Source: Candidatus Poseidoniales archaeon (GTDB lineage Archaea; Thermoplasmatota; Poseidoniia; Poseidoniales; Poseidoniaceae). Taken from it: a stretch of DNA of 35,760 bases. A model generated the notes under the pieces. The model was not told the DNA's origin, made no database searches, and saw only the letters and a list, made by a program, of their open reading frames with translations. A program made the translations under genes and the position numbers. This document shows, one piece after another, positions 1 through 35,760 of the stretch (position 1 is the first letter of the stretch; each line of letters opens with the position of its first letter). The stretch spans positions 21,932 through 57,691 of the forward strand of contig DUDM01000059.1 of assembly GCA_012959275.1 (NCBI GenBank), read 5' to 3'.

Positions 1-1193
1 GGGCCTGTTATTTGGAAAGTCAAACCTGTTGCTACAGACTCTGATAACTCAATTGTCCTCTCCAATATTGGTCCGGCGGTAGGCTGCATAATGCCTAGAT
101 TATCGATTACATTTCCAACTTCATCTCTTAATGTGACTGCATACCAAAATTCACCATTACTTCCCAATGGAATTGTGTAGTCATATGATGTTGCATTATG
201 TGGTAATTCGGCCAAAAGGACAACCCCCTCGCCAGAAACTTCTGTGAAAGAATGACTTGCGCGCCATACTTGAGTTACCAATTCTTCTTCGATAACCCCC
301 GAAAGCCATGATAAGGATGTAATTCCGGTGCCAACATCGAATGAGGCCCCAAGTAAAGATACCAATACTGGAGCCACATTATCTTCTGAAACCGGAATGG
401 TCATTGTATTACTACCAATGAATCTTAAATCTTCCCAAGTATCAAATCGATAAGTAACTGAATAATATGCACTTTCTTCAACCTCTCCGCTTAATGAATA
501 TTCATATGAATTAGCTGAAGAAGATAAGGTGGCAATAATTGATTTGTCCATATCACCCCAACTATTGTTGGCGACCGGAGAAAGGTGCCTCCACACCCAA
601 ATTGTACGGTTAGTAGGCACTGATAGGCCTACTTCATCTGCATTAACCCAAGAAATGAATGTTGATTCATTGGCCGCATCATATGATGCTGATACTCTGA
701 GCGGTGCCCAAATCGGATGAACGCTTTCTGTTGTTGGGCTACTCTGGCTTTTTCCTATTGTCAATGTTGCTGTGCGGCTCTCATTTTCTAAAACCGAAAC
801 AATCCCATAGTGAAAGGTGCCTTCTGTACCGGGTTCTGATTGCCATGTGAATGAATGTTGTTTTGATGAACATGATGGGTTTGATTCATTAGCCTCGCAG
901 GCCATTATTCCTGTTGCAATTGGAGATAGAGAAAGAATGTTTGTTGCATTCATTACCACCGCTGATCTAAATATCTCATAACTCGTATTTCTTAGAGAAT
1001 CTAATAAAATATAATCATTAGTTTGGATGTTTCTCCATGTAATAATGGTTAATTCATCACTACTAAAGGTGGCTTGGATATCTCTTGCCTCAAGTGAATT
1101 ATCGGTACTTTCATCGGCCCTTACTATACCGGCAAAGAGACTCGAAAAAAGCAGCAACAATGAGAGGGAAATACAACGAAGTCCATTGTCCAT
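1..1193 (-). CDS. Secreted protein with fibronectin III-like repeats (3' end outside window)
   Basis: An open minus-strand frame runs from base 1 to an ATG at 1193, with a further in-frame ATG at 1232. The inner ATG is preferred because it puts a signal peptide right at the N-terminus: a short charged stretch (MDNGLR) followed by a leucine/serine-rich hydrophobic core of about 18 residues. The mature part is beta-rich and Asn/Ser/Thr-rich, with many N-x-S/T sites. At least three similar segments carry a central Ser-Trp (ISWVNAD, LSWLSGV, FTWQSEP) and a later aromatic strand (FWYAVTLRD), as in fibronectin type III or related sandwich domains. There is no stop before base 1, so the C-terminus and any anchor are not visible. 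It probably acts at the cell surface; ligand unknown. The domain family is inferred from pattern only. Confidence 0.75.
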   Translation of the reverse strand, partial: MDNGLRCISLSLLLLFSSLFAGIVRADESTDNSLEARDIQATFSSDELTIITWRNIQTNDYILLDSLRNTSYEIFRSAVVMNATNILSLSPIATGIMACEANESNPSCSSKQHSFTWQSEPGTEGTFHYGIVSVLENESRTATLTIGKSQSSPTTESVHPIWAPLRVSASYDAANESTFISWVNADEVGLSVPTNRTIWVWRHLSPVANNSWGDMDKSIIATLSSSANSYEYSLSGEVEESAYYSVTYRFDTWEDLRFIGSNTMTIPVSEDNVAPVLVSLLGASFDVGTGITSLSWLSGVIEEELVTQVWRASHSFTEVSGEGVVLLAELPHNATSYDYTIPLGSNGEFWYAVTLRDEVGNVIDNLGIMQPTAGPILERTIELSESVATGLTFQITG

Positions 1194-1274
1194 GTACTGC
1201 GAGGCGGGGGGTAGGCCATAATCAGTTTGCATAGTACGGGAAAGGTTCAATTCTATTATCGGTAATGCCATCAT

Positions 1275-1703
1275 ATGTTGCATGACATACTTCACCACCT
1301 CAGTCCGGCCCAGCGATGGAGCCACGCCAAGTTATTAGCTCACCTTGCTGCAGTTGATGGCAAGGTTGGTAGAGATGAACTTGCATTTTTTGAACAGCGT
1401 TTAGGTGCTAGTTTGCTATCTCCAGAGCGAAAGGTACAGTTAAGAGAATCACTAATTGAAACTCCAGAGTTAGAAGAGTGTATGGAAGGAATGGATGGAA
1501 GAGCAGTGAAGTTGGCATTAAGAGATGCTTGTTTGATGGCTTTGGCAGACCGGGATATAAGCGACATTGAAAAATTAAAACTGATTGGAATTGCAGACCG
1601 CGTTGGAATGTCTGAAAAACAAGTTGACGATTTAATTGACTGGGTAGTCAAGGGCTATCATTGGATGCAAGAAGGCTATGACTTACTAGCAATAGATGTG
1701 TGA
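1275..1703 (+). CDS. TerB-like helical protein
   Basis: A 142-residue soluble protein, probably all alpha-helical. The segment LAAVDGKVGRDELAFFEQRL and the later acidic stretch ALADRDISDIEKLKL resemble the two acidic helix-pair signatures of the TerB/DjlA N-terminal fold, in which conserved Asp/Glu residues may bind metal. TerB-fold proteins occur alone or as add-on domains in stress and membrane-associated systems; no ter operon is present here, so a tellurite role should not be assumed. The gene is divergent from the secreted protein on its left and convergent with the HEAT-like gene on its right, with stops 5 bases apart. Family assignment is moderately sure; function unknown. Confidence 0.65.
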   Translation: MLHDILHHLSPAQRWSHAKLLAHLAAVDGKVGRDELAFFEQRLGASLLSPERKVQLRESLIETPELEECMEGMDGRAVKLALRDACLMALADRDISDIEKLKLIGIADRVGMSEKQVDDLIDWVVKGYHWMQEGYDLLAIDV

Positions 1704-1708
1704 AATAA

Positions 1709-3172
1709 CTATTCTTCGCTGTCGAACATGGAAAGTGCGTTTCGGAGACTTGGTAGTTCAACTTCCATATTGTCGGTTGGTCCACGGGGCTCTTCAATTA
1801 TTGTATGAGCCGGCGCTTCACCTCCTTCAAGGTGAGCCTTCCAAGCAGTTACTGAATCTGGTCGGCGTAATTCCAGAACATTCCATAAACGTGTCAGGGA
1901 TTCTTCAGATGTATTTTTTAATTTGTGAAGCAAGGAAGAAAAAGAAGTGGGGTCTACTTCTTCGAGACGCATGAGTAACTCCCTCAATCTTGTACCGATT
2001 ACTTCGTCTCCATCAACCCACAATCTTGTCAGTATCCCTCTTTCATCTTCTGGATACATCCGGATATACTCTCTAAGGTGGGGAACTAAGTTTCTCCTAA
2101 CAACTGATGAACTATGGTGAGTTAATTCTTGGATGGTGTCGCCAAATTTTTCTTCATCGAGGAACCTTAGGTCTCCAACAGTCGAAGATGCGGCGGCAAG
2201 GACACTTTCATCGTCACTTTGCAACATATCCTCAAGGTATGACACAGCATCCCAACCAATTCGGCGGAACATTCTCGTTAATACATCGGCTAGTGCCCTT
2301 CGGACTTCAATATCTTCCCTTTGATGTAAACGCTTCAAAGCCTTCTTTCCTAATTCTAAATCGGCTTCAAGAAGGCGTGCCAAACATCCCACTATGGAAG
2401 CGGCCACTGCAGGAGAGGGGTCTGATGCTCGTCTAAGAATAATTTCTGCAACCCCTAAAGGCACAATCAGTTCCTTTCTTTCAAGTAATAATTTCAACCA
2501 TTCAACCAAGAGAAGGCGGCGTTCTTCACCACTTTCCTCTAATCGGCGAAGCAATTCAATTCCGGAAACACAACCGTCGTCATGAGCGATTACTTCAGTT
2601 CTAGGTAAAGTTGAATTTGGATTCCAACCAATTAGATGAGGCCCCGAATCAGGTTGAGAATGCCAACTACCTGGGCGTTGTGCCAGTGCAATTGATTCCA
2701 AAAGATGGTATCCTTGGTGAATTGATTGGCCATGGCTATTAATGCATAAACCATCTATTAATGTAAACGATAACCACCATCTCAAAGCGTCAGGGGCTTG
2801 TTCATCGAGCGCTTGGGCTAACCACCCAGTTGCAGTCGAGAAAAGAATCCGCTCTGCAACAAGGTCTAGGCGCCGTAGCAACCATTTCTCATGTTGCTCA
2901 AATGGCTCTTCGGTCAAACTCATTCGATGTGGTACAACTAATTCTACAGTTTCAAGAAGATGTCTTTCGAATCCGCCCCTATCAGCAAGAAAAAATCCGT
3001 GGGCTTGTTCAATTAATTGTTGGGCATCTGAAGGATGCGATGGGGGGAACTCGATATCCATCATTGGAGGTGAAGGTAATGGCCATGACTGGACCCCTCT
3101 CTCCATCGCCCCAACGAGTCTAGTAAGACAACGCTCTTTTACAGCATCAACAACTCTCTGTTTGGCCTTCAT
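1709..3172 (-). CDS. HEAT/ARM-repeat-like protein, function unknown
   Basis: A 487-residue soluble protein with no signal peptide. From about residue 215 to 400 it is built of consecutive amphipathic helix pairs containing phrases such as DPSPAVAASIVGCLARLLE, EDIEVRRALADVLTRM, DDESVLAAASSTVGDLRFL and SSSVVRRNLVPHLREYI. Each has the D-x-V-R/A pattern of HEAT repeats, which usually form protein-binding solenoids. The N-terminal 200 residues (Trp-rich) and the acidic C-terminal tail match nothing I recognise. It lies 87 bases downstream of the TFB gene on the same strand, so co-transcription is possible. An interaction with the transcription machinery would be speculation. The ORF is long and clean, so the gene itself is secure. 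Confidence 0.75.
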   Translation of the reverse strand: MKAKQRVVDAVKERCLTRLVGAMERGVQSWPLPSPPMMDIEFPPSHPSDAQQLIEQAHGFFLADRGGFERHLLETVELVVPHRMSLTEEPFEQHEKWLLRRLDLVAERILFSTATGWLAQALDEQAPDALRWWLSFTLIDGLCINSHGQSIHQGYHLLESIALAQRPGSWHSQPDSGPHLIGWNPNSTLPRTEVIAHDDGCVSGIELLRRLEESGEERRLLLVEWLKLLLERKELIVPLGVAEIILRRASDPSPAVAASIVGCLARLLEADLELGKKALKRLHQREDIEVRRALADVLTRMFRRIGWDAVSYLEDMLQSDDESVLAAASSTVGDLRFLDEEKFGDTIQELTHHSSSVVRRNLVPHLREYIRMYPEDERGILTRLWVDGDEVIGTRLRELLMRLEEVDPTSFSSLLHKLKNTSEESLTRLWNVLELRRPDSVTAWKAHLEGGEAPAHTIIEEPRGPTDNMEVELPSLRNALSMFDSEE

Positions 3173-3259
3173 GATTTCACCTCAAATACTATGCTTTGCT
3201 TTTTGTGCAAAACTCCTGCTAATGGTTGAGCCGCTTTTTCAGCGGGCATTTGAACAACC

Positions 3260-4186
3260 TCAGATGTCAAGTTCAATATTCAGGTTCTGGATGAGTTCCT
3301 TGTACCTGTTTCGGATGGTTACCTCTGTGACTCCTGCCACTTCAGCGACCTCCCTCTGAGTTCTACGCTTGCCGCATAGAACACTTGCGATGTAAATGAT
3401 TGATGCTGCTATTCCGGTTGGCCCTCGACCGCTGGTCAACTCCTTTTCTTGGGCAGCCTTGATCAATTCGTGGGCTTTTGCTTCAACTTCTGCGTCAAGG
3501 CCCAGTCCAGAACAGAATCTCGAGATGTAATCTTCAGGCCCTGTAGGCATGATTTTCATCTTTAATTCACGAACCATGAATCGGTATGTGCGGCCGATTT
3601 CCTTTCTGCCGGTACGGCTTGCTTGACCAATCTCATCTAGAGTACGGGGTACTCCACATTGACGGCAAGCTGCGTAAAGACTGGCTGCAGCAACCCCTTC
3701 AATAGAGCGTCCGCGGATAAGTCTCTTCTCAACGGCTTTCTTGTAGTTGACAGCGGCTGCTTCTCTAACGGATTTTGGTAGGTCTAAGCGACTTGCCATT
3801 CTATCTAATTCTGCTAATGCCATAGCAAGGTTACGCTCTGTGGCGTTGGATACTCTACTCCTCTTCTGCCATTTTCTCATTCGGTAGAATTGGGAGCGAT
3901 ATCGGCTATTGATAGTCTTACCAGAATAGTCCTTATTTTGCCAGTCGATATCAGTTGACAATCCCTTGTCGTGTAGCATGACTGTCATTGGGGCTCCGGT
4001 TCGGGCTCTTTGGTCTCCCTGCTCTGGACTGAAAACACGCCATTCTGCACCTTGATCAATAACATTGTCTTCGATAACAAGTCCGCAGTCATCACATAGG
4101 ACTTCTCCGCGGGTTTCGTCTCTAGTTATCGCTCTACTTGCACAATCAGGACATTTGACAATGTCCTCTACCTGTTGTTCATCCAT
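3260..4186 (-). CDS. tfb: Transcription initiation factor TFB (TFIIB homologue)
   Basis: A 308-residue archaeal TFIIB homologue that bridges TBP-bound promoter DNA and RNA polymerase. The N-terminal zinc ribbon has its four cysteines at residues 12, 15, 31 and 34 (CPDC and CDDC). It is followed by the B-finger/linker region and two cyclin-fold repeats, roughly residues 112-195 and 205-300, with typical phrases [19 protein letters not shown] and the recognition helix near [17 protein letters not shown]. Length is normal for the family. The start is fixed by a strong Shine-Dalgarno GGAGGT seven bases upstream. TFB often occurs as several paralogues; one window cannot show whether this is the only copy. 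Assignment is secure. Confidence 0.96.
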
Positions 4187-4193
4187 TTAAAAG

Positions 4194-4199
4194 ACCTCC
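4194..4199 (-). promoter_or_regulatory. Shine-Dalgarno of tfb
   Basis: On the minus strand GGAGGT sits seven bases before the tfb ATG. It is a textbook anti-SD match, fixes the start codon and shows that this organism uses SD-led initiation at some genes. Confidence 0.75.
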
Positions 4200-4229
4200 A
4201 TAAGTGAGGCTTAAACCCCACCCCATTAG

Positions 4230-4235
4230 TTATAA
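4230..4235 (-). promoter_or_regulatory. Putative TATA box of tfb
   Basis: TTATAA is centred about 46 bases upstream of the tfb ATG. With the usual spacing of about 25 bases to the start site it would give a leader of roughly 20 bases that includes the GGAGGT. The element is short and symmetric, so this is a moderate-confidence guess. Confidence 0.4.
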
Positions 4236-4378
4236 TCCATTAGTAGGGGTCTTTTAACTGTTATGGTATGTATTTTCATATTATTAATCCGTTTATATTT
4301 GAAAGTTATCACATTTTCTCTATGGCAATATTAATGTAGATAACACCTTGAGTATAATGGTTTGTAAATGGAATCGGT

Positions 4379-4386
4379 CATATATG
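4379..4386 (+). promoter_or_regulatory. Putative TATA box of the aconitase-family gene
   Basis: CATATATG lies about 38 bases before the ATG at 4421. A start site about 25 bases downstream would leave a short leader containing the nine-G run at 4407-4415. The element is weak; another AT-rich stretch at about 4350 (AGTATAATGG) is a competing candidate. Confidence 0.3.
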
Positions 4387-4420
4387 TCCGGCCCATGGCT
4401 CGGCTAGGGGGGGGGAGAAA

Positions 4421-6409
4421 ATGGAGTGGCCGCCGAATCAAATTAGTCTCAAGGCTGATTCCAAAATCCTCTTCCTAACTAAAAACCTTGATTTGATTAA
4501 ACAGCAATTATATGATGGCCTAGAACTCCAGATGAAAAGCTTGGAAGTCGAAGATTTGCTCGATGATATCAATACCGATATGATGACTCCTGCTTGGGTT
4601 TGTTTCGATCATAAACCTGAGGAGATTGCGAAAAATGCATATGCCGGTTTGATGCACAACGGTTTACGAGTATTCAATGAAAACGCCCTCAAAGAGGGTG
4701 ATTTCGATATAATAGTTTCAGGTTTTAGAAAGGGGACTGGTTCAAGTCGAGAAACTGCTGCTCAGTGTGAAAGGTGGAGTGGAATTAGAGTTGTAATCGC
4801 AGCCTCATTTGCTCCAATACATGAACGAAATAATATCAACCTTGGACAAATAATGGGTGACCATTCTATGCTGGAAAGGCTGCAGGATGGAGAATCCATT
4901 CCACTTCAGGAATTCACATCAAAATATGATGAAACAACTAGAAAAATTGTGGAATGCGGGGGGTTATTTGCTTTCTCAAATCAGGTTGCCATGGGAGATG
5001 TTAAATTACCAAAGTTGGAGAATAGTCAAAAGCCAATGACTATGACTGAAAAAATAATTTCACGCAACCTTGTTGGTCTTCCAAGTGGTACAGTTGTTTC
5101 GCCCGGAGATGCGGTTCTAGCAGAAGTACAAGGAGGGTATTCACATGAATTTACCACCGCACAAGTGCATTGTTTTCTAGCCGAGGAATATGGGCCAAAC
5201 TATTCTCTCCCTAACCCAAATAAGTTTGCAGTATTTGAGGACCACCTTCTCTATGCAGACCACAATCCAAAATTCAAACCCCATATGGATAAAGTTCAAC
5301 GCCTTAGGGACTTACAAGTAGAATTCCAAATACATACGGGAGTTCGAGATTATTCGGCAAAAGATGGTGTTTCTCCAGGGATTTGCCATCAAGTAGCGAG
5401 GGAAGAATTCATCGACATTGGGGATTTCATTCAGGCAACTGATAGCCACACCTGCATGGGGGGTGGTTCTAATGCCCTAACTTGGGGAGTTGGCTCAACA
5501 GAGTATTCCAATTTGATTTACAGCGGTTTTACCTTTGTCCAAGTGCCTGAAAGTATCCGTTTCGAATTGGTTGGAAAACTCGATGAAGGATGTACTGCTA
5601 AAGATGTCATCCTTTACATTCTTGCTAACCATGCACGCAAAGAATTGACTTTAGATAGAGCCATGGAATTCGGGGGTGTTGGCCTTCAAGGCCTATCGAT
5701 GGATGAAAGGGCAACTTTGTGTAATATGGCTGCAGAATGTAGTGCAAAAACAGGAATTTGTGAAGCAGATCAAAGCACTGTTGATTGGATACTCAGCAGG
5801 CGGACTCATCTGAATGAAGAAGATGTTGTTTCGGCTTCAGTAAAACCCGATGAAGGATGTGAATATGGCGGGGGAATTCATGTCATCGATTTGTCAATAA
5901 TCCGTCCAATGGTAGCAGACCCTGGAGACCCTGACCAAGGAATCCCTGCTGACCCAACAAATGGGGCCCTAGTTAGTGAAATTGGTGATGTGAAAATCAA
6001 CATCGCATATGGTGGCTCATGTACAGCGGGAAAGGTCGATGATATCGCTTATTATGCATTAGTTTGCCAAGCTGCGCAAAATGCTGGATTGAAGGTTGCT
6101 GAAGGTGTTAATTTCTATATTCAATACGGAAGTGGGCGCGTCAAAACACACGCTGTTGAGCAGGGGTGGCATAATCTATTCTTAGAGGTTGGAGTTGAAG
6201 TTATCAATCCTGGCTGTGGAGCGTGCATCGGGGCTGGCCCTGGTGTATCCACTAGTCCTGAACAAGTTACTGTCTCGGCCATTAATAGGAATTTTCAAGG
6301 GCGCTCTGGGCCAGGTAGTTTGTATCTTGCAAGCCCATTAACCGTTGCAGCGTCAGCCTTCACTGGTTTTATTTCAGCCTTCAACAATAACCTATTCACA
6401 AATGTGTGA
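4421..6409 (+). CDS. Aconitase-superfamily dehydratase, swivel domain first
   Basis: A 662-residue [4Fe-4S] hydro-lyase of the aconitase / isopropylmalate isomerase / homoaconitase superfamily. The swivel (LeuD-like) domain is at the N-terminus, shown by the loop GFRKGTGSSRETA at residues 101-113. The catalytic (LeuC-like) part follows, with ATDSHT at 339-344, GGSCTAGK near Cys534, and NPGCGACIGAG with Cys599 and Cys602. These three cysteines fit the cluster ligands. Classical AcnA and fused LeuCD proteins have the swivel last, while AcnB has it before the catalytic part but behind a HEAT-like domain that is absent here. The catalytic half looks closer to LeuC/homoaconitase than to AcnB. Substrate (citrate, isopropylmalate or another) cannot be told from sequence. 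It is followed 6 bases later by a membrane-protein gene. Family sure, substrate not. Confidence 0.85.
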   Translation: MEWPPNQISLKADSKILFLTKNLDLIKQQLYDGLELQMKSLEVEDLLDDINTDMMTPAWVCFDHKPEEIAKNAYAGLMHNGLRVFNENALKEGDFDIIVSGFRKGTGSSRETAAQCERWSGIRVVIAASFAPIHERNNINLGQIMGDHSMLERLQDGESIPLQEFTSKYDETTRKIVECGGLFAFSNQVAMGDVKLPKLENSQKPMTMTEKIISRNLVGLPSGTVVSPGDAVLAEVQGGYSHEFTTAQVHCFLAEEYGPNYSLPNPNKFAVFEDHLLYADHNPKFKPHMDKVQRLRDLQVEFQIHTGVRDYSAKDGVSPGICHQVAREEFIDIGDFIQATDSHTCMGGGSNALTWGVGSTEYSNLIYSGFTFVQVPESIRFELVGKLDEGCTAKDVILYILANHARKELTLDRAMEFGGVGLQGLSMDERATLCNMAAECSAKTGICEADQSTVDWILSRRTHLNEEDVVSASVKPDEGCEYGGGIHVIDLSIIRPMVADPGDPDQGIPADPTNGALVSEIGDVKINIAYGGSCTAGKVDDIAYYALVCQAAQNAGLKVAEGVNFYIQYGSGRVKTHAVEQGWHNLFLEVGVEVINPGCGACIGAGPGVSTSPEQVTVSAINRNFQGRSGPGSLYLASPLTVAASAFTGFISAFNNNLFTNV

Positions 6410-6415
6410 TCAGTA

Positions 6416-7135
6416 ATGAAAGAAAGTAAAGCCCTCTTCATTTCAGCCTGCATGGTTGGTTTTGGAATCATGGGTGTTGCTTGGTTGGCATCTCAATCAT
6501 GGATTCAAGAGGCTGCTGCGGAACTGGATTTGGTGGGTGGTGGAGGTTTTGTTTCGGCTTTGCTTTTTGCGATGGCCTTTGCACTGCTTGCAACATTTAT
6601 GGTTCCCTCTTCTATGATGAAGTTACTAATAGGCGCCGTACTAGGTTTTGGCTGGGGTACAATAGCAGCATGGATTGGTTCTATGTTAGGTGCAATTCCA
6701 GGATTTATTATCGGCCGTCATATCATGGCAGAAAAATGGCAAAACTATAGTGAAGATAAAGCCCTGTTCAAAGCTGTTGAAAATTCAATCGTTGAAAATG
6801 GAATTAAAACAATAATAATTGTTAGATTGTCTCTTATTTTACCATACAATATTCTCAATTACGTTTTAGGTGCAACCGAACTAAAGCAGCGAGATTACAT
6901 TATTGGAAATATTGCAACAATCGGTCCATCATTGATCTATGCGTGGTGGGGTTCTCAAATGAGTAATGTTGCAGAAGTTGCAACTGGTGTCGAAAAGGAT
7001 TTACTTTGGTGGGGGGTAATGCTAGGAAGTATCATCCTAACTGTTGTTTTCATTATTCATACTCGTAAATTAACAATGCAACACCTTGAGCAATGGCCCG
7101 ATGAACAAGAACAAGAAAACACCATTTCAAACTGA
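6416..7135 (+). CDS. TVP38/TMEM64 (DedA-like/VTT) family membrane protein
   Basis: A 239-residue multi-pass membrane protein with an N-terminal transmembrane helix (residues about 8-26), further helices through the core and a last helix at about 199-218, ending in an acidic hydrophilic tail. The core has the family pattern: FMVPSSMMKLLIGAVLGFGW, a Gly-rich helix ending in IIGRH, then IVRLSLILPYNILNYVLGAT and a closing IGPSLIYAWWGS segment. VTT-domain proteins of this kind are linked to lipid scrambling or membrane homeostasis; the substrate is unknown here. Its ATG is 6 bases after the aconitase-family stop, so the two are likely co-transcribed, although no functional link is obvious. Confidence 0.82.
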   Translation: MKESKALFISACMVGFGIMGVAWLASQSWIQEAAAELDLVGGGGFVSALLFAMAFALLATFMVPSSMMKLLIGAVLGFGWGTIAAWIGSMLGAIPGFIIGRHIMAEKWQNYSEDKALFKAVENSIVENGIKTIIIVRLSLILPYNILNYVLGATELKQRDYIIGNIATIGPSLIYAWWGSQMSNVAEVATGVEKDLLWWGVMLGSIILTVVFIIHTRKLTMQHLEQWPDEQEQENTISN

Positions 7136-7151
7136 ATTTACCCGTCATACC

Positions 7152-7160
7152 TTTAGTATA
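7152..7160 (+). promoter_or_regulatory. Putative TATA box for the top6 operon
   Basis: TTTAGTATA lies in the 101-base gap before top6B, about 77 bases upstream of its ATG. The predicted leader of about 50 bases would include GGAGGACC and a closer GGGGGTGG that could act as ribosome binding sites. Moderate to low confidence. Confidence 0.35.
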
Positions 7161-7236
7161 GTCGTCAAGCCGAGTGTTATCGTCTGCTGGCCCGAAGTCA
7201 TTAGGACTGAGGAGGACCAAAGGCGGGGGTGGTTAA

Positions 7237-9591
7237 ATGAGCATTGCACAAAAAATGGCGGACGAACATAAACAAATTGCGATTTCTGAATTTTTTGAGA
7301 AAAATAAGCATTTCCTCGGTTTTGATACTCTCCCTCGCTCAATTATTACAGCAGTCAAAGAAGGAGTTGATAACTCTCTCGATGCGGCGGAAGAGGCCCG
7401 TATTCTTCCTGAAATAGTGGTTCGAATCTCCAAAGTAAAAGGGGAAAAAGATGTATTGGAATTAATGATTGAGGACAATGGACCTGGAGTGCCTCGGGCT
7501 TCACTGGAGAAAGCCTTTGGAAGATTATTATTCGGTAGCCGCTTCCACGTAATTAGGCAAACTAGAGGCCAGCAAGGAATTGGTATTACTGGTGTTGTAT
7601 TATATGGCCAATTAACGGTCGGAAAACCAACAACAATTGTTTCAAAAATAAAAGTTGAAGCAACTGCAGCAACCATTTGTATAGGTATTGATACGCGCCG
7701 TAATAGGGCTTCGAAGACCAATGAAGATAGAATAGAATCGCTTTGGGAAGATGGCCGTGAAAAAGAACATGGCCTACGTGTTTTAACTCAGATGAAGGCC
7801 AAATATCAACGTGGGAAACAATCGGTGCATCAATACTTGAGGATGACTTCAATCGTTAATCCACATGCTAAAATTACTCTTATTGACCCTGATGATGAAG
7901 TTTTTGATTTCCCGAGGGTAACTGAAAAATTACCTCAAGAAGTCGATGCAATCAAGCCCCACCCTCAAGGAATACAATTGGGCCAATTACAGCGAATGTT
8001 AAAAGAAACAAAGGAGACAAGCCTTGGTAATTTCTTACTGAATCAATTCAGTGGAGTTAGTAAAACTGGCTCTATTCCCGAAATATGTGAATTAGCAGGT
8101 TTAGAAAAAAAACGCAAGCCAAGTGGCATCAAGCCTGACGATGTGAAGGCACTAATTGAAGCATTCAATGGTGAAAGGGGCTATCTCCGACGTTATATGG
8201 AAGTAGATGGTAAACACAGATATTTGGAGAAGACTGGCAAGCCTATGAAAAAAGCAAGCGAGCCAATTTCAAAAGAATTAGAAAGAGACCTAATCAAAGC
8301 GCTTGAGGGAAAAATGTTAGCAGATGCCCCCAAAATTGTCAAAGGCTTAACCGAATGGTATTGTGATGAAAGTATGGAGGATTTATTGGCTTGGATGAAA
8401 GGAAAAATTGGGGTCGGGCCTTATGATGATGGGCAAGCAAAAACTTGGGCTAGATACATCCGCCATGAATGGGATCCACGTGTAAGTTTACATTCCGCCA
8501 GATTATATCCTCCGCCTGTTAATTGCTTATCTCCAATCGAAGAATTACTGATTAAAAAGGGGCTCTCAAAAACAATCGATTCAAAATTCGTTACTACAAT
8601 TACCCGTATTCCTCAAGTCAGCCAAGGAAATCCCTTCCAAATTGAGGCGGGTTTGATTTTTGGAGGTGGGATGCAAACTGAAGGGCCGGTTGAAATCCTT
8701 CGTTTCGCCAACCGCGTTCCACTAATGTATCAACAAGGAGGGTGCTTACTAACCAAAGCAATCGAAGCGGTAGATTGGAGACAATATGGACTGGAACAAA
8801 CCGGAGGGCGAGGAGTCCCCCGTGGACCGGCAGCAATTCTCATCCATCTTGCAAGTACCAATGTTCAATTCACAAGTGAAGCAAAAGAAGCGCTTTCAGA
8901 AAATGAAGAGGTTTTCACTGAGATTAGAAAAGCCGGCCTCGACATGGGCCGGGGTTTGAGAAGACATCTAGAAAAGAAGAAAAAGATGGCAAAGGTGAGG
9001 GAAAAGTTCGAATTAGTGAACGATATTTTACCAGCAATCGCGGAGAAATCAGCAAGTATTCTGAATAAGCCCCATCCAGATTTGGCTCGTTCTATTACTA
9101 AAATTATGAATGCTGTCATAATGGATGAAAATACCTCATGGAATAAAGAAAGAAAAATTACGCAGATTAATTTGAAATTGCAAAATTTCACTTCAAGAGC
9201 CCGTTCTTATACAATACTCGCTCAATGGCCAGAAGGCTTTGCAGAAATGATCGACAACGAAAGGGGTGGGAGAAAAGAAGCGCGAGGTCTTTGGGCTTGG
9301 AAAATGGAAACATTAGAACCTGGAGAATCCGCAACGGTTGAGTTTGGCCTAGCAGGATTGGAAAAAGGAGATTGGAAGGATACTGAAGTCTTCTATCGAG
9401 GAGCAGGTGATATCATCGGCGCAAACCGTCTTGATGAGAAAATCCTTGAAGAAATAAGGCGCCAAGAAGATGATGATGTGGAAATGGCAGCCCCTCCTGA
9501 AATAGAAGAAATTGAGGAAGAGGTAGAATCAACGAGTAATGAGGAACAATGGGCTAGTGATGGCCTAGGTCAACAAACTCTGGGGGTCTGA
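7237..9591 (+). CDS. top6B: DNA topoisomerase VI subunit B, long form
   Basis: ATPase subunit of the type IIB topoisomerase that, with Top6A, passes duplex DNA through a double-strand break. The GHKL (Bergerat) ATP site is complete: N box EGVDNSLDA with Asn46, G1 box EDNGPGVP at 79-86, and G2 box GQQGIGITG at 111-119. A helical/H2TH-like region and the transducer domain follow. At 784 residues it is longer than the roughly 530-residue crenarchaeal form. The extra C-terminus (about 650-740) looks like the Ig-like domain known from methanosarcinal Top6B, followed by an acidic Glu-rich tail of about 40 residues. Only three bases separate it from top6A, so they form one transcription unit. Confidence 0.95.
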   Translation: MSIAQKMADEHKQIAISEFFEKNKHFLGFDTLPRSIITAVKEGVDNSLDAAEEARILPEIVVRISKVKGEKDVLELMIEDNGPGVPRASLEKAFGRLLFGSRFHVIRQTRGQQGIGITGVVLYGQLTVGKPTTIVSKIKVEATAATICIGIDTRRNRASKTNEDRIESLWEDGREKEHGLRVLTQMKAKYQRGKQSVHQYLRMTSIVNPHAKITLIDPDDEVFDFPRVTEKLPQEVDAIKPHPQGIQLGQLQRMLKETKETSLGNFLLNQFSGVSKTGSIPEICELAGLEKKRKPSGIKPDDVKALIEAFNGERGYLRRYMEVDGKHRYLEKTGKPMKKASEPISKELERDLIKALEGKMLADAPKIVKGLTEWYCDESMEDLLAWMKGKIGVGPYDDGQAKTWARYIRHEWDPRVSLHSARLYPPPVNCLSPIEELLIKKGLSKTIDSKFVTTITRIPQVSQGNPFQIEAGLIFGGGMQTEGPVEILRFANRVPLMYQQGGCLLTKAIEAVDWRQYGLEQTGGRGVPRGPAAILIHLASTNVQFTSEAKEALSENEEVFTEIRKAGLDMGRGLRRHLEKKKKMAKVREKFELVNDILPAIAEKSASILNKPHPDLARSITKIMNAVIMDENTSWNKERKITQINLKLQNFTSRARSYTILAQWPEGFAEMIDNERGGRKEARGLWAWKMETLEPGESATVEFGLAGLEKGDWKDTEVFYRGAGDIIGANRLDEKILEEIRRQEDDDVEMAAPPEIEEIEEEVESTSNEEQWASDGLGQQTLGV

Positions 9592-9594
9592 AGT

Positions 9595-10689
9595 ATGGCA
9601 AGAAAACATGACCCAAAAGCAACAAAGAAGGCGATGTATAGAGTCGTAGAAGAAATGTACGACAAGATGGTGGCTGGTGACTCCCCTACTATGACCTTGC
9701 CAGTTAGAACAAAGAAAAACATCCAATTTGATGAAAAATTGGGAGTTTACAAATATGGAAAAAAGTCATCGATTAGAAATGCTACGGACCTTGGCAGTGC
9801 TAAGCAATTATTGCGTGCTCTGCATATCATTGAATTTATTGAAGAAATGATAGATACAGAAAAGTCGAGTACACTCAGAGAGATGTACTACATCTCTGAG
9901 GGTTGGGGACATGGTAAATTCAATACTCAAAATGAAAGCAACAACCTCGCTGAAGATTTAGAAATAGTAACTAAGTGTTTGCGCGAGGATTTCAAACTCC
10001 GCCCTGAAGAGGATGGTGCTCGTATGATTGGAAACCTAACCTTGAGGGAGAAAAACCGCAAAGGAAATTGGATGACAATTAACGCTCGAGATGATGTTGG
10101 AGATTCTGGATATGGGGTTCCTTATAATGTTGAAATAGAAAAATTAGAATTGATAGAACACGATATCGATTTTATTATGGCCATAGAAACTGGTGGAATG
10201 TTCGACAGGTTGGTTGAGAATGGATTTGATGAAGACCACCGTTGTGGTTTGATTCACCTAAAAGGACAACCAGCAAGGTCTACTCGCCGAATGATAAAAC
10301 GCATGAATGAAGAATGGGATCTTCCTGTGATGGTCTTCCTCGATGGAGACCCTTGGTCATATCGAATCTATGCATCTATTGCTTATGGTGCTATCAAAAC
10401 TGCTCATATTTCTGAATATCTTGCAACACCAACGGCAACCTATCTTGGGATAACTGCTGATGACATCCTAGCATATGACTTGCCGGCTGATGATCTTTCG
10501 AGCAAAGATGTAGAGGCGTTGAAAGCAGAACTTTCAGACCCAAGGTTTGCAGACCATTGGTGGCAAGAACAAATCAATATGATGCTTGATATAGGTAAGA
10601 AGGCTGAACAGCAATCACTTGCAAAATATGGTCTAGACTTCGTGACAGATACTTATCTCCCAGAAAAATTGGCTGAAATGGGATTATAA
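9595..10689 (+). CDS. top6A: DNA topoisomerase VI subunit A
   Basis: A 364-residue Spo11-like cleavage subunit of topoisomerase VI. The winged-helix 5Y-CAP domain carries the catalytic tyrosine in TLREMYYIS (Tyr98 or Tyr99, by comparison with the conserved TLRxxYY motif). The Toprim metal site is shown by the glutamate in AIETGGMF and by the FLDGDPW motif. Length is normal. The ATG follows the top6B stop by three bases, ensuring coordinated expression of the two subunits. No meiosis-type or minimal Top6 features are seen, and both subunits look intact and functional. Confidence 0.96.
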
Positions 10690-10734
10690 TTTCTCAACAG
10701 TTTATTTGAAGAGATGTGACAGGGTGAGGAGAGC

Positions 10735-11700
10735 ATGCAATCTTTGAACCCCCCTTCTACTGGTGAATCTCCAGCCTGGGGGAAGCGGATTCTGATTATT
10801 GGTGGAGTTCTATTTTTGGTGTGTATTATTGGTTTTTTTAGCCAAATGAGTGCCCTTACCAAGCATTTCGACCCTCGTCTTTCTGGTGCAATAGAAATTT
10901 CGGTCGATGATGCTCAAATAATAGAATTGGAAGGCGGCTGCTACAAAGTTTGGGCCCTAGATGAAATGGGAGATGTTAATCTTGAAATTAGAAATTCAAA
11001 TTCTACCGTTATGGAGGATGGGGGGTGTGGCCCTTCTGCTGATGGTGGTTGGGAGCCGATAGGTGAAAACCAAGAACAGTTCGTTTTTGTTGGTGAATGG
11101 GTAGTCAAGAGCGGAAATTACAGTTTATCTGCAACATGTATTGAAGGTGATGTTGATTGCCAAATAGATGGGGATGTTTGGATGGTAAAAGAAGGGAAAA
11201 TACTTGAAGATTTGATGGAGGAAACTCTTCTTTGGGCCTTTTTCTGTGGTTGCATGGCCTCACTTTGCCTAATTCCAATCGGCCTTACAATTAATGTGAT
11301 TAATTCAAATAAAGGCGGTTCTTCTAAAGTGATGATAATTCAAGGTCAATCGGGAGAACTGTTGACTGCTGGTGAACAAATTCAATCTGATGAAAATGAT
11401 TCGTTAGAGCAGGCTCTAGGTGGTAATATGATGCTAAGCACAGACCAAATTTACAAATTGGTGAATTCTAATTCATCAGAAAGGGAAAAATTGGTTGAAG
11501 GTTTCAAATTGGAGGAGGCAAAAAAGTCTGTCCCAGATCCTTTCAAAGGCTCAGCTTCTTCTCCAAAATTAGAGCCTGATATTATTCCAATAAAACCAGT
11601 CGTGTTGGAAAATGAAACAGAAAGCGATGGAGTTGAAGAAGAAAACTTAGAAGATTCAAAACCTAAGCAGGGTGCTTGGCAAAATTGGGACGAAGGATGA
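10735..11700 (+). CDS. Two-helix membrane protein, function unknown
   Basis: A 321-residue protein with a short proline-rich N-terminus, a first transmembrane helix at about 18-37 (LIIGGVLFLVCIIGFF), an extracytoplasmic loop of about 120 residues with several cysteines, a second helix at about 163-185 (Cys-rich, WAFFCGCMASLCLIPIGL) and a long acidic cytoplasmic tail. The loop reads as a small beta-sandwich (GNYSLSATCIEGDVDCQIDG). I do not recognise a family. GGTGAGGAG just upstream is a good ribosome binding site. It lies 45 bases after top6A on the same strand, so it may be read from the same transcript, but nothing ties it to DNA topology. Confidence 0.7.
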   Translation: MQSLNPPSTGESPAWGKRILIIGGVLFLVCIIGFFSQMSALTKHFDPRLSGAIEISVDDAQIIELEGGCYKVWALDEMGDVNLEIRNSNSTVMEDGGCGPSADGGWEPIGENQEQFVFVGEWVVKSGNYSLSATCIEGDVDCQIDGDVWMVKEGKILEDLMEETLLWAFFCGCMASLCLIPIGLTINVINSNKGGSSKVMIIQGQSGELLTAGEQIQSDENDSLEQALGGNMMLSTDQIYKLVNSNSSEREKLVEGFKLEEAKKSVPDPFKGSASSPKLEPDIIPIKPVVLENETESDGVEEENLEDSKPKQGAWQNWDEG

Positions 11701-11742
11701 ATTGTCCTTTTTCGTTGGGTTTTGACCATTAATTGCAAACTG

Positions 11743-11750
11743 ATATTATA
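11743..11750 (+). promoter_or_regulatory. Putative TATA box of the HTH regulator
   Basis: ATATTATA in the gap after the membrane protein. A start site about 25-30 bases downstream would fall near 11775, after the ATG at 11733. This argues that translation begins at 11787 or 11802 rather than at the first ATG of the open frame. Confidence 0.4.
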
Positions 11751-11801
11751 TCGTGGGGTTCATGTACCTCCTGCCACTCAACAACCATGAGTTGGCTAGT
11801 G

Positions 11802-12566
11802 ATGAGCGCTTTGGATGATGCCTTGACACTATTGCAGAACAAGGTAAGAAGAGAAATTCTTGAGCGCCTTGTTCGGGAACCGCACTACCCTCTACAACTA
11901 GCAAAGATGATCGGTGTTAGCCAACAAGCCATTATGAAACACCTTGGATTACTAGAAAAAGGTAATTTTGTAGTTAGTGAAATGACTCCGAGTGAAAAAG
12001 GAGGCCCCCCAAAGAGAGTTTATGCAGTTAGAGAGTCATTCAGTATGCGAATTGATATGGGTCCTGATTTATTCAGAGTTGAACAACGTAAATTACCCAA
12101 AGGTAGTCCAATGAGAATATCTACTAAACTACCGAGTGAAATGTCTTTGCTTGCCGAATCTGTTTCCGGAAGAAGAAGGATACCTCTTGATGAAGCAATG
12201 CATCACCTCTCTACTCTTTCAAGTGAATTAGATAAACTCGATCAACAAAGAGATGCAATTATCGCCCTGCACCAACATATTAGGAATAGAGTGTCACATA
12301 CGGTTGATGATGAATTTGAAGATTACGAACATCGAAGAGTCATGCATGACCTTCTTGATGAGCCAAGAAGACGTTTTGATGTGGCTAGATTGAGGGAAGA
12401 ACTTCACTTAGGCGCCTCACAAATGGAAAATATCCTCGATGAAGTGCGCAATAGACTACTCCGACAAATCGGTGAAAAGCAAGCGGGTCAAATTATTGCT
12501 GCGCCTAAAGATGCAAACCTACCGTGGTGGGTTATCCTAAACAAAGCCTCAAAAAATAATCCTTGA
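11802..12566 (+). CDS. ArsR-like winged-helix transcriptional regulator
   Basis: A 254-residue regulator when started at the ATG at 11802 (MSALDDALTLL). The frame is open from 11733 and another ATG lies at 11787, but the extra residues are not conserved-looking and a TATA-like element overlaps them. The N-terminal winged helix is clear: NKVRREILERLVREPHYPLQ, then LAKMIGVSQQAIMKHLGLLE as helix-turn-helix and KRVYAV in the wing. A coiled-coil-like helix (residues about 125-175) and a second helical, possibly HTH-like segment (RRFDVARLREELHLGASQ) follow. Archaeal ArsR/HTH_20-type proteins are usually repressors. It converges on the giant surface-protein gene, 32 bases from that gene's stop. Its target is unknown. 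Confidence 0.8.
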   Translation: MSALDDALTLLQNKVRREILERLVREPHYPLQLAKMIGVSQQAIMKHLGLLEKGNFVVSEMTPSEKGGPPKRVYAVRESFSMRIDMGPDLFRVEQRKLPKGSPMRISTKLPSEMSLLAESVSGRRRIPLDEAMHHLSTLSSELDKLDQQRDAIIALHQHIRNRVSHTVDDEFEDYEHRRVMHDLLDEPRRRFDVARLREELHLGASQMENILDEVRNRLLRQIGEKQAGQIIAAPKDANLPWWVILNKASKNNP

Positions 12567-12598
12567 AACTACTTTGATTTGATTCTAATTATTTATTA

Positions 12599-15500
12599 TT
12601 AGAATTCATCATCGCCGCCAAGCACAGACATCAAACTGCTTTGCTCTGCTTGCCTTGATTTTGCTTCTAGTGTACGTCCACGGCCTACCATGAATACAAC
12701 TCCACCCAAAGAGAGAGTTAGTAGTAGAATTCCAACAGGTAGAGAGTAAGTAGCAATTGCAGCAGAAGTCACGTCCCAAAGTGGGCTACTTGACTCCAAG
12801 TCGTTTGGAACAGCCTTAATATTATCATTTTCATTTGATTCAACAATTTCATTATCAGGGTCCATGACGACTGAAACTGAGTGGCTTCCAGCATCTACTG
12901 GCCATAGTAAGTATATCTCGATTGGTTCAGCTTCGCCTGTGCCATCAGGTGGCATTAATGCCCCAATTACCTGCTTGAATACAATATTATCTTCATCACA
13001 GCCATTCTTTCGAATATCAGTTGTATCTTGACCTTGACATAGAACAATGACTACATCGGTAGCGTGAACATTGCCGCTGTTCTGGATGAGTACTCTAACT
13101 GGGACGAATTCTCCAACGTCTGCACTAGTTTGCTTTTCTCCAACTTCAACTTCAACAATTTCAAGATTTGGTGCACGGAGCCTTATGGTGACTACTTGTT
13201 CATTAGTATCGTCCATATCTCCTTGCCAACTTGGACTATCATCATGATCTCCGTTAACCTCGAACATATCACCATTCATCGAAGTAACCTTCAATCCAAT
13301 GGGTCTTGTATCAAGTTTTGCGCTTGGTGAAACCTGTATCAATGCCCTCATAGTAATCGTCTCATATGGGTCCATTGTCGGCATTTGGAATTCATCGATA
13401 TCTTCGAAATAAATACACTTATCTGGGTTTTCTGCGACTATATTGCTATCAAGAATCGTTAGTGTTAGGCAATCAACTTCAACCTCTGGTTGGGAGTTAT
13501 CAGCATTCAAAACAATCTTCCAAACTACATTCCATTCATCAAGAGAGCCCATTCCTGGCGCCTCCTCGAACACCCATTCACCATCGGTGCGGCTTGCGGT
13601 ATGGTTGAACAGAGATGGCGTATCTGCTACGTTTCCTGCATTTGTTATGTTGACTGTGAAGCGTACCAATTGCCCTGGGGCTGCCGTCTTAATTTCTGTG
13701 TCAGTGGTTGGGTCAATACTAATTTGCATATCGTGGAATTCAAGCACATTGACAGTAATAACAAGGGTATCTCTAAGTTTAGTAGAAGATGGTCCTGATT
13801 GTGGATATGCTTCTTCACTGAATATTTCAATGACTACTGCATACTCTCCCTTTTCTACCCTCTCTGGAACATGGATACCGATATCTAGTTCCTGAAATGT
13901 TCCTCTCTCTAACTCGGCCAATAATGAACGTGGTACTTCGATATTCCATAGTACATCGGTGCCTTCAGCATTGGTAACTCTTGCCAATCTCATATCATAT
14001 CTATCTGCACCATTGCCCTCATTTGTGGTTCTGACTGTGATTATCCTATCATCACCTGGGTTGACATCTATGCGTGGATCTGAAATATCGCTAATCTCTT
14101 CATCCATAGTTATAATGTCTAAATCATAAACATGAACGACATTAGTTGAAAGAATAACTGAATCGGATACTCTTGCATGTCCATCTAAATGTGCTTTGAT
14201 AGTCACGGCTGGTCCAAGACCTGCGCTAGCATTGGTTGGAGCACAAACTTCGACCTTTACCTTGTAAATGGTGTCCATTGTAAAGCGCCTCTTACCATCT
14301 CCATCAGGATCTGCTGGTGCTTCGGAAAAGTCTAGGTTGACGGTCCAATGATCCCTCTTCCAAACCAATAAGTCAGTTCCCTCTGGCATTTCTTCAGGTG
14401 CCCCGGGGGTAGTGAAAACTAGCCATCCATCAGAGAAATGCTTAGTTACTGATATTGGATAAACTGCACACGCACCAGGGAGAATATATTCAGTTGTGTC
14501 AAATATTTCAAAGACAATGTTACCCGTTGATCTTATACTAACATTTATCCATAATTCAAGAACATCGTATGTTCCTTGAGCAATACTCTTGATAGGTTCA
14601 CCAACTGACCAGCCCTTAACATAGAGAACAAAGGTTCCTGGCTCTTGGGTTGTTGGGATTTCTACTTTCAAGTTCTTGGTAGTAGATTGCCCTGGGTCTA
14701 ATTCAACCTCGATTGGGAAGTCTACAGACCAACCGAATGGAAGGAGCCATTCTTGTTGTCCTTCAAGGGTTGTAGGGTCATAGAATGCAAAGGAGTCGTG
14801 TACATTCCCCGTATTGGTAATAGTGATTGAGAAAATTGCCGTTTGCCCTTGTTCTACATCTGCCATTCTATGACTAGTATCAAGATTTATTCCATGCACA
14901 ACGTCCATTAAAGTTAGAGTTAACCTTTCCGAGCGGATTGCTGGGTCCTTATGGCTAGTAGCAATGACTGAGATTTCAGCTAATTCGTCTCCATTCGCTT
15001 GATAGATAGATGGCGCCCTAACTCTAAGGTAGAATCTTGCATCTTCTCCTCCAGATAGGAAGATTGGTGTTTCGGGAAAAATTGCCGTGTGGTTATTGGA
15101 GAAGTATAAGGTTGCAGTCCAATTGGCTGGTACCTCTGATAGATTTAGTGAGTAGGTGTCTGCAACAAGGTCAACTGGCCCAGGTGTTGAATTGTTAATC
15201 GTCATGTTGTAGGTAGTTTGCTCGCCCGGTTCAATTACGTGATAGTAAGTCTCACCCTCTCCAAACTCAACATCAACCTGTCCCGTGAGAATATGTGTAT
15301 AACAAAGGGTGAACATGTTGTTGTTGCCTTCTTCACCACATTTATTGGTATCAGTCCACGCTATATGCGCTCCACTTCCAAGGTCATTTGCAAATGCGGG
15401 TGGTTGCCCTAGCCCTGGCCATTTAGGAGAACTTGGACCTGCCTTATTTGATTGCCAATGAGTTACAACAACCGGCTCCCAAGCATCCAATGCCGTTTCT

Positions 15501-17602
15501 CCAGGGCCAGTTAAATCCGTTGCATTAAGGCGCACATATTGAATCTCTTCAGCAGCACTCACATTCCAGAAATCAAGCCAAGCGATATGCACTTGGTTCT
15601 GGTCGTCAGTCAATAATTCGGGGTACATACTGTTAGCAGCATACTTGTTATTTTGCGGTAATGCTGCCTTTCCTTCGACATTGGAAATGGGGGTATCCTC
15701 TATCTTCTTGATTGCATAGGTGGACAAACCTCCAGGCACTCCGTCCCAATCGCCAGCCCCACGTAGGCGTAGTTTTGTGTAGTAGACTTCGTAAGATACA
15801 TCCTTTTCAAAACCATAATCACGACCATCCATCCATGCGATGTGAGTATTCCCTTCCAAATCTACTCCGATTGAAGGGTGGAATGAATATGCATCGTCAA
15901 TTGTTATTCTTGTATCGTTAACGGCCACAAGGCCGCCGATATCTTCGTAATAATTTCCGTTGCTGACGGTTGTTCCACTGAAACCATATTGGAAGGAACC
16001 AGAGTCAATTTGACTATATGGATCCAATACAGACATGTAAATCTCACGCGAATTATTTGTTGAAATATAGACCATTGCTTCTGCTAAGAGGGCCATTTGT
16101 GCTGTACCACTTCCTGAAGATGGGAATTCGTAAACTTGCCCACCGGCGTCACTATTGGATAATGTAGTCCCTGGACAACTCCTTGTGTGGGTTCCTTGAA
16201 CTCCGTCAGAACATTGTGCTAGGTCTCTGAAATGTGATTGAACGGCTGAAGCCCCTCCCCATGATTGCCCATATAGGCCAACTGGAACTACCCCTGCTGT
16301 GATGCAATTATCATGTGCCTCGACAATAGAAGCGTGGTCATCAGATTGACCGGCTGGGTCACCATCTTTTGGTCCCTCATCCGAAATTGGGATTACAATC
16401 TTAGTAGCATTTGGATTCCATCGGTGATCTGCAGAGGTTGGTGGGTTTGCAGCGTATCCAACGTTTCCATTTGCATCTGTCCAAGAAAGGCAAGCCCAAT
16501 TTGAACCGGGGCCCCAATCTTCTCCTGAATATCCTGAATATGCTGCACCATTGTAAATTGTTCCTGGAAGTTTTCGGATTCCTCCGCTGTCATCTCCACT
16601 GCTAAGGTGTGAGTTTCTTGGTCCAGCATTCTGGTTGTGGTTAGCACAATTTCCTGAACTTGCAGCACTAGGTAAGTAGCCTCCCAATCCATATAGTGTT
16701 TCGAAAACAGTCATGTTGGCTTGTTCAAGCATTGGTTTCAAGCCCTGGAAGTTTCCACCACCAGAACTGAATGAACCCCCATAAATCACGGTGCATACAT
16801 CTGCCCATTCAGAATACATTGAACCTGAAGTATCGATTACGAAAACCAACTCTACTTTACCACCACGGGTATCATCCCAGGCGATTTGAACAAAGTCATC
16901 GGCGTCAACGACGATGTCTGGATGACCCTTATGGCCAATAACTGGAGTCAATAGGGTATCATCGAAAACGGTTATTGCAGCACTCTGTCCATAATCTGGT
17001 TCCAACATTGCATAGTAAATCTGCGGTTGTTGATAAAACCGGTCCAATTGGTCGTAGGAATCCTCCCACGAAATATGTACATTGTCCTTACTGTCTATTG
17101 CAAGGGTTGGCCAATCTCTGTTGTGAGCTCTTTGAGCAACTAATGTATCTTCTATAACGGTGATTGTTCCATCACTGCTGGCGCTACCATCTCTATCATC
17201 AAGCCATGGATTGAGTACTGTGTAAACAATAGAATGTTGTCCACCTTTGTCTGCCCAAACAATGTGGACTCTATCCATACTATCTACTGCAACATCTGGG
17301 TGCCACGCTTTGGAGCCTCCGTTGTTGGAAATTTGTGTTGGAGCAATTAGAGTTTCACTGCGTGGGTCGAGCATTGTGTAGTACAGTTGGCGAGTGTTTT
17401 GTGAATATACTACGTGAATATTGCCTTCAGAGTCCGCAACTAATGCTATCATTCGGTTATTAGCGCCATCATCAACCAGTTGAACTGGATCGGTTATGAC
17501 AACCAAACTTGCTTCTGCTTCGGGAATTGGTATCATCGTAGCAAAAACTGATGCCATCATCAGTATAATCATCAGGTAGGATTGGTTCTTCTTGTTTAAC
17601 AT
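12599..17602 (-). CDS. Giant surface protein with VWA domain and C-terminal membrane anchor
   Basis: About 1667 residues from the ATG at 17602, which has GGAG upstream; the frame can also start at a GTG at 17620. A signal peptide (LMIILMMASVFATMIP) is followed by repeated segments of the type HIVWAD, HISWEDS, QIAWDDT and HIAWMDG, which look like propeller blades. A von Willebrand A domain is inserted, with the MIDAS motif DTSGS starting at about residue 257. The second half holds a series of NEW3/CARDB-like beta domains marked by NTGNVHDS, NEGNGADRY, NAGNVADT and NSGNVHATD. The end is a transmembrane helix (LPVGILLLTLSLGGVVFMVG), basic residues and a short acidic tail, so the protein is held on the outer face of the membrane. 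Likely role is adhesion or binding of polymers; ligand unknown. Confidence 0.85.
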   Translation of the reverse strand: MLNKKNQSYLMIILMMASVFATMIPIPEAEASLVVITDPVQLVDDGANNRMIALVADSEGNIHVVYSQNTRQLYYTMLDPRSETLIAPTQISNNGGSKAWHPDVAVDSMDRVHIVWADKGGQHSIVYTVLNPWLDDRDGSASSDGTITVIEDTLVAQRAHNRDWPTLAIDSKDNVHISWEDSYDQLDRFYQQPQIYYAMLEPDYGQSAAITVFDDTLLTPVIGHKGHPDIVVDADDFVQIAWDDTRGGKVELVFVIDTSGSMYSEWADVCTVIYGGSFSSGGGNFQGLKPMLEQANMTVFETLYGLGGYLPSAASSGNCANHNQNAGPRNSHLSSGDDSGGIRKLPGTIYNGAAYSGYSGEDWGPGSNWACLSWTDANGNVGYAANPPTSADHRWNPNATKIVIPISDEGPKDGDPAGQSDDHASIVEAHDNCITAGVVPVGLYGQSWGGASAVQSHFRDLAQCSDGVQGTHTRSCPGTTLSNSDAGGQVYEFPSSGSGTAQMALLAEAMVYISTNNSREIYMSVLDPYSQIDSGSFQYGFSGTTVSNGNYYEDIGGLVAVNDTRITIDDAYSFHPSIGVDLEGNTHIAWMDGRDYGFEKDVSYEVYYTKLRLRGAGDWDGVPGGLSTYAIKKIEDTPISNVEGKAALPQNNKYAANSMYPELLTDDQNQVHIAWLDFWNVSAAEEIQYVRLNATDLTGPGETALDAWEPVVVTHWQSNKAGPSSPKWPGLGQPPAFANDLGSGAHIAWTDTNKCGEEGNNNMFTLCYTHILTGQVDVEFGEGETYYHVIEPGEQTTYNMTINNSTPGPVDLVADTYSLNLSEVPANWTATLYFSNNHTAIFPETPIFLSGGEDARFYLRVRAPSIYQANGDELAEISVIATSHKDPAIRSERLTLTLMDVVHGINLDTSHRMADVEQGQTAIFSITITNTGNVHDSFAFYDPTTLEGQQEWLLPFGWSVDFPIEVELDPGQSTTKNLKVEIPTTQEPGTFVLYVKGWSVGEPIKSIAQGTYDVLELWINVSIRSTGNIVFEIFDTTEYILPGACAVYPISVTKHFSDGWLVFTTPGAPEEMPEGTDLLVWKRDHWTVNLDFSEAPADPDGDGKRRFTMDTIYKVKVEVCAPTNASAGLGPAVTIKAHLDGHARVSDSVILSTNVVHVYDLDIITMDEEISDISDPRIDVNPGDDRIITVRTTNEGNGADRYDMRLARVTNAEGTDVLWNIEVPRSLLAELERGTFQELDIGIHVPERVEKGEYAVVIEIFSEEAYPQSGPSSTKLRDTLVITVNVLEFHDMQISIDPTTDTEIKTAAPGQLVRFTVNITNAGNVADTPSLFNHTASRTDGEWVFEEAPGMGSLDEWNVVWKIVLNADNSQPEVEVDCLTLTILDSNIVAENPDKCIYFEDIDEFQMPTMDPYETITMRALIQVSPSAKLDTRPIGLKVTSMNGDMFEVNGDHDDSPSWQGDMDDTNEQVVTIRLRAPNLEIVEVEVGEKQTSADVGEFVPVRVLIQNSGNVHATDVVIVLCQGQDTTDIRKNGCDEDNIVFKQVIGALMPPDGTGEAEPIEIYLLWPVDAGSHSVSVVMDPDNEIVESNENDNIKAVPNDLESSSPLWDVTSAAIATYSLPVGILLLTLSLGGVVFMVGRGRTLEAKSRQAEQSSLMSVLGGDDEF

Positions 17603-17733
17603 GGTCAACACTCCATTCACAGTGTTTCAATGCCTCTGTTCTTCTTACTTAACCGCGCCCCTTAGATGTCATTAGAGGGTGCTGGGTATCAGCCTTGACC
17701 GGTGGGGATTACAGTCAAAAGGGTGGACGCTTT

Positions 17734-18357
17734 TCAAGCCCATTCTGAAGGGTCAAATTCTGCCCCAAAACTGCCTGATTCATCGAACTCCACCTGTTCT
17801 TTCGGTGTATTTCCTGTTGACACGGATTTCCTCTTTTTCTCAAGGTCATCCACTGGGCCTGGCTTACCTACTCCCGGACCATAGTTATGCTTGATTTCGT
17901 GAATAAGTGCTAATTTTGCTAACCATAGTCTCCTCATACTTTGCATTAATTCATTCTTGTTCAATCCATCGAGCCAAATTGGTAGACTAACATTGAATGC
18001 TTGTAATGGGGCTGGTTCCTTTGAGCCTTTTTCACCTCCAACGTGGATTGCCCAATCTACCATTGCACCGGTTAAAGTCAAACGAATGTCATGGATCCAT
18101 TCTAACCACATTTCAGGATCTTGACTCAGGTGTTTGGTCATCTCCTGTTGTTGTCCAATATCAACTCTGGTAAAACTAGAGACTGCAACAAGGTCACGAC
18201 CTTTTGGTTTGATGACGGCAAACATGTGACCATGAGGTCCAGGTGGATACCGTAGAAGCCAATGCCCTTCGGCTCTCTTATCATCTTGTTTCTTTGGCTT
18301 CAAACCTTCTTCAATCAACCATTTCTCGAGATTGTTGACTAAGTCATCGCTTGACAT
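17734..18357 (-). CDS. Small conserved cytoplasmic protein (possibly DUF2299-like)
   Basis: A 207-residue protein without signal or membrane segments. The N-terminal 150 residues resemble a compact alpha/beta domain beginning with a Leu-rich helix (LVNNLEKWLIEEGLKPK), then WLLRYPPGPHGHMFAVIKPK and a strand-rich centre. This general layout recalls the archaeal DUF2299 proteins, but I am working from memory of the pattern and cannot confirm it. The last 50 residues are polar and low in complexity, probably disordered. It follows the acyltransferase gene by 53 bases on the same strand and may be the last gene of that run. Function unknown. Confidence 0.65.
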   Translation of the reverse strand: MSSDDLVNNLEKWLIEEGLKPKKQDDKRAEGHWLLRYPPGPHGHMFAVIKPKGRDLVAVSSFTRVDIGQQQEMTKHLSQDPEMWLEWIHDIRLTLTGAMVDWAIHVGGEKGSKEPAPLQAFNVSLPIWLDGLNKNELMQSMRRLWLAKLALIHEIKHNYGPGVGKPGPVDDLEKKRKSVSTGNTPKEQVEFDESGSFGAEFDPSEWA

Positions 18358-18410
18358 GGTTATCGGGAGGTGGGGCTTCTACATGAAACCGACCAATTCA
18401 TCTCAAGACA

Positions 18411-19991
18411 TTAAGACTTGATTTCTTGAAGAATTGAAGTGGTTAACGAGACCAATTTCTCGCCTTGTGAATCTCTACTTAATCGCCTTCTCCTTATTGC
18501 TTTCAATGAATCTTGTAAATAATCCCACATTAGTATATTCACCCATGCAACCACCCAAAAAATTACAATTATTATTGCTGTTCCAAATAAGATTGTTAAC
18601 CCCCAACCGATATATCCATTATATGCGAATGAAGGGAGGTAGGAGATTATTTCTGGTGAAATAATAGGGATTGAAAATATAATGCCTAAGGTGATGAAAG
18701 GCCAAAGAAGTAATGAAACAAACATTGCAACCATAAATTGGAAAGTTGTCCTTGCATCTAAACCTTCATCAGTCTTATTTCCTAATTTATATCCAAGAAT
18801 AGATTGAGCACCACAACTTATAATGAAAATTGGTAGGGTTAGTAAAGAAAGAAGCAAAATTGGGATTCTTGCTATCCCAACAAGTGGGTTTGCTTTGCGC
18901 AATTCTCCGGAGATTGTCAAATCCCTGCCATCTAGGCTCTTTTGGTATAAAATATCGGCAGCAGAATTTGCTTTTTTCATTAATAGGTCATCCCCTTCAA
19001 TAGGCAATTTGTCTCTTTCTTTTCTAGCGTCTAGTACTTCTTCCCTCCAATCATTTGGGGTCTTTCCAATGGCTCTATTGCGCAAATGTCCAAGTAAGTG
19101 CCAGGCTCTATTTGTTGACCAATTTGGTGCGTTTGGGGTTAGGGGTGCTAATTTTTCCTCTAAGTTATCTCTCAAAGCACAGACTGATTCAAAGTCGGGC
19201 TCTTTCCAACCACCACTTTCCAATCCCTCCTTCAATTCTTTAGATACTGCTTTTTCTGGAATGGTGATTGAATCACCATATTCTACCCAGCAATCAGTCC
19301 TCCAATGATGCCTGACTCGAAAGTGAAGGCCGACTGGCTGCAAAACGGGGCGTGGTCTTGACTTAATATCACTCAAAGCGGCGGCGGTGATGATTGTCCT
19401 CATCGGCCCAGTTCGTATTCTAAGCAAATGTGCTTCATTATGGGATGTTCCTTCTGGGAAAAGGGCACTGGCATAGCCTGTAGAAATTCCATCCGCTAAT
19501 GCGCGAAGGCTCCTACCATTGAGGAATGTTGCTGCTTCCTCAGAACACCCACCTCTGACCAATTCGGCTTTTCTGATTACTGGTTGAACGGCAAATTTTC
19601 TGGCCCACCAACCAAGAACAGGGCGAAGAACGAGGTCGTGTCTTGCACCAACAATGGCCTTTTTGGGATGTGTAAGTATCACAAGAAGTGGGTCCATCAC
19701 TCCATTTGTGTGCCACGCCGTACACAATGTCCCTCCTTTAGAAGGGATTTTTTCCTTTCCTGAAACTATCAGGTTTCGAAATTGTACTTCTTTCGTTCTA
19801 TTCAAACAAAAGTACCCGAAGCTCATAAAAAGGGAAGAGCCTGGATATTTTCCTTTGAATTTAGGGGCTGGTAGATTCAGTAATTTTTCATACTTTAAAT
19901 CAGCAGACCTTTTCGATAAAGTTGGTAAGGCTTCGCCATGGTGATCTAAAGCACCATCTTTACCTACTTTCATCTGTGAAGAATTCGACAT
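18411..19991 (-). CDS. Glycerolipid acyltransferase-like (PlsC/SCT1-type) membrane protein
   Basis: A 526-residue protein of the lysophospholipid/glycerol-phosphate acyltransferase superfamily. The catalytic block is AWHTNGVMDPLL, with His94 and Asp100 separated by five residues (HX5D). This is the spacing seen in yeast SCT1/GPT2-like and some Bacteroidetes members rather than the common HX4D. The second block FPEGTSHNE at about 178-186 binds the phosphate of the acceptor. The C-terminal third has about four transmembrane helices (about 370-395, 413-440 and 455-495) and a basic tail. The ATG at 19991 is used; a GTG at 20000 directly abuts the HIT-gene stop. Such enzymes make ester lipids in bacteria and eukaryotes, so the substrate in an archaeon is an open question. 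Confidence 0.85.
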   Translation of the reverse strand: MSNSSQMKVGKDGALDHHGEALPTLSKRSADLKYEKLLNLPAPKFKGKYPGSSLFMSFGYFCLNRTKEVQFRNLIVSGKEKIPSKGGTLCTAWHTNGVMDPLLVILTHPKKAIVGARHDLVLRPVLGWWARKFAVQPVIRKAELVRGGCSEEAATFLNGRSLRALADGISTGYASALFPEGTSHNEAHLLRIRTGPMRTIITAAALSDIKSRPRPVLQPVGLHFRVRHHWRTDCWVEYGDSITIPEKAVSKELKEGLESGGWKEPDFESVCALRDNLEEKLAPLTPNAPNWSTNRAWHLLGHLRNRAIGKTPNDWREEVLDARKERDKLPIEGDDLLMKKANSAADILYQKSLDGRDLTISGELRKANPLVGIARIPILLLSLLTLPIFIISCGAQSILGYKLGNKTDEGLDARTTFQFMVAMFVSLLLWPFITLGIIFSIPIISPEIISYLPSFAYNGYIGWGLTILFGTAIIIVIFWVVAWVNILMWDYLQDSLKAIRRRRLSRDSQGEKLVSLTTSILQEIKS

Positions 19992-20000
19992 AAGGTTCAC

Positions 20001-20441
20001 TCATAATTTGTTTATTTTTTCTGATAATGTTGCAAGGGCGGAAAAATCCGGTTCAACAGACCCAACGGGGGGTGCGTCGGGCCACATCGAAAGTAAACTC
20101 CCGCCTCCATCTCCTTTTTGTCTAGGAATAATATGAACATGAAGATGGGATATTTCTTGACCTGCAAGAGGGCCATCGTGGATAACAATAGAAAAATCGG
20201 CCGTATTAAAAAAAATACCTAATTTTCTTTGAACTTCTACAATTCCGGTCAGAAGTGATAGCATTTGTTTTTGTTGAATATCTGAAATTCTCTGTGCCTG
20301 TTGATGGGGGACTACGAGTGTATGTCCTGCTCTTCTAGGGTTAATATCTAAAAACGCTGACCAATCTTCTCCTTTTGCAATAAATGAGGCTGGAATCTCC
20401 CCATTGATGATTTTTGTGAAGAGACTTTTCCCTCCGCTCAT
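20001..20441 (-). CDS. HIT-family nucleotide hydrolase/transferase
   Basis: A 146-residue histidine-triad protein. The N-terminus SLFTKIINGEIPASFI and the middle INPRRAGHTLVVPH are standard, and the active-site motif HLHVHIIP is complete. HIT enzymes of this branch (Hint/HinT-like) hydrolyse AMP-lysine, AMP-NH2 or similar phosphoramidates. The open frame extends upstream to an ATG at 20531, overlapping the flavoprotein gene by 25 bases. I prefer the ATG at 20441 because it gives the usual family N-terminus, although no Shine-Dalgarno is visible. The gene ends in TGA immediately before the acyltransferase start region, which suggests translational coupling. Confidence 0.9.
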   Translation of the reverse strand: MSGGKSLFTKIINGEIPASFIAKGEDWSAFLDINPRRAGHTLVVPHQQAQRISDIQQKQMLSLLTGIVEVQRKLGIFFNTADFSIVIHDGPLAGQEISHLHVHIIPRQKGDGGGSLLSMWPDAPPVGSVEPDFSALATLSEKINKL

Positions 20442-20506
20442 AGAGTGGGCTAGGGTTGGGGGTTGAAGTGGTTTCTTCGCGGTTTTTTCATAAAGGGTTG
20501 TGGAAA

Positions 20507-22147
20507 TTATGCTTCTGGTGCTAAAATCCATACCCCACCAACACTCATTCTGATAGGTAAATTTGATACATCTCCTTCCATTGAAACCAGACTATGCTTC
20601 AAACAATTATCATCATCCCGCTGTTCATTATCGCTTCGTAGGTGTGAGCCGCGACTTTCACATCTGAATAGAGCGGCAGATGTTGCCATGTGAGCAAGAA
20701 GACACGCATTCTCTAGCCTTAATGCTTCTAACAAATTAGTATTCATCAATAAACTACTATCCTCAACATTTACAGTTGTAGAAATTTCCTTGAGTTGAGC
20801 AAGCCCTGCTAAACACTTTTCCATTGACTCACCGTCTCTTTGTAGGGACATTCCCGCATTCAATTCACTCCTTAAACTTGAACGTACGGCACCAATCTTA
20901 GAAGAATCTGAATCATTTAGTAAGCGATCATTGATGTTCGCTTCGACTTCCTGCCTTGATTCCTCAAGCAATGAAGAAGGAGCGGCTTTGTTAGCAGCCG
21001 CCCATTTTCCAGCATGGTTTCCAGCATCACGGCCACTGAGCAAATCATCAAGCAGCCTATTTCCCCAAGCCATTGAAGCACCGTGGAAACCACTACTTGC
21101 TGCATCTCCAACGGCATAAAGCCCAGACATCCAATTTCCCCATTCCCCATTCACGGCTCTTCCATGTTCATCGACAGGTATTCCACCAATCGTTGCTGAA
21201 ACTGCTGGTTGTATCGGAATTACATCGCTTCCAAGTTCTAGTCCTGTGCGTTGATTCAATAATGAAATTGTGTGTGCATACCACGTACTTCCATCCCCTG
21301 AAATGTGCCTTGAATCCAACACGCAGCCTGTTCCTTCTGCTGTCATGGCTACGGCAATTTGGGTTGGGGAGAGGCTTCCCTCCACTCCTATTGCTTCTCC
21401 TGTAGGAGAAATGACACTTCCTCCGTTTGCTAAAAGGCCGTTTGGTAAGTTTAAATTTGTACCAGCAACATTGAGGGGGGACCAAGATTGGAATTCCAAG
21501 TTCCTCAAAGCAACACCGGCTCTTGCAGCAATCGCCATACCGGTTCCACCATTACTTACGCCATTCCATGCCCCTTCAAATCCGGCATCTGCTAAGATGA
21601 TGGCTTTGGCTTGAATTACATCAATTCGACCTCGGGATAAGTCATAGTAAACTAGCCCTCTAATGTGTGATGCTTCAACAATCAACTTGAGTGGAAAGCA
21701 TTCTCCTCTACGGTGAATATTATCTCTAATACATCTTTCTTCTAAGACCTGTTGAACGCCGCGTGTAGTTCCATCTCCACAACCTGAAACTCTTGGTGTT
21801 GTATGGCCTAATCCTGCGAAAGAGTGTGGTAATCCAGCGGAATCTCGACGGAAAACCAACCCCCATCGTTCAAGTTCAGCGATAATTGAGGCTGCTGAAG
21901 AGGCTCTCGAAGAAACAATATCTTGATCACATAACCAACCCCCTGTGCGAATTGTATCGTCTCGGTGTCCTTTAGTTGTGGACTCTTGAAGTGAAGCGGC
22001 AATTGCGTTCTCTGCTAAGCCGATACCTGAATGGCCAAGGCCTCCTTCACTCAACAACATTGTCCGGGCGCCTCCACTTGTCGAGGCTAAAGCCGCCCTA
22101 AGTGCCGCTGGACCATCTCCAACAACCAATACATCCCAATATTCCAA
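20507..22147 (-). CDS. SDH/fumarate reductase/NadB-fold flavoprotein with altered active site
   Basis: A 546-residue FAD protein with the fold of succinate dehydrogenase A, fumarate reductase A and L-aspartate oxidase. The Rossmann motif VVGDGPAALRAAL is at 8-20, the second FAD segment GGIPVDEHG at 321-329 and GLYAVGDAAS at 342-351. The C-terminal helical domain ends with ESRGSHLR, as in SdhA. The dicarboxylate-binding residues are gone: HGANR is HGASM (Met359 for Arg), PRDVVAR is replaced near PTQIAVA (about 261-267), and FHPT is replaced by SWSP (221-224). It therefore probably acts on something other than succinate, fumarate or aspartate. The TTG start is fixed by AGGAGGG six bases upstream. 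No iron-sulfur or membrane SDH partner gene is nearby. Confidence 0.82.
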   Translation of the reverse strand: MEYWDVLVVGDGPAALRAALASTSGGARTMLLSEGGLGHSGIGLAENAIAASLQESTTKGHRDDTIRTGGWLCDQDIVSSRASSAASIIAELERWGLVFRRDSAGLPHSFAGLGHTTPRVSGCGDGTTRGVQQVLEERCIRDNIHRRGECFPLKLIVEASHIRGLVYYDLSRGRIDVIQAKAIILADAGFEGAWNGVSNGGTGMAIAARAGVALRNLEFQSWSPLNVAGTNLNLPNGLLANGGSVISPTGEAIGVEGSLSPTQIAVAMTAEGTGCVLDSRHISGDGSTWYAHTISLLNQRTGLELGSDVIPIQPAVSATIGGIPVDEHGRAVNGEWGNWMSGLYAVGDAASSGFHGASMAWGNRLLDDLLSGRDAGNHAGKWAAANKAAPSSLLEESRQEVEANINDRLLNDSDSSKIGAVRSSLRSELNAGMSLQRDGESMEKCLAGLAQLKEISTTVNVEDSSLLMNTNLLEALRLENACLLAHMATSAALFRCESRGSHLRSDNEQRDDDNCLKHSLVSMEGDVSNLPIRMSVGGVWILAPEA

Positions 22148-22153
22148 TCAAGA

Positions 22154-22160
22154 CCCTCCT
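22154..22160 (-). promoter_or_regulatory. Shine-Dalgarno fixing a TTG start
   Basis: AGGAGGG on the minus strand ends six bases before the TTG that begins the flavoprotein (TTG GAA TAT TGG). The next in-frame ATG would remove the FAD-binding GxGxxA motif, so the non-ATG start is well supported. Confidence 0.7.
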
Positions 22161-22231
22161 ATGAAATCGCGGATGAGTGGGGCGGTTATGAACGGCGCGC
22201 CTAAGGAGGTTGAAGTTAGAACAGAATTACA

Positions 22232-23749
22232 TTACATAGTTCTAACCAGTTGCCGCGCTCTACGTAAGCGGGAACGTCTATTTTTATCTCCAGCACCAAT
22301 TCTTTTCTGGACCTTTGTATGAATGACCATCGACTGCAATACTTGGCTATTTTCATCCTTCAACGAAACTGATAACTGACGTAAACCACTCACTCCAGAA
22401 GACCAAGTAATTTTCAACCACAATACTACTGTTCTATCAAGATAGTGTGCCATCCATTGAATTGTGTCTTCCTCTCCAGAAGTGTTACTCAATGGAAGTG
22501 AGGTTTTTGGTGATGAACAGGCCGGCACCTCAACTGAAAAAAGATATGCATCAGGCATTCCCCCTGGGAGGATTACATCAACCCTGACCTTCTTCGATTC
22601 AGCAGTTTGGTTGTGCAAGAAAATGAATAATCCACCTTGACCGTCGGTACTGATATGATCGCATTCAGCATCCATTCTCCAACCTTTATTTACAATCGAA
22701 GCACTATGATCGAGTAAGTCCATTTGTAGTCGGTCAATTAAATTAAAGAAAATTGGTTGCCAAGCTTTAGCGTGAGCAACTAAACGGTGAAGTAAGTTCA
22801 AGGATATTTCTGCTTCTTTATCAAACAATAATTCCTCGCACCCGCCTTTATATAAATCCGATAACTCAGCGTCAAGCCCTTCTCCATCAATTAATCCCTG
22901 TTGTGATAGGTGAACAATGTAGAGAACTCGTTCTAAGGCTTCGCCTTCCTCTACACCCTCTTTTAAAAATCCAGAAAGGCGACGGCGCCAGGCCTCCCAT
23001 CTCATTCTTAATGCTGGGTCTAAATGGTTAACAACAACTTCACTCAAAGTTCGGTGGATTTGAGTGGGGTGATGAGTGGGTGCATGTAGTGATAAGAAAG
23101 GTTCTTCATCCTCAAGGTGATCAAAAGATCCCGCGGTAAATTGGATGTGGAATGACATGGCCAAACCAGCAGTAATGGTTAGCATTAAGGTCATGTTCCA
23201 AGCAATTTCAGAAACAGGTGTGAGGGTAGTAAATGTCATAAAAAGCACTGCTAACATTCCTAAAATAAAGTGGAGAAAATTATTTCGTCTAACATCTATT
23301 AATGAATCAATTATCCTATCACTACCAGGCTGTGCTTTCAAATTCTGACCTCTTCTCTTAGCATGTTGATTATGTAATGAGGCGCCTCTTAATGCCCATT
23401 CCGCTGCTGCAGTAGATGGCCCAATTGCAACGAGGAATAATGTCAACCACACAAAAAGAACAAAAAATGTTGAACGTGGTGCGTATTGGGGTAAGATGAA
23501 TCCGGCTATTGCAGCTAGAGTAATCAGAATGCCAAAGCCATTTCTCCACATACGCATCGGCCACCACATCAATAGTTGACCCCAACTTAGGCGTTGAGAA
23601 TTTGCAGTGTCTAACATTTCCTTTACCTTACTTACACTTGTATTACCGGGTAATGATTCGTTTGAATAGGGGGTTGGGAGAGGCGGGGGTGAAAGTCCTT
23701 TTCCGATACCCATGTTTTTGTGGGAAAGGGTTCCTATTGATGGTGGCAC
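22232..23749 (-). CDS. Four-helix membrane protein, function unknown
   Basis: Up to 505 residues from a GTG at 23749. An ATG at 23713 gives a 493-residue form, and an ATG at 23617 with AAGGTAAAGGAA just upstream gives 461. The proline-rich N-terminal stretch (LSPPPLPTP) is lost with the last start, so the start is unresolved. Two hydrophobic hairpins are seen, with helices at about 74-92, 95-115, 162-183 and 188-208. A long helical cytoplasmic part, a beta-rich domain (about 370-470; FIFLHNQTAESKKVRVDVIL) and a very basic C-terminus (RRSRLRRARQL) follow. I do not recognise the family. It lies 84 bases before the flavoprotein gene on the same strand, at the head of the five-gene run. Confidence 0.7.
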   Translation of the reverse strand: MPPSIGTLSHKNMGIGKGLSPPPLPTPYSNESLPGNTSVSKVKEMLDTANSQRLSWGQLLMWWPMRMWRNGFGILITLAAIAGFILPQYAPRSTFFVLFVWLTLFLVAIGPSTAAAEWALRGASLHNQHAKRRGQNLKAQPGSDRIIDSLIDVRRNNFLHFILGMLAVLFMTFTTLTPVSEIAWNMTLMLTITAGLAMSFHIQFTAGSFDHLEDEEPFLSLHAPTHHPTQIHRTLSEVVVNHLDPALRMRWEAWRRRLSGFLKEGVEEGEALERVLYIVHLSQQGLIDGEGLDAELSDLYKGGCEELLFDKEAEISLNLLHRLVAHAKAWQPIFFNLIDRLQMDLLDHSASIVNKGWRMDAECDHISTDGQGGLFIFLHNQTAESKKVRVDVILPGGMPDAYLFSVEVPACSSPKTSLPLSNTSGEEDTIQWMAHYLDRTVVLWLKITWSSGVSGLRQLSVSLKDENSQVLQSMVIHTKVQKRIGAGDKNRRSRLRRARQLVRTM

Positions 23750-23803
23750 CGGTTAATTCGGAATCAGGGCAAGCATCATGATGGGGTGTCAATTCGGCGA
23801 GTC

Positions 23804-23878
23804 GGGCGTGTAGCATAGACTGGATAATGCACTGGCCTCCTAAGCCAGGGATCGCGGGTTCAAATCCTGCCACGCCCG
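23804..23878 (+). tRNA. tRNA-Arg (anticodon CCT)
   Basis: The cloverleaf folds cleanly. The acceptor stem GGGCGTG pairs with CACGCCC, with discriminator G at 23878. The D-arm is GCAT/ATGC. The anticodon stem CTGGC/GCCAG encloses the loop CTCCTAA, giving anticodon CCT for AGG. The T-arm GCGGG-TTCAAAT-CCTGC has one G-U pair. No CCA is encoded after it. It lies between the 5' end of the divergently placed membrane-protein gene and the 3' end of the RFC-like gene. I see no obvious TATA box at the expected distance and no intron. Confidence 0.95.
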
Positions 23879-23941
23879 TATATGTTGGTTAATATTCCTC
23901 ATCGAGGCGGGGGCCTTGCTGCCATCAAATGGGAGATGAAA

Positions 23942-25090
23942 TTAAACTGTAAGAGCCCATTTCTTGCCGATTTCAGAAATCTCGTGAAGTAGTTTTTCGA
24001 TTTGAATACGGTGGTGCATGCTTCTTGGAACCGAAGCATCACAACGGGCTAAGACATCCAATAACTCTGCTAACGCACCTTCTGGAAGTAGCAATCTTCC
24101 TCTAATTAGCAATTGATGAATCTGGTCAATAACGTCTTCAGCAGCCAAGGCGTGTTTCATCATTAATTCGTCTACTCTTCCCATTGCCCCTTTCAAAGAG
24201 CGGACATTCTTGCCCGTGCTCGATTTTTCCCAATGCCATTCATGGATTCTACCCCTTAAAGACAATTCAAGAAGTTGTTGCACGGGGGTTAAGGTTGTTG
24301 AAGCAACTAAATTGTGCAAAGAACTTCTATCTGTTGTCCTTTCTGCCCTGATTAGTAATTCTGATAGGAAAATTCCTTTTCTTAAATTACCTGAAGATAC
24401 ATGGATTATATCTCCAAGTAAACCCTCAGTGAGTGTATGTTTTTCTGATTCTAAAATAAGTGAAATACATCTCTCCATTTGTTCATTAGATGTGCTTGGA
24501 ATGCGAATAGATTGGCATCTTGAGCGTAAGGCATCAAGAATTCTGCTTGGGGCTCTAGCAGTGAAGATAAATCGTGAGGTGTGCGCTTCTGATTCCATCA
24601 TTCTACGGAGATATGATTGGCGAAGTGCTCCAAGTTTATCGGCATCTTCTATTACAATTAATCGTGCCACTGGTGCGCGGGTTCGTCCTGCAAGTAAGAT
24701 GTCGTTTTCTGAGCCTGCGGGTGCGATGTCTCCAGATTCAGTTTTTACTATACCTCTATCAAATGCATCTAAACTCGAAGTTCCAGCAAGAGAGCCTGCT
24801 TTTCCTGATCCACCCGGCCGAAGGAAGTCTTCGAATTTTTTCATTGCTCCTGCAGTCCTCGAGAGGTCTCGGGCTTGTAAAATATGGGTGGTGTTTTTCC
24901 ATCCTGGACCTAGAACCTGCCTTGCCACTAGCCTCCAAGCCGCGGTTTTTCCAACTCCAGATGGGCCTGCAATCAATATGTGGGGGGGGCTTGACGATAC
25001 GGCAGCGGAACCTAGAATTCGGCAAATATCAAGGGGTATAGCAAGGTCTTCAAAGCTCTTTGGAGCATGGGTTTCAAGCCAACTCGCCAT
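23942..25090 (-). CDS. Divergent RFC small-subunit-like clamp-loader ATPase
   Basis: A 382-residue AAA+ protein of the replication factor C / DnaX family. The Walker A motif GPSGVGKT is at 42-49 and the start MASWLETHAPKSFEDL matches the family entry (W...Y.P..l.di). The arginine-finger SRC motif is present in ILDALRSRCQSIRI, as is the C-terminal collar. Two things differ from a normal RfcS of about 320 residues. Walker B reads VIEDADKL instead of LDEAD, and a Gly/Ser-rich insert of about 45 residues lies between the first helices and Walker B (about 95-140). It may be a specialised or third clamp-loader subunit rather than the main RfcS. The gene is divergent from the rhodanese lipoprotein gene. 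Confidence 0.85.
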   Translation of the reverse strand: MASWLETHAPKSFEDLAIPLDICRILGSAAVSSSPPHILIAGPSGVGKTAAWRLVARQVLGPGWKNTTHILQARDLSRTAGAMKKFEDFLRPGGSGKAGSLAGTSSLDAFDRGIVKTESGDIAPAGSENDILLAGRTRAPVARLIVIEDADKLGALRQSYLRRMMESEAHTSRFIFTARAPSRILDALRSRCQSIRIPSTSNEQMERCISLILESEKHTLTEGLLGDIIHVSSGNLRKGIFLSELLIRAERTTDRSSLHNLVASTTLTPVQQLLELSLRGRIHEWHWEKSSTGKNVRSLKGAMGRVDELMMKHALAAEDVIDQIHQLLIRGRLLLPEGALAELLDVLARCDASVPRSMHHRIQIEKLLHEISEIGKKWALTV

Positions 25091-25150
25091 ATTCTCAAAC
25101 TGCTTGGATGGCAGCGGTACATGAATGATTGTGATTGGGGTGTTGTTTTG

Positions 25151-25158
25151 TTTAAATA
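25151..25158 (+). promoter_or_regulatory. TATA box of the rhodanese gene
   Basis: TTTAAATA is an excellent match to the archaeal TATA consensus and lies 37 bases before the ATG at 25195, predicting a start site near 25180. It is nearly symmetric, so it could also serve the divergent RFC-like gene, whose start is 61 bases away. Confidence 0.6.
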
Positions 25159-25194
25159 AAAGGGTTCAAGGTTCATCGGTTGGTGGAAAGATCG

Positions 25195-25599
25195 ATGAAA
25201 ATACAAGCCGTCTTGATTTTATTGATGATAAATCTCTCGGGTTGTTTACACTCTGCTGAAGATTCTGATGCTTGGATTCGGGTTGATGCTAAAACTTTTC
25301 ATGCAAATGTAGAAGAAATGGGTGATGCTTTTATTTTGGATGTTAGAACTTCTGAAGAATGGGAAGATGATGGGCACCTTGAGGGGGCTTTTCTGGTCCA
25401 ACATGATGAAATTGAATTGGAATTAGATAACCTTCCTACTGATAAAGATACAACTATTCTACTTTATTGTAGGAGTGGGAATCGTAGCCAAGTTGCTGCA
25501 AAGGCATTGGTAACTCTTGGTTTCACAGATATTATCGAATTAGAAAGTGGGATTAATGGTTGGAAGGATGCCGGTTACCCTGTTAATTATGGGGCTTGA
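25195..25599 (+). CDS. Rhodanese-domain lipoprotein
   Basis: A 134-residue secreted sulfurtransferase-like protein. The signal peptide MKIQAVLILLMINLSGC ends in a lipobox with Cys17, so it should be lipid-anchored on the outside of the membrane. The rhodanese domain fills the rest: FILDVRTSEEWEDDGHLEGA, then YCRSGNRS with the catalytic Cys92, and GINGWKDAGYPV at the end. Single-domain rhodaneses transfer sulfane sulfur from thiosulfate or persulfides; an external one could handle environmental sulfur compounds. The ATG at 25195 is chosen over an upstream in-frame TTG because of the signal peptide and the TATA spacing. The cystathionine genes are too far away to imply a link. Confidence 0.9.
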   Translation: MKIQAVLILLMINLSGCLHSAEDSDAWIRVDAKTFHANVEEMGDAFILDVRTSEEWEDDGHLEGAFLVQHDEIELELDNLPTDKDTTILLYCRSGNRSQVAAKALVTLGFTDIIELESGINGWKDAGYPVNYGA

Positions 25600-25600
25600 T

Positions 25601-25993
25601 TCAGTTTCTTGAGATAACCGCCATTGCTTCTACTTCGATAAGCATTTCAGGGTCAACCAAGCCCTTGACAACAACCAACGTTGTAGCGGGAAGTATCTCT
25701 TTGAAAAAATCACCATGGGCCCTCATTATTCGATAGCAGTCGTTTTCATTTACAGCGTACATTCTAGTCCTAACAACATCCTTCATTGATGCCCCCACTT
25801 CTACCAAAGCCCTCTGAATGCGTTGTAGTGCGATTCGAGTTTGTTCGGTAGCATCTCCTTTAGCCAAGACCCTTCCTTCTTGATCTGTTGCAGTAGTTCC
25901 GGAAACATGAACAGTCTGCCCAACTCTAATTGCGCGAGAAAAACCTGCTACTTGCTCAAATGGGGTGCCGGTGTTGACTCGCTCCCTAGACAT
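25601..25993 (-). CDS. Rid (YjgF/YER057c) family protein lacking the catalytic arginine
   Basis: A 130-residue trimer-forming Rid-family protein, started at the ATG at 25993 (MSRERVNTGT). The frame extends to 26089, but the added residues are outside the family. Typical features are FSRAIRVGQTVHVSGTTA, VVRTRMYAVNENDC and the ending LIEVEAMAV. In RidA enamine/imine deaminases a conserved Arg (PARS in E. coli) binds the substrate carboxylate; here the position reads PATT. This places it with Rid subfamilies not known to have that deaminase activity. It converges on the rhodanese gene with one base between stops and lies downstream of the Rpo12 gene. Confidence 0.88.
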   Translation of the reverse strand: MSRERVNTGTPFEQVAGFSRAIRVGQTVHVSGTTATDQEGRVLAKGDATEQTRIALQRIQRALVEVGASMKDVVRTRMYAVNENDCYRIMRAHGDFFKEILPATTLVVVKGLVDPEMLIEVEAMAVISRN

Positions 25994-26085
25994 GTCTGCT
26001 CCAATTATCGGAACGGGGTGGTAGGTCAAGACCTGTTCGGTAGGTAAAAAAACACAAAAAATGTTTTTGAGAAGGGATTGAAGGC

Positions 26086-26238
26086 TCAAATAGCGTCAAG
26101 AGTTTTGTGCCCAGAGCGGCGAGGTTTCATGAAAATGCGGCTGCCGCAGCCCTTACAACTTATCCCGTTTTCATCTGGGGTGAATGATTCCATGTTTCCA
26201 CAGAAAGTGCACTTATATTCTACTTCGCCACTAGCCAT
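26086..26238 (-). CDS. rpoP: DNA-directed RNA polymerase subunit Rpo12 (RpoP)
   Basis: A 50-codon gene, easily missed because of its size. The translation begins MASGEVEYKCTFCGNM and continues with SCKGCGSRIFMKPRRSG. This is the archaeal Rpo12/Rpb12 signature: a zinc ribbon CxxC-CxxC (Cys10, Cys13, Cys28, Cys31) followed by GSRIxxKxR. Rpo12 is a small structural subunit near Rpo3/Rpo10 in the polymerase assembly platform. The frame is open for about 31 codons upstream of the ATG, with no good start, so the ATG at 26238 is used. The gene is divergent from guaAA, with 135 bases between their starts. Assignment rests on motif and length; I consider it strong. Confidence 0.88.
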   Translation of the reverse strand: MASGEVEYKCTFCGNMESFTPDENGISCKGCGSRIFMKPRRSGHKTLDAI

Positions 26239-26373
26239 ACTGGTTCCCTCGATGAACGCCGACCTGACTATCTGTTTTGAACCTGTCCTATTGAGAATTA
26301 ATGCTTTATTGGTGAAAACTACATCTAAATTGCGGCATGTTCAAGGGGCGCTTGCAATGGCACAATCGCCATC

Positions 26374-26967
26374 ATGGATGAAAATGGGCGCCTAATTATT
26401 GACGTTGTTGACAACGGGGGGCAGTGGACTCACCGTGAATGGCGGGTTTTAAGGCACCTTGGGGTCAATACTCAAATTATCGATAACACAACTCCTGTTG
26501 AAAATTTGAGGGATTTAGACGGGTTGCTCCTTTCAGGGGGGGCTGCCCGAGTGGGGTTGAGTGGAGAGCTCGGTAATTGTGCTGCCTATCTTGAACTTGA
26601 GGTTCCAATTCTTGGAATATGTGCAGGCCACCAATTCATGGCTAGATATTATGGTGGGGATGCAAGAGAAGCACCTGAACCTGAATTTGGAGCAATGAAA
26701 ATAAATTTGAATGGTGACGGTGGTATCCTCTACCGAGGAACGCCTGAATCTCAAGTTGTATGGGAATCACATAATGATGAAGTTCATATTATGCCCGATG
26801 ATTTTTTCATCACAGCAAGTAGTAGTTCTTGTGAAGTCCAATCAATGGAAAACAACGATGCTACACGTTTCGGATTACAGTTTCATCCCGAAGTAAATGA
26901 TTCAGAGTATGGTGCCGAAATGATGGGTAATTTTGTCGAGCATTGCCGCTTCAAACTTGAAGGTTAG
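26374..26967 (+). CDS. guaAA: GMP synthase glutamine amidotransferase subunit
   Basis: A 197-residue class I glutaminase that feeds ammonia to the separate GMP synthase ATP-pyrophosphatase subunit (GuaAB) in archaea. The N-terminus IIDVVDNGGQWTHREWRVLR is the archaeal GuaAA form. The catalytic triad is visible: Cys83 in GICAGHQ, and His171 and Glu173 in QFHPE. The oxyanion-hole loop LSGGAA is also present. Length is typical for the split enzyme; the GuaAB partner is not in this window. The gene is divergent from rpoP and its last 17 bases overlap the convergent aldolase-domain gene. Confidence 0.93.
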   Translation: MDENGRLIIDVVDNGGQWTHREWRVLRHLGVNTQIIDNTTPVENLRDLDGLLLSGGAARVGLSGELGNCAAYLELEVPILGICAGHQFMARYYGGDAREAPEPEFGAMKINLNGDGGILYRGTPESQVVWESHNDEVHIMPDDFFITASSSSCEVQSMENNDATRFGLQFHPEVNDSEYGAEMMGNFVEHCRFKLEG

Positions 26968-28438
26968 CTTGACGTGCATGCATTAGAACTCGCATACTGT
27001 GCTCAATCACTGAAGCCCATCTCCATGCTTCATCGAAATCAACACCTGTTGAGAAAACACCATGACCACGTACTACGACTGCTTTCATATTCCCTTGTTT
27101 CAATGCCTCTGCAAGATGTCTCAAATACTCATCTGGATTATCTGCATCAGGCTCCACAATTACAATATTCCCAAGATGGTTGATTCCTTCCTTATCGATT
27201 GGTTTCAGAACTATCAAATCTTTTTCACAAGAAATTGCGGTGGCAAAGGGGGGGTGGGTATGAATGCAAGCGGCCGGGCCTTTTGTTTGAAGGGATTTTG
27301 AAGCGATAAGAACTTCTAACATTCGCCATTGTTCTGGCGCGTTGTCTGGTGCGATTTGGCCCAATCTGCCGCTAGCGATATGTCGCTCTGTCATTTGTCC
27401 TAAGATTGCTCCTTTTGTTGATGTGTGCATCAATCCTGCTTCATCAGGATTTAGAATTGCTACTGCACCGACATCTGCATGAACTAGTCCTTCTTTGTGC
27501 AGTTGGCGGCCGATTCTAACAAAGTCAGCAACCATGTGAGATGGGACAACGTAATCTGGGCCAACTACTGGAGGCATTGGTTGTTCTTCTATTTCTGAAA
27601 TTACTTCAGCACTACCACTTAATGCAGCACGTAAGCGGTTGATTTCATGTTCTAAATTTTGTATCTTATTAGATGAACTAGAAATAAGATCTAATGCTTC
27701 TGAGACAATGTCATTTGTTTCTTGAGGTGGCTCGGGTGCTGGTAATTGCTGCTCAATAATTACTTCAGTTGGTGGAGGTGATGGTGGACCGCCGGGAGGG
27801 CCTTGTTGAGGTGGGCCGCTAGGAGGGTTTTGTTGAGGTGGGCCACCGGGTGGACCTGATGGTTCTGAAGGGGTTTCAGTTGGTGGAGGTGATGGTGGAC
27901 CGCCAGGAGGGCTTTGTTGGGGTGGACCGCTGGGAGGGTTTTGTTGAGGTGGGCCACCGGGTGGACCTGATGGCTCCGAGGGAGTTTCAGTTGGTGGAGG
28001 TGAAGGTGGACCGCCGGGAGGGTTTTGTTGAGGTGGGCCACCGGGTAGACCTGATGGCTCTGAGGGAGTTTCAGTTGGTGGAGGTGAAGGTGGACCGCTA
28101 GGGGGGTTTTGTTGAGGTGGGCCACCGGGTGGGCCTGATGGCTCTAGAGGGGTTTGATTACCATATGGGCTATCAGCAAGTGGGGGTTCTGGGGCTTCCT
28201 CGGGTTCCGCCATAGTGGTGCCGACAACGCTCGCAGCATTCAACATGGCTGCCATCGCATTGTCATCCGGCTCTGATTCATCCACTATTTCTTCAACCGC
28301 CTCAATTTGCGGGGGTTCGGGTTCTTCTTCGACTGCAACAACATTACCTGCATCTCCAAATCCAACCGCAAACAGGTCATTTGCAGCAAGTTGTTGCTCT
28401 TGTTCTCGAGCCTGTTGAGAGGGTGTTCTTCCAGTCAT
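26951..28438 (-). CDS. Class II aldolase/adducin domain behind a proline-rich repeat region
   Basis: About 495 residues from the ATG at 28438. A GTG at 28462 is in frame, but the TATA box at 28473-28479 predicts transcription starting near 28450, inside that extension. The N-terminal ~100 residues are acidic (EEEPEPP, DESEPDD). Then comes a Gly/Pro/Gln-rich stretch of about 130 residues in near-identical repeats, a short coiled coil (SSSNKIQNLEHEINRLRAAL) and a C-terminal AraD/FucA-type domain of about 200 residues. That domain carries zinc ligands HTHPP and RGHGVFSTG and the entry VADFVRIGRQLHKEGLVH. Class II aldolases and epimerases act on sugar phosphates; the acid that binds phosphate and the true substrate are not clear. 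The fusion to a disordered acidic/proline-rich arm is unusual. Confidence 0.85.
   Translation of the reverse strand: MTGRTPSQQAREQEQQLAANDLFAVGFGDAGNVVAVEEEPEPPQIEAVEEIVDESEPDDNAMAAMLNAASVVGTTMAEPEEAPEPPLADSPYGNQTPLEPSGPPGGPPQQNPPSGPPSPPPTETPSEPSGLPGGPPQQNPPGGPPSPPPTETPSEPSGPPGGPPQQNPPSGPPQQSPPGGPPSPPPTETPSEPSGPPGGPPQQNPPSGPPQQGPPGGPPSPPPTEVIIEQQLPAPEPPQETNDIVSEALDLISSSSNKIQNLEHEINRLRAALSGSAEVISEIEEQPMPPVVGPDYVVPSHMVADFVRIGRQLHKEGLVHADVGAVAILNPDEAGLMHTSTKGAILGQMTERHIASGRLGQIAPDNAPEQWRMLEVLIASKSLQTKGPAACIHTHPPFATAISCEKDLIVLKPIDKEGINHLGNIVIVEPDADNPDEYLRHLAEALKQGNMKAVVVRGHGVFSTGVDFDEAWRWASVIEHSMRVLMHARQANLQV
27764..28153 (+). repeat. In-frame tandem repeats, 111 and 84 bases
   Basis: Four head-to-tail units each begin TTCAGTTGGTGGAGGTG (plus-strand view) at 27764, 27875, 27986 and 28070. 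Unit lengths are 111, 111, 84 and 84 bases (37 or 28 codons), so the reading frame is always kept. The longer units contain one extra 27-base sub-repeat that encodes nine residues of the GPPQQNPPS type. The units differ by only a few bases, as expected for recent expansion by slippage or recombination inside the aldolase-domain gene. Confidence 0.9.
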
Positions 28439-28472
28439 GCGCCTCGCCTTGAAGCGGGCCACGACACGCGCC

Positions 28473-28479
28473 TTAAATA
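28473..28479. promoter_or_regulatory. Shared bidirectional TATA element
   Basis: TTAAATA (plus) reads TATTTAA on the minus strand. It is placed about 30 bases upstream of the tRNA-Asp 5' end in one direction and about 35 bases upstream of the aldolase-gene ATG in the other. No other TATA-like element is present in the 69-base gap, so one TBP site may drive both genes. Confidence 0.5.
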
Positions 28480-28507
28480 CACGTTTCCTGTCGCCGGATT
28501 CCCCACT

Positions 28508-28582
28508 GCCGTTGTAGTGTAGGGGTTAACATGGGAGGTTGTCGATCTCCCGCCCCGGGTTCAAATCCCGGCAACGGCGCCA
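28508..28582 (+). tRNA. tRNA-Asp (anticodon GTC), CCA encoded
   Basis: The acceptor stem GCCGTTG pairs with CAACGGC, discriminator G at 28579, followed directly by CCA at 28580-28582. The anticodon stem GGAGG/TCTCC closes on the loop TTGTCGA, giving anticodon GTC. The T-arm has the standard GGTTCAAATCC core. The CCA may be genuinely encoded or a coincidence, since the tRNA-Arg in this window lacks it. No intron. Its promoter is probably the TTAAATA at 28473. Confidence 0.95.
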
Positions 28583-28625
28583 TTATTATTGTGTAATAGT
28601 GTAGTATAAGCGCCAAATTATGATT

Positions 28626-28754
28626 TTAATTTGTAGAATGGTTAGTCACTGTACCGCAAACAACACAATAAACATCTATTCCCCCAATTCGGGGCTCAAT
28701 ACCAGCGATTTCTATTTTATTTCCGCAATTACAGAGGACATTTGTGCTCGCCAT
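28626..28754 (-). CDS. Small zinc-ribbon-like protein
   Basis: A 42-residue reading frame started at the ATG at 28754 (MASTNVLCNCG). The open frame continues upstream to 28823, but that would overlap the 3' end of trm5 by 22 bases. It has two Cys pairs, CNCG and CVVCG, separated by about 20 residues, which suits a single small zinc ribbon, and a short polar tail. It is similar in size to other tiny archaeal zinc-ribbon proteins. It sits 47 bases after the trm5 stop on the same strand and may be read through from it. No Shine-Dalgarno is obvious. The coding call rests mainly on the cysteine pattern. Confidence 0.5.
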   Translation of the reverse strand: MASTNVLCNCGNKIEIAGIEPRIGGIDVYCVVCGTVTNHSTN

Positions 28755-28801
28755 GAAATTGCCGGAGGGCTTTGACGTTTTCAGGATGACGGGGGTTTTA
28801 T

Positions 28802-29932
28802 TCACCAGTCTCCCAATCGGCATTCGAATCTAGTAAGCACTTTGGTGGTATTGAATTGCCTGCGTATTTCTAATTTGAAATTACCATTGAATGTTTGTGT
28901 TTGATGAATAATCTTGGTGAACTCCTCTTCTGCTGAAGGTATTTCTTCTTCCTCGACTACAAACCAGCCTCTCAATAAAGTCGGCGCGTTTGTTTTCAAC
29001 AGGGGTAATAGATGAGGTAGGTGTTGAAGTGTTGAATGTGGTAAATTCATCAATAATAAATCGAAACGGCCGAGTAAGTTTAGGTTTTGATTCAATTTTA
29101 ATGCATCCGCTATTTTGCAATACCATGATTCCTTAATTTCTCCTAAATTTCTTTTTAGCATCCTAATCGCTTCAGGGTTTATATCGGTTGCAAGTAGGTC
29201 TCCAACTAACTCTTGTTGGGCCAATAACTGCACAACTGCTGGGCCTACTCCACAATAAGGGTCGGCGACAGAAATCGGCCGTCCAAGTTTTTCCTTTAAT
29301 TGAATTGCACTTTCAACGGTTTTTTCTCTTTCACCAGCCAATCTAGATGAATAGTAAGCAATGGCTGGATTCAACAATAATGAAATCCCATTTTCTCTTA
29401 TTTTGACATTGCTAGAAATTAGAGTTTTTCTTGTTTCCTCAGGCAAATTTGAAATTTCTTTTGCGTCTATAATTTGCTCTCCAAACCTTGCTGCTAATGG
29501 TTTCAAATCCCTTACTCGGTATTCTCCAATGACACCTTCGTCTAACATGACAACTCTAATTTTATTGGAGTGGTGGATTTTAGCAAGGGCGACTTGTTGT
29601 GCATATTGCTCAATGTGTCGTTCTATTTTGAAAATTAGTAAATCTGAATATAATTCATGTGAATTGGGCCAAGTGCCGAGGTGCTCTTCAATTATTTCTT
29701 CACTTAGGAATTTTGGCAATAATGAAAACCAACTTTTTGCAGTGGGGGGGTCCTGGTCTCTATCGACAATAATGTAAGAAATTGGTAAATCTGTAGGTGC
29801 AGAATCTGAAATTGGAATTAATGAATTTTCTCCATCTCTAAGAACTCGGTATCCTTCTGGATACCAATTCAAACTCCTTAGTTCTTCAACAAAGGTTTGG
29901 GTATCGCGCTTCGGCACGCTCAAATGACGCAT
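28802..29932 (-). CDS. trm5: tRNA (guanine-37 N1)-methyltransferase Trm5
   Basis: A 376-residue class I SAM methyltransferase that makes m1G37 next to the anticodon and so prevents frameshifting; in archaea this is also the first step to wyosine. An N-terminal D1-like region is followed by a D2 linker (VVMLDEGVIGEYRVRDLKPL). The catalytic domain has motif I VADPYCGVGPAVVQL, motif II ATDINPEAIRMLKRNL and the Trm5-type motif IV MNLPHS, in which the Asn-Leu-Pro differs from the NPPY of other methyltransferases. Length is typical. It is divergent from dphB with only 49 bases between the start codons. I am confident of the family; the product could also be a Trm5 paralogue. Confidence 0.85.
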   Translation of the reverse strand: MRHLSVPKRDTQTFVEELRSLNWYPEGYRVLRDGENSLIPISDSAPTDLPISYIIVDRDQDPPTAKSWFSLLPKFLSEEIIEEHLGTWPNSHELYSDLLIFKIERHIEQYAQQVALAKIHHSNKIRVVMLDEGVIGEYRVRDLKPLAARFGEQIIDAKEISNLPEETRKTLISSNVKIRENGISLLLNPAIAYYSSRLAGEREKTVESAIQLKEKLGRPISVADPYCGVGPAVVQLLAQQELVGDLLATDINPEAIRMLKRNLGEIKESWYCKIADALKLNQNLNLLGRFDLLLMNLPHSTLQHLPHLLPLLKTNAPTLLRGWFVVEEEEIPSAEEEFTKIIHQTQTFNGNFKLEIRRQFNTTKVLTRFECRLGDW

Positions 29933-29981
29933 TACTTTCGAGAGGTCTAATGGCGGGGGTGTTTTGAGTTTGGTGGAGAAT

Positions 29982-30842
29982 ATGGCTGCAACAGGTCTTC
30001 ACCTCGTTGGCACTGGGGCTGGCTCTCCTCTCAATATGACTGTTGGGGGAAAAGAAATCGCTTCATCGTGTGATTATAGATTTCTTGAAGGATATACTTC
30101 TCTACTTGGTGAAAATGGAGAAAATAGGTTAGAAAAATTAGTTGGCGCATACGAAATAATTAGAAGGCCGGAAGTTGAAAACCCAGAACGGATTCTTGAA
30201 CTTGCTAAATCTAATTCTGTTGCTTTGTTGGTAGTTGGGGATCCGATGCAAGCCACAACCCATGTGGATTTACTACTACGTTGTAAGGACGAGGGAATTC
30301 ATACATCTGTTCATCACGCGGTTTCTGCTGTTGATTTGGTTTGCGCAGGCTTGGGTTTGCAATCATACCGTTTTGGCAGGCAGGTTAGTTTGACTTTTCC
30401 TCATGGTAATCATCTACCAACCTCGCCATTGGAGTTTATTGCAGAAAACAGATTTCTTGGGCTGCACACTTTGGTCTTACTCGACCTCGACCCAACGGGA
30501 ATGGGAATAGAACAACCACAACCGATGACCCCTCCACAAGCATTTGAGGTGATGTGTAGAATGGTTGAGAGGTTGAAGGATGACCCCCCGCCTCACCTTG
30601 AATTGGAAAATGTTTCATCTGCCCGTGATTTATCAAGATTGAAGGCTGTTAAATGGCTGTTAAATGAAAAAATAGGTGATGTGCACGCTGTTATTTGTTC
30701 TAATTTGGGCTCTTCTAATGCTCAAATTAAAAGTGGTTTATTAAGTAAAATAACGGAAAATTGCGTTTCTGGAATCCATTCTATTGTTATCACCGGAGAA
30801 TTAATTGGAATGGAAAAAGATGCATTGGAAAAATTGCATTAA
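29982..30842 (+). CDS. dphB: Diphthine synthase
   Basis: A 286-residue SAM-dependent methyltransferase (DphB/Dph5) that methylates the modified histidine of elongation factor 2 during diphthamide synthesis. The family marks are the N-terminal GLHLVGTGAGSPLNMTVGG, the central VVGDPMQATTHVDL and HHAVSAVDLVCAGLGLQSYRFG, and the late LLDLDPTG. The ATG at 29982 is chosen over the TTG at 29964 because GGTGGAG lies four bases upstream and the family N-terminus begins right there. Neighbouring Trm5 also supports accurate translation. The gene ends 62 bases before the next ATG on the same strand. Confidence 0.93.
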   Translation: MAATGLHLVGTGAGSPLNMTVGGKEIASSCDYRFLEGYTSLLGENGENRLEKLVGAYEIIRRPEVENPERILELAKSNSVALLVVGDPMQATTHVDLLLRCKDEGIHTSVHHAVSAVDLVCAGLGLQSYRFGRQVSLTFPHGNHLPTSPLEFIAENRFLGLHTLVLLDLDPTGMGIEQPQPMTPPQAFEVMCRMVERLKDDPPPHLELENVSSARDLSRLKAVKWLLNEKIGDVHAVICSNLGSSNAQIKSGLLSKITENCVSGIHSIVITGELIGMEKDALEKLH

Positions 30843-30904
30843 CTGCAGTTCGTGGCACCGTAGCCATCAAGGGAGAGAGGCATCTCCGAGGTCTGTCGAT
30901 TCTT

Positions 30905-32641
30905 ATGGCTGGTCCCGCAGGTGTTGAATTTCCAGGCCAAAAAAAAGGCCAAAGAATGCGGATGCGTGGAACTAAGCAAGCATCTGCTGACGCCCAAAAA
31001 AGAATGCGAAAACAACTTCAGCGATTATTGGATGAACCAGAAAAGGTAATGCCAGACATGGTATGGACTGGAAAGTTACCTTGGGGAAGGATAGACCCAG
31101 TCACCAAGTCATTGAAGGAGTTACGAAAAGTCATCGACCACCGAACTAATAGAAATTGGTTGCGAAAGCGGATGATGTCGAAAAAGGGAGGGGGGGTTGC
31201 AAAAGCCCTAGCTGGCTCTTTGGTTGCGGCATTAGATGATGAAATTGGAATGGTTGCAACCTTTAAACATCCAATTTATGGAAATGGGGCATTTGTTCGA
31301 AAGGGTGATGCAAAACCGGCCTCAATGGTTGGAATGCAACACGTTCACCATCCACGCCTGCGGCTACTGCCATGGGAAGAGCATGCGAAGAAGGGGTGGT
31401 GGTTATTTTCTTGGAGGGGGGGCTTTGTTTGTACAGGAAATAAACCAGAGGTTCCAACTGGTTGGGTCTTGGACCAATTATCTAGAAATGAATTTTCAAG
31501 TAAAGAAAGTAATGAAGTTCAATTAATTGGCGACCTAAATCCTGAAGATGTAGCAAATTCAACAATTGGTGAAATTGGATATATCAGAATGAATTTTCAC
31601 GATGGAACGGTTGTTGGGTTAAGGGGTGATGTTTTTGAAGACCGTGGGGTGAAGGATGGCTTTATCCAACCTCTTGCTCTGGGAATGATGCCTCCAAAAA
31701 TTAGTGAAATTGTTGATGCTGAATTGATGTGGAGGCCAGAGGGATGGCCCGAAAATGAAGCGCTTCCTGAAGCTGCTACCGAGAGAGTGAAGGAAGTATT
31801 GGATGGATGGTTAGGCTTGAGTGTTTCAGAAAAATTCCTTTGGAATATGTTGAAGCAAGCAGTATTAGCAAATCTGGAGTCGGGGTTTGTAGTCGGAGAC
31901 GCCTGGGTTCATGAAAGTGATGTGGATGCATGTATTGCATTATTTAGTGGTGGTAAAGAAGAACAAGATGCCGCCAGATGGATTATTGCAAAGTTACACG
32001 AAGAGTGGCGCGGAGTTACTATTGACGGTGAAGGTGAGGCTGAATGGTTAGAAAAAGAAACAGTAATCCGCAGTCGCTCTACAACCCTACACAATTTCCT
32101 TAAGGCTTGTTGGGCAGAATTTGGCTATTCCTTGTTGATAGATATGGGTTTGAATGATGATGATGCTTCTTCTACTTGGCAGAAACAATTAGACAAGCCT
32201 GCACCATTCAATAATTTTCTGAAAAAGGTTATTTCTGCGAAGCAAGAATCTGATAGAATTTCTAGAATCCCATGGTTTGATACTAATATTGAGGGATTAT
32301 GTGGTGAAGTTCAGAGTTTAGTACTCAATGCAGCACGGAATGGTTTGGGTAAAGCTAACAGTGCAGCAAAAAAATTACGTAAATCAATTGAAATTGCCGC
32401 TGTTGGTTGGGCTTGGCTTTCTACTCATGGAAAAGAGAGTGGAAATGAATGGCATTTCGAACAGGCAGCAAGAGACAAAGGGGGGGAATGGGTGCCTTCT
32501 TTGAAAGGACTGTGGGGTGCCGCTGAAAAATTGCTTTCAGATGACTTTGATGAAGGTGAAAAGTCTGCTGAATTATATGTTAAAGCGATGGAAAAATTTA
32601 GAAAATCTTGCGGTGAACAAACTAAATTGCCTTCATTGTGA
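30905..32641 (+). CDS. Large soluble protein, function unknown
   Basis: About 578 residues from the ATG at 30905 (MAGPAGVEFPG). The frame is open from 30761, but that stretch overlaps dphB. There is no signal peptide or membrane helix. The N-terminus is strongly basic (KKGQRMRMRGTKQASADAQKRMRKQ), suggesting RNA or ribosome binding. A Trp-rich middle (LPWEEHAKKGWWLFSWRGGF) and an acidic helical C-terminal half follow. I recognise no domain or catalytic motif. It lies downstream of dphB on the same strand and overlaps the convergent gamma-lyase gene by nine bases. Codon use is like its neighbours, so it looks like a resident rather than an acquired gene. Confidence 0.75.
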   Translation: MAGPAGVEFPGQKKGQRMRMRGTKQASADAQKRMRKQLQRLLDEPEKVMPDMVWTGKLPWGRIDPVTKSLKELRKVIDHRTNRNWLRKRMMSKKGGGVAKALAGSLVAALDDEIGMVATFKHPIYGNGAFVRKGDAKPASMVGMQHVHHPRLRLLPWEEHAKKGWWLFSWRGGFVCTGNKPEVPTGWVLDQLSRNEFSSKESNEVQLIGDLNPEDVANSTIGEIGYIRMNFHDGTVVGLRGDVFEDRGVKDGFIQPLALGMMPPKISEIVDAELMWRPEGWPENEALPEAATERVKEVLDGWLGLSVSEKFLWNMLKQAVLANLESGFVVGDAWVHESDVDACIALFSGGKEEQDAARWIIAKLHEEWRGVTIDGEGEAEWLEKETVIRSRSTTLHNFLKACWAEFGYSLLIDMGLNDDDASSTWQKQLDKPAPFNNFLKKVISAKQESDRISRIPWFDTNIEGLCGEVQSLVLNAARNGLGKANSAAKKLRKSIEIAAVGWAWLSTHGKESGNEWHFEQAARDKGGEWVPSLKGLWGAAEKLLSDDFDEGEKSAELYVKAMEKFRKSCGEQTKLPSL

Positions 32642-33793
32642 TGATCTCTGCAATGCTTGAACTATATCGGCCCATAAATCTTCAATATCCTCAATTCCTA
32701 CAGATAAACGAACGAGCCCAGGTGTCATTCCAGCATCTCTTCGCTGTTGTTCGGGAATTGCAGCGTGTGTCATGGTCCATGGGTGGTTGATTAGGCTCTC
32801 CACCCCACCGAGGCTTTCAGCGGTTGAAAATAACTTCAAGGCGGCTGCAAATTTTCTCGCTGCTGTTTCCCCGCCTTCTATTTCAATAGAAATCATTCCT
32901 CCAAAACGCCTCATCTGAGTGGCTGCAACATGGTGGTTGGGGTGTGACCTTAATCCAGGGTATAGGATTCTAGTTACTTCTGCTCTTTTCGTTAAACGCT
33001 CAGTAATTTCTTCTGCATTATCACAGTGTCTCTCCATTCTCAATGCAAGAGTTCTGATGCCTCGAAGTGTCAAGAAACAATCAAATGGCCCAGGAACTGC
33101 ACCTGCTGCGTTTTGGAGAAATTTCAAACGCTCGATCAACTCTTTATCGCGCATTATAACACAACCACCAACAACATCAGAATGACCGCCGATGTATTTT
33201 GTTGTTGAATGCAAAACAATATCTGCGCCTAAATCTAATGGCCTTTGTAAAACAGGACTTGCAAAGGTGTTGTCAACCACTACCATCCAACCGCGATCTT
33301 TTGCTTGACTGGCTAACTGTTTGATATCATGAATGCTAAGTAGGGGATTTGTTGGACTTTCCAGCCACAACACTTTGGTGTTTTCTTGGGCTATTTTTTC
33401 AAGGTCACCTTCTGAAAGTTTAGAGTAGGTTGTTTCAATTCCATATCTGGATAGTACTTGGTCAAAAAGGCGTACTGTTCCACCATATAGGTCATCGCAA
33501 GCGATGATGTGGTCGCCGCTAGACAATAATTGTGAGACTGCGGTTATCGCTGCCATTCCACTACCAAAGCAAATCCCTGTTGCTGGAGTATTTGGAGACT
33601 CTAATTCAGCCATCGCCTTCTCCAATGCCTCCCTAGTTGGATTGTGAGTTCTTGCATATTCGTAGCCTTTGTGAACTGAAAAATCTTCTTGAACATAAGT
33701 TGAAGTTTGGAAAATAGGGGGTTGAACAGAACCTGTCACTTCTTCAGGATTCATGGCTGCATGGACGCTGCGGGTTGATTCTCCTTTATCCAT
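32633..33793 (-). CDS. Cystathionine gamma-lyase / gamma-synthase (PLP)
   Basis: A 386-residue Cys/Met-metabolism PLP enzyme. The start MDKGESTRSVHAAMNPE, the segment YEYARTHNPTREALE, the PLP lysine Lys199 in HSTTKYIGGHSD, and the C-terminal ESLGGVESLINHPWTMTHA are standard for the family. Cystathionine gamma-lyase, gamma-synthase and acyl-homoserine sulfhydrylase cannot be told apart by motif. Lyase is favoured because the upstream gene looks like cystathionine beta-synthase, which would complete reverse transsulfuration (homocysteine to cysteine). The ATG at 33793 lies two bases after the upstream stop; an in-frame GTG at 33808 would overlap it. The two form an operon. Confidence 0.92.
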   Translation of the reverse strand: MDKGESTRSVHAAMNPEEVTGSVQPPIFQTSTYVQEDFSVHKGYEYARTHNPTREALEKAMAELESPNTPATGICFGSGMAAITAVSQLLSSGDHIIACDDLYGGTVRLFDQVLSRYGIETTYSKLSEGDLEKIAQENTKVLWLESPTNPLLSIHDIKQLASQAKDRGWMVVVDNTFASPVLQRPLDLGADIVLHSTTKYIGGHSDVVGGCVIMRDKELIERLKFLQNAAGAVPGPFDCFLTLRGIRTLALRMERHCDNAEEITERLTKRAEVTRILYPGLRSHPNHHVAATQMRRFGGMISIEIEGGETAARKFAAALKLFSTAESLGGVESLINHPWTMTHAAIPEQQRRDAGMTPGLVRLSVGIEDIEDLWADIVQALQRSSQ

Positions 33794-33795
33794 GA

Positions 33796-34824
33796 TTAAC
33801 ACTCCCACGAATCTACATCAAAGCCATTTTCGCGCAGCCAATCGTTGTTGTACACCTTCGATAAGTATGGATTTCCCGCGTCGGGAAGGATGACTACAAT
33901 CATTGCATTTTCTTCTCGTTGGTCACATTCTTCTGCTACTTCCAAAGCGATATGGATTGCTGCGCCTGCTGATCCTCCGCTGAATAGTCCTTCTTTTCTG
34001 GCTAATTTTCTAGCCATTATGAAACATTGTTCGTCGTTAACTTGGCGGATTTCATCAATATGGGTGAAATCCGTTGCAGGGGGAATGAAATCTTCGCCAA
34101 ATCCCTCAACTTTGTAGGTATGAGGGGTGCCCATGTTACCAGTTTCGAAATATTCTTTGAGGATTGAACCGACTGGGTCAACACCGATTATCTGAGGTGG
34201 TTTTTTGCCTTCTTCTTTTGAAAGAGTATTCAATGATTGGGCGCAACCCGTAATGGTTCCTCCTGTACCCATTGTTGAGATGAAGTGGGTGATTTTGCCT
34301 TCTGTTTGAGTCCAAATCTCCGGACCGGTTGACATGATGTGGGCCAAGGGATTTGCTGCATGTGAATACTGGTCTGGATACCAAGCATTCTCGACTTCCC
34401 TGCTAAGCCGTGCTGCTACTTCATAGTAAGAACGGGGGTCTTCTTTGTCAACCGCTGTTGGGCAAATATGGACTTCAGCACCTAATGCTCGTAGTAAGTC
34501 TACTTTTTCTTGGGACATCTTGTCAGGCATTGTAAAAATACACTTGTAGCCGCGCTGTGCTGCAACCATAGCGAGCCCGATTCCAGTGTTTCCACTAGTG
34601 GCTTCGATAATGGTGCCACCTGCTTTTAGTAATCCTTTTTTTTCTGCATCCAAAACCATATACAATCCAATTCTATCCTTGATTGAACCACCAGGGTTGC
34701 ATCGTTCTAACTTCACCCATATTTCGCTGTGTTTGAGTTGAGAAGTAATTTGATTTAATTTGATTAATGGGGTGTCTCCAATTGCAGAAACAACGTCCTC
34801 ATAGGTTCTCGCAGGTAGCACCAT
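33796..34824 (-). CDS. Cystathionine beta-synthase-type PLP enzyme
   Basis: A 342-residue fold-type II PLP enzyme of the cysteine synthase / cystathionine beta-synthase family. The PLP lysine is Lys49 in GGSIKDRI, the substrate loop is EATSGNTG, and the phosphate cup is MGTGGTITG. The later segments VEGFGEDFIPPATDF and LSKVYNNDWL match CBS (human EGIGYDFIP and the FLSDRW region) better than CysK, so condensation of serine with homocysteine is the likely reaction. There is no N-terminal heme segment and no C-terminal CBS-domain pair, so it should not respond to SAM as the human enzyme does. It is followed directly by the gamma-lyase gene and preceded, 36 bases away, by the transporter. Confidence 0.9.
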   Translation of the reverse strand: MVLPARTYEDVVSAIGDTPLIKLNQITSQLKHSEIWVKLERCNPGGSIKDRIGLYMVLDAEKKGLLKAGGTIIEATSGNTGIGLAMVAAQRGYKCIFTMPDKMSQEKVDLLRALGAEVHICPTAVDKEDPRSYYEVAARLSREVENAWYPDQYSHAANPLAHIMSTGPEIWTQTEGKITHFISTMGTGGTITGCAQSLNTLSKEEGKKPPQIIGVDPVGSILKEYFETGNMGTPHTYKVEGFGEDFIPPATDFTHIDEIRQVNDEQCFIMARKLARKEGLFSGGSAGAAIHIALEVAEECDQREENAMIVVILPDAGNPYLSKVYNNDWLRENGFDVDSWEC

Positions 34825-34860
34825 GGGTGGGGCTGATGAGAGGTCGGTTTCATTCTTGTC

Positions 34861-35760
34861 CTATTCCTCACTAGCATCTGTAATCTGGTTTGGTCTAGAT
34901 TCAACAATGAGATTCCCGAGTAACAAAAGCCCGCCGCCAACAAATAGCCAGAATGTGAATTCATTCAACCCAACGAATAATGCATATGTACGGGATGAAG
35001 AAAGCGTTGATAGATATTGAGGAGTAAGATTGCGATGAATGAGCCAAGAAAACCCAGGAGGAATAACCACAAAACAATATCCCAGTGAAATAATAAAGAA
35101 AATAAATCACCGATTGAAGGAGAACCCGCTGGGGATAAAAGCAAGGAAATTAAGAGTGTAAATACAGATGCAGAAATGACTACGATGAAAGAAGTCATGG
35201 TCAGCCTTACAGGGTCAACACGTTTTGTGATTACATCTGTTGCGACGATATGAACTGCAAAAATAAAGGCGCTAAATACGGTGATTAATTCTGCCCAGCC
35301 CCATGAAATTTGAGGGGGGCCGTCAATAAAGCCGGCCCCTAATGTTGCAAGTAAAATTCCCACTACCAAAGTTCCACTCAAAGGGTGCTTGCGTAAAACA
35401 AGACCAATTAAAGCGGTAAATACAACATAGAGGCTGGTCAAAAAGGCTGATACTGCTGGCGTAATCTCATCAATTGCTAACATTTGAGTTAGGAACCCAG
35501 CCCACAATAAGAGGCCCAAAACTAACCCTCCATTCCAAGCATCAATATCTTTCAATCCGCTTCTAGCATTTTTATTGAATATTGATAATGAAATAGCACC
35601 AATTGTGAACCTTATGACAATCATAAATGCAACGACTGAAGCAAGGTGCCAAGTCGTCAAGTAACTATCTGCAGCATTGAGGGCTTCTTTCATCCAAACG
35701 AATGTACCGCCCCAAACAAGAGTGACCAAAAAAAGCCACCCTATGGCTTGGCGTCGTTGC
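34861..35760 (-). CDS. DMT/EamA-family transporter, 5' partial and apparently frameshifted
   Basis: A drug/metabolite-type transporter running off the right edge. The visible part starts in frame with WLFLVTLVWGGTFVWMKEAL (first helix) and contains about nine to ten hydrophobic helices in two EamA repeats. The main frame stops at 34965 after NIYQRFLHPVHMHYSLG, which is not an EamA ending. The overlapping frame from about 35005 down to a TAG at 34861 supplies the missing last helix (NEFTFWLFVGGGLLLLGNLI) and a polar tail. One missing base in the TTTCTT stretch near 34998-35006 would explain this. It may be a sequencing error, a pseudogene or a recent mutation. Substrate unknown; the neighbouring cysteine genes make an amino-acid or sulfur metabolite possible but unproven. 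Confidence 0.8.

Follow-up and report, generated by a model that had tools for sequence, protein, structure and literature searches.

An order-wide SdhA/FrdA-type paralogue of Poseidoniales that has lost the dicarboxylate site and may no longer be an oxidoreductase

Introduction

The closest described systems to the protein analyzed in this work, hereafter P0001, are the complex II flavoproteins SdhA and FrdA (TIGR01812, TIGR01176; PDB 6awf, 1kf6, 9fq7), with which it has in common a two-domain fold and a C-terminal helical domain, and L-aspartate oxidase, NadB (TIGR00551; PDB 1knp, 2e5v), to which it is alike in fold, in length and in having no Fe-S partner gene. In eukaryotes, and in a different branch of the FAD fold from SdhA, the GDP dissociation inhibitor/Rab escort protein (GDI/REP) has the fold of an FAD enzyme, has lost the FAD and now acts as a protein-binding chaperone. 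To our knowledge, no pseudo-oxidoreductase has been described earlier for the SdhA branch.

Five residues of FrdA, H232, T244, R287, H355 and R390, have catalytic roles according to PMC5773532. Unlike SdhA/FrdA, P0001 lacks the covalent-FAD His, the catalytic His, Thr, Glu and Arg, and a nearby SdhB gene, and its family has a shortened capping domain and unconstrained FAD-contact sites. Unlike NadB, it lacks the dicarboxylate site that NadB and SdhA share, and it scores 198 bits against the NadB cut-off of 453. The gene lies in a 35,760-nucleotide stretch of Poseidoniales DNA (the window), whose features are collected in Table 1.

Results

Re-reading of the sequence bore out the ORF, its strand, its Shine-Dalgarno-led TTG start and the motifs HGASM, PTQIAVA and ESRGSHLR as given in the first-pass annotation; Shine-Dalgarno-like sites also precede many of the orthologues. 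Pfam recognizes FAD_binding_2 (1e-36) and Succ_DH_flav_C (2e-24), and the top NCBIfam model is TIGR01812, with 290 bits against a curated cut-off of 567; indeed, every NCBIfam score lies far under the curated cut-offs. The AlphaFold2 model, for which 60 orthologues were used as input, has a pLDDT of 92.2 and a pTM of 0.92, and its top Foldseek matches in the PDB are complex II SdhA/FrdA (TMq about 0.9, 24-26% identity over the structural match). On the basis of the predicted structure the SdhA/FrdA fold is certain, and the two Pfam domains together with the overall fold place P0001 in that superfamily. Urocanate reductase and 3-ketosteroid dehydrogenase were rejected as closest relatives, the profile E-values being 1e-15 and 3e-6, respectively, vs 1e-83 for FrdA.

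Table 1. Coordinates in the window of P0001, of its sequence elements and of the surrounding genes.
Feature	Position	Strand	Basis or remark
P0001, SdhA-fold protein, 546 aa	20507..22147	-	ORF; Pfam; AlphaFold2; Foldseek; alignment A1
AGGAGGG, Shine-Dalgarno-like, before the P0001 TTG start	22154..22160	-	6 bases upstream of TTG
Dinucleotide fingerprint G10-D-G-P-A-A15	22103..22120	-	Ala in place of the third Gly; no variation at G10 and A14
Former QFHPT segment, now S221-W-S-P-L225	21473..21487	-	alignment; His lost, Thr replaced by Leu in 62/69
Shortened capping-domain segment	21314..21388	-	catalytic Arg (FrdA R287) lost
HGASMAWGN (355-363)	21059..21085	-	H355, G356, G362, N363 kept; catalytic Arg replaced by Met359
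Predicted membrane protein, 505 aa, C-terminal sheet domain	22232..23749	-	directly upstream in 112/117 loci
RFC-small-subunit-like AAA protein, divergent	23942..25090	-	two genes upstream in 94/117 loci
HIT-family protein, triad HLHVHIIPR	20001..20531	-	downstream; next gene in 93/117 loci
PlsC-like acyltransferase domain protein	18411..20000	-	PF01553 1.6e-9; synteny
DUF2299 protein	17734..18357	-	PF10061 8e-15; synteny

Residues were aligned on E. coli SdhA, FrdA and NadB and on their same-class relatives, and the dicarboxylate site was scored as FrdA H232, T234, T244, E245, R248, R287, H355 and R390, all of them invariant in the references used. P0001 retains 0/8 of these residues and its 69 orthologues retain 5% of them on average, whereas 99-100% are present in the same-class controls (29 SdhA, 17 NadB and 8 Frd). 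The loss of all dicarboxylate residues that had been noticed in P0001 therefore holds family-wide, and the observation is stronger than was claimed, because it is valid across an order. In the alignment HGANR is replaced by HGASM and PRDVVxR by PTQIAVA; FHPT is replaced as well, but the aligned segment is WSPL (222-225) and not SWSP as first read, a one-residue shift. The His of PTAHY(T/C)xGG, missing from the first-pass list, is also gone (S317).

The old pocket positions have become mostly aliphatic: that of FrdA Arg390 is L, M, I, A or V in 61/69 family members, that of Arg248 (R249 with Met1) is Leu in 65/69, and that of Thr234 (T235 with Met1) is Leu in 62/69. That of T244 (T245 with Met1) is Pro in 57/69. 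The Met359 column, whose conservation had been proposed as a check, varies among the Poseidoniales orthologues (L, M, I, A, V), and Met359 as a new catalytic residue is thus ruled out. In the family alignment no conserved residue stands in for Arg390, His355 or His232, and no new conserved set of residues takes the place of the old dicarboxylate site. Where FrdA has the acid E379 (E380 with Met1), the family shows D, G, R, E or other residues, with R predominating in the second family of the order. The NadB substrate residues Arg386, Arg290, His244 and His351 are replaced in P0001 and unconserved across its family. Only 10 of the 45 columns that are invariant in 57 reference proteins are kept (eight Gly/Pro/Leu, one His and one Asn), with 2/18 for the polar ones. 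The charged and aromatic residues that the family does conserve, many of them specific to it, include E2, W4, E55, R100, R101, E136, Q138, R146, R147, Q179, K181, W289 and R300. The arginines R101, R119 and R300, which might stand in from nearby positions for the lost ones, show no or almost no variation.

The flavin-binding side was analyzed at 31 FAD-contact positions, which we take to be those annotated for FrdA in UniProt and which were checked by conservation in the SdhA, NadB and Frd controls only. Their mean entropy in the P0001 family is 1.97 vs 1.77 for all columns, and the share of random position sets equally conserved is 0.87. The same share is 0.0000 in SdhA, NadB and Frd, where the contacts are strongly conserved (entropy vs background 0.08/0.60, 0.32/1.08 and 0.22/0.70, respectively, in the same-class controls). 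Identity to FrdA at these positions reaches 0.58-0.80 in the controls; in the P0001 family it is 0.26, hardly more than the 0.22 of the remaining positions. Such a pattern argues against canonical FAD binding by the family. The first-pass description of the FAD-binding motifs as intact is acceptable for the N-terminal GxGxxA, GG, HG and GN elements, which are kept in most members (G10-x-G-x-x-A, G321-G322, H355-G356, G362-N363), but not for the contact positions as a whole. P0001 itself carries S33-E34 and G347-D348, and is in this respect more FAD-like in look than most of its orthologues. Most family members lack the acid with which strand 2 typically ends in FAD/NAD-binding proteins (S24 A19 E8 V7 of 69). 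The covalent-FAD His (FrdA H44) is Gly in P0001, and its column reads G25 D17 S12 T7 N3 Q2 in the family, His not being among the common residues; the loop aligned with FrdA 44-52 ranks with the most variable parts of the family and has the lowest model confidence in the N-terminal domain (pLDDT block means 79 and 66).

In the capping domain the interval corresponding to FrdA 260-315 has a median of 24 residues in the P0001 family vs 40 in Frd, 50 in NadB and 70 in SdhA; the conserved D278, W289 and R300 are located in this domain. The C-terminus is shorter in the second family, many members of which have lost the C-terminal ESRGxH motif.

A class-wide search found P0001 orthologues in 116/125 sampled Poseidoniales genomes, from both families of the order (one match being a truncated piece); the class has a third family, f3, whose 21 genomes gave none. 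Of the nine Poseidoniales genomes without an orthologue, eight lack the neighbouring membrane gene too, which suggests that the missing orthologues are assembly gaps. In a search of 84,980 species genomes, the record titles of the best 80 matches name Poseidoniales, marine group II or Euryarchaeota, with the exception of one Deltaproteobacteria record. This record, 'Deltaproteobacteria bacterium AH-558-G13' (L098, JAOMAZ010000009.1), matches the P0001 locus at 94% identity and shares its neighbouring genes; most likely it is a single-cell genome of Poseidoniales, from the genus of the window, under a wrong label. In the phylogenetic tree the P0001 family is monophyletic (100% SH-aLRT) and apart from SdhA, Frd and NadB. 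The dN/dS values of 14 close pairs range from 0.04 to 0.10, that is, strong purifying selection, as expected of an old gene that still functions. Literature searches turned up no description of the family.

The same genomes also hold ordinary SdhA, and some of them NadB and Frd, with all eight substrate residues. The SdhC/A/B set of the genome of the window lies on another contig (C10), in agreement with the first-pass remark that no SdhB, C or D gene is near P0001; no separate NadB was found in this genome. In several other genomes a real NadB co-occurs with a P0001 orthologue, and this finding, together with the low scores, shows that the homologues of P0001 are not plain aspartate oxidases.

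The usual gene order in 117 loci is RFC-like AAA, membrane protein, P0001 orthologue, HIT, acyltransferase, DUF2299. The membrane protein had no Pfam match and nothing usable in NCBIfam, PDB sequence or Foldseek searches, its weak Foldseek matches being generic Ig-like sheets. It is absent from two genera (g17 and g22) which retain the P0001 orthologue, and is thus not an obligatory partner everywhere but a candidate only. It represents a hitherto undescribed family of Poseidoniales, which has paralogues elsewhere in the genome (L222 4626-6224, L223 4114-5916 and L224 5174-6670) and for which the Pfam, PDB sequence and fold searches found no relatives beyond these; two of the paralogues adjoin genes for a DtxR-like regulator and a large secreted protein with repeats. 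The true start of the HIT protein is probably internal (MSGGKSLFTKI...). A role of P0001 in defence was discarded, as PADLOC gave no match for it and the match of the HIT neighbour to ThsC (6e-10) is a generic HIT one.

The PlsC-like acyltransferase belongs to this fixed cluster order-wide, and possibly bears on the open question of the membrane lipids of Marine Group II; it deserves attention in view of the PlsC homologues known from Marine Group II, in which glycerol-1-phosphate dehydrogenase is missing (PMC6962369). Our guess is that the cluster is tied to lipid or envelope biogenesis. In the window the last gene of the cluster, on the same strand, encodes a secreted protein of 1673 aa whose repeats are of the adhesion/anchor type (choice-of-anchor T, DUF11-like; 12599-17620). 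In a few genera of the second family a gene for a secreted FG-GAP/VCBS-like repeat lipoprotein is inserted just 3' of the P0001 orthologue (L055, L057, L061, L168, L172, L063 and L171).

Discussion

The conservation pattern fits a protein that gave up flavin chemistry but kept its fold and its interaction surfaces better than it fits one with a new substrate. On a slender balance of probability, P0001 would be a non-redox 'pseudo-oxidoreductase' subunit, a Poseidoniales paralogue of the SdhA/FrdA type, and we favor this reading over that of a flavoenzyme with a new substrate. According to it, an ancient SdhA/FrdA-type paralogue would have given up the role of dicarboxylate oxidoreductase, flavin redox chemistry at the ancestral site would very probably have ended, and the protein would now be a subunit with a structural or nucleotide-responsive role. 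E2, W4, R100, E136, Q138, R146, R147, Q179, W289 and R300 might form the surface through which it contacts a partner, and the likely partners would be encoded in the same cluster, i.e., the upstream membrane protein, the HIT protein and the acyltransferase. As counterpoints, nucleotide binding may be retained, given the kept GxGxxA, GG, HG and GN elements, and a site may have been re-formed from R101, R119, H61, D278, W289 or R300.

Less probable, though to be taken seriously, is the idea that P0001 is still an FAD enzyme acting on a different, probably apolar or non-dicarboxylate substrate, in a pocket that uses other residues and tolerates variation. It would agree with the kept fold and dinucleotide fingerprint, with purifying selection, with the conserved capping-domain residues, with the GD that P0001 itself keeps at 347-348, and with three pocket positions which are not random but fixed as Leu or Pro (62/69, 57/69, 65/69). 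However, the FAD contacts vary like the background, unlike those of all three control families, nothing conserved replaces Arg390, His355 and His232, the FrdA E379 acid is Arg or Gly in many members, and no gene of the cluster is, by the Pfam domains of the neighbours and by synteny, an evident candidate for an electron-acceptor partner. With Met359 and most of the replaced positions unconserved, the flavin contacts unconstrained and the capping domain, with its proton-donor Arg, shortened, the first-pass view that a new substrate is likely is not supported.

Improbable, in our view, is a sensing or regulatory role towards the neighbouring membrane proteins, in which P0001 would bind FAD, NAD, ADP or another nucleotide but carry out no redox turnover. 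A HIT-family gene (of the nucleotide hydrolase/transferase type) adjoins, and the Rossmann GxGxxA is largely kept while the isoalloxazine-side contacts are not, but the putative binding has against it that the strand-2 acid is mostly absent. Even more doubtful is a flavin-free carrier of lipid or prenyl chains, an archaeal counterpart of GDI/REP whose former dicarboxylate/flavin cleft, now an apolar pocket, would serve the PlsC-like acyltransferase and the membrane protein; the lipid biosynthesis of Poseidoniales is known to be unusual.

It is very unlikely that the order owes its NadB or SDH activity to P0001 as a diverged but otherwise ordinary aspartate oxidase or SdhA: the best family models are indeed those of SdhA/FrdA and NadB, and the genome of the window gave no separate NadB, but the scores far under every curated cut-off and the intact copies alongside (complete NadB and SdhA in other genomes, separate SdhC/A/B in the same one) contradict this, and all the substrate residues are missing. 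Lastly, a decaying pseudogene, to which the lost active-site residues and the shorter C-terminus of the second family might point, is refuted by the dN/dS values and by an ancient ORF open across the order in fixed synteny, in keeping with the absence of decay argued in the first-pass annotation.

Conclusions

In the surface ocean Poseidoniales belong to the most abundant archaea, and we know of no cultured member. P0001 is a core gene throughout this order and, as far as searched, restricted to it; its automatic annotation as a succinate dehydrogenase/fumarate reductase flavoprotein is likely, though every residue for the reaction is gone. If the pseudo-oxidoreductase reading is true, this would be, as far as we know, the first one described of the SdhA branch, and it would be an error of metabolic reconstructions to count P0001 as complex II or NadB.
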